The notes beneath the pieces were generated by a model that saw only the letters and a program-made list of their open reading frames with translations, was not told the origin of the DNA and searched no databases. The translations under genes and the position numbers were made by a program. A stretch of 64,000 nt of DNA, taken from Jaenimonas drosophilae. Lineage: Eukaryota > Euglenozoa > Kinetoplastea > Trypanosomatida > Trypanosomatidae. The stretch lies in contig JASAON010001661.1 of the NCBI GenBank assembly GCA_030849065.1, positions 186,001 to 250,000 on the forward strand, read 5' to 3'. Shown piece after piece: positions 1 through 64,000 of the stretch; within the stretch, counting starts at the first letter, position 1, and each line of letters opens with the position of its first letter.

Positions 1-3000
1 GCAAACGTGCATTTACAAGATTGCAATAGCCGCTGCTCTCACTCGGAATGCGCAAGACAGGGAGGGTTGGGTCCAGCTGATCATCCTCCAAACACCACCG
101 CTCCTGCCGCAACAAGAAGTCAGGCACACGCAGGCCGAGCACCTCCTTGCTCTTCATTTGCAACTCCACAATCGTCTTGGCCAGCTCCAGCGGATCATGC
201 TTTTGTGGTTCTGCTCGCCACTGCGCGTCACACAGGGCGAGAAGCTGGGCAACGTCAGAGCGGGCGTTTTGAGCCTCCACAATGATGTGCGCGGCCTGCA
301 CATGGCGATGAAAATCGCAGGCTACGAGAGCATCTGAGGGCACGCCGTTGCAGTTCGCCAACCGGCACGTGAAGCCCGCGGCGGGTAGGCGGCTGGAGCG
401 GAGTAGATCCAAGAAACGGTGCCGCGGACGCATGCCGCCGCTCATCTTCACCTCCACCAACACACCGTTGTGGAGGTACTCGCAGAGGATCCGCACACAC
501 TCCATCAGCTCCAGCGATGGGCATTCATAGTACAGGACACGAATGGCATCCTCGAGGCAAAATGTGTGGTTGATGATGAGGCCACGATTGAAGAGGCCCT
601 CGAGGGCTATGACGAGCGCGTCAATGCGCGGACGTTCAGCCGGCGGACGGCTTTGGAAGCGCACGTGATGCACGCCACGTCGGTAGGCATCCCCATGAAA
701 AATGAGGGCCTTGTTGGCAATGATGTTGCGTGCATCTCCGCAGCACACCTTGGCCAAATCTCCTTCAGAGAAGGGGCAGCCAATGGCGTATCCAAGCCGC
801 TGCATCAAGACGTGTTGGAGCAGGGCAGATTCACGCTCGAGCGCATCGAGCGTCTGGCCGAGAAGTCGTAGCACAAAGTCGCAGTCTTGCATGTTGAAGA
901 CACAAACCTCCAACCCATCGGTAAGGGAGAGACGAATGATGAGCCGCGAGCCCACCGGGCATGGCACGTAGAGGCCGCTCGCCTGCAACACCGCGCGCTG
1001 AGATTCATGCGAGGTCTGTTGCGTCAGCGGCACCGCAGCGGCCATATTGCATGGCACCACACGAACAGCGGAAACATCGTGAAGACGCATCTCTGCAGGT
1101 ATAGATGCGGTGGTTGGTGCTTCCACATCGTCCCGCATCATCATCAAGTCGCGGATTGAAAAACCACACGTGATGATGAATTCCGCTTCATCGGCGTGGA
1201 GGTCATTTTGTAGTTGCTCCACCCACTGCCACGAGAAGGATTCAACGGTCTGGAACGCCCCAAAACCCGCCATCTCTGCACTTGAAGATGATGATGATGA
1301 TGATGATGACGTACGACTCTCAAAACATCGTGGATGCATTGAGTTCAGCACACCGCATATATCCTCCACGAGGCTGGCGAGGAGTGTGGTACCAACCTCC
1401 TCCAAACTAAACGATCGATGCAACAACATCGATGCCTCCGTTGCCTTCACACCTCGGCTGAGCTGCATCATGGCGTCCACCGAGTGCCGCAGCGATGGCA
1501 CCTGAAGCGGGCCAACACCTTCACACACATGCAAAAAGGCCACCTGAGCAATGGCATCCTGCACATAATCGCTGATCTCTTGCAAGAAGACGCTCTCCAT
1601 TTGCCCCGTATACCTCTCCGTTGGGGTTTTGGTGTGGTAGCGTGCAATGATGATGGTGGATGGATTCTGCGGATCAACGTGGAGCGCGCATGAAACGAGT
1701 ACATCCGTCAAACCGTCCACCATGCGAACAAAACGAAGTAGCTGAGGTGCTGCACCGGCACGTGTTGTTGCGGATGGAGTCGAGGATGTTGAAGGCTTTG
1801 GTGGTACTTGTGTGGCGGTTTGTGCGTTGTTGTGCTGATTCGGGCTCTTCATGTTGGAGGTGTGCTCCTGACGTACACCCGCCTCCAGGTTGTAGTGCTC
1901 CACAAAGTTGCTCGCAGAGTGGGAGTCTTCGCTATCAACCTGTGCCTGGAAGAGGCGGTACTTGTTCTCACGCAGCTTCACGAAGAGCATGCTCATCGCC
2001 AAGGGTGCGAGACGTTGTGCGGCAGAGATGGGCTGCACCACAGATGCAACATCGAGGCGCAGCGGCTCCAAACGTTGGTTCTGTAGGAAGACCAAGTCGT
2101 TGAAGGAGATGATGCGGTGCTCCACGTAGTTGAAGTGGCTCTGCAACTCCTGCACCGCAAGAAAGTAGCAGAAGTCTTGAAGTTTTTGCAGTGGACGTGT
2201 GATGACGGCGTGTACCGTCGCGCTGAAGAGCTGCACCACCAAACGTGGGCATCGATCCGCATGCAGAACGGCAGGGGATGGAGCGGTGGTTGGTACCATC
2301 TCCGCCACATCCTTCACAAAAACAAGACGGAGATAGTGAAACAAGTCAGCCTCCACCTCATCCGCCACGACGAAGCACTGTTCTCGATTGAAGATGCTGA
2401 TGAGCTCCAATCGAGAACTGTTGCCGACGATGCGGGAGAGGATTTTGCGGCACTGATGCTGCAGCTTGTAGTAGAGTGGGATCTCCAGCACGGTACGACC
2501 GGGAAGATGAAAGACGCTCGTGGAGCTGCCATCACTGCTGCCGCTCGTGGAACCAATCTCTGATGTGGAGATGCCACCACGTCCACCACCATGGCCATGC
2601 ATGTTAATGTGGCCAGCTCCAGCACCAGCTCCTCCTCCGTTGTTGTTGTTGTTGCTTCCACGGAACTGATCTCCCCAATCCACGGGAATGAGCTCTGGAC
2701 TTGCGTTTTGTGTGTCGCGGAGTTGTGAAAGGAGATGAAGTTGGCTGATTTGCAAAATCTTTCGGTAGAGGTGTGTTCGCAGGTGATGGGCAATCTCCAT
2801 CCCATCGGCACTCGCAACCCCTCCACATCCCTCGTTGTACGGCTGGTTCGCAGCATCATCGTAGGATAAGATGCTGGCCTTGCTCATGGCACTCCCGGGA
2901 AGCATCTCCATATGTACCATCATCCATCGTCGTGGGATCGGGCAATGGCACGACGCCGCAGCAGGGAAGAACACGTAGCTAAAGTGTGTTGTTGGTATGA

Positions 3001-6000
3001 AGCAGAGGAGGTCCTCACGCACACACCGCTGAAAAACCGCCAAGGCCGCCTCCACGGGCTCCACCATGCGCGCATTCGTGAGTTGTTGCGTGAATTTCAC
3101 CGGAACCATCAAACCTTCGAAGGCCGAGACGCTGAGGAGGGCGGGCGCGACGACGTCGTCCACGACGGCACGCAACCCCGCGACGCGATGAATGCGCTGG
3201 AGCAAATCTTCGGAACCGAGTGAGAGAGATGGGGCAGATGGACGGTTGGCCATCTCCACCGTACCTCCTCCATCCGCATTGGATGTAGTTGCGGTGGAGG
3301 ATGAGGATGGATTGGTGCTGCCCTGTGTCAGCAACTGTGCCACTTTGTGATAGGCCGTCGTATCGAAGCAGGCGTGAAGGCAATACTGCGCAATGCGTAG
3401 GCGGAGCGCCTCCGCCACACCAGACACCGCCACCTCCACCGTCTCTGGCACCCCAGATAAATCGCCACTCATGCGCTGAGCCTCACGCATCGCACTCGCC
3501 ATCTTTGCTCCATCACCACCACCACCACCACTATCATCATCATGTGCATCGAAGAAGTGCCGCAGCTTATCCTCCACCACAGCTCCCGCTGCTACCTCGC
3601 CCGATGATGTTCCGGCAGCACCGTACTGATAAATGAGCGTACGCATCACGCCATGAACCGCCGCCGGTGTTGGGTGGAAGTCGGCGTCATTACACAAGGC
3701 GTAGAGGTGGTGTGGCACCGTCTTGATGAAGATGTTGAGCTGCAGCGTTGGGTGAGCTCTGAACGGAGATGCGTGGGATGGTGGCTGCGTGGCCGTAGAT
3801 GGTTTGCGATGTACGGTGTGACGGCCCTCGTAGTGGATGATGGGCGCATCTCGACCTTCCTCGCCATCATCATCATCATTATCATCATCGCCGAGCTGCC
3901 ATGGTGAATGGCACACGTCACCGCCCTCCTCGGGCGTGTTGGCAGCCTCGAACCTTGACAGCCACGCAGCGTCTTCCACGCATTCATCGTCTGCCGATGA
4001 TGATGATGATGATGATGGCGATGCTGTTGTTGTTGCCGATGATGATCGTACCACAAGACCAACCTTCACCAAAAATGGCAGATGATGCTGTGGCTGCTCC
4101 TCATGCTCCACCACCTCCAGCTCCCCTCTTCCCGATGGAATGAAGAGTGATGGATGCGAATCCGCGTTGATGAAGTGGTGCGCCATGAGCTGCGCCAACA
4201 CACGTTGCAGCGCCGCCATCTGCTCCGCACGAGTGGCACCTCGTCGTGCATGGCGTGCCTGGACCACACGAAGAAGGTGGCTGGCATCAATGGCAATGCT
4301 ATACACGGAGAGCTCTGCCGCGGCTGATTCCAGCTCCTCCATCACCGCCGACCTCCGCGCACTCGGCGATTGTAGTGCCAGCATCAGCTGCTTCGTGTTG
4401 TGGATGGAGGTGTAGGTGTGCAGCAGACGACGAACGGACTGCACGATGGCAGCATCGGGCGGGCACTCGGGTGGAGATGTGCTGCTGCTGCATGCCTCCG
4501 TTGATGTTGGTGGTGGTGGCTTGTACTGCTGCACCAAGCCATCGTGGAGCAACGCGCTATTCATGAATCCGAGGCCAATATGAATGCTGCGTGAGCCATC
4601 CGCTGTTGTTGCAGCTCCATCGGGGTCCTCCTCCAGCATCATGACGAAGGTGATGGTCTTGAAGCGAATGGGATAGATGGTGGCCACCACCACCGCCGCG
4701 TTGGGTGGCAAACGCCGTTGTTGCACATTGGTGGACGACGATGATGGTGATGCATCAGCATCTCCATGAGCTTTGCCCCACGCCACACACTGTGCCACGT
4801 TCGGGTGCAAGGTGGAGGCCGCTACCCGCGTGCATCGATGGCCAATGGCATTCAGCAGATGCACCAAGCTCGATCGCAGACGCTGCGCACCTTCACGTCC
4901 GAGGGATGGCGGTGTCGGGAGCTCCATCCACTCCGTGTAGGGTGCCTCGGTGCGAAGATAGCCCAGCAGAGATTCTACGCGCGAATACAAAACCGTCATG
5001 CCGCGTTGCGCCAGTTGTTGAGGGCCCAGACGTCGTGTGTAGAGCGGGGCGGCGGTGTCTCTTGCGGGTCCGAGGGAGAGAACCCGGTACGTGTGCAGCG
5101 CGGTGCCAAGATGCAAATCAATCTGCACATCGCGCGTGAAGCGGCCAACATGACGGCAGGCGTGGCGATATGGCGAGATGAGGCGCGTGATGCGCAGATA
5201 GACCTCACCATTGGATGGATTTTCCACCGCCTCCACCACATCAAAGATGTGTACGGTGGCATCCGCACCATCCGCACCAGCCTCCCCAGCGTCGCGACGT
5301 TCGGCGTGCAAGACGGCCTGGCGTGAGGCGTTGTTGCAGGCCAAGATAACAAACCCACTGCGTAAACGTCGGAGGAGTGCGTAGGCGAAGATGTCATCCG
5401 CATATCCGGCGGAGTACTCAATCTCTGCCGGATGCAGCATCCATACAAAACGCATGGCGGTGGTGAGGTACCAATGTGGGATGATAAATGGCACGCGCAT
5501 CGCTCGACGTAGAGCCTGCCACATGCTCGGCGGAGACGCACCACCGCGAATGAGAAGTGAGGCAGGTGGCACACTGGAGAGACCAGCACTACCACCAAGA
5601 CCAACACCTCCTCCCCCAACAACACCAGAGTTGTTGAGGCCACCACGTGCGGCGTTGGCGTAAATGAACGCATTGGATCCATCCGGCGGGAGGCCGTGTG
5701 GCGGCACACGTGCGGGTGAGAGATACCGATTAAGATAGTCCGACACCATCTCTGGACGACGTGGAGTGAGTGTGCAGAGTGCGAGGAGCAACGCCTGGTG
5801 ATTGGCGAAGTTGAAGGCCACGCGTACGTGAAGGCGGCGCTCCCAGAAGGAGGCGCTACACATGGCAGCACACGAGGGTGGCGGCTTCAGCCCCGCGCGA
5901 ATAAAGAGCGAGGCAGGGGCGGGTGATGAGGATGAGGATGATGGAGATGCAGATGGCCGTTCACCTTCGTCCGCCAATGAGGATGATGTTGCTGTGTGTG

Positions 6001-8599
6001 TGGTTGTGGGTGCCTGGATGGGCGGATCGCATCGCATCTCTCGGACGTAGTCTTCGATCCCAGCAATGAGCTCACGCACGGTGGCGAGACGATCGTTCGC
6101 GCAGCAGTTGAAGAAGGCGAGGCGGCACTCCATCGCACCCGCGAGGATGCAACCTCCCGCCTCCGCCTCCACGGCGAAGAACTGCAACACACACGCCCCG
6201 AAGCCATCCGTCGTCTTGCGAATGAAGGTGAGATCATCGAGCTTCCCGACGATCCAGTAGCGGAGTGCGTTCATCACCTCATACACCACCAACTTGCCCG
6301 CACGAATGGCAGAAATGGTGTTGGCCGTGGCAGCAGGAGAAGATGCAGCCACACCCGCCGCAGACGACGCAGGCATTGCGTTGTTGTTGTTGTTGGCGTT
6401 CGTGTTGTTGGCGGTGTTCGCATTGGTGTAGCTCTTGGTGAGGGCCAGCAGCACCGCGGGTGGGAGCTGGTCGAAGCCAAAAAAGAGGCCAAAAGAAAAC
6501 ATAAAAGAGTGATCGAGCCACTCCGACATGACGCCATCAACGGACGAGACGGCGTTGATCTCCGACCACGTGAGGCCACGCACCAACTGCCCGTTGCCGG
6601 CGCTATTGAGCACATTGATCATGGTTTGCTCCGCCTTCATCCAGTAGTGCAGCTGGATGCGCAACATGGTGAGGTAGGCCAGCCAGCTCCCCGTCGGCTC
6701 CTTCTGCACCATCCCGGTGTGTTCGCAGTAGCGGATGCGGCTGAAGTGCTCCACCAACGTGCGTGCGCCAGAAACCACCAACACACGATAGGCGGCTGGT
6801 CGGGTGATGTGGAGCTCATACTGCAACAACAAGGTGCCACGATGAAAGCGGTGGTAGTAGCGCGCCACCAAGTGTGCCGCGGTGTGTTCGTTGGCGTAGT
6901 CCATCAGCACACTCCATCCTTGGTTGAAGCGTGCGGCGGCGATGGCCTGCAACATGGCCAAGGTGGGGCAGCTGAGGAGGAAGACGGGGAGCTCCATGTT
7001 GCTCAGCGGCGTACTATCCTCCAGCGCCAGGCTCACCGCGTTCGAGATGCCCGGGATGGCAACGGGAAACCGATTCACAAGCTGCACAAAAATTTGTTGC
7101 GCCAAGCACCGCGACCCTTCGAAGCGGCGGCACCACTCGCGGTTGAGCTTCGGCGATGCCAAACTCAGCCAATAATCCACGTTTACGGCGAGACCTCCCG
7201 CGGAGGCCAGAAACTGCGCAAGTGGGGAGAGCTCCGGCGCATCAAAGGAAACAAGGCGGTTAAGGGCCACCACACTCAGAATGATGTTCTTGCGACGCAT
7301 CGCGTTTTCCATCAACGTAAGTGTGTGTGGGCAGCTCACCGTGTGTACGTGGCTCACGATGATGAGGCTGTAGCACTCGCGAGAGCTGTTGGGGGTGTTG
7401 CGTGTTGTGGTTTCAATGGTGGAGGAGAGAGAGATGTTTGGCCACGACTTGCATGTGCCGCCCATCAGGTGTGTGCGGCAGTAGTGCTCGTAGCGTGTGA
7501 GGGTGGCGGTGAGACGATCAATGAAGTGCGGATCACTGAGCAACCGCCGTGCATTACACCTACTTAATATGGGGATGCTCGTGAGGCAGCGATCGTGGTT
7601 GGTGTCTTCGACGAAGGGTGTGTAGCGTGGCAAGTGTGGCGGGAGGAGGGTGGCCTCTTGCAAAGCGGGCTCCTCCTCTTCCTCCTCCTCCTGATTGGTA
7701 GCACCCCCACGACTGCGCGTACGTCCGTGTACGGCAGCAGATGATGATGATGCTGTGGTTGTTGTGGGCCGCTCCGAGAAGATGCCCGTGGACTCACTCG
7801 TCTGGAGTGGGTCCCTGGGGCAATCAAAGCGCACCGGAACGTCGCTCGGTTTTGGTGTGTTTACGAGGATGACGGACACCTCCACGGTTGGACTCCACAC
7901 GTTGCGCAGAATGCTCTCACGAAGGTGTTCGTCGGCAATGTTGGCCTCCACCCACGCGGAGATCTGCTGAACGTCGCGCTCGCGGGCGGTGAGGGTTGTG
8001 GATAAGACCTGCAGCAAGGCCTGCATCACGCTAGGAATGCGGTCGGCGAGGACGACCCCGTTGCGAGATACATCATAACTACTCTGGCCGAGATCCAACG
8101 CCACCACAATGTGGTATGCCTGATAGAGCACCTCCACCGGCCAGCTCCAGAAGCTCACTTGTGCGCCGCCACTCTCCCACGGGCATGTATCGAGGTCCTC
8201 CACCTCCTCCCCACGATCCATCATCTCATCCGCCTCATTCATCATCATCGCACTGACCCCACCAACACCGGAGGGGAAGCCCTCAGGGCTCACCCCGCTG
8301 GAGCCCGTCACCGGCGAACTTGGGCCGCCATGCGGAGTGAAGATGCGCTTGAGCTCATCCACGGTGCGGATGAGCTTCCGACGTTTCAAGTCGTGTTCCA
8401 GCGTGTTGGCCTGCAGCACGTTGGGGCTCTTGCGTGGCATGCGGAGGAGAGGAGAGGCAGGCTTGCTGCTGCTCATCGAGGTCGGGGAGTTGTGCTCCGT
8501 CTCATCACCCGTCATGGCGTAGCGCACCTTCTCGAACGCACAGAAGTCGCTGGGCCGGTCCAGCACGATGTAGCGATGTAGTGGGCTCGCATCCGTCAT
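1..8599 (-). CDS. Giant SZT2-like protein (KICSTOR scaffold class), 3' part cut by window
   Basis: One reading frame is open from an ATG at 8599 down to the window edge (2,866 codons, no stop), so the C-terminus is missing. Residues about 150-200 carry a beta-alpha-beta pattern (YHIVVALDLGQSSYDVS, then a helix ending QALLQVL), followed about 150 residues later by a segment predicted as strand-helix (SLIIVSHVHTV). This spacing resembles the N-terminal region of SZT2. The length also suits SZT2, which is about 3,400 residues in animals. SZT2 scaffolds KICSTOR, which holds the GATOR1 Rab/Rag GAP at the lysosome for amino-acid control of TORC1. Low-complexity runs interrupt the fold: Ser run near 1282-1311, Asn runs near 2636-2656 and 6377-6398, Asp/Glu run near 3860-3895. 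A pyrimidine tract and AG lie about 110 bases upstream of the ATG. That a gene is present is nearly certain; the family name is a recognition by pattern and is only moderately sure. Confidence 0.62.
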   Translation of the reverse strand, partial: MTDASPLHRYIVLDRPSDFCAFEKVRYAMTGDETEHNSPTSMSSSKPASPLLRMPRKSPNVLQANTLEHDLKRRKLIRTVDELKRIFTPHGGPSSPVTGSSGVSPEGFPSGVGGVSAMMMNEADEMMDRGEEVEDLDTCPWESGGAQVSFWSWPVEVLYQAYHIVVALDLGQSSYDVSRNGVVLADRIPSVMQALLQVLSTTLTARERDVQQISAWVEANIADEHLRESILRNVWSPTVEVSVILVNTPKPSDVPVRFDCPRDPLQTSESTGIFSERPTTTTASSSSAAVHGRTRSRGGATNQEEEEEEEPALQEATLLPPHLPRYTPFVEDTNHDRCLTSIPILSRCNARRLLSDPHFIDRLTATLTRYEHYCRTHLMGGTCKSWPNISLSSTIETTTRNTPNSSRECYSLIIVSHVHTVSCPHTLTLMENAMRRKNIILSVVALNRLVSFDAPELSPLAQFLASAGGLAVNVDYWLSLASPKLNREWCRRFEGSRCLAQQIFVQLVNRFPVAIPGISNAVSLALEDSTPLSNMELPVFLLSCPTLAMLQAIAAARFNQGWSVLMDYANEHTAAHLVARYYHRFHRGTLLLQYELHITRPAAYRVLVVSGARTLVEHFSRIRYCEHTGMVQKEPTGSWLAYLTMLRIQLHYWMKAEQTMINVLNSAGNGQLVRGLTWSEINAVSSVDGVMSEWLDHSFMFSFGLFFGFDQLPPAVLLALTKSYTNANTANNTNANNNNNAMPASSAAGVAASSPAATANTISAIRAGKLVVYEVMNALRYWIVGKLDDLTFIRKTTDGFGACVLQFFAVEAEAGGCILAGAMECRLAFFNCCANDRLATVRELIAGIEDYVREMRCDPPIQAPTTTHTATSSSLADEGERPSASPSSSSSSPAPASLFIRAGLKPPPSCAAMCSASFWERRLHVRVAFNFANHQALLLALCTLTPRRPEMVSDYLNRYLSPARVPPHGLPPDGSNAFIYANAARGGLNNSGVVGGGGVGLGGSAGLSSVPPASLLIRGGASPPSMWQALRRAMRVPFIIPHWYLTTAMRFVWMLHPAEIEYSAGYADDIFAYALLRRLRSGFVILACNNASRQAVLHAERRDAGEAGADGADATVHIFDVVEAVENPSNGEVYLRITRLISPYRHACRHVGRFTRDVQIDLHLGTALHTYRVLSLGPARDTAAPLYTRRLGPQQLAQRGMTVLYSRVESLLGYLRTEAPYTEWMELPTPPSLGREGAQRLRSSLVHLLNAIGHRCTRVAASTLHPNVAQCVAWGKAHGDADASPSSSSTNVQQRRLPPNAAVVVATIYPIRFKTITFVMMLEEDPDGAATTADGSRSIHIGLGFMNSALLHDGLVQQYKPPPPTSTEACSSSTSPPECPPDAAIVQSVRRLLHTYTSIHNTKQLMLALQSPSARRSAVMEELESAAAELSVYSIAIDASHLLRVVQARHARRGATRAEQMAALQRVLAQLMAHHFINADSHPSLFIPSGRGELEVVEHEEQPQHHLPFLVKVGLVVRSSSATTTASPSSSSSSSADDECVEDAAWLSRFEAANTPEEGGDVCHSPWQLGDDDNDDDDGEEGRDAPIIHYEGRHTVHRKPSTATQPPSHASPFRAHPTLQLNIFIKTVPHHLYALCNDADFHPTPAAVHGVMRTLIYQYGAAGTSSGEVAAGAVVEDKLRHFFDAHDDDSGGGGGDGAKMASAMREAQRMSGDLSGVPETVEVAVSGVAEALRLRIAQYCLHACFDTTAYHKVAQLLTQGSTNPSSSSTATTSNADGGGTVEMANRPSAPSLSLGSEDLLQRIHRVAGLRAVVDDVVAPALLSVSAFEGLMVPVKFTQQLTNARMVEPVEAALAVFQRCVREDLLCFIPTTHFSYVFFPAAASCHCPIPRRWMMVHMEMLPGSAMSKASILSYDDAANQPYNEGCGGVASADGMEIAHHLRTHLYRKILQISQLHLLSQLRDTQNASPELIPVDWGDQFRGSNNNNNGGGAGAGAGHINMHGHGGGRGGISTSEIGSTSGSSDGSSTSVFHLPGRTVLEIPLYYKLQHQCRKILSRIVGNSSRLELISIFNREQCFVVADEVEADLFHYLRLVFVKDVAEMVPTTAPSPAVLHADRCPRLVVQLFSATVHAVITRPLQKLQDFCYFLAVQELQSHFNYVEHRIISFNDLVFLQNQRLEPLRLDVASVVQPISAAQRLAPLAMSMLFVKLRENKYRLFQAQVDSEDSHSASNFVEHYNLEAGVRQEHTSNMKSPNQHNNAQTATQVPPKPSTSSTPSATTRAGAAPQLLRFVRMVDGLTDVLVSCALHVDPQNPSTIIIARYHTKTPTERYTGQMESVFLQEISDYVQDAIAQVAFLHVCEGVGPLQVPSLRHSVDAMMQLSRGVKATEASMLLHRSFSLEEVGTTLLASLVEDICGVLNSMHPRCFESRTSSSSSSSSSSAEMAGFGAFQTVESFSWQWVEQLQNDLHADEAEFIITCGFSIRDLMMMRDDVEAPTTASIPAEMRLHDVSAVRVVPCNMAAAVPLTQQTSHESQRAVLQASGLYVPCPVGSRLIIRLSLTDGLEVCVFNMQDCDFVLRLLGQTLDALERESALLQHVLMQRLGYAIGCPFSEGDLAKVCCGDARNIIANKALIFHGDAYRRGVHHVRFQSRPPAERPRIDALVIALEGLFNRGLIINHTFCLEDAIRVLYYECPSLELMECVRILCEYLHNGVLVEVKMSGGMRPRHRFLDLLRSSRLPAAGFTCRLANCNGVPSDALVACDFHRHVQAAHIIVEAQNARSDVAQLLALCDAQWRAEPQKHDPLELAKTIVELQMKSKEVLGLRVPDFLLRQERWCLEDDQLDPTLPVLRIPSESSGYCNLVNARL

Positions 8600-8619
8600 T
8601 CTGTTGTGTGCGTACGTTT

Positions 8620-8669
8620 ATGTATGTATGTGTGTGTGTGCGTACGTTTATGTATGTGTGTGTGTGTGA
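8620..8669. repeat. Imperfect duplicated (TG)n / CGTACGTTTATGTA unit
   Basis: Two copies of the same short unit lie next to each other, each followed by a run of TG dinucleotides. Such TG/CA runs recur in most spacers of the window. Confidence 0.7.
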
Positions 8670-8710
8670 TGAAAAGATGTGTGTGCGCAATGAACACACC
8701 ACCTACCTAA

Positions 8711-8736
8711 CTAGACGCAAAGAAGAAAAAAAAAAG
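8711..8736 (-). promoter_or_regulatory. Candidate spliced-leader acceptor for the SZT2-like gene
   Basis: Read on the minus strand, a T-rich tract (9-10 T, then CTTCTTTGCG) ends in CTAG. The AG falls at 8712-8711, giving a 5' UTR of about 110 bases. This is inferred from the trans-splicing consensus; there are no transcript data. Confidence 0.55.
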
Positions 8737-9115
8737 CTGAGGTGGCCGACCAATGATGTTGTGTCGGCCGATGGATGTTTCGGTACCCTCGCTGAGCCAC
8801 TACCCCAACGTTGGCGAGGGAACTGAATACGAAACGGGATATAAGGAATGCCCTACTCTTCCTAGTTTGTTAGAGCGCTGACAACGCATGAAACGAGGAA
8901 GATGAAGATAGCATGCAGTGCAAGTCGTAGTGCGTAGCACAGGCATCTCCGCCACACCTCACTCGCAACAAGGAGGTGGAGGAAGATGTGCCACATGAAC
9001 GCGTGTGTGTGGTGTGTGTGTGTTCTTCTTATGTATTAATCTTCGCTTAATCGCAGTAAATCGAGATGATGATGATCATCCCAACTTCAATTTTTTTTTC
9101 TCTGGCACGTCCTAC

Positions 9116-10948
9116 TCACTTGGAGGGCTTCTTTCCACGTGCGTTGCGCAGCTTCGATGCCACCGCCTTCAGCGGATCCACCGGGGCCTTGCGCACCGCC
9201 TTCTTGAAGGCCTGATCGCGTGTTTGGTCGGAACGCACACGTTGTGTGTAGCTTCGCACGTTGTCTGCCGCGTTGAGGCGCATGTAGGTGGGCACCTCGA
9301 GTAAGTTCTGCTCCACCTTCACCTTCTTGGCGGAGCGCTTGATGATGCGATGAAGCGCATCGGTGTCCTTCTGACTCATGTGGTTGGCAAGATAGCTGCT
9401 GCGGCTGAGCTCCGCCGCCACCGTTGCCACACGCAACTTTCGTGTGGAGGCGCGAGTCACGTTGCCCAGGGCCGTATCCACGCGGTACTGAAGTCGTGAA
9501 GCTTCAGCACGTTGCATCTGCTTGAATGGGGTGAGATGTGTATGGCGTGATTCGCAGTAGGAGCGGAGCAAATGAATGTTCTTCTTGGCCTGTGGCACCG
9601 TGAAGAAGACGATGGAGAGGCCCTCCTCCCCTGCACGTCCGGCACGCCCAATGCGGTGGGTGTAGCGCGAGAGGCTGAGTTGCGAGCTGGCGTGAAGGCC
9701 ATCAAAGAGAATCACGTTGCGTACGTGAGAAAAATCCACGCCACGATGAAGGGCAGATGGAGCCGCACTAGATGAAGAAGATGTGCTGCCGCCACCACGA
9801 CGACGTTTGCGTCCGCCCTGACCCGCGTGCTCATTCTCCTCTTCACCCTCGGTCCCATCCATAGACATCTGCAGCTGCTCGGCGCTCTCCAGTGTGCCGT
9901 CGGTGCATACCAACGTGGCGGTGCTGCCGTGCTGAAAGCGGCGCAACGTATCCATGCGGATATTCATGGGCAAGTTGGCGTCATAGACGAGTGTGGCGAT
10001 GCCCATCTGCTCCAGGAAGTGCTGCAGGCTGTACGTTGTTTCATCCTGATCCACGAAGATGAGCGTCTTCCCTTCCATCAACGAGAGACGGTAGAGGGCG
10101 TAGAGGAGGGTGTGGCGGTGGCACTCGTCGGTGGCAACGAGATAGTGCTGATGCAGATTATCATCCACGTGCTCCTTCACACGTACGTGGGATTCCGCAA
10201 TGGGCCCAGATTTAGATGCATCCGAAGCATCCTCTGCCTTATCATCATCATCATCCTTCACGTCCTCAGAGGTGAGAACGATGTTGGTCGGGTTGTGCAG
10301 CAGTTGGCCCTTGATCATCGCAACACCTTCCGTGAGGGTGGCGGAGCACAAAATGGCCTGCATCGTTGATGGTAGCACCGATTGCACCGTGCGTAGCGAG
10401 AGCTCCGCCATCGATACCACCATATCTGCTTCGTCCACCACAAGATAGCGCAGCGCGGCGAAGGTCTCTGCATGCACGGCACCCGAGCGGCACGCCTTGG
10501 CGAGTGCGGCGGCTGTAGAAACAACGACGTGAGCAGCATGAATGCGGCTGTTGGTGATGGCACCACCCGTGGATAGGTCCTCAATCATCAGACGTGGCTT
10601 GACGTACTTGGCAATCTCCTGGCCGACCTCCACCATCTGCGCACAGAGCTCCACAGAGGGAACGATGATGAGTCCTACCGGATTGCTGTTGTTGCTGCTG
10701 GAGCGCTTCACCTGCTTCCCCTTCTCACGCTCTGTGATGATGCGCTGGATCAGCGGGATGAAGAAGGCCCCGCTCTTGCCACTTCCTGTGCGCGACTGGA
10801 TGGAGAGATCGCGGCCCTTCAGTGCGAGCGGAATACACGCGCTCTGCACCGTCGTGGGCTGAGCCCAGCGGAGGTCGGCGAGGGCCTCGAGAATGCGTGG
10901 ATCCAGCGGGAGGTCTGCCCACTCAGAGGAAAGGTTGGACGACGACAT
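9116..10948 (-). CDS. DBP9: ATP-dependent DEAD-box RNA helicase DBP9/DDX56
   Basis: 610 residues from the ATG at 10948; the codon at 10969 is TTG and lies further upstream without support. All helicase motifs are visible: a Q-motif region (PTTVQSACIPLAL, about 30-42), Walker A GSGKS (about 55-59, with Ser instead of the usual Thr), DEAD (172-175), SAT (202-204) and motif VI HRIGRAGRAG (431-440). The order HTLLYALYRLSL, then KTLIFVD, then FLEQMGI is the DDX56 signature, as is HRGVDF preceded by a low-complexity basic insert. The C-terminus is Lys-rich and suits a nucleolar protein. In yeast and man this enzyme acts in early 60S (27S pre-rRNA) assembly. An acceptor tract sits 60 bases upstream. 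Confidence 0.93.
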   Translation of the reverse strand: MSSSNLSSEWADLPLDPRILEALADLRWAQPTTVQSACIPLALKGRDLSIQSRTGSGKSGAFFIPLIQRIITEREKGKQVKRSSSNNSNPVGLIIVPSVELCAQMVEVGQEIAKYVKPRLMIEDLSTGGAITNSRIHAAHVVVSTAAALAKACRSGAVHAETFAALRYLVVDEADMVVSMAELSLRTVQSVLPSTMQAILCSATLTEGVAMIKGQLLHNPTNIVLTSEDVKDDDDDKAEDASDASKSGPIAESHVRVKEHVDDNLHQHYLVATDECHRHTLLYALYRLSLMEGKTLIFVDQDETTYSLQHFLEQMGIATLVYDANLPMNIRMDTLRRFQHGSTATLVCTDGTLESAEQLQMSMDGTEGEEENEHAGQGGRKRRRGGGSTSSSSSAAPSALHRGVDFSHVRNVILFDGLHASSQLSLSRYTHRIGRAGRAGEEGLSIVFFTVPQAKKNIHLLRSYCESRHTHLTPFKQMQRAEASRLQYRVDTALGNVTRASTRKLRVATVAAELSRSSYLANHMSQKDTDALHRIIKRSAKKVKVEQNLLEVPTYMRLNAADNVRSYTQRVRSDQTRDQAFKKAVRKAPVDPLKAVASKLRNARGKKPSK

Positions 10949-11007
10949 CAACGTGAAACACAAACACAAGATGAGAATACGTGTACGTGATTGTGTAAAT
11001 GGGCTAA

Positions 11008-11040
11008 CTACACATGAAAAAAAAAAATCAAAAAGAAAGA
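11008..11040 (-). promoter_or_regulatory. Candidate spliced-leader acceptor for DBP9
   Basis: On the minus strand, CTTTCTTTTTGA followed by 11 T and CATGTGTAG gives a strong pyrimidine tract and AG at 11009-11008, 60 bases from the ATG at 10948. It lies upstream of both possible starts. Confidence 0.6.
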
Positions 11041-11067
11041 CATGTTGTTGTCATGTTGCATCAATAT

Positions 11068-11171
11068 TGGGTACATACCCAACCACACGCACATACACAG
11101 GCACCTTCGGAGTGGTCATCATGGGTACATACCCAACCACACGCACATACACAGGCACCTTCGGAGTGGTC
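11068..11171. repeat. Tandem direct repeat, two copies, 54-base period
   Basis: A 50-base stretch beginning TGGGTACATACCCAACCACA is repeated exactly at 11068-11117 and 11122-11171, with a 4-base spacer that differs after each copy. Each copy contains the palindrome GGGTACATACCC-like core and a CA-rich stretch. Recent duplication is the simplest explanation. Confidence 0.9.
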
Positions 11172-11276
11172 CTTTATGGCATCCAGAGAGGCTCAGGTCT
11201 TAGAGCATCATCATCATCTATTCATCTGTATCTTTGTTCTTCTTCAACTTGTTGGTGTGTGGCACACGTGCCTCAC

Positions 11277-12755
11277 TCATCCAAACAAGAAGCGATCGCG
11301 CGGACGCCACAGCATCATGGCGTTTACATCCGTACTCACAATCTGGCCCGCACTCCCCTCGTGCCAGTTCCAGTTGGCATCCATCACCCCATCACAGTGG
11401 CCCGTGTGCCGAAAGAGGGTTGCTCGACGTGTGTGATTATACACAACAACATCGCCATCAGCACCTGCGCTTAAAAAGAGATGTGGTGTGTGCGGGCACC
11501 AACGCAGTGTCGTTACCTCGCCAGCGTGAAGCACCTCCACCTCCACCGGCGCGGAGCTCTTGCGCAGATCAAAGTGGCAGACGGTGCCATCTTCTAGTCC
11601 GGTGAGGATGGAATTGCCATCGAGCGGGGAGATGGCGAGGCTTGTGGCGGCGCTGGAGTGGGAGAAGATCTCCGTGGATTCCGCCGCGCGGCAGTCGTTG
11701 AAGAAGACGGAGCCGCTCGTCGTGGAGCAGAGATACACATGCGGCATCTGCCAACTAAAGGCCAGGGATGTGGCGCGAGCTTCATCATCCTCGAGGTCAT
11801 GTGTGCAGAGTGGCCGCACGAGACGGTCCGCCTCGCGGGTGGTGTGGCCCACCTCCCACACACACACACGTCCGGTGGAGCCCGAGGCAAGACGGCCCTC
11901 CATCTGCGTACTCCAATCAAGATTATCTGCCGGACCATTGGCACCCGTGAGCGAGAGAAGATGTTGGCCCTCACCACGTCGTCGGTCCCAGCGATCCTGC
12001 TCGGTGATGGCGGCATTCAAGGCGCGCATGCGTTTCTGATACTGCACACGCTCCTCCTCCGTGGCCTCTGACGAGACCTCGTTGGGCGGCAGCGGCGCAC
12101 GGGGCCGTGGGGGATCATTCGGGTACTTATTCAGTGATACACGCGACCAATCAAAGACGTACACGTGTGAATCGCTGGAGGTGGAGGCGAGCACAAGTGG
12201 GTTGGCCCACATGTACCGCGCCGCCAACACATCGCCATTGTGGCACATACGCCGCTCCATCTTGATGCCACATGAATGTGGTGCCATGCCAAAACCGCCA
12301 ACCTCCCCGGTTGCTTCGCAGAATGGCGCGGGCTCGTCGCCCTCGACGTAGGGCTGCCCGCTCGGCATGGTGGCGGAGATGAGCTGGAGGAAGCACTGCT
12401 CCTGGCCGCCCGTACGTGTGGCGGTGAGAATGTTGTGCGTCGTGAGGTGGTCCTTCTGGGTGGAGTAGGGCATGAATTGTGCCACGGCACTCTCCCAGAC
12501 AAGATCCACATGCATCAGCTGCTGGTACAAGTGTTTCGTGTGCTTCCGCCACGTGCAGAAGCGCTCACTGTCTTGGTAGCCCGAGGACGCCACCACCGCG
12601 GCCCCTTCCTCGGAAGAGGTGGAGGAACAGCCGGCCTCTCGTCGAGCATCATCGAGCGTTGTTGGCTGCCGTGGATCGGCAGCGGAGCTCGGTTGTGGTT
12701 GGCGTGAGGATGTGGCATGAAGCATTGCCGTCGCGCCGCCTCCCTCACTGGCCAT
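11277..12755 (-). CDS. RBBP4/MSI1-type histone-binding WD40 protein
   Basis: 492 residues from an ATG at 12755. Residues about 65-135 match the CAF1C/H4-binding domain: TWRKHTKHLYQQLMHVDLVW, then QFMPYS, then HNILTATRTGGQEQCFLQL. A beta-propeller follows (STSSDSHVYVFDW, DNLDWS, SLAFSW, ISPLDGNSILTG, TLRWCPHTPHLFLSAGADG). The last repeat, GHCDGVMDANWN followed by IVSTDVNAMMLW, is the characteristic end of RBBP4/7 and MSI1. These chaperones bind histone H3-H4 in CAF-1, HAT and deacetylase complexes. The acidic loop that contacts H4 is not obvious. A GRWD1-type protein is the main alternative. Confidence 0.85.
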   Translation of the reverse strand: MASEGGGATAMLHATSSRQPQPSSAADPRQPTTLDDARREAGCSSTSSEEGAAVVASSGYQDSERFCTWRKHTKHLYQQLMHVDLVWESAVAQFMPYSTQKDHLTTHNILTATRTGGQEQCFLQLISATMPSGQPYVEGDEPAPFCEATGEVGGFGMAPHSCGIKMERRMCHNGDVLAARYMWANPLVLASTSSDSHVYVFDWSRVSLNKYPNDPPRPRAPLPPNEVSSEATEEERVQYQKRMRALNAAITEQDRWDRRRGEGQHLLSLTGANGPADNLDWSTQMEGRLASGSTGRVCVWEVGHTTREADRLVRPLCTHDLEDDEARATSLAFSWQMPHVYLCSTTSGSVFFNDCRAAESTEIFSHSSAATSLAISPLDGNSILTGLEDGTVCHFDLRKSSAPVEVEVLHAGEVTTLRWCPHTPHLFLSAGADGDVVVYNHTRRATLFRHTGHCDGVMDANWNWHEGSAGQIVSTDVNAMMLWRPRDRFLFG

Positions 12756-13243
12756 CTCTAAAGTATGTGGCGGTTGGTCTTCTCTACTGAGTACGTCAAG
12801 GAGGAGCTACCACAAATGAAGAAGATGATGATGATGAAGATGATGTAGGTGCATAGCAAATGAAGATTGCCACAGGCATACACACATGTTGTTTCTTTGT
12901 GGAGAAATCACAGAAGATGATGATGTAGGTGCACCAGCTGAATGAGCCCCGGACGTGCTCCTCACAACCACATTGATGCAATTCTGCTCCGCACGCGCAC
13001 CAACAACAACACCACCAAGAAGAGAAAAAGAAAAAGAAGCAGCAGCAGCAGTGAAGCTTGTTATGGTCTACGACGTGTTTTGGCATCCACTCACGGTTCA
13101 TGTAGGTGCAGTGTGCCATCCTGCTTCTTCACGTACACGTACACACACACACACACACACCTACACACACCTACACGCACACACACACACATACACTCAT
13201 CTCTGATTGTTGTCTGCGTGTACGTCTCTGCCCACGACCTTCA
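12756..13243. other. Spacer with CA microsatellite
   Basis: No gene seen. It carries a purine-rich plus-strand stretch (AAGAGAAAAAGAAAAAGAAG, near 13018-13038), which is a pyrimidine tract on the coding minus strand, and a long CA array. Confidence 0.7.
13129..13196. repeat. (CA)n microsatellite, interrupted
   Basis: About 65 bases of almost pure AC dinucleotides, broken by CTACAC and CGC interruptions, lie just beyond the stop codon of the FHA kinase gene, so in its 3' UTR. Confidence 0.9.
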
Positions 13244-15256
13244 CTAATCCATGCGATCACTTGGCCGCTCACCCTTTCGCGGAGAAGGCACCAAGCTTGC
13301 AGTGCCAGAGTATGGATAGTTGGCGCTGCTCGTGCAGCTGAAGCCGTGTGGTGCGCGGTAGGCCTGTTGGCCTCCCGTGGTGGTGCCGCTTGCTCTGCAT
13401 GAACGGCCAAAACGTGGAGAGAGTGAGGTTGTTACGGAGAGGAGGTCCTCCTCCTCCTCCTCCTCGACGTACATGCGGCCCATAATGTGGGCATCACTGA
13501 GCCATGGATGGCTGCACACCGCAGCGAGTGTGGGGCGCTCATCCGGTGCGATCTTCATCATCAGCTGCAACAAATGAAGAAAATCTGCCGAAAAACATTC
13601 TGCCATGTACCGTGTAATGCACACGCGCTCAGATGTCTGTGCGCGCTTTGGCAGGCAGCCGGAGCTCAGGACGTAGAGCAACACACCGAGCGACCACACA
13701 TCCATGGAGCTTGTAAAGTGGCGCGCGGCGGGTGTACGGCCATCATCATTCTCACTCTTGCCTCCTTGTGCTTGAGCAGGTGGAGGTGGCGCCAACATCT
13801 CGGGAGCGGCGTAGGCTGGTGTGCCAGCCGCCGCCACTCCACTATCATCGCCACCCATGCCAGGGAGCTCACCGCGGTATTTGGAGATGCCAAAATCTGT
13901 GAGTTTTAAGCGAATCTGCGATGGCCGCAACGTGGCTGGATCCACGAGAAGCGGTGGCGGGCCATCCATCTCGGAGGTCTTGCGGCCTTCCTCCTCCTCC
14001 TCCTCCCCCTTCTCTGGAGATGCCGCCACTGCCGCAGATCCGGCGGCATCTTCGCCATTGTTGGCCCACATCGCCATGGATGTCGTTGAGACGGCGGCGG
14101 TTGGGGGAGGTGGAGGTGTGGCACTCGGTGCGGCGCTCACCACCTCCCGCTCGCTCCCCCCGCTGGAGCGGCTCCAGCCACCACCAACATCAGAGCCAAC
14201 ACCACCGCCACCACCACTGCCACCACTCCGCCTGCACGCATCTTCTTCATCACTCCGTGTGGCACCATCGAGCACCTCAATAAGAATGTTCTCGGGCTTC
14301 AGGTCGCAATGCACAATCTTGCGATGATGGATATACAACACCGCCTCCAGCAACTGCACGAAGAGCTCTCGCACCTCCACCTCCGTGAAGGGCCGCGGCC
14401 CACGCGCGATGATGTAGTCAAAGAGATCGCCCCCACCGACGTACTCCATCACAAGCGCAAGTCCGTCTGGTGCCTCGAAGGTATCGAGCACGCGCACGAT
14501 GTTGGGGTGGCGCAATCCGCGCATCATCTCCGCCTCGGAGCGCAACGACGCCACCGCCACCTCGGAGAAGAAGCGGCGCTTCTCGAGGAGCTTCACCGCC
14601 ACAGGCTCACCGGTGGAGGTGTTGGTGCCATACCGCACCACAGCGAAGCTGCCATGGCCAATGATGGGGCCGAGCTGATAGCGGCTGTTAGGGTGGCCGG
14701 CGAGGAGCTCCGACTTCCAGTGCGAGTGGCGTGCCTGTGCGAGGAGGAGGTCCTCGGGGAGCTCGAGGATGTAGGTGTAGTGCGGTGCCTCGGGGAGGAG
14801 CGGATTCAGAAAGCTCACCATATCCCCATGTTGCAGCGCGGCATGACGGCCACGGCCAACACGTCGGCCATTCACAAAGGTGCCGTTGGAGCTCTTATCG
14901 TGCACCCATACACCATCTTCGCCCACGACGGAGATGGCGCAGTGAAGGCGGCTGATGCCGGCGGAGTCCAGCACCACCTCGCTCAGCGCCGCATCTCTGC
15001 CAAGTTTCAGGCCCAGGACGCTAAATCGAAGCTCCTCACGCCCAACCATTGGTGCCACACCACGAAGTGTATAGCGGGGGCGATGAGTAAGAGTGAGGGA
15101 ATCCTCCACCGTGAGGGAGGCTGGATCATCGCAGAAACGTTGGCTGAGTCGCGAGCTCGAGCACTCACGAACGAGCGGGTCGGCCTCCTCTCGTGGGCGT
15201 TTGCTGCCCAAAGAGGTGGTGTGTGCGGCACACGTGGGGTCCACGTGCATCTCCAT
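13244..15256 (-). CDS. FHA-domain Ser/Thr protein kinase (Rad53/CHK2 class)
   Basis: 670 residues from the ATG at 15256 (the preceding codon is GTG). The FHA domain spans about 75-155, with the phosphopeptide-binding motifs LGRD (85-88), SRLH (102-105) and NGTFVNG (124-130). The kinase domain spans about 193-600: glycine loop GHGSFAVV (200-207), VAVK lysine 222, Glu 242, HCDLKPEN (316-323), DFG (454-456) and APE. The catalytic loop reads HCD instead of HRD, so it is a non-RD kinase, and a low-complexity insert of about 115 residues (Gly, Ser, Glu) splits the catalytic loop from DFG. FHA followed by a kinase is the checkpoint-kinase layout of CHK2 and Rad53, with one FHA as in CHK2. The substrates are unknown; a DNA-damage role is inferred from the layout only. 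Confidence 0.9.
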   Translation of the reverse strand: MEMHVDPTCAAHTTSLGSKRPREEADPLVRECSSSRLSQRFCDDPASLTVEDSLTLTHRPRYTLRGVAPMVGREELRFSVLGLKLGRDAALSEVVLDSAGISRLHCAISVVGEDGVWVHDKSSNGTFVNGRRVGRGRHAALQHGDMVSFLNPLLPEAPHYTYILELPEDLLLAQARHSHWKSELLAGHPNSRYQLGPIIGHGSFAVVRYGTNTSTGEPVAVKLLEKRRFFSEVAVASLRSEAEMMRGLRHPNIVRVLDTFEAPDGLALVMEYVGGGDLFDYIIARGPRPFTEVEVRELFVQLLEAVLYIHHRKIVHCDLKPENILIEVLDGATRSDEEDACRRSGGSGGGGGVGSDVGGGWSRSSGGSEREVVSAAPSATPPPPPTAAVSTTSMAMWANNGEDAAGSAAVAASPEKGEEEEEEGRKTSEMDGPPPLLVDPATLRPSQIRLKLTDFGISKYRGELPGMGGDDSGVAAAGTPAYAAPEMLAPPPPAQAQGGKSENDDGRTPAARHFTSSMDVWSLGVLLYVLSSGCLPKRAQTSERVCITRYMAECFSADFLHLLQLMMKIAPDERPTLAAVCSHPWLSDAHIMGRMYVEEEEEEDLLSVTTSLSPRFGRSCRASGTTTGGQQAYRAPHGFSCTSSANYPYSGTASLVPSPRKGERPSDRMD

Positions 15257-15939
15257 CACTCAGATCTCTATCTATGCTTAATCTTCTCAGTGTAGGAGCG
15301 TCTGTGTATGTACGTGTGTGCGGAGAGATGATGAATGGTTGTTGCTGAATCTACGGGCACCAATGATGGAAGAGTGCCACACTAACGTGCTTGGCGTACG
15401 TCTGATGGCTGCAGATGTATGAAAAATCTTGTTGTATGAAAAGAAAGCAGTGAGAGTGTGGTGGATGATGAGGGATGTTGCTCTCCTCATTCAGCACAAC
15501 CACCAACTTTGTTCTCCCGCTGTATGTGCGTGCGTCCATGTGAAACACACATGCATCAACGATGCAAAAAAAAGAACCCCAACGGAGAAGTGAAGAGAGG
15601 AAGATTGCATCATGTGGCATCATGCGCATCATCATCATGTAGTAGAAGGACGTACACGTGGATGAAAAATGAGGTGGCACCAGTGTTGTGCGTGAGGCTC
15701 AGCCCTCGTCAAACAACAGCAATGTGGGATGTGCCGCCACCGACACAAGCGGGTGAAGGCGGTAGGAGGGCCACCCACTGCCCGCAGCTCCAGCGGAATA
15801 GGAAGAGAAGAAGAATGCGTCACTGGAGGTTGCGATAGGGAGTGAGCAGGCAAGAAGAAGATCAGTAGAGGTATGCTAGTTTGGCATGAAGTATGTGCTG
15901 ATGCCGGTGTTGTATGTGCGTGCGTGTGTGTGTTGGCGC
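15257..15939. other. Spacer, no gene recognised
   Basis: About 680 bases with short TG runs and purine-rich plus-strand stretches (pyrimidine tracts for the minus strand). No convincing coding region on either strand and no tRNA-like fold noticed. Confidence 0.65.
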
Positions 15940-16968
15940 CTACTGTGGCGCGCAACCAGCACCGCCACCCGCCACTCCTTCATCGCCCGCCTCCCCCTTT
16001 TGCCGAAGTGGCGCGGTGCGGCGCTCTCCAAAGTGCTCAAAGAAGCGTTGGCCGAGCTCCTCCGCATCCATCTCATGCAGCACTACCGGGCAGGCCACGA
16101 GGGGGTACATACAACCAGCCTCCCGCATCGGCAGCGGGCAGCGGCAGCGCACGCCCGCCTTGCTCTCCAACACCTGCTGCATCAACGTGAGAAACTTACG
16201 TTGATCCTTCACGGCGGCGAACTCACCAAAGTAGAAGAGCTCCAGGCACACCTCTCCGGGCTCGCAGTAGCGCCCTGTGCGAGAAAAGGCGTCTGGGGTG
16301 CGCATATCCCAGAAGGGGAAGGCCTCCACCCCGGGGTAATTCACCGCGAACTCAGCATCAACGCCCTCCTTGCGCAGGCCGTACTCCACCTTTGCAAAAA
16401 TCTGGAAGACGCGTGTTTTTTGCGGATCATATGTGGGGATGTTGTGCACGTTCGTCACCCCAGGCATCGACGGAGGTGGAGCTGGATCGGCAGAGGCAGC
16501 AGAGGCAGCAGCAACGGCCTTTGGTGACGGATCGGGGGCGTTGAGGAAGCCAGGACGTTGGCGTGGGGCGTTGAGTCGCATCTGCACAAGACGGTCGTCC
16601 GGTACGGCCACATTCTTGCCCAGCATCTTCATGGCCATGATGTAGTCTGCGTGGCTGAACTCTTGCAAATCATCATCCTTGGTGGTATCATCTACATCAA
16701 TGTGGCTCGCCTCCAGCTCCGTCTCGCGCACCACATGCGCAACGAGCATCGGGTCACTGGCCCCACCAACCACACCAACCTCTCTCAGTGTGGTGCTGTT
16801 CTCAAGGAGGTGGTCCTTGATGAGGAGGATCTCGCGCACGTTGAAGCCAAAACGAATCTGAAGAAGGCCCTTCACCTCCGCGATGGAGGTCTGCGGAGAG
16901 AGGAGATCATCGGCCTCCTCCAACGTTGTGAGCTTGCCAGTGAGGAACCACTTCACAACAACCTTCAT
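15940..16968 (-). CDS. Conserved-looking protein with N-terminal ubiquitin-like fold, function unknown
   Basis: 342 residues from an ATG at 16968. The first 75 residues read like a ubiquitin fold: strand VVVKWFLTGK, helix TSIAEVKGLLQIRFGF, strand REILLIKDHLL, then STTLREVGV near the usual position of the DYNIQ region. The middle is Pro/Ala-rich. A second globular part from about 195 has well-spaced hydrophobic and aromatic residues (YGLRKEGVDAEFAVNYPGVE, CLELFYFGEF) and ends with a Gly/Ala tail. No catalytic motif is recognised. It is placed between an FHA kinase and TFIIS genes, which says nothing definite about role. Real gene by length, composition and clean start; function open. Confidence 0.75.
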   Translation of the reverse strand: MKVVVKWFLTGKLTTLEEADDLLSPQTSIAEVKGLLQIRFGFNVREILLIKDHLLENSTTLREVGVVGGASDPMLVAHVVRETELEASHIDVDDTTKDDDLQEFSHADYIMAMKMLGKNVAVPDDRLVQMRLNAPRQRPGFLNAPDPSPKAVAAASAASADPAPPPSMPGVTNVHNIPTYDPQKTRVFQIFAKVEYGLRKEGVDAEFAVNYPGVEAFPFWDMRTPDAFSRTGRYCEPGEVCLELFYFGEFAAVKDQRKFLTLMQQVLESKAGVRCRCPLPMREAGCMYPLVACPVVLHEMDAEELGQRFFEHFGERRTAPLRQKGEAGDEGVAGGGAGCAPQ

Positions 16969-17247
16969 GATGAATCAATCAGTGGCAACAACAATAATTA
17001 TGTGGTGTATAGATGGGGTGATGATGTATGCGTGGTGATGGAGATGTCAGGCACGTGTTGGATCTCTCTCGAACTATTTTGTTGATGAAGAGAGGTATGA
17101 AAATGAATGCATATGGCACACACACATATATATATATAACATGCATGATGATGCAAGATCAGCACATGGGGCACATGAAGAAGGAGGATATTGGTGGCGT
17201 TAATGATGATGATGATGATGATGAGTGAAGATGAGATTCATCCATCT

Positions 17248-18180
17248 TCAGTACTTTCGCCATTGATGGCCGCACAGATTGCAGGAGCAGATCACGGTCA
17301 TGGGCTCATCTCCCGATCGCGTCTGGCGCTGGTACCACGAACAATCTCTCTTCTTGCACGCAGGGCATGGAAAGAGGGTGGATTTGGTTTGTGTGCTCTT
17401 CTTGAGCTCGCTGAGGTTGGTATCTCGCGCACGAAACTGAAAGTCCTCCTCCAGTTTGCGACGCCGTTCAGGATTGACGAGATCCTGCTCCCCCAACACC
17501 ACAAGTTGATCCACGGGGAGGTCACCGGCAACAATGGAGCGACGAATGTCAGTGTTCTGTGCATCCTTGAGTTGTACGAGGAGCATCAAGAAGTGGTCCT
17601 GCGATTCGCTCTTCTTGTGATGATTGTGGGCAGAGATGCCACGTGCGATGGCCTCGGCAACCACCTCCACGCGCTCCTTCTCCGACGCCTCCAGGTCCAT
17701 GAGGAGTGTTGTTGTGAGGAGCGCGCGCCACTTCTCAATGCGCTGCTCCACTGGATTGCCACCAGTGGGTGTTGTTGCTGTGGCTGTTATGGTTGTTGGT
17801 GTGGTGGCGGAGCTAATGTTGGCAGATGATGCCGTGGCCCTCGCCAGTGGGCTAGCAGGAAAGGAGCTCGATGAGGTGGGGGAGTGGTTGGAGGGCGATG
17901 CCGTCAGCGGCGTCTTGCGCAACGTCTTGCCTGGCGGTCGAGGCGTTGGCGGAGATGGGGTGTGTGCCACCGCCACACGCACAACATCCTGTTCCATCAA
18001 CAGCGTTGTATTAGATGTCTGAGGTGAAGCATCCTCATGCGGCGTGGATGAGTCTGTGGTACGAGCAAACACAACGGGTGTGTGCAGAGGAACATCATCC
18101 GCAGCCTCCTCACGCAGACGCTTGAGGCCGGTGGAGGAGCTCGACGGATGTTCGTGGTTGGGTGAATGCATCTGCTCCAT
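17248..18180 (-). CDS. Transcription elongation factor TFIIS, first copy
   Basis: 310 residues from the ATG at 18180. A further upstream in-frame codon at 18234 lies outside the likely mature mRNA because a splice acceptor falls between the two. The C-terminal zinc ribbon is complete: CPAC, then RSGDEPMTVIC, then CNLCGHQW. The Asp-Glu pair that enters the RNA polymerase II active site and stimulates transcript cleavage is present. The preceding central domain (about 145-260) is helical, with PVEQRIEKWRALL at its start and LPVDQLVVLGEQDLVNPERR near its end. The first 140 residues are Ser/Thr/Pro-rich, without a clear LW domain. It lies directly downstream of a second TFIIS-like gene. Confidence 0.9.
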   Translation of the reverse strand: MEQMHSPNHEHPSSSSTGLKRLREEAADDVPLHTPVVFARTTDSSTPHEDASPQTSNTTLLMEQDVVRVAVAHTPSPPTPRPPGKTLRKTPLTASPSNHSPTSSSSFPASPLARATASSANISSATTPTTITATATTPTGGNPVEQRIEKWRALLTTTLLMDLEASEKERVEVVAEAIARGISAHNHHKKSESQDHFLMLLVQLKDAQNTDIRRSIVAGDLPVDQLVVLGEQDLVNPERRRKLEEDFQFRARDTNLSELKKSTQTKSTLFPCPACKKRDCSWYQRQTRSGDEPMTVICSCNLCGHQWRKY

Positions 18181-18217
18181 CCCTCCACCTTTACACACTC
18201 CAAGCAAACCTGTGTGG

Positions 18218-18244
18218 CTGCAAAAGAAGAACAAGAAGAAGAGG
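18218..18244 (-). promoter_or_regulatory. Candidate spliced-leader acceptor for TFIIS copy 1
   Basis: On the minus strand, CTTCTTCTTGTTCTTCTTTTGCAG gives AG at 18219-18218, leaving a 38-base 5' UTR before the ATG at 18180. It decides the start against the longer reading frame. Confidence 0.6.
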
Positions 18245-18416
18245 TTGGTGGTAGCGCTGCGAGAGGAGCATCGTGTGCGGCATGCTGCACAACAAGAGAG
18301 AGACGAGCACCGTGTTTTGGTGGACGAATTGCTGGAAGCAGAAAAAGACGCAACAACATGAGAGTGTGCGCGTGCGTGAATGTATAAGCAAATGTTGGTG
18401 TTCGTGTTGGGTGAGA

Positions 18417-19232
18417 CTACTCACGAAAGCAGTGGCCGCAGGTGGCGCATGTAAGAAGGGTTGGTGTTGCATCATCGCCCTGCCACTTCACAAAGTCTGT
18501 GGAGCGATAGTTGGCGTAGCACATGCCAGAACCACAAGCAGGGCAGGTGAAGAGCGTGGTTGGTACTCCCTTGGCGTGTTGTGCAGCGGCATCACGTGCG
18601 CGCTGCTTAATGCGATCCTCACGACGCCGTCTACGTTGATCTTGTTCGATTGGATTGAGCAACGCCTCCTCGCGCATCGTGATGAGCTGTGATGGAGTGA
18701 GTGCGCCGGTACGCACGGACTGCCTCAGCCGGACATTGAGAGGATCGGCGAGGCTGCGATGCATCAGGTGCGCGAGCTCGGCGGCATCCTCGTGATGTCG
18801 GCAACTCCGGCGAATGGCATCAATGATGGCATCCACGATGGGCTCTGCCGTGGATGACGTGGCACTACCACCAACATCATCCATGGTGAGTGCGTGCAGG
18901 AGCATACTTCGAAGATTTGTGCTGGTCGCGGCACCATTGTTGGCACTGGCCTCCCACTCCTGGCGCAGGCGTCGGCGTGTTGGCCGGCATCCGCCACCGT
19001 TGGTGTGGCATGCTGTATCTGCGCTGCAACGATGTACCCATTCAATGCAGAGGTGGTTGATGGCTGCGTGCAGAACATCATCATTCACACGTCGGGGTGG
19101 TGATGCAGGATCTGCATCATCCATCTTGGCGGCATGCTTCTCCAGCTCACTCAACGAGGCGATCGAAGCCTCATCCCACTCGCTATCGTCGCCCGCCACT
19201 GCCGCGGTGGATGCGTCCAAGACGCTCGCCAT
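18417..19232 (-). CDS. TFIIS-like zinc-ribbon protein, second copy, altered acidic loop
   Basis: 271 residues from the ATG at 19232. The C-terminal ribbon has CPACGSGMC, then CATCGHCF, and is preceded by a TFIIS-type central helical region (RSCRHHEDAAELAHLMHRSL, then ITMREEALLNPIEQDQRRRR). In place of the usual RSADEPMT the loop reads WQGDDATPTLL, so Glu of the catalytic Asp-Glu pair is replaced by Asp and the two residues before it differ. A weaker cleavage activity, or a role without cleavage, is inferred. The ribbon also has an extra Cys in GSGMC and in GHCF. The N-terminal part differs from the neighbour. Trypanosomatids are known to have more than one TFIIS, so an old duplication is likely. 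Confidence 0.82.
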   Translation of the reverse strand: MASVLDASTAAVAGDDSEWDEASIASLSELEKHAAKMDDADPASPPRRVNDDVLHAAINHLCIEWVHRCSADTACHTNGGGCRPTRRRLRQEWEASANNGAATSTNLRSMLLHALTMDDVGGSATSSTAEPIVDAIIDAIRRSCRHHEDAAELAHLMHRSLADPLNVRLRQSVRTGALTPSQLITMREEALLNPIEQDQRRRRREDRIKQRARDAAAQHAKGVPTTLFTCPACGSGMCYANYRSTDFVKWQGDDATPTLLTCATCGHCFRE

Positions 19233-20747
19233 GAGCAAAAATACTTCTGCAATAGCAATATTGATGTGCTACGTCCGTGATGAGAGTTTGCGTACTACAA
19301 CACAAGCACACACACACACACACGCCACAGTGATGGGCATGTGCCAAGATGAGAAGTGCGGAAGAAAGAAGACGATTCATGATGCATGGCCAGCAGTAGC
19401 AGTGGTGCCGTATATTTACTGGCATGAAAAGTGGGCAAGTACTCCCACTCTCCGCACCTACACACGCACACACACACATCCTTGTTCGGATGGTGTTGAT
19501 GTTCCATCTTTGTTCTTCTCAAGGACATCAGTGGGATGAAGCGAGCGCACAACGCACAAAGAGAAACAAAAGGAATATTCGCCACAAAGAAGTAGATCGT
19601 ACATCATCAACCAATGATTCAGCATCATCAAATAACAACAAGAACAACAACAACATCGCACATGCTCAGGGGAGAAGGAAAAGGGGGAAGAGGGAGAGGT
19701 TCATAGAGGGAGTGGTTGAGAGCCTCTCATGCGATGATGAAAAGCCAGAGTGTTGTGGTGGAGCGCTGTCCTCTTCGTGGGGTGATTGGCGCACAACTAC
19801 ACACAAAAATGATGTTGTTGGCGCAGCACCACCCATCGTGAGAAGTGGGAAACGAAACAGAAGAGAAGGAGATCTACGGAAGGCAGGACGTCGATGTGCT
19901 GCATCCGCGTACGTCACCCTCCTCCGCCAACACACAACACTCAACCACTCATGCCAATTCCTCTCAGGGAGAGAGAAGAGCAACAGCAACAATCATCAAC
20001 ACATAACAACAACAAAAAGAAGAAGAAAAGGACGGAATGAAAAACAACAACCGAAGATGATGATGATACAGCGCACAACGAACAACGAAGAGAGGAGGTG
20101 TGTGGAAGGGGTGTGGAGAACTACAAACACAACCAGGATGCACACACACACAGACGCAGTCATGGACGCAGCACACGCCGCGCACGTGCTGCAAAAACGA
20201 AGGATTAAGGCGTACCAATGGTACACGGCCAGCCAGTGCATCACAACGACCGCCAACAATTCGCCAACACAAACAAAAATCATGAGCCACCAAGAAGAGG
20301 ATGTGCAGTGAGCAGGAGGGGGGTGGTGTTCCGTCGTCCTGCAACACACAATGCCACACGTGCAGAGATGATGGCCATGACTACCTCACTTCATCGTTTT
20401 TTTTTCTATGCAGTAGCTTGATGATGTGCATATGGAGTGAGATGATTGGCCAATATGGTTGTTGTTATTATTCTCTGTGTGTGTGCGTCTGTGTGTGTGC
20501 GTGTGTGTCTGTGTTCTCCCACACAAATCCTTTGGTGCTCCTCTCCACTACATATCTCCATAGCATCATCTTACGCACACAACAGTACATGCGTTTGCTG
20601 TGCGAGTGTGCGTGTGTATGTGTACGTGGATGATGAAACCTGGCTCATGGTGGTGAATGCTACACGATGCAGTGGTGGGTGGGAGGTACTCTGCGAGCAT
20701 CTTCTGTTGTTGTTGTTATAGTTGGTTGTAGGTTTGCACATCCATGA
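19233..20747. other. Long spacer (1.5 kb), no gene recognised
   Basis: The plus strand is rich in AAC, AAG and CA repeats; the minus strand is correspondingly pyrimidine-rich, as expected for 3' UTR and splice-tract sequence of the minus-strand array. TG and CA runs lie at 19309-19324, 19462-19477 and 20476-20515. A 295-codon plus-strand frame (19424-20311) is low complexity and not credible. Confidence 0.65.
20476..20515. repeat. (TG)n tract
   Basis: Interrupted TGTGTGTGCG array in the putative 3' UTR of the HEAT-repeat gene. Confidence 0.8.
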
Positions 20748-23204
20748 TTAGTGCCTAGTCTTTCGAAGGCCGGGGAGGCTCTGGTTGGCGTGCGTTGCGG
20801 TTTTGGTGGATTGCAATCGTGGCAGACGTGTGTTGGAGGTGGTGCTGCTACCGCCAAAGTCGCGTGAGGTCTGCGACTTGTTCGAGAAGCCCATCTTGCT
20901 GCTATTGCCTCGTGTGATGCCTGGAGATACAACAGGACGACGTGTGCTGCTGCCAACCGCAGCGGCGAGATCGCCGTCCATGTCTCGGTCTGACTTGAGC
21001 ATATCGCGCAACTTCGCGCGGCGCTCGGCCTTATCGCACTCCTTCGCCAAATCGAGCATCGCCTGCTCGGCCTTCTCACGCCGCAGATCCTCGGCTTCCT
21101 CCTTCTCAACACGCTTTGGATCAATCGCGCGCTCCTTATCCGCCGCATCCATGCGCTCCTTCGCATCCCGCGCGGCGAGACGTACATCTCCATCACTATC
21201 CATGAGGAGGCGTTGCAGCATGTTGGCAAATTCCTCCTCGTGGGCGCCAGGGTTGGTGGAGCGCAGGCCACGTACTAAATAAGGAAGGCTGGAGGCTAGC
21301 GCAACACGTACCATGGGAACAGGGTCGCGTTGTTGTTCAAAGCAACACTCCAACAGCCGCTCGCGGAGGCATCGCCGTGAGAAGACACGGCAGATTTCCT
21401 TCACGCAGCGTTGATAGCTCTGCCGCTGGTAGCAGGATGGGCTGCGGGCAAACTCCCCATTCAGCCGGCTAAAAAGCTGCACGCGAACATTGGCGTTGGA
21501 GCTCTTGGCGAGGATGCGCACAACGAGACGCGCGCAATCATCCTTCACGACGGTTGCGCCGTCCTTCATGTACTGCAACAGTGCGGGGCAGAAATCATCC
21601 GTGAGGGTGCCATCGTCAAAGTATGATTGATACTGGCCAGCGAGGTTCATCACCTCACGCATGTGGCGCCAATCAGCTCGGCATTCAGGGATGAGGTGGA
21701 GCAGCGAGCTCGCCACGTTGGCGAAAAAGCGCGTTCGTTGGTTGCCCTTGAGCTGCTGCGCGAAGCAATCGAGGAGGATGTTGGCATGCTCAAAGAGGAG
21801 CTGCCGTACACGGCGGTCCTTGTCTTTGAGCAGCTTGAGAAAAGGTCCTTCCAAATGCACCGCGGCGATATCGTTGAGGATAGGTACCAACTCGTGCAAA
21901 CCGCTCGCGATGGATTGGCGGGCTTCGACCAACGAGTCTGTGGCCAACTTGTTAAGGCATGGCGCGATGTGTGTGGGGAAGACGCTCAGCGGGAGAGAGG
22001 CGGCCACGGCGGGCATGTTGTAGGCGCATAGCCTCCGCGATTCATCATCGACGCGTTGCACCGCCATTTCATAAAAATTGGCGAAGAGATGAACATCGTC
22101 TGAGGTGATATCGCTCTTGATCTCATCCAAAAAGCGGCCAAACTCACAGACCAACAAGGACACCACCTCACTCGGTGGATGCGAGATGTACCGCTTGATG
22201 ATGGGATAGATCTTCTCTTTGCGGTACTCTGGGCCAAAAAACTTTACTAAGTCAGTGACGCACGAGAAGGCGGTGCGCGACACACAACGTTCTTCATCGT
22301 TGAGGAGCTCAAAGAGCTCCGGAGCCACCTTTTGCTTCGCCGTCTCAACACCCAGCGCGTGCGCCACCTTACCAAGCTGCTGGCAAATGTGTTGGCGCAC
22401 ACCCACGTTGGTGTCCTGGCACAGGGCGAGTGCCTTTGGTAGCACCAGGGCACACACACGATCCTTGGGGATGAACTCACACAAGGCCCCCAACAAATCG
22501 CAACTAAGCTCACGTTGATCCTGCGGCTCGGCGTGCTCGGACTTGCGCAACGCCAGAGGAATCATCTCCTTCTCCAGCTGCTCAATGGTGAGGCATCCAG
22601 CCAAACCGAGCAGCAACTTGCCCCACTCCTGCCGCACCGCGAGGGTCTTCACGGTAAGCATCGTGGAGGTCACCTCGAGTAGCTCACCCGCAATGGTGCT
22701 ATTCAGCAGGCAGAGAAAGCCAAGAATATCCTGTGGTGCTTTGCACTGCAGCTCCGGGTCCTGCGCCCACATGGAGTCCAGCACGATGCTCAGCACCTTG
22801 GAGATGCGCTTCTCAGGAAGCTTGACGAGGCTTTCGTTGAGGTGAGAGAAGAAGCTGATTTGTTGTGAGGTGCTGCTGTTGGCCATGATATACTTGGCGG
22901 AGTCCTCCAGGGAGAGGTTTGAGCGCTCCATGTGCCGCTGCACCGCCTCATCGCGCTCGCGGGCGTCGTTGAGGGCCTTGAGATTCTCCGCCGCGGGTAT
23001 TTCTGGCACAAGGGCGGTAGGGTCGTCGGGCAGATTCATGTACCCCTTCAGACCTATGCCAGGTGATGCACCCGCACCACTTGGTGCCGCAGATACATCA
23101 CTGGCCTGTGCTACTGGTGCATTTTTTGTGGTACGGGCGGCAGAGGCGGAGCGCTGCTCCTCCATGAGCTGCTGGCGCACCTCAAAGGCAGAGCGATACT
23201 CCAT
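20748..23204 (-). CDS. HEAT-repeat phosphatase regulatory subunit, PP4R1-like
   Basis: 818 residues from the ATG at 23204 (TTG lies four codons before it). Residues about 90-680 are a series of HEAT repeats with the PP2A-A/PP4R1 pattern: VRQHICQQLGKVAHALG, RTAFSCVTDLVKFFG, EVVSLLVCEFGRFLDEIKSD, ARQSIASGLHELVPILND and RVRQLLFEHANILLDCF. Unlike the 15-repeat PP2A scaffold of about 590 residues, it has a C-terminal charged coiled-coil stretch (about 690-760, ERMDAADKERAIDPKRVEKE) and a Ser/Arg-rich tail. PP4R1-type proteins bind the PP4 catalytic subunit and direct it to substrates. A generic HEAT scaffold is the alternative. The tail might mediate binding to microtubules or RNA, but that is a guess. 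Confidence 0.8.
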   Translation of the reverse strand: MEYRSAFEVRQQLMEEQRSASAARTTKNAPVAQASDVSAAPSGAGASPGIGLKGYMNLPDDPTALVPEIPAAENLKALNDARERDEAVQRHMERSNLSLEDSAKYIMANSSTSQQISFFSHLNESLVKLPEKRISKVLSIVLDSMWAQDPELQCKAPQDILGFLCLLNSTIAGELLEVTSTMLTVKTLAVRQEWGKLLLGLAGCLTIEQLEKEMIPLALRKSEHAEPQDQRELSCDLLGALCEFIPKDRVCALVLPKALALCQDTNVGVRQHICQQLGKVAHALGVETAKQKVAPELFELLNDEERCVSRTAFSCVTDLVKFFGPEYRKEKIYPIIKRYISHPPSEVVSLLVCEFGRFLDEIKSDITSDDVHLFANFYEMAVQRVDDESRRLCAYNMPAVAASLPLSVFPTHIAPCLNKLATDSLVEARQSIASGLHELVPILNDIAAVHLEGPFLKLLKDKDRRVRQLLFEHANILLDCFAQQLKGNQRTRFFANVASSLLHLIPECRADWRHMREVMNLAGQYQSYFDDGTLTDDFCPALLQYMKDGATVVKDDCARLVVRILAKSSNANVRVQLFSRLNGEFARSPSCYQRQSYQRCVKEICRVFSRRCLRERLLECCFEQQRDPVPMVRVALASSLPYLVRGLRSTNPGAHEEEFANMLQRLLMDSDGDVRLAARDAKERMDAADKERAIDPKRVEKEEAEDLRREKAEQAMLDLAKECDKAERRAKLRDMLKSDRDMDGDLAAAVGSSTRRPVVSPGITRGNSSKMGFSNKSQTSRDFGGSSTTSNTRLPRLQSTKTATHANQSLPGLRKTRH

Positions 23205-24816
23205 GGCTGCTGGCAAATTGTATAGGAGGAGGTGTGCTGTCTTCGGGGGAGAAGGAGTGCCGCTGGTGGGGGTTGCGTGTTGAGGTGAGGGTTAGGGTGG
23301 AGCGAAGGAAGGGGTGCGTGTGGGTCGGATGGCGTTCGATCCACGGAAAACAGCGAAAGATACAAAAATTAACAAGGAAGAACACGGAAAATAACAAAAA
23401 GAAAACGAGATCAGATACGATTGGTCTTGCTGAAAGCTGTCGCACGGGGTCTTTGTGATTCTAACGGGGGGGATTGGTTGAGAGCTTCCACGTACGTCGC
23501 GAATGCGGCGGGTCAGTCACAAAAGAAGATGCGTGAATGCGTGCGTGAGTGGGTAGAGGGTGTTCTCCCGGCACAAACAACAACACACTGTCTTAGTGAA
23601 AGCAGAAGAGGATCACCAAACACAGACTTTACACACGCACACGTTCACGCGAACAAAGAAGCGAAGCAGCCACAGAAGAGCGCAAGCGGAAGGTGAAGGG
23701 GGATGTGAGAAGGGTCTGTGTGTATGCGTGCAGGTGCTGGAGAGAAGCACAAATTGCACAAAAAGGGGGTGTTGAGCGGGGAAAAAAAAACAAAACAACG
23801 AACCAGACGCAGACAAGGATAAACCCCTAGTGGTGTGTGTGTGTGTGCTTGTTTGTGTTTGTGTGTGTTCGTGAGTGGGAGGAAACAGGAAGGGTGGGGC
23901 GTGATGCTTCTCCGCTCTCTCAGTATCTGTTGATGTTGCTGCTTGGGTACGTGGAGGCTGAGACTAACCGGTTCGTGCTCAGTCAGCAATACAGCGATGC
24001 CACAAACAATGGATATTGAAAATGTAGTTGCCGTTGCAATGGCTAATCTCTGTTCTTTTTTGCTGGGTTTTTTTGGCGGAGTTCCCGTGAAGATTGGGAA
24101 GACGTTGTCTGAGATGCACCAATATGAGCGACGGGAAGATGCTTCGGCCTACTATGAAAGCAGGCAAGTCAGGGATGGAAAAAAAAACGCCGGCAGATCA
24201 AAAAAAAAAAAATCAAAGGCACTCTCACTCAGCAGCAGTACTTGGCCCGAATGCAGCACGCGCTACACAATGGTAAGGTGCAAAGACGAGGAGGATCGTT
24301 CAGGACACCACGTGAATCTGAGAGCACGGAACAGGGAGAGAGCCTCACACACAGACGCAGACCACTACACTACGTACGTGTAAGCAAGCCTGCAATCAAT
24401 GGTGCGCGTAGGGTGTGCGTATTGTGTGCTTTTTTTTCGTTCACCCACGAGAAACAACGGCTACGTTCAGCTTCTGGCGGAACAAATAAAAAGCAGGAGA
24501 TAAGTGCTCCACAGAGAACAGCCAAGCACCTCTCTCGCACCGCTCAATCTCTAATCGATATCTGATAGTATGTGGTGCTACTTAGTGTATCTCGGCGTTA
24601 GGGATAGCCAATACGCAAACGTGAATGTGTGTGCTGGCCAAGTACAAATGGATGTAGTAGGAGAAAGATGGATGCTCTTCCTAGATCTCCACCGCTGCTC
24701 TGGAACCAACAAGCACGGCTTTAGCCTGTGGTATGAACGCACACGCACAAACGAGCAGCGATCGAGTTTACGGTACGGCGTGCCCGTTTGGCGTTGATAT
24801 TCCACGTGTTCTACGT

Positions 24817-24837
24817 GTTCCTTCTTTTTCTACAGCG
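24817..24837 (+). promoter_or_regulatory. Plus-strand pyrimidine tract and CAG, possible splice acceptor
   Basis: The plus strand reads TTCTACGTGTTCCTTCTTTTTCTACAG, a good acceptor consensus but on the strand opposite to the surrounding genes. Its biological use is uncertain. Confidence 0.35.
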
Positions 24838-25244
24838 AGCGTCCCAGGTTTTCCTTTTTGCGGTGTATGCGTATGTCGTGGCGGAGCCCTAATAGCGTCG
24901 CGTATCTCGCCTCGTACTCGAAGCTGATGTTGTTGAAACTGCTCCCCTCACGCCCAAGCACAAACGGAGAAATTCAGCGTAGACGAGGACTGAACCAAGC
25001 AGGTTGAGCTAGGAAAAATCCTCAAGAGAGCGCGACCCACAACAACACACGCAGAGGGAAGCAGAATGAAGAGAGAAGCTAAAAAAAAAAACAGAAGCTA
25101 AATAAAATAAAAATTAGAAGCAAGCTGGAGCTGACCCAACAACTACCAAACAAGCAAACGAACGAACAGCAACAACAACCAAACAACAAGCGAGCAACCA
25201 CAGCAAATTAAAAAAAAAAAACCAAACACGAACGACGAGTAAAG

Positions 25245-25415
25245 ATGTCGCGGGAGGTGTACAAGGTTGGTGGAGAAACGTCCAGCCACCCAGCGCTGAT
25301 GGATGATCTCCTACGGGGGGCCCGAGCGCGGGGGGTGAGTGAAGAGAGAGGGAGGTGCTCCAGTCAGTCCTGTGGTCTGGCGCGCTCCACCTCCAGACTC
25401 GTGCTCGAGGGTTGA
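25245..25415 (+). CDS. Short plus-strand reading frame, possibly first exon of a split gene
   Basis: ATG at 25245, 56 residues, beginning MSREVYKVGGETSSHPALMD, in good local context after an A-rich leader. Exactly 30 codons in, the sequence GGGGGTGAGTGA holds a perfect GTGAGT 5' splice-site motif (25335-25340), in phase 0. A TTG-repeat tract ending in TAG at 25571 could serve as the 3' site before an ATGGAAGCTGATGG frame. It lies on the strand opposite to the array. It could be spurious; no family is recognised. Confidence 0.25.
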   Translation: MSREVYKVGGETSSHPALMDDLLRGARARGVSEERGRCSSQSCGLARSTSRLVLEG

Positions 25416-25646
25416 TCTACGGCTAACTACACAACAAGAACAAGAAAGGAGAGAAGAAACAAAAGAGTTGGATGAGCTGCACACATCAGCAATGCCAGTG
25501 AGAGGTTCGTCTCACATAGTACAGTGGAATACGTCTTATGCCCACGTGTGTTGTTGTTGTTGTTGTTGTTAGATGGAAGCTGATGGGGCCCTTCAATGGA
25601 GAAGAGGCCCACGTGGCTCAACAACAACAAACATGTTGTTGGCAAC

Positions 25647-27527
25647 TTACGAGAGGATCTCCACGTGCGTCGGAATCAGCACCGACGTGCACTCAAAGAG
25701 CACAGAATCCACCACACGCTGTGAAGGTAGGGCAGGAATGACACAGTTGGCCTTGTGATTGTTGGCTGAAGATGTGTCAGCCGTGGTGTGTGAAGGCTCA
25801 TCCTCATCACCCAAGCTCCGCTCCACCACTTTTCGCAACGTGTAGGCCAACGACACAGGAGCACAACCCACTGCACGAGAGGCAATCAAGCTGGAGAGCC
25901 GACGTGCCTCCTCCTCACACGCGGTAGTACCATCATCATCATCATCATGCGATGGGTGGCGCGCAAATTGAGAGAAGCAGCGCCACGCCATCAACTCCGC
26001 CGCCTCACGCGTGAGGGGCGGCACAGGCAGCAAGGTCTCTAGCCTCCCTTGACGAAGCACCGCCTGATCCATGGAGCGCGGGGTGTTGGTCGTGCCAATC
26101 GTGAGCACACCGCGGTTATCCGCCACACCGTCGAGCTCGCAGAGAAGTGCGGCCAACATGCGCTTCACCACATCCACCCCGCCACTCGTTGAACCACTGG
26201 AGCCCTGCATCTCTCCACGTGAAGCGGCGACAACGTCCATCTCGTCAAGCACCACGACCGACGGCGCACGGCTCCGCGCATCGCGGTAAATGGCCCGCAA
26301 ACGCTCCTCGCTCTCACCAAGATACTTACCAAACAGGGAGGTGCAGCTCACCATGAAGAAGGATATGTGTGGGAAGGCCTCCGACGAGAGCCAACGAAGA
26401 AGCGCTGTCTTGCCACAGCCAGAGGGGCCGTAGAGCAGCACACCCGTCGTACACGGAACCGTGGCTGACAAGGTCCCCGAAGGTCTGCCACCACTCTTCG
26501 ATGTTGTGTTGTGTTGGTGTTGCGCAATGAAGATGGATACCATGAGGCGAAGGCGCTCAGCGAGGTCATCCAGGCCGTAGAGCGTTGATGCAGGTCGGTG
26601 TAGCTTGTTCGTAGATGGTGCCATGCCAACAGCGGCAGAAGAGAGCCACGATAGGCAGGAGGCAAGACGGCGTTCATCATCCCGCGAGCTCTTCATCTCA
26701 TTGGGCTCCGTGTTGGCATTCTTCTTCGCATCATCTGCCAAGCACAGGCCCATCATCAATAGCCGTCGAGAAGGTGGCGAACGTTCAGCTCCCTGTGCGC
26801 GAACATCTCCCTCCATGGCAGTAGCAGCGGCATCAGCCCAGTCTCGCAACGTCTGTGAGGTGCTCGGCAAACCTCGCGTGAGCCGACGTGCAGCTGGAGC
26901 AGTCAGTCCAGCAGGCAGTGCGTAGCACAGCGGTGGCGAAGCATCGAGCAGCTCTCGAGGAACAGACCCAGCGTCCATGGCGGTGATGAGGAGGAGGCCA
27001 TCTCGCTCCACCTTTCCCGCCACGGAGGTTGATGATGGTGGCCGGCGCAACAGCGGGTGCAGCAAACGACGTAGTGCGGGGAGTACCCGATTCATGGCAC
27101 ACAAACGCCAGACGAGATCCACGTCATCAACCACGCCAATCACTGGAACGGAGAAACGCAGGTCTGCCGTGCCTGCCAATGGAGAGCGGGGCCGATGGAG
27201 CTCCTCCTGCACACTCATGTACGAGATGGGAAGAAGGGCCACGGCGGAGGAGCTCATCTTGTTTGGGGATGAAACAACAACGTTGTCAGAGGTTGGCTCG
27301 CACACGCTTGCCAGATCCGCGACCATCACGTACTCCTCTGCCGTTGTGGTGGCATCAATGTGCTGGAGGCTTTGTAGGATGGAGGTGAGGGCGGTGGTCT
27401 TGCCCATCCCACGTGGCCCGGTGATGAGCAGCAAACGCGTGGGGAGAGGCTCCACGGCTGCGGCACCATCGCGGCATGATCGCAGAAGCCGTCGCAGATC
27501 CGCCAACACCTCGCCATCCACAGACAT
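25647..27527 (-). CDS. Tandem AAA ATPase of the CDC48/PEX1/AFG2 class
   Basis: 626 residues from the ATG at 27527 (TTG precedes it). Module 1 has a clear Walker A, GPRGMGKT (37-44), but its Walker B reads VVDDVD (132-137) with Asp where the catalytic Glu is expected, so it may bind but not split ATP. Module 2 is intact: GPSGCGKT (367-374), FGKYLGESEERLRAIYRDAR, Walker B VVLDEMD (425-431), sensor GTTNTP and arginine fingers in LRQGRLE (492-495). The FGKYLGESE motif and double modules are shared by CDC48, PEX1, PEX6, NVL and AFG2. At 626 residues it is shorter than CDC48 and PEX1/PEX6 and lacks an obvious N-domain. It is probably hexameric. Substrate unknown; AFG2B (SPATA5L1)-like is one possibility. 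Confidence 0.8.
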   Translation of the reverse strand: MSVDGEVLADLRRLLRSCRDGAAAVEPLPTRLLLITGPRGMGKTTALTSILQSLQHIDATTTAEEYVMVADLASVCEPTSDNVVVSSPNKMSSSAVALLPISYMSVQEELHRPRSPLAGTADLRFSVPVIGVVDDVDLVWRLCAMNRVLPALRRLLHPLLRRPPSSTSVAGKVERDGLLLITAMDAGSVPRELLDASPPLCYALPAGLTAPAARRLTRGLPSTSQTLRDWADAAATAMEGDVRAQGAERSPPSRRLLMMGLCLADDAKKNANTEPNEMKSSRDDERRLASCLSWLSSAAVGMAPSTNKLHRPASTLYGLDDLAERLRLMVSIFIAQHQHNTTSKSGGRPSGTLSATVPCTTGVLLYGPSGCGKTALLRWLSSEAFPHISFFMVSCTSLFGKYLGESEERLRAIYRDARSRAPSVVVLDEMDVVAASRGEMQGSSGSTSGGVDVVKRMLAALLCELDGVADNRGVLTIGTTNTPRSMDQAVLRQGRLETLLPVPPLTREAAELMAWRCFSQFARHPSHDDDDDGTTACEEEARRLSSLIASRAVGCAPVSLAYTLRKVVERSLGDEDEPSHTTADTSSANNHKANCVIPALPSQRVVDSVLFECTSVLIPTHVEILS

Positions 27528-27739
27528 CTTCTGTGCGGAGTCCAAATGTGAAGCAGTTCGTACCTATATTGTGTGTGTGTGTAGGTAGAGAGAAGGATGA
27601 AGATTGTGTGCGTGAGTAGCAACCATGTTATTGAACGATACATGCCTGCGTACCAAGTCACTGGCAACAAGCAGCACATGGATCTATACGGTTGTGGTGT
27701 GTACGAATAGCAGGTCAGGCCAGACCATCATCATCATCA

Positions 27740-28552
27740 TCATCGGCTGGCATCTGTGCTTGGGTCCTCCTCATCCTCGTCTCGCGGCAGTACGCCGCAT
27801 CGACGCAGAATGAGCTCCACCCCAGATACCGTCAGGCCCCCCTTGGCTCCTTGAGGCTGCCAATCCTCCAGCCCCATCATGCGCTGCACAAGATTCTCCT
27901 TGTGATACAACAACACACACGGAACGTGGCGAGAGGGAAAGTTGGCGATGGCCTCAGTCGCAATCATCGAAACAAACTTCACGGCAGGCTGGCGTTGTGC
28001 CACCGTGCGGAGGACCTGCAGCAACGCCTCACTCTGACTCTGGCCAGGCTCCATCAGCACCGCCACCACCCAATTCATGCGAGAGGCGTGCGTTACTTCA
28101 TCCACGTAGGCGCTGCCGGGTATGTGGCGCAGCACACCAAACTGATTCAGCTGTTTTTGCTTCTGTAGCTCAGCGAGACGGCGCCGACGAATGGCCATCA
28201 ACGCATCATCATCCTCATCCTCCTCGCTGCTGTCGTTGGTGGGCAGCGGTTTGCCTCCTGCCGCATTGGTAGACGAGGAAGGCGGCGCAGTGAGGGTCTG
28301 CGCATGCCGAGCATCATCTCCCTTATCATCATCTTCACTGAGACAGTCGTAGCCTCCACGCGCGACCTTCGCTTCGTGTGCTTCCCGCTCCGCATCGTAG
28401 CTCTGTAGGCAGGCATCTTGATGTGTGTCAGAGAGCCGCTGTGCGAGGAGCTCGAGCTCATGCGTCGCGTACTTTCCGACGCGATTGCCAAACTTATATT
28501 GGATATCTTCCCACTCGGTGGTGCGAAGACGTTGATCAGCGCTCCGCTCCAT
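27740..28552 (-). CDS. PDCL3: Phosducin-like protein, PDCL3/PLP2 type
   Basis: 270 residues from the ATG at 28552, 12 bases after a strong splice acceptor. The N-terminus has the family motif TEWEDIQ, and RRRRLAELQKQKQLNQFG leads into the thioredoxin-like fold (about 140-245): SAYVDEVTHA, WVVAVLM, VKFVSMIATEAIANFP, HVPCVLLYH. No CxxC redox pair is present, as in the family. PDCL3/PLP2 assists CCT/TRiC in folding actin and tubulin and is essential in yeast. An acidic Ser/Asp stretch lies between the N-terminal helix and the domain. Ends in an acidic tail. Confidence 0.92.
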   Translation of the reverse strand: MERSADQRLRTTEWEDIQYKFGNRVGKYATHELELLAQRLSDTHQDACLQSYDAEREAHEAKVARGGYDCLSEDDDKGDDARHAQTLTAPPSSSTNAAGGKPLPTNDSSEEDEDDDALMAIRRRRLAELQKQKQLNQFGVLRHIPGSAYVDEVTHASRMNWVVAVLMEPGQSQSEALLQVLRTVAQRQPAVKFVSMIATEAIANFPSRHVPCVLLYHKENLVQRMMGLEDWQPQGAKGGLTVSGVELILRRCGVLPRDEDEEDPSTDASR

Positions 28553-28564
28553 CTTGATGAGGGG

Positions 28565-28577
28565 CTGAAAAAAAAAC
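28565..28577 (-). promoter_or_regulatory. Candidate spliced-leader acceptor for PDCL3
   Basis: On the minus strand, CCG followed by nine T and CAG gives AG at 28566-28565; 12 bases then separate it from the ATG at 28552. Confidence 0.65.
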
Positions 28578-29078
28578 GGTGGAAGGAGAGAAATGCGTAG
28601 GAATTCAGTTGTGCATCGTGATCATGGCAGTGGTATGAGCTCCACTGCAGCCAACGTCCTCTTCGTGTGCTGAGGAGGCAGAAAAAAAATGGATTGGCGA
28701 GGGTTGGCAAACGTCTCAACGACGTGATTCGCAGCATTCAGTACATGAACCTTCTCCAGCATGTGCCACCTTCCTCACTCCAGCATCGTCAACCAAGTCT
28801 TCACGTCTGTGTGCAAGCCATGGAGTTGGTGGAGCTGAGGGAGTGGCGAGAAGAAGGAGCGGAACAGAGATGGAGCTACTCTAAGAGGAAACATGCCCCC
28901 GACTTTGATACATCAACAAACTAGCGGCGCATCATCCCTGCCGCCCGACGACGACGATGACGAAAACACAACGTCCGTCGCTCACACTCACAAGTGCTCA
29001 TCATTGATGTTTAAATCCATGATGTTGCGAATGGGCGCGTGTTTTGACGTGTGTTGGAAGCACGGGGAAGAGGTACGC

Positions 29079-29098
29079 GTACGTACGTACGTACGTGT
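29079..29098. repeat. (GTAC)n palindromic repeat
   Basis: About five CGTA/GTAC units form a perfectly self-complementary stretch in the 3' UTR of the gene at 29114-29977. Confidence 0.85.
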
Positions 29099-29113
29099 GT
29101 CAGTAGGGGTCTT

Positions 29114-29977
29114 CTAGTGGTTCGACGCCAACATCGTACGCGTCGTCGCCCGCTTCACACTCGTGGTGTTTTGGTGGCCAGGGTGATGCATGTCGCTGCC
29201 CACCATCGCGTGGAGGTTCTTGGTCGAGGACCAAATCGGCACCGGGCCAGGGAAGCGGTCGCGCGCTCCACGCACCGCAGGGATCTCATGCTCGTACACC
29301 TGATTGCGGCACTTCACGGGGCGGCGATTGCAGCAGGTGATGTGAGAGTGTGGGAAGCAGGAGTGTGGCTTCTGCACAACGCCAATCTCGCCGAGCTCGT
29401 CGAAGCCAAAGTGAAGGCGGTCCACCTCCTCCAGATCCTTCTCGGTCGGGTCGCGGCCCTTGTAGGAGCGGAAGGCCTTCACGTAGGCATCTCGGGCGGC
29501 TAGCGATGGCACATCCTCCCGCACGGGTCGCTCCATCTGGCTGCGGGTCATCTTGACGGTGTAGCGATGCACAAAATCTTCATCCATCGTGCTGAGCTCA
29601 TCACGGCGACGTGACTCACGGAAGGGGTCCGACTCCGAGGGCTGGTCGTGGTAGCTCACCTCGTAGTCCTTGAAGTGGGTGGAGCTATTCTGGGTGGCGA
29701 TGTTGGCAAGGGAGGTCAGCGTCTCTGCCTGTGCGGCCTTGTTGCGGAGGTAGCGCTGCTTCGCCTCGGCGCGGATGGATGGGTGGAGCGACTTGGAGAG
29801 CTCGTGGGCGGTGGTGGTGGCATCCACGGCGCTGGGCAAGTTGGCATCGAACATCGTCACTGGGCGCTTGGGCAGCTTCGATGACTGCAGGTGCACCTGC
29901 TCAATGTGGTTGGTGAGGTCCACCTTGCAGTGGGTGCTCAGCTTCGCCGTCTCTAACTGATCTTCGAGGGTGGCCAT
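29114..29977 (-). CDS. Unknown protein, possibly axonemal
   Basis: 287 residues from an ATG at 29977. It has no signal peptide or membrane segment. The N-terminal half is predicted helical and rich in Lys/Glu/Gln/Ala (NLPSAVDATTTAHELSKSLH, RAEAKQRYLRNKAAQAETL); the middle is charged (DPFRESRRRDELSTMDEDFV); the C-terminal part has regularly spaced His, Pro and Cys (CFPHSHITCCNRRPVKCRN) and short repeats of proline-aromatic type. This resembles microtubule inner or accessory proteins of the flagellum in style only. No family is recognised. Neighbours are PDCL3 and PEX11, unrelated. Confidence 0.75.
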   Translation of the reverse strand: MATLEDQLETAKLSTHCKVDLTNHIEQVHLQSSKLPKRPVTMFDANLPSAVDATTTAHELSKSLHPSIRAEAKQRYLRNKAAQAETLTSLANIATQNSSTHFKDYEVSYHDQPSESDPFRESRRRDELSTMDEDFVHRYTVKMTRSQMERPVREDVPSLAARDAYVKAFRSYKGRDPTEKDLEEVDRLHFGFDELGEIGVVQKPHSCFPHSHITCCNRRPVKCRNQVYEHEIPAVRGARDRFPGPVPIWSSTKNLHAMVGSDMHHPGHQNTTSVKRATTRTMLASNH

Positions 29978-30662
29978 GATGATGATGAGACAAGATCAAC
30001 GTGGGTAATGAATGGGGGTGTACGCGTAGGGCACTCCAGAGGATACAAAATGTTGATCTAAGAAAACCTTCACAAGAGAGAGAAGTACAAGAATAATGAT
30101 GATGGCGATGATGGCAGATAGCTCACATGAAGCAGTAGGTGCACCCACTCAGGTGTGGTGTAGTCGGCAGGCAGGCACGGCGAGGATGCCATGTGTTGGG
30201 GTTCTTCTTTTGGAAGGAGTCAACGAGGTTCAGCACAGGTGGTGAGGAATCCATGGATTTGAGAGAGACTCCTTAATCACCTGCGCATTGCACCCATGAC
30301 AAACAGAAACAACAAAACGTGAAGCGATAGGGGGGAGTTCCAGGAACGGAGTGGCACCGCGAGGGTGTGGCCCAGACGTGGGTAGCTGATGAGAGGAGTG
30401 GTGAGTGGTGTGTTGCACTACCTAATCCTCCGTGCATCCATTCTTTTTTGATGATGTTTTCCGGGAAGCCACCCATCGCCACTGCGAAGGTCTGTCTCTC
30501 TACTCCATTGTGCCGTATTACTGCCGCCAGAGTGTGCTCACGTGCACTCTAGGCGCCGCGCACAAGGCCATACCCATAGCCAACACACATGCCATACACA
30601 CAGGTATGTGCGTGCGTGTATGTTGGCCACCCTTGTGTGTGTGTGTGTGTGGCTCACTCTCT
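29978..30662. other. Spacer, no gene recognised
   Basis: About 685 bases with TG runs near 30622-30655. Probably the 3' UTR of PEX11 plus the 5' region of the gene to the left. No structure noticed. Confidence 0.65.
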
Positions 30663-31280
30663 CTACTTGGACTTGGTCTTCACCACCGCGGCCTGATACT
30701 GCTCGCGGGTGGCAATGGTGGCGCTGATGAGGCCGAGGGCGGCGCAGTTGGCGGCGCCTAGGTCGATGGGGAGGGCGTTGCCCACGCTGGAGATCATGTC
30801 GCAGGCGTTGCGCGTAAGAATGAGGTAGCGACCAACACGATCCTTGATGGTCTTGTCGCAAACAAGGTCGTAGAGGTCCACCAACACGGCAAAGACGTAT
30901 CCGTAGAAGAGTGAGGCACGTGAGACGTGTGCGAGCTGCTTCAGATTGCACCTTGGGTTAAAAAAGTGGCCCAGGTACACGGCGTTGTCCAGCAGACTGA
31001 AGAGTCCATCCAACACCACACGCAGGATGTAGAGCACCGCACGCACCTGTGTGCCATTGGGGGAGGAGAGGGCCTCACTCGTCTTCTTCACATTGCCAAT
31101 CCATGAACCCAGACGCATGACGGTACGAGCCTCCGACATGGACGCACCCATCTTCAGTGCGTTGCCGTTGCTGGTGAGAGCACCAACCAGCTTGAAGTAG
31201 GCGCCAAGGCCCTTGAGGAGCTTGTCGCGCGCATCGGTGCTGGCGAGATAGGTCGTTAGGTAGTCCACGGTATTTGGCAT
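30663..31280 (-). CDS. PEX11: Glycosomal/peroxisomal membrane protein PEX11 (GIM5-like)
   Basis: 205 residues from the ATG at 31280, only one base after a splice acceptor; the reading frame open to 31538 is upstream of that acceptor and excluded. It begins with the kinetoplastid PEX11 pattern VDYLTTYLASTDARDKLLKG and continues with FKLVGALTSNG, SEARTVMRLGSWIGNVKK, LDGLFSLLDNAVYLGHFF and a C-terminal amphipathic region, LGAANCAALGLISATIATRE. PEX11 proteins elongate and divide peroxisomes; in trypanosomatids PEX11, GIM5A and GIM5B are abundant glycosomal membrane proteins. The length is close to trypanosome PEX11. Terminal Lys residues (KTKSK) occur in other members. High confidence. Confidence 0.93.
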   Translation of the reverse strand: MPNTVDYLTTYLASTDARDKLLKGLGAYFKLVGALTSNGNALKMGASMSEARTVMRLGSWIGNVKKTSEALSSPNGTQVRAVLYILRVVLDGLFSLLDNAVYLGHFFNPRCNLKQLAHVSRASLFYGYVFAVLVDLYDLVCDKTIKDRVGRYLILTRNACDMISSVGNALPIDLGAANCAALGLISATIATREQYQAAVVKTKSK

Positions 31281-31832
31281 GCTGAGTGGTGTGTGGGGGG
31301 GAGGGTATGAAGTATGGAGTGAAGCTGGAGGCTTGTGAGCTACCCACATGCGATGCAGCAACAAAGAGAAATGAAGATGGAAAATTGAGAGACATAATAG
31401 AGTCAGTGAAGAGATGTACATGATGCGTATCGTGCTCATTCTGCCACCAACCAGCCCACCCCTCTTAAAGGGCATGGCAGGCGGGGTGTTGGGCAATGTG
31501 CTCCGACCTGTACATGCTCCACCATCGCGTACTGGCAAGGAGCTCTACACCCCTGACAAGTGCGGGCATGCTCCACAGCAGGCGATTTGCAGAGCACATG
31601 CTGGAGGATTATAGAAAAACAAATAGTTGGCTAGGCTGGATGGACGTGCAGCCACCCCCACCTCTCATCCCTTATGTTAGTGTGGTTGTGTGTGGTTGTG
31701 CGTCAGCGGAGTCATCATCCACTGAAGTCGCTTGGTGCATAACCAGTTTGAACGATGCAGGAGAGACCAACCATCACACACAGCCTGGTTGCCATCGGAG
31801 TAGAGTACCTGAGTGTGTGTGCGTGGCTGACT
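31281..31832. other. Spacer with PEX11 5' region
   Basis: It holds the PEX11 acceptor and a minus-strand C/T-rich tract (CTCCCCCCCC near 31296-31305). Otherwise nothing recognised. Confidence 0.65.
31282..31306 (-). promoter_or_regulatory. Candidate spliced-leader acceptor for PEX11
   Basis: On the minus strand, CCCTCCCCCCCCACACACCACTCAG precedes a single C and the ATG, with AG at 31283-31282. It decides the PEX11 start. Confidence 0.6.
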
Positions 31833-33017
31833 TTACTGTGATGACTTGCCCTGCTTGAGGGCCTCCTCCTTCACCAAGGCGAGGTCCTTGTTGTTGGGGT
31901 CCAGCTTCAGCCCATGCATGGCGGTGTGAAAGGCCTCGGTAAAGCGCTTCATGGCCAACTCCGTGGCACTCTTGCGGAGGTAGCCCTTGGGCCACTGCGC
32001 ATTCAGCGCGATGCAACGGCAGGCATCCCAGTAGGCGCCATCGAAGTAGCCCTGGTTGAAGTAGCATGCGGCACGGTTGCTGAAGTACACGTAGTTGGCG
32101 TTGTCCAAGTGAATGGCTAAGGTGTAGAACTTGGCCGCCTTCACATTCTCGCCCTGGCCAAAAACCTTGTTACCCTGCGTCTTGAAGCGCACCGCCTCCT
32201 CCGTACGCTTCTCCGCAGAAAGGAGCGGCTTGCTGAGCTCCTTCACGGCACCGGGAAGCTTCGCGGCAAGGTCGGCAGGGGTGGCGCCCTCGGCGTTCTT
32301 CACGGTGGGGTTGGCGCCGCTCGCGACCAAGGCGCGCACACATTCCACGTTTGCATGCTCCATGGCGATGTGCAGGGGAGTGGTGCCATCGCCTGGGATG
32401 ACGATGTTAGGGTTGGCACCGTGGTCTAGCAGGAACTCCACCACCTCCGTCTGCTTCATGAAGAGGGCCGTCATGAGTGGTGTGCCGCCGTGCTGGTCGG
32501 GAGTATCCACAGGGATGGCAAATTCATAAATCATCGCGCCCACGGTGTTGAGGTTGCCAGAGTGGCAGGCCCAGTGAAGTGGGCTGCCGCCCTCCACAGG
32601 TGCGGAGGAGAGGCTGGCCCCGAGCTCCACGAGCACACGGAAGCACTCGAGCGCGCCGGCGGCAGCGGCGTGGTGCAGAGGCGTACTACCGGACTTTGCC
32701 GTGTGGTTGACGTTGGCTCCGGCCGCCGCCAAGGTGCGGATGGCCTCTACCTTCTTGCCCTTGATGGCCATCACAAGTGGTGTGTTGCCGTCAAAGTTCT
32801 CCAGATCCAGCGCGGGCTTATGCGCAATGAGCATCTCGAGCATCGCCGCATCGCCATTGAAAGCGGCGAAGTGGAGGGCGCAGTAGCCGCCCGCCTCAAC
32901 CGTGTTCAGGAGCTCCGGCTTACCCTTCAAAAGGGCTGCGCACTGGGCCACATCCCCGCCACGGGCGGCGCGGAGGAACACCTCCACGTCCTCGGCAATA
33001 CGAACACCGTCATCCAT
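31833..33017 (-). CDS. Ankyrin-repeat / TPR protein, likely chaperone adaptor
   Basis: 394 residues from the ATG at 33017. Residues about 8-245 hold seven ankyrin repeats (GYCALHFAAFNGDAAMLEML, GSTPLHHAAAAGALECFRVL, GTPLMTALFMKQTEVVEFLL, GTTPLHIAMEHANVECVRAL). A three-repeat TPR domain follows (about 275-385): FKTQGNKVFGQGE, then YVYFSNRAACYFNQG, then WPKGYLRKSATELAMKRFTE. The residues of a carboxylate clamp that grips the EEVD tails of HSP70 and HSP90 are present (Lys and Asn in the first helix, Asn in the second, Lys/Arg in the third). The role as an HSP70/HSP90 co-chaperone is inferred from the clamp. The cargo is unknown. Ankyrin plus TPR is a known kinetoplastid combination. Confidence 0.9.
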   Translation of the reverse strand: MDDGVRIAEDVEVFLRAARGGDVAQCAALLKGKPELLNTVEAGGYCALHFAAFNGDAAMLEMLIAHKPALDLENFDGNTPLVMAIKGKKVEAIRTLAAAGANVNHTAKSGSTPLHHAAAAGALECFRVLVELGASLSSAPVEGGSPLHWACHSGNLNTVGAMIYEFAIPVDTPDQHGGTPLMTALFMKQTEVVEFLLDHGANPNIVIPGDGTTPLHIAMEHANVECVRALVASGANPTVKNAEGATPADLAAKLPGAVKELSKPLLSAEKRTEEAVRFKTQGNKVFGQGENVKAAKFYTLAIHLDNANYVYFSNRAACYFNQGYFDGAYWDACRCIALNAQWPKGYLRKSATELAMKRFTEAFHTAMHGLKLDPNNKDLALVKEEALKQGKSSQ

Positions 33018-33938
33018 GGTTGCTGCACCTGTGTAGAGCTGGTACGGGAATGGATTAGAAGCAGGAGGGCAATGTAGTGTGTTGATCAAAGACCCACACG
33101 CACACGATAATCTATGTACCCCACCAAAAGAAGATGAAAGTCGGGTATGATTCAGATGTGAGTGAATGCAGCAAGCACAAGGACAACATGGAAGGTGGCG
33201 GCAAGGAGAAGGATGGACGGTGGGAGAGGGCATCACCATCCAACATCTCCGTGCACGCACGCACACATACTCAACAACCACACAACAGCAGCAGCACAGG
33301 TGCGTGTGCGTGGAAAGAGAAGAAGAAAAAAGTTGGTCATTCATTATTTGAGCTTCAGGACAAGTCGCACAACTACACAATGAAAATACGGATTCACAGG
33401 AGAATGAGCTAGCACGCGGAGAGAGTGGCTAGTGCATCTGAGTGAGCTTTGGTGGCAGAAACGTACGTGTGGGTGTGTAGCGAGAGGAGCAGATTAGCTG
33501 GGGTTTGATGTGTACGTGTGTACGTGCAGAAATGTATGAGGTATGCGTCTGCCAAGGAGGTTTGTTAGGCTTCAACGGTAGCATCATAGTCTGTGCCAGG
33601 TTGAAGGTTAGAAAAAAGGATGTATATGGATCCAGTGTTTGAGATAATCCTTGGCACCACCCCACACCCGAGCACACACGCGCACGCACACGCACACTCC
33701 TTCACTACATCAAGCACTACGTCTGCAGCACCACTTCTCCTCCTCCGCCTCCTCCGTGTTCTCTGCCCATCACGCCGCCCATCCATCGCTTACTTACAAC
33801 GGCGATGAAGTCGGTTGCATCCCTCGACAGATGTGTGAGGCACTGGTGCCATGCTGGGAGTGACGAGGCCGGCACGGGCTGCGGCTGGAGGTGGTGGGAG
33901 GTTGGCCGGGTTGCAACCGACAGGACCTCGTCCATCAC
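33018..33938. other. Spacer (0.9 kb), no gene recognised
   Basis: CA-rich runs near 33261-33275 and 33665-33700. Plus and minus frames here are short, Cys/His/Arg-rich and not credible. Likely the 3' UTR of the WD gene to the right and 5' sequence of the ankyrin-TPR gene. Confidence 0.6.
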
Positions 33939-35630
33939 TTAGGCTCCATCATAACCATCCGAGCCGTCGTAGGTGGGGAAGAAGATGTCGAGGGTTTTAC
34001 TATCGCCGCCCGCGTAGAGCGCGGAGCCTGCGGCATTCCACGCGATGGAGTTGTAGCGCGGGGTTCCTGTGCCACAGTCAGCGCGCGACGCCGCTGGGGC
34101 GGAGGCTCCTGTGGCGAAGTTCACGACGTATACCCCCGTTAGCGTTGAGACCGCGCACTGCATGTTGGGGCTGACTGAGAGGCTGAGTACTGCACTATCC
34201 ATCTCACGAATGAGGGGTTGGTGGCCCATCATGCGCACATCCTCAACCACGACGCGCCGGTCAAGGCCGCCTGTGAAGAGATAATCGCCGCACATACCAA
34301 TGGAGGAAACGGTGCTGCGGTGGTGGGAAACTGTTGCCATGCTCTTCCTGGCGCGGAGGTCGTACAGCATAACACTGCAGTCGCGGGAGCCGGTGACAAC
34401 CATCGTCTCGCGGTCCTGTGGCACGCAAATGGTGGTGAGTACGTCGGTGTGGTCGGCGTACTCCTGCGTCTGCTGATTGCGATCGTAGATGAGAAGGGGG
34501 TGCTCCGTGGCGGTACTGACGCCCACACAATAGCGGAGGCCAGCGGCGGCGCGAATACTCTTCACGCAGGAGATGAATCGTGCTCCATTGGGCTCCCCGC
34601 CGGTACTCTCCTCCCACTTGGCGCCACCATCGGAGCTGTACACGATGACGGCGGGGCAGATGTTAGAGGTGTGGCCGACCGCACCCACAATGAGGGTGTA
34701 GCCGCGGTTGGCGAGGTCGAGGGAAGAGGCGTAGTGGCGGGAGAGGAGGATGTTCTCCGTCAGCTTCCCACTTCCATCCCAGGTGCCAATGGTGCCATCC
34801 AGGTAGGAAGTTACGACTACTTCACGAAGTGGCGCGGGAATCCCGGGCAGCGCGCCGTGATACGCCAGTGAAAGAATGGGCAAGTTGGTGTGCGACTCAC
34901 TGCGGCGCATCACCAGGGCGGGTTTATTCTGCGACCACCCCAGCGCCTCCATCACGTACTCAACGTCGTAGAGGAAGGTGTCATCCTGCTGGGCAAAGGC
35001 AACGGCACTACGGAGCTTCTCCATGGGCTGCTGGCCATCGCACTGACGCACAAGCTCGTAGGCCACCTCCACCACCTTACCAAGAAGAGTCATTCCCGCG
35101 GTACGGGTGCTCTCGGATCGGATGAGCTGTGCTACCACCGGTGCCACATGGCGAACGGGCAGAAGCTCCTTCTTCGTCATCCAGGCTATCGTGTCGGCGT
35201 AGGGAAGCAGAGACACGCGGCTGCAATCCAGACGTCGTGGGATGGAGAAGAAGGCCATGGCACGCTGAATGATCTCGCGCTTTGCCCGCTCACGTGCCGC
35301 GTCGGGGAGGAGTGTGAGGAGGTGAATGACAGGCTCCACAGACTCCATCTTCTCATAGCGCAGCTGACTAAAGAGGAAGGATAGGCAGAGTACCTCGAGG
35401 GAGTCCTCCACAAGCCATGCGTAGCGGAGGCGCTCAACCATCTCCTTGTGAATGGCCTCGCACTTGCCAGACTCGATGGCTTCAATGATGCGAGCTGAGA
35501 AAGCCTTCTTATCCGACACGAAGCGGGCATCTACATGGTGATCAGTGGCAATGCGCTCGAGCACCTGCTTGAGCTGCGGTGCGCGGGCGATGTCCGCCTC
35601 CGTGAGCTCAACATCAATCGTCACCTTCAT
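33939..35630 (-). CDS. Unknown protein with N-terminal helices and WD40-type propeller
   Basis: 563 residues from the ATG at 35630; the longer frame to 35930 is not used because it has a signal-free, His/Thr-rich extension. About 240 N-terminal residues are helical (IARAPQLKQVLERIATDHHV, RIIEAIESGKCEAIHKEMVE). This is followed by a beta-propeller (about 250-563): VVVTSYLDGTIGTWDGSG, TTICVPQDRETMVVTGSRDC then VMLYDLRARK, GDYLFTGGLDRRVVVEDV, NSIAWNAAGSALYAGGDSK. The GSRDC...YDLR form is a genuine WD repeat. Nothing shows a pathway; similar helical-propeller layouts occur in scaffolds. Function unknown. Confidence 0.82.
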   Translation of the reverse strand: MKVTIDVELTEADIARAPQLKQVLERIATDHHVDARFVSDKKAFSARIIEAIESGKCEAIHKEMVERLRYAWLVEDSLEVLCLSFLFSQLRYEKMESVEPVIHLLTLLPDAARERAKREIIQRAMAFFSIPRRLDCSRVSLLPYADTIAWMTKKELLPVRHVAPVVAQLIRSESTRTAGMTLLGKVVEVAYELVRQCDGQQPMEKLRSAVAFAQQDDTFLYDVEYVMEALGWSQNKPALVMRRSESHTNLPILSLAYHGALPGIPAPLREVVVTSYLDGTIGTWDGSGKLTENILLSRHYASSLDLANRGYTLIVGAVGHTSNICPAVIVYSSDGGAKWEESTGGEPNGARFISCVKSIRAAAGLRYCVGVSTATEHPLLIYDRNQQTQEYADHTDVLTTICVPQDRETMVVTGSRDCSVMLYDLRARKSMATVSHHRSTVSSIGMCGDYLFTGGLDRRVVVEDVRMMGHQPLIREMDSAVLSLSVSPNMQCAVSTLTGVYVVNFATGASAPAASRADCGTGTPRYNSIAWNAAGSALYAGGDSKTLDIFFPTYDGSDGYDGA

Positions 35631-36196
35631 GGCGATGGATAAATGAAGGAGTGAGACGAGTGTGTGTAAGAGAGTAGAGTCGGCTGAGGTCTGAACTGGG
35701 TTCAGAGTGAATGTGGGTGCACTCTGTGTGTGTCCGTTTGTGTGTCGGCTGGTTGCTTGATGTGCAGGTACTAGTGTGCCAGGAAACGAAGGGTTGTTGA
35801 GGGGTAGGGGAGGGGATTGAGTTGAGAATTGACGGCTACTTGTTCGTCCTAGGGTCGCCACGTACCAACAACTCCGGTCTGCTAGCAGAAAATAGAGGGA
35901 AGGAGGGGTGGTGGTGTGGTGTGCTGGCAAGGGAACTTGCTAGTGTGTGGGTTAGCGTGTGTGTGTGGGGGGGGTGAGATTGTCGTGTTCTGAAAAATAA
36001 AACGTACGACCACACACCACAGCAGACTGGGAAGCAATGGCAGGTTGAGAAAGAAGAGAGCAAGGCAAGGTTGGTAGACCACACAACACAGAAGGAGGTG
36101 GATATACATGGAAGCAGTGATGATTCACATGCCATGCCACCAAGTGCAACAGATTGCGTTGGGGGGGGTCATTTAAGCAGCCACAACTCACTCTGA
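35631..36196. other. Spacer, no gene recognised
   Basis: It holds a G-run near 35966-35975 (GGGGGGGGTG) and TG runs, and otherwise nothing supported. Confidence 0.6.
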
Positions 36197-37612
36197 CTAC
36201 TGACGCATCCGCTTGCCCGGATTCTTGCGTACTCCCTTCGCCCCTTGAGGAGCCTGCGGCGGTCGTGACGCCCATCGCAGACCGGGGAAGCTGTACGACT
36301 CGGAGAAGTTGCCCGCACGGAAGGCCGACCAGAAGCTCTCCGTGAGAGGAACTGAAGCGGGTGAGGAGATGGAGCTTGTTGAGCTCTTCAGTGGAAGCAT
36401 CCCATCGGTTGGGAGTGTGGCGGCATCCTTATACTGGCGCACCAACTCCATCACCGTTGTGTAGTCCAAATGATCCTTGTAGCGATGGTACAGCTCCGTG
36501 AAGTCGTTCGGGGCTCGTCGGAACCGCACAGTGGAGTAGAGGTGTGTGGCCCATCGAGCGGCGTCTTCTGTGGAGGTGAGCGGATTGAAGTCTGGGAAGC
36601 CGAGCGCTCGGCTGATGGTGCTGCTAAGACCCTCCACGTCGGCTGTTGGACCCTTCTTGAGAATCTCTGCGTGTGGAAATTGTTGTTGGAAGGTACCCAG
36701 GATGATGCGCTCCGCCTCGCAGTCGCTGGCGTGGCGGTCGTGAATGTTGTAGTAGTAGCACTGCGACTCGTGGCGCCGGCAGTGGTAGGAGCGCATTGGT
36801 GCGTTGTAGCTGCGGGTAAAGGGGCCCTCCACTACGAGACGCACCTCCGATGAGGATTTAGGTGCCCAGACGCCGAAGAGTTGCGAGCCATCGAGGTAGG
36901 TGATGGCGTCGGGGGTCTTATCCTCTGGGTCGAAGCCAGGCTCACCGGGTTGCTCCACGCGTGGGTAGGGCGGGTGGAACTTGAGCATTGCCGCCTCCGC
37001 CTGCAGCGACCAGCACCAACTCTTCTGCCACTCATTGTCGCGGTTCATCATCTCCGTATGCTGGAAGTTGCTCGTCATTCCCTTGGGCACCCCAGATCGA
37101 ATATCACTAATGAGGTACAGCTCATACTCACCACCATAGCGTCGATGCAGACGCAGGCACAACTCATCGGTGCAATAATCCTGCACAATGGCGGCGATGG
37201 GGCCCTCGGACTCCACTGTTTCACCAGACGGAATGGCAGCCACGGACTCCCCCTCCGTCGTGGGAAGCACCAAAGCGCGCACCGCGGCGCAGAAGGGGGC
37301 AGGGTCAATGAGCACCAACCGAACATGAGGGAAGAAGTCCAGCAGGAGTGGTATGTGGAGGCCATTGGCTGCCCCCGCGTAGACCAACATCATGGGCTTA
37401 CGGACTGTGGTTGGTGCAGCAGCGCGGGCAGCCTCACGGCGAGCCTCTGCCGCACAGAGGAACTCAATCTCAGAGAGGAGGAGCTTGCGCTGCCCATAGT
37501 GAAGACCCTTCCTGGATATGCTGGAGCCAAATGCCTCTGACTTGGATGGCGCATACTTTGCCTCTGGCCGATCCTCGGTCAGTAGCCGCTTGGGATGAAA
37601 GATGAGCGGCAT
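36197..37612 (-). CDS. VP39-fold cap-specific mRNA 2'-O-methyltransferase
   Basis: 471 residues from the ATG at 37612. The SAM-binding motif MMLVYAGAANGLHIPLL (about 74-90) and the following acidic residue in VLIDP (about 100-104) are those of the VP39/poly(A)-polymerase-stimulatory fold. The catalytic tetrad K-D-K-E can be placed: Lys 43 (GQRKLLLSEIEF), Asp 170 (YLISDIRSG), Lys 211 (AAMLKFHPPY) and Glu 256 (SSSEVRLV). Kinetoplastids carry such enzymes (the MTr2/MTr3 type in trypanosomes) to methylate the riboses of the spliced-leader cap 4. The C-terminal 100 residues are Ser/Pro-rich and basic, ending in GVRKNPGKRM. Which cap nucleotide it modifies cannot be told. Confidence 0.83.
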   Translation of the reverse strand: MPLIFHPKRLLTEDRPEAKYAPSKSEAFGSSISRKGLHYGQRKLLLSEIEFLCAAEARREAARAAAPTTVRKPMMLVYAGAANGLHIPLLLDFFPHVRLVLIDPAPFCAAVRALVLPTTEGESVAAIPSGETVESEGPIAAIVQDYCTDELCLRLHRRYGGEYELYLISDIRSGVPKGMTSNFQHTEMMNRDNEWQKSWCWSLQAEAAMLKFHPPYPRVEQPGEPGFDPEDKTPDAITYLDGSQLFGVWAPKSSSEVRLVVEGPFTRSYNAPMRSYHCRRHESQCYYYNIHDRHASDCEAERIILGTFQQQFPHAEILKKGPTADVEGLSSTISRALGFPDFNPLTSTEDAARWATHLYSTVRFRRAPNDFTELYHRYKDHLDYTTVMELVRQYKDAATLPTDGMLPLKSSTSSISSPASVPLTESFWSAFRAGNFSESYSFPGLRWASRPPQAPQGAKGVRKNPGKRMRQ

Positions 37613-38692
37613 AGGTTGTGTGAGTGTGCGTCCGCGGCACCAGTGGAGCAGAATGACTCAACGAAGAGAAAGGCAAGGCACCTCCCTTTTGGCTTTAGAG
37701 AATCAGCAAGAAACAGTGAAAAAAAAAGACATATTTCATGGTCCAATACCCTCTGTGAGACACACGTGAGGGGCGGCACGCCCCTCAGACACATCTCACC
37801 ACACACTCCTCTCCGTCCGTCAAGGCGGAGGTGGAGTAGGTGGAACGCTTGAGCAAAGAACATGTTCGTCATGCAGCATCCGCCGTAGCACCAGCACAGG
37901 CATCGAGTATTGGTTGGTGAAGTTACTATCATTCCCACCATCATATTCCATCCACAGCACGGGGCCATCTCCAAACAAGCAAATACAAGTCGCTATTCAT
38001 CATAAGGAGAGTGCAGGACGTGTGTAGATGGAAGTGTGTAAGTGGTCAAGTGGTGCGATTCACCATGACTATACATCAACGTAGCAACAGCCTACATGTT
38101 CAGCGCAGACATCCTCACCTCACGTCAGGTTTCAGCCCACCATAGAGAAGGCTAGTAGCAAGATAGAAGGTGAAGGGAGAGAATGAGCGGCAAAAACCAA
38201 ATCGGGGTTACGGCTACGCACCAAGTGAATGAGAATCCTACACATCCATCTTCACTCACTCACTACTCATCGCCCATCGATCTCCTGCCTGCGTGCGGTC
38301 TCCTCGCCAGCACAAAACCACATCGAAAAAAAAAAGAACAACAACAAATAGGAAGAACCGTCATGTGAGTTCATCCATCACCGCATTGTGTTCGGTTATG
38401 TACATGTCGTCGCGTCTTGTTGTATGACGTGGATCCATCACGACACCTCCCTATCACCCTTGCTCATCCAATCACCTCCAACCACAACCTCCCAGGCATG
38501 GCGGCTCGCAACAGCTGAGCCCTCATCCGCTGATCATGACCATGCCGTGGTAGGGGTGCGTTGAGTGGTGGGAGAGAAGGAGGGGGAGAGGAGGGGTGAG
38601 TGTCCACCTGAGTGACCAAGACGATGCTCTATTCGCAGCATACCTCACATATACCATCAACATGGGCGTCCTTGGGTCCGCGACAATCTTCC
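37613..38692. other. Spacer (1.1 kb), no gene recognised
   Basis: Contains the 5' region of the methyltransferase gene and the 3' UTR of enkurin. CCTCC and AAAAAAAA tracts occur (37720-37727, 38327-38335). No RNA gene recognised. Confidence 0.6.
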
Positions 38693-39541
38693 CTACTTTT
38701 GATCATCGTAGACGTACACGGAATTACGGCTAAGTTTCTGAAGACCAAACTCTAAGGCAGCGAGCTGCTGCTCTAACTCGGCCTGGTGCGCCTTCTGCGA
38801 CGGGGTCTGGAGCTTGCTGAATCCTTTGGACTGGTACTCCTTATTGAGGGAATCCCACCTACGCTGGAGCCCGCTGCGGAGCTCAGCCAGCTTTTCTGGG
38901 GTCAGCTGCGTCCAGCGCTCGTTGGCCGCACGGACCTGAGTGCTGTAGGACTGAATCACCTCTCGACGGTGTTGGATATCCGCCTTGATCTCCTTGAGGT
39001 ACTCCGGCACCTCACCAAAGTCCTTGCGGTCGGTGGGGCGGGGCTCCGCTGCGGGGATCTGCTTCGTGGGGATGGCCATGATGTTTTCCACGGCATTCGC
39101 CACAACGTAGTTCTTGTCGGTCTTCATTCCCATCACAGGGTGGTCGTAGCGGTCGGGGATGTCGGGCTTGACCTTCTCACGATGGTAGTCCGCCTTCTTG
39201 AACTTCATGTCGTTCACGGTTGCTGCGCCACGACTAGCGGTGAAGGGGCCTTCGTTCTTGCGTAAGAAGTTGGCGGGATTGATGGTGGGGCCAATCTCGC
39301 GGCCAAAGGTGCCAATGGGCTTGTGAGCAGGGTGGACGGAGGGTTCCGTGTTCTCTCCGCCGAGGTTGCCCACCACCGCGCTGGTGCCGTGGATGCCCAT
39401 GGTGCAACCCGTTGGGGGTGGGGCGGGGCACTTGGCCTTCACCTTGCGCTCCGCACGTGGCGCGCGGAAGTGGGCCGTCGTCTCAGCCGGGACCGGTTGG
39501 TGGTCCATGCCGACCAAATCAAACACACACTCGCCCGACAT
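38693..39541 (-). CDS. ENKUR: Enkurin, axonemal protein
   Basis: 282 residues from the ATG at 39541. The C-terminal enkurin domain (about 180-275) is clear: DRKDFGEVPEYLKEIKADI, then LTPEKLAELRSGLQRRWDSL, then NKEYQSKGFSK and an end helix with AELEQQLAALEFGLQKL. The N-terminal part has short Pro/Gly-rich repeats with His and Thr (GCTMGIHGTS, PAHKPIGTFGREIGP), typical of axonemal filament proteins. Enkurin (FAP106 in algae) is a microtubule inner protein and tether of ciliary axonemes. It is expected in the flagellum of this organism. The neighbours are unrelated, consistent with kinetoplastid arrays. Confidence 0.9.
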   Translation of the reverse strand: MSGECVFDLVGMDHQPVPAETTAHFRAPRAERKVKAKCPAPPPTGCTMGIHGTSAVVGNLGGENTEPSVHPAHKPIGTFGREIGPTINPANFLRKNEGPFTASRGAATVNDMKFKKADYHREKVKPDIPDRYDHPVMGMKTDKNYVVANAVENIMAIPTKQIPAAEPRPTDRKDFGEVPEYLKEIKADIQHRREVIQSYSTQVRAANERWTQLTPEKLAELRSGLQRRWDSLNKEYQSKGFSKLQTPSQKAHQAELEQQLAALEFGLQKLSRNSVYVYDDQK

Positions 39542-40003
39542 CTCTCAAGTGATGGAGTGAAGGGGGAGAAGGTGGTGTTGTTGTGGGGAGTGGTTGTTAG
39601 AGGGGCAACACGAACGGTGCGTATTGCCTGGACAAAGCAAGATTGCTGTAGCACGACCTCCTCTGGGGGGTTGTGGTTCTACGGGGGCCCACTAGAGAAG
39701 CAAACTAGGGTCAGAAGCACGAGAGAGAGAAGAGAAAAATACATACAAGAAGTACAACAACACACATCAACAGCTTCAGACACACGCTCGCACGTGGACG
39801 AGGTAGCCTCAATCGAGGAGGAGATGAGGTTTAGGCATCAGACTGTGGAGGTGGACACGAATGTGGAGGAGCCGGTGTTCGCAACAACGCCGCAACACCC
39901 CTCACTTTCACCAGTCTCTCCTTCGGTTACGTAGAAGGTGGCTCTGTCGTACCACCACCCCGTAGTGTGTGTGTGTGTGTGTGTGAGTCGCCATCTACTC
40001 CGT
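39542..40003. other. Spacer with (GT)n
   Basis: A pure (TG)10 tract lies at 39965-39985, near the stop of the DUF3592-like gene and so likely in its 3' UTR. Purine-rich plus-strand stretches supply pyrimidine tracts to the minus strand near 39720-39740. Confidence 0.65.
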
Positions 40004-40672
40004 CTAGGAGCTTGGTGGCACCTTGGACAGATGCTGAGGATCTGCAGCAGGCGGGGGTGGGGGCGGTGGGTGGTTGTACACTGGATAGCGCACCCGCATC
40101 TTCTTGTTGGGGAGGTAGGCCTTGCACAGCAGCCACCAGTGGGACTTCATGTAGTAGCCCATCAGCATGGGAAAGAGGCCCATGAAGCAGACGATGGACA
40201 TCTCAAAGGAGTTCGCGTCGTGTGCCAAGGCAGAGTGTGAGCCAGGGTGGCGCTTGTCGTAGAATACAGTGCACTGCTCACCTACACGCAGCACAGGGAT
40301 AGACTGGAGGTACTCAGCCTCCGTGATGGTGTCCTTGTAGAAGCTGCTCATCCAACTCCGGTATGGAGAGCCGGTGGTGGCTCGGGTGCTCACGTACGTC
40401 TTCCCATCCACCTGGTATTCGTACTTGACCGCGTAGCGTGGAACACTGATGTAGCGATAGTTAAGCTTCTGAAGCTCCAGAAGCTTGCCCGAGGCGATGC
40501 CCCATCGCGCGCCTGCCTGATATGAGCTGAGTGCATCGTAGTAGCAACGCGTGTTGATGTACACCACGCCGAGGAGAATCATCGACGGGATGCGAAGCTC
40601 CAGTGCCATGTCCCACATCCACTGTGGCTGCTCCTTCCCAAAGATATACCTATAAATGCGTCCAGATGACAT
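40004..40672 (-). CDS. Small membrane protein with DUF3592-like region
   Basis: 222 residues from the ATG at 40672; the frame to 40825 extends upstream of a splice acceptor and is rejected. Two hydrophobic segments are seen, at about 22-40 (ELRIPSMILLGVVYINTR) and about 160-180 (MSIVCFMGLFPMLMGYYMK). Between them lies a beta-rich, probably exoplasmic domain with VPRYAVKYEYQVDGKTYVST and VLRVGEQCTVFYDKRHPG, the pattern of DUF3592. The tail is a Pro-rich stretch (HPPPPPPPAADP). DUF3592 proteins have no known activity. Role unknown; two-helix membrane protein is firm. Confidence 0.8.
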   Translation of the reverse strand: MSSGRIYRYIFGKEQPQWMWDMALELRIPSMILLGVVYINTRCYYDALSSYQAGARWGIASGKLLELQKLNYRYISVPRYAVKYEYQVDGKTYVSTRATTGSPYRSWMSSFYKDTITEAEYLQSIPVLRVGEQCTVFYDKRHPGSHSALAHDANSFEMSIVCFMGLFPMLMGYYMKSHWWLLCKAYLPNKKMRVRYPVYNHPPPPPPPAADPQHLSKVPPSS

Positions 40673-40691
40673 GATGCCTACACGGAGTGAC

Positions 40692-40718
40692 CTGAAAGAG
40701 TATACCAAACAAAGAGAG
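40692..40718 (-). promoter_or_regulatory. Candidate spliced-leader acceptor for the DUF3592-like gene
   Basis: On the minus strand, CCTCTCTTTGTTTGGTATACTCTTTCAG gives AG at 40693-40692, 20 bases before the ATG at 40672, and excludes the longer frame. Confidence 0.6.
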
Positions 40719-40963
40719 GTGCGGGAGCGTGATATAAAGAAGCATGCGCGCTCAGTGAACAATGAACACAGGAAGGACGGGGTGTCAGCCATGCTAGGCC
40801 AGCATACCTCGACGGGTTGACCCATTGGATCACATTCATTCTTCTGCCTGTCTTGCTTGCGCGGTCTTCATGAATCAATCAAGAAATTCAAACAACCTTG
40901 GCTGTTCCCTCGTCCGCTCTGAGATTGGCCCTTCACACGAAACATGCGTAGCGTGTAGGGCAG

Positions 40964-42427
40964 CTATGGGCTTGGCTCTGGTGCAACCACCTTGTCCCAG
41001 TTGAGCCCATTGCCCGTCGATGGCAGCGTAAGCAGGCAGCCAACGGGGTAGCTTCCCTTCTCTGAGTGATTCCCGCCAAGGGGGCATGTGGCGGCCCCTG
41101 GGCAGGGGATGCACTCGGGCTCTGTGTTGGCCCAGCGCCCCTCACACCGCTCACACAGGTACCGGCTGCCAAAGCACATGTGGGTGGCTGGATTGCAGCA
41201 GTAGCGGCACTTGTACACTACCCACTCCCGCTGATGGTCTGGGCAGCTGAAGTCGTTGCGGCACTTCTCGCAGAGGAGGTCTGAGGGGGCCTTGGCAGGC
41301 TCACCACCCATCATGCGTGGGCAGACCTTATCCCCGCCAAAATAGGGAGCTTCACAGCGGTGGCAGAGGTAAAAGAGGAGGTCGTCCTCGGTTTTGGATG
41401 GGTTGGCGAGCCTCTCCAGAACCTCCATCTTTGCCGCGCGGACCGTCGCGTGGAGCTTCCCAACCGGCACCGACTCCTCCACCTGCGGGTGGCGAACCAG
41501 CCGCCGGCACCCAGCGGGACACACTGCATGGGTGAAGACGATGTGCTCTGCCTTGGCCTTAAAGTCCAACCATTTTTGCACCCACATACGCACGCAATCG
41601 GCATGCAGCTGGTGACCGCAGTCCAGCACCAGTCCGTCCCCCCCGTCAAACTCACAGAGGCATAGCGCGCAGGTTGGCTCCTCCTCATCCTCCGCCGCCT
41701 CTTCAGACGGAATGGGGCACACGCAGAGCGCGGAGGTGGTGTTGGTGATGGGGAGAGACTGCGTCACTACTCCCGACTTGGTGAGCACGTGCACGGTGGC
41801 GCCAGACACCGCGGCGATGGTGCCATCATCATCCACCCCCACAAAGGCGTTCGCTGTGGATGGAAGGGCCGCAAGAGACGGAAGCGCTGTCAGGGCAGCG
41901 GTCTCCGACGCCGCCGAGATGGTGCCATCCGGCAGACGAACAAGAGCAGCGCTGCGGTGGTAGCCAACCAACGTGGCCGGGGATGCAGCCGCCACGAAGG
42001 AGGAGAGGCCGTGGTTGAAGTGGTACCCCCACACACGACCCTCCGCCGTGGTGAAGACGAAGCCGTGGTCGGCAGGTTCGAAGTTCGCCATGGGCGTGCT
42101 GAGGTCAATCACCTCCGTCATGGCACAGAGTGGGTCATAGATGAGGAGGTGGCATCCATCTCGTCCCAGGCCGTAGAGCTTGTGGCGGTAGCTGACAAGC
42201 TTCACACAGGGCATCGGCAGCTCCGTCACCGACGTTTTTGTGGAGCCACAGCACAGCTTCAGACTTTGTGGGGCTGCCGTGGTGAGGTAGTACACACCAG
42301 CACGACCTCCGTGAGAGGCAGATTGAATGGCCTCGCCCAGTATGGGCCCTTCCGAGACGCGGACTCCGCTGGCTGCACTGTAGTGCACCGTGTACACCGC
42401 TCCATCTGACGTTACTACGCATGCCAT
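40964..42427 (-). CDS. Compact RING plus tandem-cysteine E3 ligase, MYCBP2/PHR RCR-like
   Basis: 487 residues from the ATG at 42427. Residues 1-235 form a propeller of short beta repeats (about six blades). The C-terminal half has a RING: C253, C256, C270, H272, H275, C278, then C303 and C307 (CPAGC, one residue longer than usual). Behind it lies a second Cys/His array, residues about 355-464, with C355, C358, C369, C386, C389, C395, H398, C407, C410, C411, C418, C425, C428, C439, C442, C448 and C464. Its key blocks CHRCEAPYFGG and YKCRYCCNPATHMCFG closely resemble the tandem-cysteine domain of MYCBP2 (PHR family), which relays ubiquitin between two cysteines to Thr/Ser. The MYCBP2 proteins are over 3,700 residues; this one keeps only a propeller and the catalytic module. 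E3 activity is inferred. Confidence 0.82.
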   Translation of the reverse strand: MACVVTSDGAVYTVHYSAASGVRVSEGPILGEAIQSASHGGRAGVYYLTTAAPQSLKLCCGSTKTSVTELPMPCVKLVSYRHKLYGLGRDGCHLLIYDPLCAMTEVIDLSTPMANFEPADHGFVFTTAEGRVWGYHFNHGLSSFVAAASPATLVGYHRSAALVRLPDGTISAASETAALTALPSLAALPSTANAFVGVDDDGTIAAVSGATVHVLTKSGVVTQSLPITNTTSALCVCPIPSEEAAEDEEEPTCALCLCEFDGGDGLVLDCGHQLHADCVRMWVQKWLDFKAKAEHIVFTHAVCPAGCRRLVRHPQVEESVPVGKLHATVRAAKMEVLERLANPSKTEDDLLFYLCHRCEAPYFGGDKVCPRMMGGEPAKAPSDLLCEKCRNDFSCPDHQREWVVYKCRYCCNPATHMCFGSRYLCERCEGRWANTEPECIPCPGAATCPLGGNHSEKGSYPVGCLLTLPSTGNGLNWDKVVAPEPSP

Positions 42428-42893
42428 GACTACACCTCCTCACGAATATTGATGAAGAGAGAACAAAAAAAAATGTGTTGGTTTGATACTGCTCACAGCG
42501 GAGGCCTCGATCTACGCTTGAAGTAGTCTGGGCGTATGTGCGGCCGTGCTAGGTTGGACTGTGTGGATTCCTAGAAACGGCGTATCTCGGACGTACGTGC
42601 CCAGAACACCACCCCCAGTCAGAAGCAGACGAAACGTGAAGGGAATTGACGTAGAGTTACGTTAGGCATAGGTCTCACATAACTGTATACACCCCAAGTC
42701 TGTCAGCCACGGTTGTTCGCCACACCACAATGGGGCTCAAACATGCGAACGGTGAACCCAGACTTTCTGGCTTACTACCAAGCGCCCCCCGATGCACACA
42801 GCAGACGACTGGACCACCTAGCCAACACTCCAGGGTCCGTCCATCCACCGAAGCTCACCCCCGCGTCCCTCACAACACTCCTGCACAGCAAAC
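42428..42893. other. Spacer, no gene recognised
   Basis: About 466 bases. It starts with a minus-strand T-run and TTCTCTC tract (42452-42475), a likely splice tract for the RING gene. A plus-strand 80-codon frame at 42713 is not supported. Confidence 0.6.
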
Positions 42894-44273
42894 TTACTGA
42901 CGGCCTGGGTGATTCTCCGCGTTGGTCCGCATGGCACGCAGTTTTTCTGCGGTGACGACGAAAATCTGAAGATCCATCCTCTTCTTTGATTCATCATCCA
43001 TGGATTCACGAGCAATACCGTCTTGTTGTGTTTGCGTACGTCGGGATGATGCACGCGCACGTCGCCACTCCTCCACAAAGATGCGCTTCACTTGGCTCTC
43101 GTACTCGGCGTCGTTGCCCCACCAGGGAAGCATCGTGTCTGACTGGATGTGGTCAGCCACCTGTGGCCGCTTCTTCTTCTCTTGGGCAGCACGGAACTTC
43201 GTCTCAGCCCATAGATACAGCACCACCACAATACAGATGGCAATGACAAAGAGCACACTGAACTCAAGCTTGATTTGCTTTACCTCATCGGTGTTGTTCA
43301 TGACCTCGGTCGCCGTTCGAGAGGCGAGGCCTGCAACATCGGTTCTGTCTTGGACATTGTGCTTCGCGTTAAGCACCTCAATGTCGCCGGCGCTAACCTC
43401 TGCCACCATGGCCACGGCCTCACCCTCTGAGTCGGGAGGAGGTGGTTGGGCACCGCCATCCGCCTTCTCAGCTTTTGGTTCTGCGGTACTGGAGCCAGCC
43501 GTCTTAGCAGTCGTAGACTCCTGTGCTTCCTCATAATGGTTTGTGCTGGCTGCACGGCCAGCCGCAGCAGTACCGTCAATTTGTTCCTCCTCCGTCTTCT
43601 CTTCACCCTCCTTGGGCAAGAACACGGGCTTCTCCGTACCATCGGTCAGGCCGAGAGCCTCCATGGCCGTCACAGTTCCATCCTCCAGCACCTTAAGCCG
43701 CACCGTCTTGAGCCCCGATTGCTCCATGATGTCTTCGATATCCTCCAACAACCACATGGCCTCGTCGTTGTTTGCAGCCAGCTTTTCTGCGAGATCGTCC
43801 CCGAGCCTGGACTTCACCTCCTCGAGCTGATGAATGTAGTCCTCCAGCGTTGACATGGGGATGTAGGATTGGATCTGCGTACGAGCATCAAGGTAGTTCT
43901 GAGCGGCGTGGTCGTCAGTCTGAAAGTTGCCAAGGTTCACAATCTTGTTGTCAATGGTCTCCACACCGTAGTCCTTCATCACATCCTGATAGGCCAGGCT
44001 GACACGAAGGAAGGACTCAGCATCACCCCCAGCCTCCGGATGGGTTCGGCGACACGCCAACAAGTACTTCATCTTGGTGAGGGCCAAGGGTAGCCCAGGA
44101 GGGCACTCAAGCAGCTGATACCGAAGAGGGTACTTTGCCAGCTCCTGCTGCTTCGCCTCCAGCCGGACAAGCTCCTTCCGCTCGGACTCTAGCTTGCGAT
44201 AGTCCTTCAAGACCGCTCCTTCACCTCCAACAGGGAGGATGGCCCCACACCGCCTCCACCAACTACGACGCAT
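42894..44273 (-). CDS. J-domain-like single-pass membrane protein, possibly mitochondrial
   Basis: 459 residues from the ATG at 44273, 41 bases after a splice acceptor. The N-terminus MRRSWWRRCGAIL is basic and Trp-rich, which could be a presequence. Residues about 55-105 form two helices of a J-domain, but the signature HPD tripeptide reads HPE (78-80), within ACRRTHPEAGGDAESFLRVS. Asp to Glu at that place usually abolishes HSP70 stimulation. A long acidic, Glu/Ala-rich linker follows, then one membrane segment at about 345-365 (FSVLFVIAICIVVVLYLWAE), then a basic tail of about 90 residues. A co-chaperone role is uncertain; it may tether partners at a membrane. Confidence 0.78.
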   Translation of the reverse strand: MRRSWWRRCGAILPVGGEGAVLKDYRKLESERKELVRLEAKQQELAKYPLRYQLLECPPGLPLALTKMKYLLACRRTHPEAGGDAESFLRVSLAYQDVMKDYGVETIDNKIVNLGNFQTDDHAAQNYLDARTQIQSYIPMSTLEDYIHQLEEVKSRLGDDLAEKLAANNDEAMWLLEDIEDIMEQSGLKTVRLKVLEDGTVTAMEALGLTDGTEKPVFLPKEGEEKTEEEQIDGTAAAGRAASTNHYEEAQESTTAKTAGSSTAEPKAEKADGGAQPPPPDSEGEAVAMVAEVSAGDIEVLNAKHNVQDRTDVAGLASRTATEVMNNTDEVKQIKLEFSVLFVIAICIVVVLYLWAETKFRAAQEKKKRPQVADHIQSDTMLPWWGNDAEYESQVKRIFVEEWRRARASSRRTQTQQDGIARESMDDESKKRMDLQIFVVTAEKLRAMRTNAENHPGRQ

Positions 44274-44649
44274 GTGTGTACGTAAGGTAGGGTTGGGGAC
44301 TCACTAGAATGGTCCTGAACAAAAAAAACAGAGCTAAGAAGATGAATTGAGAATAGGAAAGGAGGAGTAGCACAGCAAGAGCACACGTCTCTCACACAGA
44401 ATAACAGTGGTGAACCCCCCCCCCGTCATGCGGAACACAACCGAGTGGAAAATTTGGTTGTAGAACAGGTGTACATGGCGATGGTCTTGTGGGGGGCCTG
44501 AACAGCATCCCCACTCGGCCATCCCAATCTCGCGTATCCATTGGTCAGCAGGTACGCACTGCCAGAATTCTAAGAGCAGCAGCACCATCATCAAATAAGA
44601 TGGGAGGAGATCGATATTCTTGTTTGCCCTCACCATCATCATGTCGGGC
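44274..44649. other. Spacer with J-like gene 5' region
   Basis: It contains an acceptor tract for the gene to the left, C-run CCCCCCCCC (44416-44424) and nothing else recognised. Confidence 0.65.
44315..44333 (-). promoter_or_regulatory. Candidate spliced-leader acceptor for the J-like gene
   Basis: On the minus strand, CTCTGTTTTTTTTGTTCAG gives AG at 44316-44315, 41 bases before the ATG. Confidence 0.6.
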
Positions 44650-45924
44650 CTAGGCGGTACTCTGTCGCCAGGACTCAATACGAGCGTTGGGGTCTTCCAT
44701 GTACCACTGGCCATCCGCCGTCTGGACCCACTGTGGCGTGGGTTGTTGCACCACAGGGGCGGGAGCAGGGGCAGCAGGAACCTGATACCATTGGCCGTCG
44801 GTTCCCTGAATCCACTGAAGCTCGGCCGCTGGTGCCACCGATTGAGGTGCTTGGTAACCAGATACAGAGCGCAGATAATTGTTCATGAAGAACGCGCCAT
44901 GTTGCTGCGGCTGCATGTGAGTGGCAGCTTGAATATGGATGCTGGCTCGAATCTCCTGCTCCTGCTTCGCAATCGTCCGCTTGCCTGACCTGTTGCCGTA
45001 CATGTAGAAGCGATGTGTAGCAATGATGAAGATGGGAATCGTGATGAGGAGGAAAATGAGGTACCACATCTTCTCCGCACACTGGCCAGTGCTGCCAATG
45101 ACGGTTTCCGAGGCTTGGTCGCTGCTTTGGTATACCTGAACGCCGTTGACGCGAACAAAGGCGATGCGCTGCGACGACAATGCGGAGGCGTACCGCGCAC
45201 GCGTCACCAATGATGCCAATCCCACCTCTCGATTCTGAACATAAATGTTGAAGGCATAGCGCTGATATGTCTTCACGGTGGAGATGCCAGTGATGGCGCC
45301 GGCGGTGGTGATGACCTCAGTGTCTTGCTTCAACAGCTCAATGAGGTTGCACGAGCCCAAGTTCAGGGCATTGCACAGTGCTGCCTGCAGACCCGTGGTT
45401 TGAGACTGCGTGAGGATGGTCACGGAAAGATTCCGAAGACAGGTGTATGAATTCATCCCCATAGCCACGTAGTTCCCGCAGCCTTCGCTCACTGCGATAG
45501 TGCGGCCCTGTTGGCCAACGTAGGTGTTGGTGACAGGATTGAGGTTCTGGTACAAGGTGTTGCTCGTCGCTGGAGACGACCACTGCTCGAACGCCTTCTC
45601 TAGAGTAGCGATGTTGCTATTCACCGTGTTGTCGGTCCCTGTGGTCCAGAATGAGGCGACTACTGCGAGATGCGGAAATGCGTTGTACACCTGAGTTGTC
45701 AGCGCCGCATTGTTCCCCACAGCGACGTTGAGTGCCTTCGTCATATCGGTGTTCATTTGATCGGTTGGTGTGAAGTCTTCCTTACCAATCAGCGCGTCCT
45801 GGAAGATGATTTTTTCATTGAAGCACAGGGACGTATCTGCTGTCGCAAAGGTGGCAGCAAGGAAAATGTAGCAGGTAATAGCTGTGAGGATGGTCATCCT
45901 CCAGCGTGGCCCACAAGCGCGCAT
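44650..45924 (-). CDS. Type I membrane protein with repeated DGQWY tail motif
   Basis: 424 residues from the ATG at 45924. A signal peptide (hydrophobic 11-28, ending ATA) is followed by a Cys-poor ectodomain of about 255 residues, rich in Asn/Thr/Gln, with conserved-looking Cys at 34, 149, 162, 184, 192 and 282. A membrane segment is at about 286-308 (MWYLIFLLITIPIFIIATHR). The cytosolic tail of about 115 residues holds two copies of a 12-residue motif, QWIQGTDGQWYQ (370-381) and QWVQTADGQWYM (398-409), within a Pro/Ala/Val-rich stretch. The paired Trp residues resemble WW-like or aromatic adaptor motifs. A surface receptor or cargo adaptor is conceivable; no family recognised. Confidence 0.82.
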   Translation of the reverse strand: MRACGPRWRMTILTAITCYIFLAATFATADTSLCFNEKIIFQDALIGKEDFTPTDQMNTDMTKALNVAVGNNAALTTQVYNAFPHLAVVASFWTTGTDNTVNSNIATLEKAFEQWSSPATSNTLYQNLNPVTNTYVGQQGRTIAVSEGCGNYVAMGMNSYTCLRNLSVTILTQSQTTGLQAALCNALNLGSCNLIELLKQDTEVITTAGAITGISTVKTYQRYAFNIYVQNREVGLASLVTRARYASALSSQRIAFVRVNGVQVYQSSDQASETVIGSTGQCAEKMWYLIFLLITIPIFIIATHRFYMYGNRSGKRTIAKQEQEIRASIHIQAATHMQPQQHGAFFMNNYLRSVSGYQAPQSVAPAAELQWIQGTDGQWYQVPAAPAPAPVVQQPTPQWVQTADGQWYMEDPNARIESWRQSTA

Positions 45925-46226
45925 AGACTGCAGTCAATGGCAACGTGGAATTCCTACACTAGAGGTTAGAAGAAAACAAACACATTGAAGGAATGGCGCA
46001 GATATTCGTGAAGGATCGAATCAACAAAGAAGTGGGTCACATCAAAAGAATAATAATGCTGGTTCAGCAGTACTTTTGCCCGAGAGAGGTGAAGTCAAGC
46101 CACCCGTTGGCTGAGGTGAGAGGAGACTGTGGGCGAATCAAGTGCGGAAAGTGGTATGATAAGTCGTAGGAGTGGTGATAGAGGGATTGTGCGGAAAACA
46201 ACAGTGAAGGGAGTCTCTGCCTGGCA
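45925..46226. other. Spacer, no gene recognised
   Basis: About 300 bases. Pyrimidine-rich on the minus strand near 45958-45978 (CTTCTAACCTCTAGTGTAG), a possible splice acceptor for the membrane protein gene. Confidence 0.6.
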
Positions 46227-47696
46227 CTACTTTTTACCGAATCCTTCTGCTGGGACCCTATCCGACAGCAACTGCTTGAGCTCACGCGTCAAATGTTGGG
46301 CTGTGCAGTCGTCCCGATCAGAAAACGGGAGTACGGTACACCGGAGACCGATCTGCCTGCAGGTGAGAACTGCCTGCAATATGTGAAGAGTTGCGTCTGG
46401 GTATTCTGGCATAGCTCCAGCTTGTCGCAGAGCTTGCCGAGCCAGAGCAAAAATGCGCCGTTTCAGTTTCTCCACGAAGGTGGACGGCACTGTGAGACCC
46501 CATGGGGAGAGGTTGATCTCCTCCGCCTGCTCGAGCATGCGGACACAACTGTCGGCATCGTAGTTCGAGGTGCATAGAAAAGCCTGGGCATGCAGACGGT
46601 CATGAAGCGTACGCCATGCCTCAGCCTCAACGACTGTCAAAGAGTCCTCAACGGGGCAGTGACGGTGCATGTAGGTCAAGATGGAGTAGGCAGCCAAACA
46701 GGCTCCTCCATCCATGGTGTTGATCCGATCGTGCAACTCCCATGAGTAACAGAGCTCCAGAAGGTGAGACCGCTGGGCAAAGGATGGCGAGGGGGTCGTG
46801 CGCGTACACTGCAGACTGTACCGAAGAAGAAGTTGGGTTGGAGCTGGGGTGAAATCGTCAACCGGGCTGCGGCTCAGAGAGTGGGCCATCTCATGTAACA
46901 CCAGAACTGGCCGATCAGTGGTGCGTGTATGGCTAGCCTCAAACAGGCCTAGATAGCTCAGCAGACGCTCCTCCATCGTTAGCAGTGGCCACTGTTCATG
47001 GAGGCGTCGTACGCAGCACGAGTATAGCCGTGCAGCACAGGATGGAGAGCCCAAAACAACATCGCTTAATGGTGCCGGCCTCGCTTCTCCAACCAACTGA
47101 AGCAGCCACCAGAGGACCTTCCAAGAGAGAGCCTTTTGGGGAAGCTGATTCAGCTGCACTCGGAGATAGTTCAGGAGAAGGTCTAGCGCAGCCCCTGACG
47201 GCGCCGGGCCCACCCACTGAAACCGTGGAGAAGACACCATCTCCAGTAAGATCAAGCAAGACGGCAAGGTCAGTTGTTGGAGCTGAGCAGGAGATGCAAT
47301 CAACTCTCTCATCGTATCTGGCACGTCAGCGCCACCACACGCGCCGTCATAGCCATGAAGAACAGTGGTGTTTATGAAAGATGCTGAGTCAATCGAGGGG
47401 GATGGAGAATGAGAGAAAGATGGTGATTGTCCCCACATGGAAGCAACCTTCTGCAATAGTGACTGCTCTCGACGAGTCATACATGGGGACATGTTACAAA
47501 CTGAGTCGCGGGCTGCACGCTCGAGCCCCTCAACCACAGTACCTGAGCGGAGAAGCACCTCCAGCACAGGGAGGGCCTGTGAAGGCGAGGACAGCTCCCA
47601 ACATCGTTGATCCAGGAGTTGGTGGTGATTCTTGGATATAGCTTGACGATCAGATATTGTGGTGAACGCAAGCCAATATCCGCAGGTTTTTAGCAT
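46227..47696 (-). CDS. Unknown helical protein, possibly mitochondrial
   Basis: 489 residues from the ATG at 47696, about 27 bases after a T-rich acceptor; the frame to 47807 lies upstream of that acceptor. Nearly all residues are in predicted amphipathic helices: LPVLEVLLRSGTVVEGLERA, LQQLTLPSCLILLEMVSS, ALDLLLNYLRVQLNQLP, LTMEERLLSYLGLFEASH, CVRMLEQAEEIN. This resembles the helical repeat proteins abundant in kinetoplastid mitochondria (PPR, OPR or RAP types), but no fixed repeat period was found. No TM segment. N-terminus MLKTCGYWLAF could be a weak presequence. Function unknown. Confidence 0.75.
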   Translation of the reverse strand: MLKTCGYWLAFTTISDRQAISKNHHQLLDQRCWELSSPSQALPVLEVLLRSGTVVEGLERAARDSVCNMSPCMTRREQSLLQKVASMWGQSPSFSHSPSPSIDSASFINTTVLHGYDGACGGADVPDTMRELIASPAQLQQLTLPSCLILLEMVSSPRFQWVGPAPSGAALDLLLNYLRVQLNQLPQKALSWKVLWWLLQLVGEARPAPLSDVVLGSPSCAARLYSCCVRRLHEQWPLLTMEERLLSYLGLFEASHTRTTDRPVLVLHEMAHSLSRSPVDDFTPAPTQLLLRYSLQCTRTTPSPSFAQRSHLLELCYSWELHDRINTMDGGACLAAYSILTYMHRHCPVEDSLTVVEAEAWRTLHDRLHAQAFLCTSNYDADSCVRMLEQAEEINLSPWGLTVPSTFVEKLKRRIFALARQALRQAGAMPEYPDATLHILQAVLTCRQIGLRCTVLPFSDRDDCTAQHLTRELKQLLSDRVPAEGFGKK

Positions 47697-47725
47697 GCCT
47701 ACAGAGCAGCATGCCACGCTATCTG

Positions 47726-47743
47726 CTATGAAAAAAAAAAATT
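47726..47743 (-). promoter_or_regulatory. Candidate spliced-leader acceptor for the unknown helical gene
   Basis: On the minus strand, a run of 11 T after GAAA followed by CATAGCAG gives two possible AG sites (47727-47726 and 47724-47723). The ATG at 47696 is the first in frame after it. Confidence 0.6.
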
Positions 47744-47913
47744 TCACCAAAAAGTCGGAAACAGAAAAATTGATCACACAGGTGTAACGATGGGCATGCA
47801 AGAACAACTGTCACCTCTGCCGTCCTAAGAGCAACAGAGCGCAAGATGAATAAAAACGCATTTTAATCAAAAATTAGATTGAAATTACTCATTCAGCCGT
47901 GGGACGCAGAAAT

Positions 47914-48414
47914 CTACTTCTTGGGGGCAGACTTGGGAGTGGGGACACGCTCCTTCTTCTCGCTCATGAACAGCTGCACGTGGCAGGGGCTGCACATGTA
48001 GGGGGAGATACGACCGTGGGCGCGGAAGGTACGGCGGCGCATGCGGGCAGCCTGGTCCACCTGAACGTGCTTGATGATCATCGTGTTGGGGTTCAGACCC
48101 TTCTCCACAGCGTTGGCTTCGGCATTCTTGAGGAGGGACAGCATCGCCACCACAGACTTGCGAGGCCAGCGACCCTTGGTCTGGCCCCACTCCTTCGCCT
48201 GTCCGGTGCGGCCAGTCTTGCCGTTGTAGCGCTTGAAGGGAATGCAGCGGGTCTTGGCGAGCACCTGACGGTAGAGCTGCTGAGCCTTGCGAAGGGGCAT
48301 GCCGTTGATCACATTAGCCGTCTCGAAGGTATTCTTGTAGTGGCAGCGAAGATCACTGACCTTGGCCTTGCTGCTCTTGGCAGAGACCTGGGGCTTGCGG
48401 GAGTAGTGCGTCAT
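47914..48414 (-). CDS. RPL17: Large-subunit ribosomal protein uL22 (L17)
   Basis: 166 residues from the ATG at 48414, three bases after an acceptor AG. It shows the eukaryotic uL22 pattern: CHYKNTFETANVINGMPLRK, then YRQVLAKTRCIPFKRYNG, then TKGRWPRKSVVAMLSLLKNA and the loop MIIKHVQVDQAARMRRRTFR then AHGRISPYM. The long beta-hairpin that lines the peptide exit tunnel is intact. Cytosolic ribosome, not mitochondrial. The extra C-terminal tail (KKERVPTPKSAPKK) is short. Very sure. Confidence 0.97.
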   Translation of the reverse strand: MTHYSRKPQVSAKSSKAKVSDLRCHYKNTFETANVINGMPLRKAQQLYRQVLAKTRCIPFKRYNGKTGRTGQAKEWGQTKGRWPRKSVVAMLSLLKNAEANAVEKGLNPNTMIIKHVQVDQAARMRRRTFRAHGRISPYMCSPCHVQLFMSEKKERVPTPKSAPKK

Positions 48415-48417
48415 GGC

Positions 48418-48440
48418 CTAGAAAGTGGAGGGGAAAAAGT
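48418..48440 (-). promoter_or_regulatory. Candidate spliced-leader acceptor for uL22
   Basis: On the minus strand, TACTTTTTCCCCTCCACTTTCTAG gives AG at 48419-48418, leaving a three-base 5' UTR. Confidence 0.65.
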
Positions 48441-48557
48441 AAGCAATAGGAAAGAGATAGAATGTTGAAGCTACATGGAACGGGCACAACAGAGGAGTGA
48501 ATAAGTTGTATTCATCATTGACTGTTCCGTTGATCCACCAAAATTGACAGCTTTGCG

Positions 48558-48995
48558 CTATGATGCAGGTGTTGTCTGTCTGGTACGAGATTTATCTCTG
48601 CGATACTTGCAAAACTTCTCAGCCCTTTTCTCTTCGAGCTTTGCCTTTTGTGCCTTTTCACGACATAGTTGAGAAGCAAGTGTTGAGAGAGCAACAACAT
48701 TAACTCCGTTTTCTTTCCGAACAATAAAGAAGTTGCTCTGTGTGCTTGCAAAGTTGCCTAATCCTCCGAAGGGTACTAATGCCTCCTGTATATCATCAGG
48801 CATTTCGGCTGCCCATTTGTGAACGGCAATAGACCCAGTTGCAGGATACAAATCAAGCAATTTTGCTACCATTTGGGGTTCATTGATACGCTGTGTATTT
48901 GCTCTTTGAGAGCTGTCAAATCGACGCCCAGACGATTGACTGCATGTTTGTATGAGTGGGGTCGCACTAACTGCGAAAATTCTAAAGCAGCGCAT
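48558..48995 (-). CDS. Small probable mitochondrial protein, unknown
   Basis: 145 residues from the ATG at 48995; the frame to 49055 adds 20 residues of no clear character. The first 30 residues (MRCFRIFAVSATPLIQTCSQ) are basic and Ser/Thr/Gln-rich without acids, a good mitochondrial presequence. A compact core follows, EPQMVAKLLDLYPATG then VHKWAAEMPDDIQEALVPFG, and then a basic helical tail (LCREKAQKAKLEEKRAEKFC). The core recalls a winged-helix-like or OST-HTH unit, but this is a loose resemblance. It could be a ribosome or RNA-editing accessory protein. It lies in the AT-richer part of the array, with short spacers of about 140-200 bases to its neighbours. Confidence 0.68.
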   Translation of the reverse strand: MRCFRIFAVSATPLIQTCSQSSGRRFDSSQRANTQRINEPQMVAKLLDLYPATGSIAVHKWAAEMPDDIQEALVPFGGLGNFASTQSNFFIVRKENGVNVVALSTLASQLCREKAQKAKLEEKRAEKFCKYRRDKSRTRQTTPAS

Positions 48996-49189
48996 CTTAA
49001 TTCGCACTCTCCAGTGCGAATCTTGGCTAAGAACAAAGTTCAATGACGACAACAAGTAAGGCTTTGCAATGTGGGAGGCAAGTACGCGATTTCAAAATTG
49101 TGATTACTCTGCTTAGTGAACCACAAACTGCTGTAAACGAAAACTCCTCAACGAAGGTACAGACTAGTGAGCACAAACAAGAAATGCTC

Positions 49190-50566
49190 CTACGGTTGTC
49201 CATGAGTTGCTTGGTCAAAAAGATCCTTGAACGGATCATCTTTTTTTCCTTTCTCATTTGAGATGTTGACCTTTGCTGGGGCTGGTGGATCTACAACGGG
49301 GGCAACCTGGAGTTGCGCCACGTACGGTGATGTCTGAGCTGAGGTATGCCAATCACGCGGAGCGCCAGTGGTCCAGTTGGAGTCAACGGGTTCTGGTTCC
49401 TTCTGGTGGGAAAACTGGGTATGGAAAGTATTCATGTTCCGATCCAGTTCACCTTGTTCGCTTTGAGGTGTTGGCTCAAAGAGGTCATCCATGGTGATGG
49501 CGTACTTCTGGGGAGATGGTTGAGGAACTGTTTCCTGTGAAGTAGCTTCTTCGCCGCCAATCTCCTTAACAGGAAGCTCACTACTTGCGGATGGCTCTCT
49601 TACATCCTCGTGTTTTATACCTAAACTTTCCAGCGAACAGACCTCAACTGGCTGTTGAGTGAACGTGATGTCCTGCCTCAAGTTCGCCAATATGGATGGA
49701 GGAAAGCACTTCAGCCTCGGGATGGTAACCGAAAAGACGCATCTTGAATGCTGCATATCATTAAAAAGGTTTCTTAGCTTCTCAGCCGTTGATGCAAAAC
49801 GTTCGAAGAGACCATACCACCGCTGCTTCAGGGATGAGGATAATTCCTCAAACGTGTTCAGGACTAGTACGAATCGTTTTGAAAGCAGTTGAAACAGGTG
49901 CTTTCCATCTTGTATAATTAGTTGATACGCTTCCAGTGTGCAGTAGTTATTGACAATCGACTCAATGAACGGAAGGGAAGCTAAGCTGCTAAGCTGCAAG
50001 AGGAGCTCCCTGCATGGAACCAGGAGTGGCTCAACAGCTAAAGAAGACATATAGTCATCAAACTCGGCAGCTTCAATCCTCCTTCCAAATCCGATTATTG
50101 GCCGAGCGGAGCACAGAACTGACAAATAATCCATGTAGTCATGGATAAACCGCTCCTCGTCCCATCCATTGGAAGATTTCGACAGCTTCTTTAGGCCCAC
50201 AGGGTTGAATACGCCTCTGTATGACGTGCAGAGTGTCTGGACCAGTTCTTCCGAAGCACTACAGAGCAGTCTATGCAAAGTAATCAAAGACTTCAAAACC
50301 ACAACCCAATTGTGACTATGAGAGCGCTTCTCCAGCTCACGGACGATGTGCTCACATACGGGCCTTCCGTTCTTATGCGTCCTCTTCGTTTGTCCATGTG
50401 ATGCGGCCAGAAGAACCTGCACATACTTTTCCTTTGGAGCCTTAAGCATGTGACTGGTGGCCTTCAAAATTGCTTTGTCAATGTCACTTCCTGTGACAGA
50501 GCACAGTCCTATAGCTGCCTTTTCTTTGAAATACCCTGCACTCTCCCTTGCATTTTTACCGTCCAT
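49190..50566 (-). CDS. ANTH-domain clathrin adaptor AP180/CALM
   Basis: 458 residues from the ATG at 50566 (the upstream TTG codon at 50590 is not used). Residues about 10-280 are an ANTH domain: ATSHMLKAPKEKYVQVLLAA, VVVLKSLITLHRLLCSASEE, CRELLLQLSSLASLPFIESI. The PtdIns(4,5)P2-binding KAPKEKY motif is present and KKLSK follows. The unstructured tail carries endocytic motifs MDDLFEP and DDPFKDLF, which bind clathrin and adaptor ear domains. Trypanosomes have CALM and epsin homologues acting at the flagellar pocket, without AP-2 in T. brucei. Expected role: endocytic coat assembly at the flagellar pocket. Confidence 0.95.
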   Translation of the reverse strand: MDGKNARESAGYFKEKAAIGLCSVTGSDIDKAILKATSHMLKAPKEKYVQVLLAASHGQTKRTHKNGRPVCEHIVRELEKRSHSHNWVVVLKSLITLHRLLCSASEELVQTLCTSYRGVFNPVGLKKLSKSSNGWDEERFIHDYMDYLSVLCSARPIIGFGRRIEAAEFDDYMSSLAVEPLLVPCRELLLQLSSLASLPFIESIVNNYCTLEAYQLIIQDGKHLFQLLSKRFVLVLNTFEELSSSLKQRWYGLFERFASTAEKLRNLFNDMQHSRCVFSVTIPRLKCFPPSILANLRQDITFTQQPVEVCSLESLGIKHEDVREPSASSELPVKEIGGEEATSQETVPQPSPQKYAITMDDLFEPTPQSEQGELDRNMNTFHTQFSHQKEPEPVDSNWTTGAPRDWHTSAQTSPYVAQLQVAPVVDPPAPAKVNISNEKGKKDDPFKDLFDQATHGQP

Positions 50567-50821
50567 CGTCACGAGCTGCAGCGGAGACAAGAATTATTAT
50601 GTACCACAACAAGAGAGGAGTGCAGAAAGAGAAAGGTAACGAAAGTTAAACTCACCACAGATATATCAGTTCTCTCTCACTCATTTCACCAAAGGTGTAC
50701 TAATGATTGGGGGCGATACGGACAGAGTAAGAAACTGAACTCCAAGAAGAAAAAAATAAAGAATTGTGCTCGCTAAAACTCGAATTCAAAGAGGGAAATT
50801 GATCCAGAAGTACCCAGACTG

Positions 50822-52174
50822 CTACACTGATATTCCGTGAATTCCAGATGCGGGTAAGTAGAGCTGCCTGTCTGTTCCATAGCCCTCAATAGACACAACC
50901 GCTGCTTTCCCCCCAAGAACCTGAACAACGCAGTTTGCGTAAGGGAGGCCAATAGGGCTGTGAATCCAAGTATCAATTTTTCTGGGATTCTCATAGTCGC
51001 TGTTCAAACTTCTGAGGGTCGACCAGTACGTTAGCGATAGATCTGCGGTGGCAAGAGGGAGTCCGCCAGCAGTATCCGAAACACGAACAGTGAAGCATTG
51101 GTTCTCCTTCTTTTGGGCTACAGTTACAATGATTTTTTCGCAGGGAATGCCCAAAAGTTCTTGTCGCTGCAAATTGGCTGTAATCGCATCGTGGATCAGC
51201 GCGGCAATGATATCAAAAGTAATGTACGGGATACCCGTGAAAGTGATGTCCGCATCACCTGCAATACTCAGCTCGATATCTTCGTCGTACTCAGTCTTTG
51301 CGCTTCTAATAACACACTGCAGTAGTTTCATCAGCGACGTTTTCTTACATATAAACCCAACAAATTCTTCCGGAGGGTGGTCAAAGAACAGTGGAAGTGT
51401 TTCACCATCGCTGTCACTGTCTTTAACCTGACAGGCATCAACGTTCAGAATTTTCGTCGAGAGGTACATATAATGGCCGACAAGAAAACGAAGTCGAGCC
51501 CTGGCATGGCAAAAATTGCTGAAAAACTGCTCCACTTCGTTGTAATTCTGTAGGATCGAATCGTTGAGATCAGCCCACTTCCACTGCTCTCGGTGGGCAA
51601 GTTCATACATTCCCTCAATAAGAAGGTTGCTAACATTGTAATGGCGCAGGAAGATTCGACGAACGAGCTTATCAAACTGAATGCACTCCTCTCTTGTTTT
51701 CGGCGCAGGAGTGCTGCGTACATCGTGGAAACTCCACTGGTACCACCTCTTCAGTTCTTGAAATGATGGCATTTGGGAAAGCCCGTAGGGAGCAGTTGTT
51801 AGAGCCTTAACACGAAGGGATATGCGTACCAGATACTCCCGGCGGAAGAGGGCCGCTGCAGCGATGAGGTCATTAACCGTTGTCATATACATAAGGTTGT
51901 CCAGCTCGATCTTTTTTGCTTTCTGGGCGGCAAAAAATTGGTTGAGCTCGGCAAACTCATCTGCTGACAACGGATCCTTGATATTCTCCTCACTCTCCTT
52001 GTACTCTTTGACATGTCTCCGAACGAGCTCCTTCGCTCGGGTTGCTACTTCGGGTGAGGTTCTCTCCACTGCACTTCGAAATGCTTTCAAATCGATTACC
52101 TCCTTTTCTAGGGAATCGAGCCGGTCAGTGAGGTGGCCGAGAGAAGTGAAAAAGGCAATGGACCTACGAAGCAT
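50822..52174 (-). CDS. Mitochondrial PDK/BCKDK-like protein with degraded ATP-binding motif
   Basis: 450 residues from the ATG at 52174, first gene of the minus-strand array. The N-terminal helix bundle (about 60-240) matches the mitochondrial alpha-ketoacid dehydrogenase kinases: VRISLRVKALTTAPYGLSQM, FQELKRWYQWSFHDVRSTP, ARLRFLVGHYMYLS. The GHKL ATPase part (about 265-440) keeps GYGTDRQLYLP and SPIGLPYAN, but the N-box is ALIHDA (325-330) instead of ELxKNA: Glu, Lys and Asn are all replaced. The G1 box keeps Asp 367 (VSDTAGGLP). The Asn that binds the ATP magnesium is Asp here. It may be a weak kinase or a pseudokinase. The N-terminus (MLRRSIAFFTSLG) suits mitochondrial import. Confidence 0.9.
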   Translation of the reverse strand: MLRRSIAFFTSLGHLTDRLDSLEKEVIDLKAFRSAVERTSPEVATRAKELVRRHVKEYKESEENIKDPLSADEFAELNQFFAAQKAKKIELDNLMYMTTVNDLIAAAALFRREYLVRISLRVKALTTAPYGLSQMPSFQELKRWYQWSFHDVRSTPAPKTREECIQFDKLVRRIFLRHYNVSNLLIEGMYELAHREQWKWADLNDSILQNYNEVEQFFSNFCHARARLRFLVGHYMYLSTKILNVDACQVKDSDSDGETLPLFFDHPPEEFVGFICKKTSLMKLLQCVIRSAKTEYDEDIELSIAGDADITFTGIPYITFDIIAALIHDAITANLQRQELLGIPCEKIIVTVAQKKENQCFTVRVSDTAGGLPLATADLSLTYWSTLRSLNSDYENPRKIDTWIHSPIGLPYANCVVQVLGGKAAVVSIEGYGTDRQLYLPASGIHGISV

Positions 52175-52915
52175 TTCAAGTAAACTCCGCTTCTTGTTGA
52201 CCTTATAGATTCAGCAGGATGTGATGAGGAAAACGAAGACGATTGAATTGCTCCACAGGAATAGCATACTGCCGCCAAAGTTTAGGCCTTTGAAATAGAG
52301 AATAGGGGAAGTCACAAATCAACCAAAAAAATACCCAACGCGAAGCAGCATCCCACCCCCCCCCCCACACTCAAGCACGAGACTAGCGAAAAGAACGAAA
52401 GGTGCAGGCAAGGAATAGATTTGGCCCCGCCATCCTCCCCCCCCCCGCCCCCAACACCAAACACAGTATACCCCCACCACGCCAAAGCCCCCAACCCTAA
52501 CCGGAATGAAGTCCCCCCCCAACCCCCGCCAAACAAACAAAAATGCCGACACGCGCACATTGAATTCCCCCCCCCGAACGCAGACCATCAACTTGAAAAG
52601 GGCCGCGACGATGAAATTGTTTTGCCAAATCAGCAACCCCTAGTCTGGGGGGGAGACCCCACTCCCTAAAAAGGAACGCTCCTTCTAGTAGCGCGTTCGT
52701 TCCGGTCATAACGACAATCCCACATACATGTCTCCCACTAGCTGCTACATTCTCCGCCTCTTCCCTTCTCCTCACCCTCATGTCATTAACATCTCAAGAA
52801 CCGCGCAACTGATCAGATCGCTTGGTTGCTAGCGTTAGGTACGGTTGACGAGAAGCGTGCCGAAGTATTCATTCTATATATAGCATACTACTAAACAAGT
52901 TGGCGGACGCCGAAA
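52175..52915. promoter_or_regulatory. Divergent strand-switch region with C-runs
   Basis: Between the first minus-strand gene and the first plus-strand gene. C-runs lie at 52356-52366 (11), 52437-52446 (10), 52448-52452, 52513-52520 and 52567-52575 (9), and a plus-strand G-run at 52647-52653. The two strands therefore carry G-tracts running outwards on each side. This is the type of sequence at which polymerase II starts in kinetoplastids, from broad chromatin-defined regions. TATATATAG at 52875-52883 could act as an acceptor for the plus gene. No promoter is proven. Confidence 0.6.
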
Positions 52916-55900
52916 ATGGAGCAGTCGGACGCTGAAAATGTGTACGGGTGGCAACGTGAAGATGCAGCGGATTCAGAATACAGTTCCGACAGCTCCGATG
53001 ACCTTGATATCAACAATGCTGGGCATCAGCAGGCAAATAGACAAGCGGATCACTCTTATGTGCGGGAACCCACAAATCCACAGTTCTACAAATTCGCAGC
53101 TTCTACAGACATTCGTGCTCGCCAGAAGACTGGAGTCTGGCGAGCAGAATCTGAAGGAGTCGAGAAACAACATCTCAGAGATTTTGTGAAGTACAGTCGA
53201 TATGACCTTCTCACCATATCGTGGCACCTTGCCTCAATTGACTACAAGACGCGAACCCACGCGCCATTTTTCCCCCTCCCAGTGATGCCAGAGGTTCTGC
53301 AAGGGCTCTCCGTTGATGCCGGTGATGTTGCAAAATTTATGTGTCTATCATCCAATGAACTTTACAGAAGGCACGAAAAACTGTCGCCTGAAACTCTGCG
53401 CTCACTACCGGTTCGAGCTGCTGCAGACATTAGTGCCGCATGTCGCTCTCAGATCTCCGAAGCGCCAAAAGTGTTTGATGATAGCTCCTTGAACCCAAAA
53501 TGGGAAGCTGATGTTAGCAGCGATGACGACTCAGAGGATGAAGGAGACGGTGACGTGAAAGAGCTAGATTTCTGCATAGCAATGACTTCCATGACGTCTT
53601 CACAGTGCATCGAGATTCGTAGTATCAAACTCCTCAACGGCCTCGTGAACAGGTGCATCAAGAGCTCACGCTTTTTCACTTTGCATTGTTGGGGAATCAG
53701 CCGCATCACTCAGTCGTTACTCAGAATTATTGGAAAAGAGATGCAAAAGCCATCGCCCGACGAAAAGCTTGTTGCAATGTCACTGACTTTGGCATACAAG
53801 CTTTCTGTAGGTTCCTGCAACATGAACGCGGTTTTGGCCCTTCTACGATGGAGTTTCCATAATCGCTCATGTGCGGAACGAATACTTCTTCCAGATGCAG
53901 GAGCCTTGTTCGACATGTTGAACTCACTGAATTCAAGCAGAGTGAAGTTACTTATACCAAAGGGAGCTTCGAGGGGTCAAGTGATCTCGGTAGTGCACTC
54001 TCTTAACTCTAGTAACCAAGTGAGGGGGTTGTGTGCTGTTCAGGAGAAGAAATGCAGCTACTGTGTGATGCTGACAGACAGTGGCGTCATGAAGATTGAG
54101 CTGAGACCTCCGTTTTCTGTAGTACTGGAGAACTCACACTACACGAAAGATGTGTGCTGTGGAATGTTCGTCGAAGGTTCCAATATTGCGGTCATTGGAG
54201 AGAGTGGAGTGGACTTTCTCAGTATCGACACCCTAGAGGTTGTCCGTTTTACACAGTCTCCCGTCACCCCTGACAATGTCTTTTCCCTGTATGTGGGGGA
54301 AAATACCTTCAAGACACCCTATTTCTCGTGTGGAAGGTCAGGCAAAAAGCACCCGTACTTCAATGGAAACACTGTCTCTGGAACTGTCGAGTGCACCGCT
54401 CCGCTTCTAATTACCCGAGGGAGTGACTCACTGAGTGTTCAGTTCTTCATTCTTCCTGAGTATTCATTTTCATCTTCAGAATTGACTCTCCTGGCCCTTA
54501 AAGAGGGGGATAGGAATTGGCTTACTGTCACAATTGTGGGAGGTATTTCTGGCACCATAAAGGTGGTGTTCAAGCATGGATTCGATTGCGTTGCTGAAAT
54601 TGACGAAACGGTAGACTCTGGGTGGCTCCTCATTAGCGCCACAATGTCTTCCGTAAATGACACTGCGACGTGGACCACATACTGTAACGGGGTTCAGTGT
54701 TCTGCTCGTGGTCAGAGTGGGTCGTTGGTGAAACCATCTGGGGGGCTCACACTTACGTTACTGTCAGGGACGTTCCGAGGATTCATTTCCTCTTTACAAG
54801 TGTGGGACAAGGCGCAGCACATTGGGGATATGCGGCTTGTGGCAAGTGGTGGTGAGTCTTCCTCGTGGTGCTCTTTCCAGATGAACGAGGAAGCTGGGAT
54901 TTCACTTCACTGTCGCCAATGCGGAGCCATGTGGAGAGGAAACTCACTTTTGTGGAAAAGCTCACCAAAGGAACTCCCCGCAAGGAGTAGCGTCTCTGTT
55001 ATTCCGTGGAAGCCGCGAGGAGCATACTATATTCTCACCAACCAGTTTGAGATTGCTGTAATAGAAAATGATGTGACAACATGGATTGCCCTCGATGGAT
55101 CCGTAGTTGATCAGCAGGAGTCCTTTTTCCGGGCAAGTGACCTATGCTTCTACTGTCCGTACAACGCCAACCTTTTGATGATGTGTCATGAAAGTCTGTG
55201 CATTCGTTATGTCATAACAGGTGGCCCTGCCACATCACTTATCAGAGATCTTCCCACTGTGATTAGCGCTGAGGTGGTGACTCAGAGTAGCGTAGACGGT
55301 GTATCGGCAGTGGATGTTGCTCTGTTTGTAACACGTCATCTGAACTCTTTAGTGTTGTTTGGTGATCACGGGAATTCTGAGAGGTCACTTGATGTGCTCT
55401 CGAGAGTTCGGACTGTGTCACTGAAAACAATAGGCCGACTACTCAGTGTTTGCCAGGAAATTGTGGATGGCTGTGGCGATAGATCAGTTCACAGTCTGGA
55501 CGTGCTAATCCTGTGCTTCACTGGTCGGCTCCTTATCCGGCAGGTTAAACTGATGGAACGCAGGTGCCCCAGCAAAGTTGTTCCGCAGGTGGATGCTGTC
55601 CTTCGCTTCATTCAGGAAGCTAAGGAGACAAATGGGGGTGTTCTGGACGAGGCAGAGAGCATCTTTTCAGAACTCCACAAGGTAGTTCTTGCAGAGTCAG
55701 TCAGTCACGACTACCAGATGAATCTAATTGTTGCATCAGCAGATTTTGCGGAAGTCGAGCAACTTCTCACACAGGAGAACCTTCCCGCGCTCGTGTCAGC
55801 GGTTATCAGAAAGGATATGAAAAAGTCATTTATGTCGTATCTTCATCGACTGAGAGACGCGTGCGGAACAGAAGCAACGGAGCTTCTGAGTGGCAAGCCC

Positions 55901-58900
55901 CACTCCTTTGATGCATCGAATGTTATGCTAACAACACTCACTGGTATGCTCCAGAACTGCCGGTCGTATTGGGCACTTGTTGCGGTGGCACTCCTCAACT
56001 CAATTAGTGAGAATATTCTACGTATCTTCGAGCACCATCTTCTCGGTTCAGATGATCGAGCTTCAAGCCTCCAACTTCTGAAGCAAACAGCTATTGGTGT
56101 TGTGGTGTATCCTCTTGCACATTACTTCTTGGACATGGTGTTGGATCAGTCCGTTGCCGCAGATGTTCTCAAGCTTCTGCATGGAATGTTTAAGGTATTC
56201 TCTCTATGGACTGCTAGCCCCCAAGTGGGAGGAAAACCCTCAACGCAGCATTCTCTGGTCGAGACCTACTCTCTCGTAACATCTCCTCAGTCGCACTCAG
56301 CTCATGCAGCGTCCATTGATCTCAAGCACGCAAAGGGTATCAGGGTGGATGTTTCATTTTGTGAGCCTCCTGTGGGAGAAGTTCTTCTTGTCGCTTCATT
56401 GATTTGTGGCGACCTTCGCAGACTCTCCAAGAAGGTTGAGTGTGGTCAGACGGTATCTTTTGACTGTGGAGGAGAGCTGACAATTTCTTCAACCAATGGT
56501 AAGGGATATCCAAGTCTTTCCATCGTGATTCACGCAGAGGTGGAGCTTGTCATCGAAACGGAACTGGATTGGCTTAGTGATATTTGTTGCTGTCTTCGCC
56601 GTGCCATCATTACCGGGGGATACGCATCACTCCTTAGCGCAGGTGAAGTGCAACCAGCGTCGAGCATTCGACGAGACTCGATACACCGTGCCGGTCTGAC
56701 GAATGCAGCGCTGTCCGACCAAAAATGTGATTCCTTGGTGGTTGACTATGGAGCTCTACCAACTGCACATTCACAACTCCTTGCCCTGGCGGAAGGGGAT
56801 GATACATGTACACTCACGACCACTTGGAAAGAGGTGTACCGGGGTAAGAACATTCCAAATAGAACTTCACTGGAATGTGTAGTCAAGTGGTGTGCATGTG
56901 CTATCGCCTGGCACTGCACAAAGCACCACGTCGCGACGGTGACTGATCTGAAAGAAGAGCTCAGTGTTGCGCTGGACCACATTAAGCGGCGTTTGTTCCT
57001 TCTCCTGGAAGCTCGACAACTCGGAAAGGAAGACGCGATCGTGGCCCGTGCGAGATACTTGCTTGTGAATATTCATTCACGCCAATTCATGGAAGCACAA
57101 CTTTCTGCCGCTAACCCCACCGAAGAGCCGGTGGATACACGCCAGCCATGGGCTACAACCCGGAGCGCAAATCATTCGTCACGGCGGGCCCATTTCAGTA
57201 GTGGGGCCTGGAGTAGAAGGCATGAATCCATGGATTTGTCTACGTCCGCCAATCGTCTCGGCTCGAGCTCGGCGTCGATGCGTTCTACTTTTCAGCGCAA
57301 TCAGTCAGCCATTACTGCTGTGAGCATGTTCAAGAAGGGCATCGAGACGGCAGATCCTCTGCCCAATCAGCTTACAACATTTCTCTTTACGTCTGAGGAT
57401 ACACCAGATGATCTCCAACTGGCGCTGCTTCAACGAACTCGACGCGCCGCGGATACTGTGGAAACGTTTCGGCTCCTTGCAGAGCTTGCGAAATCCTGTG
57501 TATCCGGCAAGCATGATGATCTCTCTCTCCTCCTGGACTCCTACCTGCAGTACCGCGTGGCCTTGGCTACCTCATCAGGATCTGCTGAGCAGGAAAAGGC
57601 GGCATTTAACTCGCACTACACCGATCACCTTGTCGGCTGCGGCCTCCTGCGAGAGTTGGAGCTGCAGCAGTCGGTTTGTGGCTTCGTCCAGGCAGCCCTG
57701 CGAGCGGTGCTACATCAGCTCCTCCACCCTCCGGAACTCCCACTAGTGGAATGTCTTCAGTTGTGCGCCGTTCTCTGCCATCCCTGGGATAGCGTAGACA
57801 TCTCACTTCTCCGTCCATCAGACATGTTTCTCTTTCTGCAACACTGCCTCTCCTCCGCCTTTGCCATGCGGATAGACAGGATGGAGAAGTCCGACCGCGA
57901 AGCGACCTACGTGGAGCGCAAGGGCCTCTTCGACCTGGCTCTTCGGTGTCTTGTAATGCCTAACTCTGTACTTCCAATATCCACAGAAAACGCACGAGTG
58001 GTGGATGGAGACGTACAAGGAATTCACGTGGAGCATGGTACAGTTGTCTGCGTCACACGCAACCAGTGGAAGCCACTCAATGGGTGGGAGCAGCTTCCCG
58101 CACCACTCCAAGATGGTGATGCCTACGCCAACTTCGGTCTTCCGTGCATCGTGTCGCAGCTACCAGACGTTCAGTACTTTGAAATCACCATTGACCTCGT
58201 CGTGCGTGATCCCTTGGATGCCGCCATTGGCATCAGCGAGCTTCCTCTCCCCACAACTGGACTGGGCGATGGAACCAACGCGATTTGGTTCGGCGCCGAT
58301 GGGCGGGCAAGGTTTCCAGGTGGGTCGGACGTCTGGCTGAGCGAGCCGTGGCAAGTGGAAGATGTTATTGGCTGCGGAGTGTTTGCGCCACACAATAGCG
58401 TCTTCTTCACGCGGAATGGGGTCTTTCTGGGTATCGTCACACGTTGCTCCTACGCCGTCCTCTCTCCCTTCATCAAGATCACCACGACCAAGTCGGTTGT
58501 GCGTGTGATTGTGAACTTTGGCCGGGAGCCCTTCAAGTTGGACCTGGCCACTCTCCACTGCTCGTGCCGGTACAAGTTCATGACGAGCTCCGTCGTCAGT
58601 GATGCGGTTGTTACCACAGTCTGTTATCTACTCTCCATGTGCCATCGCAACTTCATGTCCTCCGAGCCAATGGCCATTGTGCATCGTGATGCCATCAGCT
58701 CTCTATTGGAACACGCCGCCACGTTTCTCTCGAGCAGTATCCTCGAGCTGCTGAACATCCTCAACGTGAAGTTGGCCGATCCCGCTCACCCTCCGTCCGA
58801 TATCACGGAGGAAGCCGCGCTGGAGCAGCAGAGAGATGAGCAGGAAGTGAAGGTTTCACTGACAGTGATGCTCTCGCGACTCTTCCACTGCCTGCGAGTG

Positions 58901-61900
58901 GCCATTGAGTGTCTGCACTACGATGCCGTCACACCGGCCACTCACAGTGAAATGCTGCAGCTCTGCGCGTATGTGATGGTACACTCCCGTGAGGTGCACC
59001 TCAAGCTGCAAGCCGCTAAGTGTCTCATCTTGATGCGGGAGTTGATGTCACCGGAGAGTCTGCTTCGAGCAACGGAGAGGCTTGACCTCTTTGTCTCTGC
59101 CGAACGCGTGGTGGAGACGCTGGTCGAGCTCGCGCACATCAACATCTTTGCCGAGGACGAGTGCAAGGTGACCCTAGCTCGTTGGAGCGACGACACAACC
59201 ATTGTCCGGGGAAAAAACAGCTTCTTTGGAGCAACCCCCATGCCCTCCACTGGAACCCACACTGTGGGATTCCGCTTCAAGAGAGCCATGGTGCGGACAA
59301 GTGGCAAGGGCTCCAACCTGGGTGGGTGCTACTACGTTGGTCTGTGCAGTGGTCAGCCTCGCATCACCAACATGCAGAGCGTGCTCAGTCGGAATGATAT
59401 CTTTGTTCTGCAGGACTGTGATGACAAGGATCAGGTGGAGCATCTGGAACTCCGGCGCAATGCCATACCCTTGAACCTGCGTGGGCGTATCTACGGTCAT
59501 GACGAGGTGGTGTGGGTGGAGTACAATGCCGACCTTGGTGAAATCACCTTCTTCCGTGAAAACGTCTGCCTCGGTGTTGGCTTTCGAAATGTGTTGCTGG
59601 GAGAAGACTTGTACCCGATGGTGTTCAGCTTCAACGATGACGCAACGTGTGAAATCGTGGAGGCTCCTGGCAAAACGGAGGAGTCCCTTGTCAAGTGGAT
59701 CTCCAAGCTCCACCGAAGCACTGCGATTCATGCCTTGCAGCATCTCCATCTCGTGCCCTTCTTCGCCCCGATCATTCAACGCATGATCACGCGTTCCATC
59801 GCGGGACTGGAACAGCAGTTCACGGAGTGTCTAATTGGACTGGCGACGTTGGGTAGTGAACGAAGCTACATGTACTGCCAACACAGTGCCTACGGTCTTG
59901 TGGTGGTGGAGATGGTATCTGACGTTACGGGCCTTGCTGTCGTGTACATTGCGGATGATCCGAGCAAGCACTTCTTCACCATTGAGCCGAACAAGCTCAC
60001 CCCATACTTTGTCTGCCCACCCATCTACGCAGAAAGGGTACCAGTGGCCCACAGCTGCGCCAAGCTTCTCACCCACACGCTGCAGCACAGCCTTGTCGAT
60101 GCCTCCTTCTTCTCTCCGCTGACGTTGGAGGAAGAAGAACGACGTGCCGCCATCGAGGAGGAGTACCACAGCTCGCTCGATGAGTTAAGTACCTTGGATC
60201 TCCTCAGCCTCCTTCACGCCACGCATCAAGGGACACCACGTACACAAGACATGCCCTTGGCGAGTGATGACTTTGTGCGGGCACAGGCAAGCGTGGCCAA
60301 TTCCATTCTTCAACGAACCCCTGTGATTGTGGAGCCGAAGTACTCCACCAAGACCATCTTCTCGCCCCACCCCTCTATCGGGGTGGCCACAGCTCCTGGC
60401 CCAACCATCATCCGTGGAAATGCACTGGAGATGAGCGGTCGTGAGGAGCTCACCTTTGCTGTCTCCCTCCCTCGTACGGGCGATCATGGGGACCTTCTCT
60501 ATGTGGGCATCACCACCTCCACCTCCCGCTATCCAGACCAGCAACTCTCGGAAGTGGCGCACTGGGAAGACACCTGGGCCCTCTGCAGCAAGGACTCAAG
60601 CTCGACAAACAACACACATTGCTGTGTGGAGCCAACCATGATCTTCAATGGAGAGGAGACCCTCTTTTCAGCACAGGATGTACTGTTGCTACGTCTGCAC
60701 AGCGAGGGATCGTTGGAGTTCTCCCGGCTTCGCGGTGGTCGGCGGGAGGACTTTGGGGTGTTATTTGAGAATATACCGCTTCATCATGCGGTGATGGATT
60801 CCGACGAGGAGGAGGACGAAGAAGCGGTGGTCTTCCGGCCCTTCATTGCCTGCGGTGAGGGAACCTACGCGGTGTGGTCCTTCATGGATGCATTCATCTT
60901 CCCTGCACGCATGACGGTGTCACCGAGCAGTCTAGACAACCTTGTGGAGGGCTCTGTTCAGTGTGGTGTGTGCGGCTCCCCGTTGGGGACCTCCTGGTAC
61001 GTCAACCACCGCACTACCCTATGCAACAGCTGCTTCATCATGTGGCAGCAACCGTTGGAAACTTTCTGCCGGATGGATCCTCAGGATGCTTCCATGAGTC
61101 TTCGGTACCTCGTCTCACCGCACAAGCCAAAGGAGCTTCTCCTTGGCCACTATGTGGAGTTCGAGGAGTCCCCAATGCTTAGTTGGTCCCCCGAAAAGAG
61201 CGTCAACATGACTACGATGGGTGGCTGCTGCCTCGCCACTCGAGACGAGTGCATTGCGGTGACGGAGTCCTTCTCCTCCACGGGGCAGACTCGGGTGGAT
61301 CTGCTTCTGCACTATGTTGCTGGTGCTGCTGGCTTCCCCTTTGGAGGCCTCCTGCCTTTCAGTCCTCTCTGGCGCCAAGGGGGCAACACCACCTCTCACA
61401 TTGACTTGGCTGCAAATGACGTGCGCGTCAGCACCTCGGTCATCCCACCAGGGACGAAGGCCTTCTTCACGTTGCAGATACGTGAGGTGGCCGACACTAC
61501 CAGCGTCGGTGAGACCACGGAAATCCGCGATCTCTTCTTGGGTCTCACCAACAACACCAGCGTGTCAGCGGCGGCGGAACAGACCGTCGGAAGTGGCTGT
61601 CGCTCAACGGTGGAGCGGCTTCGGATGGAGGGCAGCTTGTGGGGGCTGTGGTGCGACAAGATCATCAGTCCCGATGGCCGCATTCTGGTGCTGATCGACA
61701 CCCTCCACGGACGACTCAGCTTGAGCTCGTCCATGGTTGGTCTGCGACATGCACCCACGGTCCTCACCTTCTCCGTCAATCCTGGCGAGCCCCTCCACAT
61801 TCTTCTCTCCTCTTCCGAAGCCTGCCGCCTCACCGCTTGGGAGGGCTTCATCTCAGGAGAGGAGCGCACGGTGCCGAGCTTCGTTCCCATCGCTGTTGGC

Positions 61901-64000
61901 CTACTTCCCGATGACTTTGACTCTTGGAGTGGAAACGCGCTCGAGGGGGCGGTCCTGCTGGCCGACACCGTCGCCCACACGAAGGCCATGAGCCCAACAC
62001 CGTGGGTCTTTGCCGAGGGGGTGACCCCGTCGCAGTCGCTCTTCCGCATGGGGGACCCCATCACCCTCATCCAGGATGGCGCCGAAGTGAGGTGCTACTG
62101 CCGCGGCCTCCCCATCGCCTCCACGACCCTCTCCCCCTGCCAAGTCGCTAGCCGCCATCGTGTTGTGGTGTCCCTCTCGGTGCAGGGTCTCTGTGCGACG
62201 GTGGTGCCGCCGCTGTGGGGGCGGGCTCGGGTCGGGCGCATCCAACGGGTGTGCAGCCCCGAGGTCTGCCTGGTGGAGTGCCCCTTGGAGGAGGAGGAGA
62301 AGAGGGAGAAGAAGATGGTCGCCAGAGGCCCCCGACTAATCCCTGTGCGGCGGCGCAATGTGCGCTACTGCGTCGTCGCCGCCACCTACGCCCCGTCCTT
62401 CCCTGAAGGCCTTCCCGTGGTATACAAGATTCGATGGATGCCACCCAAGCGTGGCGTACTGGCCTCAGTCCAGCCCCACTGCTTCGGCGTCCAAGACGTC
62501 CACTGTGTCGTCTCCGTCCAGCCCGAGTGCTGCTTCATCGCCGACAATGAAGACTGCACGGCGTCGGTGCAAGCTGAACGCCCGTCTGTGGTCCCACCAC
62601 GCGACACCGTCTCTCGAATCTTTGAGGTTGGCAAATTGCGCTACCGAATGCAGGGAAAGCGCTCATTCAACGGCATCATGTTCGATTGTCGGGCCAACAC
62701 CCCCATCACTCTGACTGGTCTCCTCATCATGAGCCAAACCGCAGGGCGGCACCGCGTGGATGTCTTCTACAAGAAGGATTCTCACATTGGCTTTGAGCAC
62801 AACGCCAACGCGTGGACTATCATCTACTCCGGGGACGTTGACATGAACCCCGACACCTTCTACCCAGTCATCTTCCCCCCCGTTGGAATAGAGGCCATGA
62901 GCTCCTTCGCCCTCTACCTCAACACCTCACACAACTGCGGGGTTGGCTTCTACGCCGACGAGGACAGCTGCACCGGTGCGGTGGGGACGGAGCTCGACAC
63001 CGATGGCGTCCTCACCGTCTACATGGGCAAACCCAGCAGCTCATCCAACGACTTCATGGACATATCCACCCCTGCTCGTGGGTTCCTTGGGACAATCCTG
63101 TACGAGCACCACAGCACAGCACCGGTTCCTGCACCATCGCCTTCCTCCGGGCCGGCGTTGACCGCCCCCATTCGAAGCTCTATGGGCGCATTGTCGTCGT
63201 CCTCGTCGTCCGGAAGACGTGGCAACACGGCATCTCTTCCCCTCCGTGGAGAACGCTTCATCCTCTCCAGTCGTCCCTTGCGTACTGCCACTGCCCCATC
63301 GATTAGCTTTGAGATGGAGGTCCTCCCCCCGTCCCTGCACCTCTCCGCGCTCTCGCTACCAATCCTTCTTCCTCCCACTACGGGTGGACCAGTCGGGGTG
63401 CAGCATGCCCTGCTCTCCGTGTCGCTTGCCTCAGGCAGCGTCAAGGGGGGTGCGGGGGGCAAGGGGAGCCCCGCATGGGTCTGGAGGTCTCGCGAGCTCC
63501 TCACCCACCCTACGACAGCAGTCCAGCTTCCCTTGGATTTGTGCCTTCGACAGGGTCGGTACATCCTCTCTGCCACCGTCCACCCCATCCGAAGCGAGGA
63601 TGAGGAGGGCACCGAACCCTCCTCACCCCAAGACATCCCACTCATGCTGCACGCGGTGGATGGAGTCAGCTTCTGCCGTCGCAACCACGTCGTGGCCGTC
63701 TACGGCTTTGTTGGGGATCTGCGTCTGGAGATGGAGGCACTGCCCGTGTCGAGTCTCTTGCGGACAATGACGACGGGGGCCACCCTCAACCAAGGCAACG
63801 CCGCGTCCTACAACGGCATCATGTTCGACCTCTGTAGCAAGGTGGAGCTCACCATTGAGCGGATGCTCTTTGTGTCGCAGACCTCAGCAGACATGGTCCT
63901 CGTCCGCCTCTATTGGAAAGAGGGAAGTATGCGAGGGGCGGAGAACTCGCCCACGGAGTGGCGCGAGGTTACCGCCTCCTACATCAATCTCGTGGACAGG
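52916..64000 (+). CDS. Giant multi-domain scaffold with LamG-like, SPRY-like and NGIMFD modules (3' truncated)
   Basis: From the ATG at 52916 the frame stays open for 3,695 codons to the window end. Residues 6-36 are acidic. About 475-645 is a LamG/concanavalin-like segment (STGTVEC-type start, then GRFRGFISSLQVWD-like end). From about 1,040 to 1,430 there are helical repeats. SPRY-like modules lie at about 1,730-1,880 (QYFEITIDLVV, DPLDAAIGISE, DVIGCGVF) and 2,080-2,255 (GGCYYVGLC, VWVEYNADLGEITFFRENVC); weaker ones follow at about 2,495-2,660 and 2,740-2,990. Cys pairs CGVC and CNSC (about 2,682-2,710) may bind zinc. Two copies of a beta-domain with NGIMFD (Asn 3252 and Asn 3633) follow. 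The start is the first ATG after the switch region. A ligase or membrane scaffold role is unproven; the real C-terminus, where a HECT domain would sit, is not visible. Confidence 0.8.
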   Translation, partial: MEQSDAENVYGWQREDAADSEYSSDSSDDLDINNAGHQQANRQADHSYVREPTNPQFYKFAASTDIRARQKTGVWRAESEGVEKQHLRDFVKYSRYDLLTISWHLASIDYKTRTHAPFFPLPVMPEVLQGLSVDAGDVAKFMCLSSNELYRRHEKLSPETLRSLPVRAAADISAACRSQISEAPKVFDDSSLNPKWEADVSSDDDSEDEGDGDVKELDFCIAMTSMTSSQCIEIRSIKLLNGLVNRCIKSSRFFTLHCWGISRITQSLLRIIGKEMQKPSPDEKLVAMSLTLAYKLSVGSCNMNAVLALLRWSFHNRSCAERILLPDAGALFDMLNSLNSSRVKLLIPKGASRGQVISVVHSLNSSNQVRGLCAVQEKKCSYCVMLTDSGVMKIELRPPFSVVLENSHYTKDVCCGMFVEGSNIAVIGESGVDFLSIDTLEVVRFTQSPVTPDNVFSLYVGENTFKTPYFSCGRSGKKHPYFNGNTVSGTVECTAPLLITRGSDSLSVQFFILPEYSFSSSELTLLALKEGDRNWLTVTIVGGISGTIKVVFKHGFDCVAEIDETVDSGWLLISATMSSVNDTATWTTYCNGVQCSARGQSGSLVKPSGGLTLTLLSGTFRGFISSLQVWDKAQHIGDMRLVASGGESSSWCSFQMNEEAGISLHCRQCGAMWRGNSLLWKSSPKELPARSSVSVIPWKPRGAYYILTNQFEIAVIENDVTTWIALDGSVVDQQESFFRASDLCFYCPYNANLLMMCHESLCIRYVITGGPATSLIRDLPTVISAEVVTQSSVDGVSAVDVALFVTRHLNSLVLFGDHGNSERSLDVLSRVRTVSLKTIGRLLSVCQEIVDGCGDRSVHSLDVLILCFTGRLLIRQVKLMERRCPSKVVPQVDAVLRFIQEAKETNGGVLDEAESIFSELHKVVLAESVSHDYQMNLIVASADFAEVEQLLTQENLPALVSAVIRKDMKKSFMSYLHRLRDACGTEATELLSGKPHSFDASNVMLTTLTGMLQNCRSYWALVAVALLNSISENILRIFEHHLLGSDDRASSLQLLKQTAIGVVVYPLAHYFLDMVLDQSVAADVLKLLHGMFKVFSLWTASPQVGGKPSTQHSLVETYSLVTSPQSHSAHAASIDLKHAKGIRVDVSFCEPPVGEVLLVASLICGDLRRLSKKVECGQTVSFDCGGELTISSTNGKGYPSLSIVIHAEVELVIETELDWLSDICCCLRRAIITGGYASLLSAGEVQPASSIRRDSIHRAGLTNAALSDQKCDSLVVDYGALPTAHSQLLALAEGDDTCTLTTTWKEVYRGKNIPNRTSLECVVKWCACAIAWHCTKHHVATVTDLKEELSVALDHIKRRLFLLLEARQLGKEDAIVARARYLLVNIHSRQFMEAQLSAANPTEEPVDTRQPWATTRSANHSSRRAHFSSGAWSRRHESMDLSTSANRLGSSSASMRSTFQRNQSAITAVSMFKKGIETADPLPNQLTTFLFTSEDTPDDLQLALLQRTRRAADTVETFRLLAELAKSCVSGKHDDLSLLLDSYLQYRVALATSSGSAEQEKAAFNSHYTDHLVGCGLLRELELQQSVCGFVQAALRAVLHQLLHPPELPLVECLQLCAVLCHPWDSVDISLLRPSDMFLFLQHCLSSAFAMRIDRMEKSDREATYVERKGLFDLALRCLVMPNSVLPISTENARVVDGDVQGIHVEHGTVVCVTRNQWKPLNGWEQLPAPLQDGDAYANFGLPCIVSQLPDVQYFEITIDLVVRDPLDAAIGISELPLPTTGLGDGTNAIWFGADGRARFPGGSDVWLSEPWQVEDVIGCGVFAPHNSVFFTRNGVFLGIVTRCSYAVLSPFIKITTTKSVVRVIVNFGREPFKLDLATLHCSCRYKFMTSSVVSDAVVTTVCYLLSMCHRNFMSSEPMAIVHRDAISSLLEHAATFLSSSILELLNILNVKLADPAHPPSDITEEAALEQQRDEQEVKVSLTVMLSRLFHCLRVAIECLHYDAVTPATHSEMLQLCAYVMVHSREVHLKLQAAKCLILMRELMSPESLLRATERLDLFVSAERVVETLVELAHINIFAEDECKVTLARWSDDTTIVRGKNSFFGATPMPSTGTHTVGFRFKRAMVRTSGKGSNLGGCYYVGLCSGQPRITNMQSVLSRNDIFVLQDCDDKDQVEHLELRRNAIPLNLRGRIYGHDEVVWVEYNADLGEITFFRENVCLGVGFRNVLLGEDLYPMVFSFNDDATCEIVEAPGKTEESLVKWISKLHRSTAIHALQHLHLVPFFAPIIQRMITRSIAGLEQQFTECLIGLATLGSERSYMYCQHSAYGLVVVEMVSDVTGLAVVYIADDPSKHFFTIEPNKLTPYFVCPPIYAERVPVAHSCAKLLTHTLQHSLVDASFFSPLTLEEEERRAAIEEEYHSSLDELSTLDLLSLLHATHQGTPRTQDMPLASDDFVRAQASVANSILQRTPVIVEPKYSTKTIFSPHPSIGVATAPGPTIIRGNALEMSGREELTFAVSLPRTGDHGDLLYVGITTSTSRYPDQQLSEVAHWEDTWALCSKDSSSTNNTHCCVEPTMIFNGEETLFSAQDVLLLRLHSEGSLEFSRLRGGRREDFGVLFENIPLHHAVMDSDEEEDEEAVVFRPFIACGEGTYAVWSFMDAFIFPARMTVSPSSLDNLVEGSVQCGVCGSPLGTSWYVNHRTTLCNSCFIMWQQPLETFCRMDPQDASMSLRYLVSPHKPKELLLGHYVEFEESPMLSWSPEKSVNMTTMGGCCLATRDECIAVTESFSSTGQTRVDLLLHYVAGAAGFPFGGLLPFSPLWRQGGNTTSHIDLAANDVRVSTSVIPPGTKAFFTLQIREVADTTSVGETTEIRDLFLGLTNNTSVSAAAEQTVGSGCRSTVERLRMEGSLWGLWCDKIISPDGRILVLIDTLHGRLSLSSSMVGLRHAPTVLTFSVNPGEPLHILLSSSEACRLTAWEGFISGEERTVPSFVPIAVGLLPDDFDSWSGNALEGAVLLADTVAHTKAMSPTPWVFAEGVTPSQSLFRMGDPITLIQDGAEVRCYCRGLPIASTTLSPCQVASRHRVVVSLSVQGLCATVVPPLWGRARVGRIQRVCSPEVCLVECPLEEEEKREKKMVARGPRLIPVRRRNVRYCVVAATYAPSFPEGLPVVYKIRWMPPKRGVLASVQPHCFGVQDVHCVVSVQPECCFIADNEDCTASVQAERPSVVPPRDTVSRIFEVGKLRYRMQGKRSFNGIMFDCRANTPITLTGLLIMSQTAGRHRVDVFYKKDSHIGFEHNANAWTIIYSGDVDMNPDTFYPVIFPPVGIEAMSSFALYLNTSHNCGVGFYADEDSCTGAVGTELDTDGVLTVYMGKPSSSSNDFMDISTPARGFLGTILYEHHSTAPVPAPSPSSGPALTAPIRSSMGALSSSSSSGRRGNTASLPLRGERFILSSRPLRTATAPSISFEMEVLPPSLHLSALSLPILLPPTTGGPVGVQHALLSVSLASGSVKGGAGGKGSPAWVWRSRELLTHPTTAVQLPLDLCLRQGRYILSATVHPIRSEDEEGTEPSSPQDIPLMLHAVDGVSFCRRNHVVAVYGFVGDLRLEMEALPVSSLLRTMTTGATLNQGNAASYNGIMFDLCSKVELTIERMLFVSQTSADMVLVRLYWKEGSMRGAENSPTEWREVTASYINLVDR

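Follow-up and report, generated by a model that had tools for sequence, protein, structure and literature searches.

The gene studied here raises the question whether a trypanosomatid encodes a compact version of the RING-Cys-relay (RCR) ubiquitin ligase MYCBP2, and whether such a protein would still use the chemistry of that enzyme. It lies in a stretch of 64,000 nucleotides from Jaenimonas drosophilae (contig JASAON010001661.1), referred to below as the window. In a preliminary description the product was read as an ancient, minimal relay ligase fused to a beta-propeller. According to the available text of PMC9527308, MYCBP2 is the first ligase described as an RCR enzyme and passes ubiquitin along two relay cysteines, with a Cys-His-Glu triad. 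The accessible parts of two further papers describe its mediator loop, His base and three Phe residues (PMC6769291) and the role of His4583 (PMC7615817).

Gene, domains and genomic surroundings

The reading frame starts with ATG and contains no internal stops (Table 1). A search of the organism's own genome returned one full-length match and one weak match restricted to the RING (44%, query residues 246-284, E 6.3e-4). With 487 residues, in which Pfam finds three RING models, each below its gathering score, and a sub-threshold DUF7289 only, the protein is not a giant multi-domain scaffold of the PHR (PAM/Highwire/RPM-1) type.

Table 1. Positions of the gene, its domains and its relay residues in the window
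Feature	Position	Strand	Basis
Whole gene, propeller-RING-TC, 487 aa	40964..42427	(-)	Intact ORF; single full-length match in own genome
Predicted beta-propeller, residues 1-240	41708..42427	(-)	Model m2cc1e208d99e and structural matches
RING with C-x3-C third pair (C303-C307), residues 251-310	41498..41677	(-)	zf-RING_2, MYCBP2 RING alignment, spacing table
Tandem-cysteine (TC) domain, residues 350-470	41018..41380	(-)	MYCBP2 TC matches, shuffle control, fold model
Mediator-loop equivalent, residues 366-385	41273..41332	(-)	Clade-invariant R371 and P377; model confidence dip
First relay cysteine C369 (= MYCBP2 C4520), codon	41321..41323	(-)	Alignment and numbering; Cys in 21/21 of the clade
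Second relay cysteine C418 (= MYCBP2 C4572), codon TGC	41174..41176	(-)	Alignment; Ser in 19/21 of the clade
E429, codon GAG, in place of general base H4583	41141..41143	(-)	Alignment; His in 0/21 of the clade

In the model of the full protein (m2cc1e208d99e), strands are predicted throughout residues 1-240, with block pLDDT values of 72-94. Most of the top structural matches of the protein are propeller-containing proteins, several of them known propellers. The fusion to a beta-propeller proposed earlier is supported as a prediction by these strands and matches. The RING is matched by zf-RING_2 with an E-value of 1.9e-5; its 25.3 bits lie below the gathering score of that model, 27.3. Its third pair had been noted as one residue wider than usual, and this is confirmed (C303-PAG-C307). 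A regular expression finds the C-x3-C spacing in all 21 members of the clade to which the protein belongs. In alignment A6, which has 46 rows (17 from the clade and 29 from outside), the pair is separated by three residues in 17/17 clade rows and by two in 29/29 outside rows. The wide pair is, in these data, a mark of the clade. H295 is found in 21/21 clade members and 2/29 outside rows. At residue 258 of the RING (window 41654-41656, minus strand), an extra, near-invariant Cys adjoins a RING cysteine; it is present in 20/21 clade members and 2/29 outside rows.

Among the 18 other minus-strand ORFs scanned, 12 have Pfam matches (PARP_regulatory, Enkurin, DUF3592, ANTH, BCDHK_Adom3, WD40 in two, ankyrin, AAA, HEAT, DEAD, and kinase with FHA) and six have none, while the seven plus-strand ORFs scanned gave no match. 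The kinase, at 13244-15259 on the minus strand, carries its FHA domain at the N-terminus. No candidate partner for a RING-TC ligase is suggested by the matched neighbour domains, and no tRNA or Rfam matches were obtained within the window. Kinetoplastid genes typically lie in one-strand arrays with a divergent switch between them. On the plus strand, an open frame spans 52916-64000 and continues past the end of the window, with a length of 3695 aa or more. Since its strand is opposite to that of the ORFs with Pfam matches located below 52.2 kb, a divergent strand switch is suggested at approximately 52.2-52.9 kb.

Homology to the RING-TC module of MYCBP2

The best PDB sequence matches of the whole protein are MYCBP2 RING-TC structures, 5o6c (2.5e-16) and 6t7f (5.3e-16), with a bias of about 21 bits in this search of Cys-rich sequences. 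By itself, the TC part retrieves 6t7f at 1.1e-13 and 5o6c at 1.3e-13, and a family profile of 19 rows reaches 5o6c at 7.9e-30. Because both the RING and the TC sequences are rich in Cys, a control was made in which the MYCBP2 TC domain was shuffled 1000 times with each Cys and His held in place. The TC domain of the window protein scores 53.4 bits against the authentic domain, compared to a best of 33.1 and a mean of 2.1 bits for the shuffles; for a 21-row profile, the corresponding values are 71.8, 23.1 and 0.6 bits. The Cys/His pattern accounts for some of the score, but not for the full score against the MYCBP2 domain. Chance or composition as the source of the match is ruled out by this control.

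In the initial model of the full protein, the TC domain had low confidence, with pLDDT values below 50 at residues 369-375 and 400-440. The RING-TC part was therefore folded anew with 46 rows. The new model is confident except for two dips, one of which covers residues 366-375 and goes down to 77, and its fold matches that of the MYCBP2 RING-TC module. The two blocks from which the preliminary description had drawn its comparison are both present, CHRCEAPYFGG beginning at C355 and YKCRYCCNPATHMCFG ending at G420. The closeness to the TC domain that it saw in them is borne out by the PDB matches and the shuffle control, and the profile match and predicted fold, which it had named as checks, agree. 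Judged from its sequence, the window protein is homologous to the catalytic RING-TC module of MYCBP2, with the two domains, RING and then TC, arranged as in an RCR ligase of the MYCBP2 type.

Relay residues and the kinetoplastid clade

The MYCBP2 fragment was numbered with the motif GGEARC ending at C4520, which places C4572 in FFCFG and H4583 in HFCNACH. The offset agrees with the ranges of the fold match, in which 4387 lies opposite residue 250 and 4631 opposite C464 of the window protein. We take C4572, E4534, F4573, F4578 and F4586 to be the numbers of the respective MYCBP2 sites. On this numbering C4520 aligns with C369 and C4572 with C418, so that both relay cysteines claimed for the window protein are in place. 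The His base is absent: H4583 falls opposite Glu429. The triad Glu site, E4534, is opposite D383, and the residues of the Phe pocket, F4573, F4578 and F4586, are opposite F419, L424 and W432. The loop that runs from C369 up to the following Cys has a length of 16 residues in the window protein and in MYCBP2, and of 14 to 18 in the other rows listed.

Full-length orthologues were found in Leishmania, Porcisia, Leptomonas, Lotmaria, Novymonas, Phytomonas and two Trypanosoma species. Together with the window protein the clade counts 21 proteins, the kinetoplastid identity of some rows being taken from the tree. The relay residues were tallied over 145 fetched proteins and the window protein, i.e. 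21 within the clade and 125 outside. Within the clade, the first Cys is present in 21/21, the second only in the window protein and P0028, with Ser in the other 19, and the His in none. Outside, the second Cys and the His are both present in 125/125 and the first Cys in 121/125 by regular expression, or in 124/125 on reading (present in P0074, P0102 and P0119, absent from P0099); these counts are not independent events, because many rows are closely related diatom-type proteins. Given the losses within the clade and the retention in the outside relatives examined, the clade looks derived by loss, and it looks like a variant that has lost the esterification machinery rather than an ancestral minimal relay. 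The idea of an ancient, minimal version of a working relay is not supported by these tallies. The preliminary description would have given up its reading if either a TC match or an aligned pair of non-zinc cysteines were lacking; the window protein has the TC match and an aligned residue for each relay cysteine, whereas 19 of the 21 clade members lack the second cysteine.

Other positions separate the clade from its relatives as well. R371 and P377, in the loop around C369, occur in 21/21 clade members and 0/29 outside rows, and W432 in 21/21 and 2/29. At position 423, which corresponds to the His before F4578 (H4577), His is found in 29/29 outside rows and in none of the clade, where all 21 members have Tyr or Phe. 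The following residues are kept in 46/46 rows of A6: C355, C358, C386, C389, C407, C410, C411, C425, C428, C442 and C448, as well as C369, G364-G365 and K406. No new invariant cysteine replacing C418 was found in A6 for the clade; C258 and C395 are near-invariant (16/17 each). Residue 467 (window 41027-41029, minus strand), the last Cys of the TC domain in 29/29 outside rows, is Thr in the window protein and Arg in two other members of the 21. Position 464 is Trp in 1/21 clade members.

Next, a RING-TC tree of 35 rows (the 21 clade members, 13 of the 125 outside proteins and MYCBP2) was considered. The clade forms one side of a branch with support of 100/99. When the tree is rooted outside the clade, P0028 is sister to the other 20 members (97/99). 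As this sister protein has Cys at 418 and Asp at the His site, loss of the Cys probably came after that of the His. In the full-length tree the window protein is joined to the Ser-bearing P0018 (80/93, with a long branch), and its C418 codon is one step from the Ser codon AGC. An AU test does not reject a tree in which all 19 Ser rows are placed together (p 0.238). Retention of C418 is therefore possible as well as reversion.

A possible retention is one of the points in favour of a working relay, in which ubiquitin would pass from the E2 to C369, on to C418 and finally to the hydroxyl of a Thr or Ser, the base being Glu429 or some other residue. The window protein has both cysteines, as does P0028, the sister of the other clade members, and D383, F419 and the aromatic W432 align with E4534, F4573 and F4586. 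Glu429, or Asp in the case of P0028, could conceivably serve as base. However, no clade member has the His, 19 have Ser for the second Cys, and the H4577 site is Tyr or Phe throughout; moreover, hydroxyl-directed enzymes are described with a catalytic His in the available part of PMC7615817. We therefore regard a working relay as distinctly unlikely, and Thr/Ser esterification cannot be inferred from the window protein.

The Ser residues themselves invite another explanation. In the Ser-type orthologues, Ser418 might accept ubiquitin from C369 and carry it as an oxyester, which could be a slow intermediate or a self-modification; the Cys of the window protein would then be a reversion or a relic. 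Position 418 shows no third residue type besides Ser and Cys, and the adjoining F419 is Phe in 17/17 clade rows of A6. A His base to activate the Ser is absent, though, and since Ser is one base change from Cys, its frequency may simply reflect inheritance from a single ancestor. An oxyester on Ser418 thus appears very improbable.

A plain RING E3, transferring ubiquitin directly from the E2 to the substrate and keeping the TC domain as a structural or binding relic, would account for the dismantled second site, for the erosion of the last Cys pair and for the Pfam result, which gives RING models only, bar the sub-threshold DUF7289. With T467 in the window protein, this erosion could point to a decaying domain, and the conservation of C369 might have a structural cause; both points speak against a Cys-dependent ligase. 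Nevertheless, C369 is invariant in the clade and lies opposite the cysteine whose C4520S mutant is termed catalytically inactive (PMC12664034, available part), and the clade-specific R371 and P377 adjoin it. The plain RING reading is for us an unlikely one.

The invariance of C369 and of R371 and P377 in its loop, together with the losses at 418, 423 and 429, suggests that the first site is under selection and that the second has been released from it. We slightly favour, at little better than even, a Cys-dependent E3 that would be charged at C369 and would not form MYCBP2-type Thr/Ser esters, with an amine as the probable acceptor. In such an enzyme, a charged E2 would be recruited by the RING and hand its ubiquitin to C369 in the mediator loop, a charging that we infer from the conservation of this residue. 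As the His base is lost throughout and the Cys in most members, ubiquitin would then probably reach the acceptor without the MYCBP2-type Cys-to-Cys-to-Thr step; most likely this acceptor would be an amine such as lysine. C418 of the window protein could still take part, without the His, and the predicted beta-propeller would probably bind the substrate. A sharper formulation, a kinetoplastid 'RING-Cys without relay' with C369 as the single catalytic Cys, an esterification site without His and usually without Cys, and an acceptor other than a hydroxyl, is put forward tentatively, as somewhat less than an even chance.

Relatives, literature and comparison with known systems

In the wider survey by profile search (best 120 of 185 matches listed), RING-TC modules with an intact second Cys and His were found in several protist lineages. 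The module therefore exists outside animals, as had been claimed, in compact proteins of diatoms, ciliates and other protists, and an animal-only module is ruled out by them. These compact proteins are also in line with the suggestion that the relay module may predate the PHR scaffolds, or with a separate origin, in an unrooted module history. In P0019, P0021, P0023 and many of P0032-P0145, a RING-TC with the second Cys and His is fused to an F-box associated (FBA) domain, PF04300, which is matched at 8e-16 in P0019, a relative of the diatom RING-TC-FBA proteins. Some FBA domains bind glycans, and RING-TC-FBA proteins possibly combine a hydroxyl-directed ligase with a possible sugar binder. 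Another set (P0020, P0022, P0024, P0025, P0029, P0030, P0031 and P0034) has a C-terminal RING-TC behind a long zinc-rich N-terminal half, which looks RBR-like by eye and, weakly, by Pfam in P0024. In P0024 a sub-threshold IBR is matched by Pfam, and in P0029 a ZZ; P0020, P0022, P0025 and P0034 show no IBR. The RING-TC proteins P0046 and P0053, one from an MMETSP set and the other from a set labelled as the red alga Purpureofilum, are very similar, so that one may be a contamination and the red alga record is unsure. Among GTDB genome contigs, 45 stretches fit a pattern and none is a relative.

No second RCR ligase is named in the literature covered, which was available in part. By title and opening of the abstract, none of the matches listed, from mostly open-access literature, deals with a RING-TC or RCR ligase outside animals. 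Nevertheless, such proteins are not wholly unseen, as the diatom protein P0137 is named 'protein ligase MYCBP2' and P0024 'highwire' by their sources. The E3 inventory of L. mexicana, based on InterPro and Pfam searches, reports HECT, RBR, RING, RING-CH and U-box genes, with 57 RING genes, and the terms 'RCR' and 'RING-Cys' are absent from its main text, as far as this is available (PMC7647121). A compendium of human E3s places MYCBP2 among the atypical enzymes (PMC13061254, available part). If the favoured reading is true, trypanosomatid genomes hold a Cys-dependent E3 that cannot be distinguished from plain RINGs by RING-domain searches. A series of natural variants that retains the first site but loses, at the second, the His and later in most cases the Cys also offers a direct test of which relay elements decide between ester and amide chemistry.

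Compared to RBR ligases such as RNF216 (8eb0), the window protein shares the RING-like start, with a weak Foldseek match (6.9e-3) over model residues 5-94; in the fold search, the alignments with RBR proteins fall on the RING of the modelled protein. Beyond the RING, the protein matches MYCBP2, and an IBR is missing from its Pfam list at E-values up to 10, with the search filters in force. The proteins with a zinc-rich N-terminus, including P0034 of Stentor, resemble it in their C-terminal RING-TC, but have another N-terminal half and retain the second Cys and His. Likewise, the diatom RING-TC-FBA proteins (such as P0032 of Skeletonema, P0039 of Cyclotella and P0137 of Seminavis) are compact RING-TC proteins outside animals, in which the second Cys and His are kept and a C-terminal FBA domain is found, whereas the window protein has an N-terminal propeller. 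With the MYCBP2/PHR module it shares the domain order RING-TC, the predicted fold, the Cys pattern, the first relay Cys, the loop length and, in the window protein itself, the second relay Cys. It differs in having Glu429 in place of the His base, Ser at the second Cys in 19/21 clade members, a C-x3-C third pair in the RING, and a propeller protein of 487 aa instead of a giant PHR scaffold.
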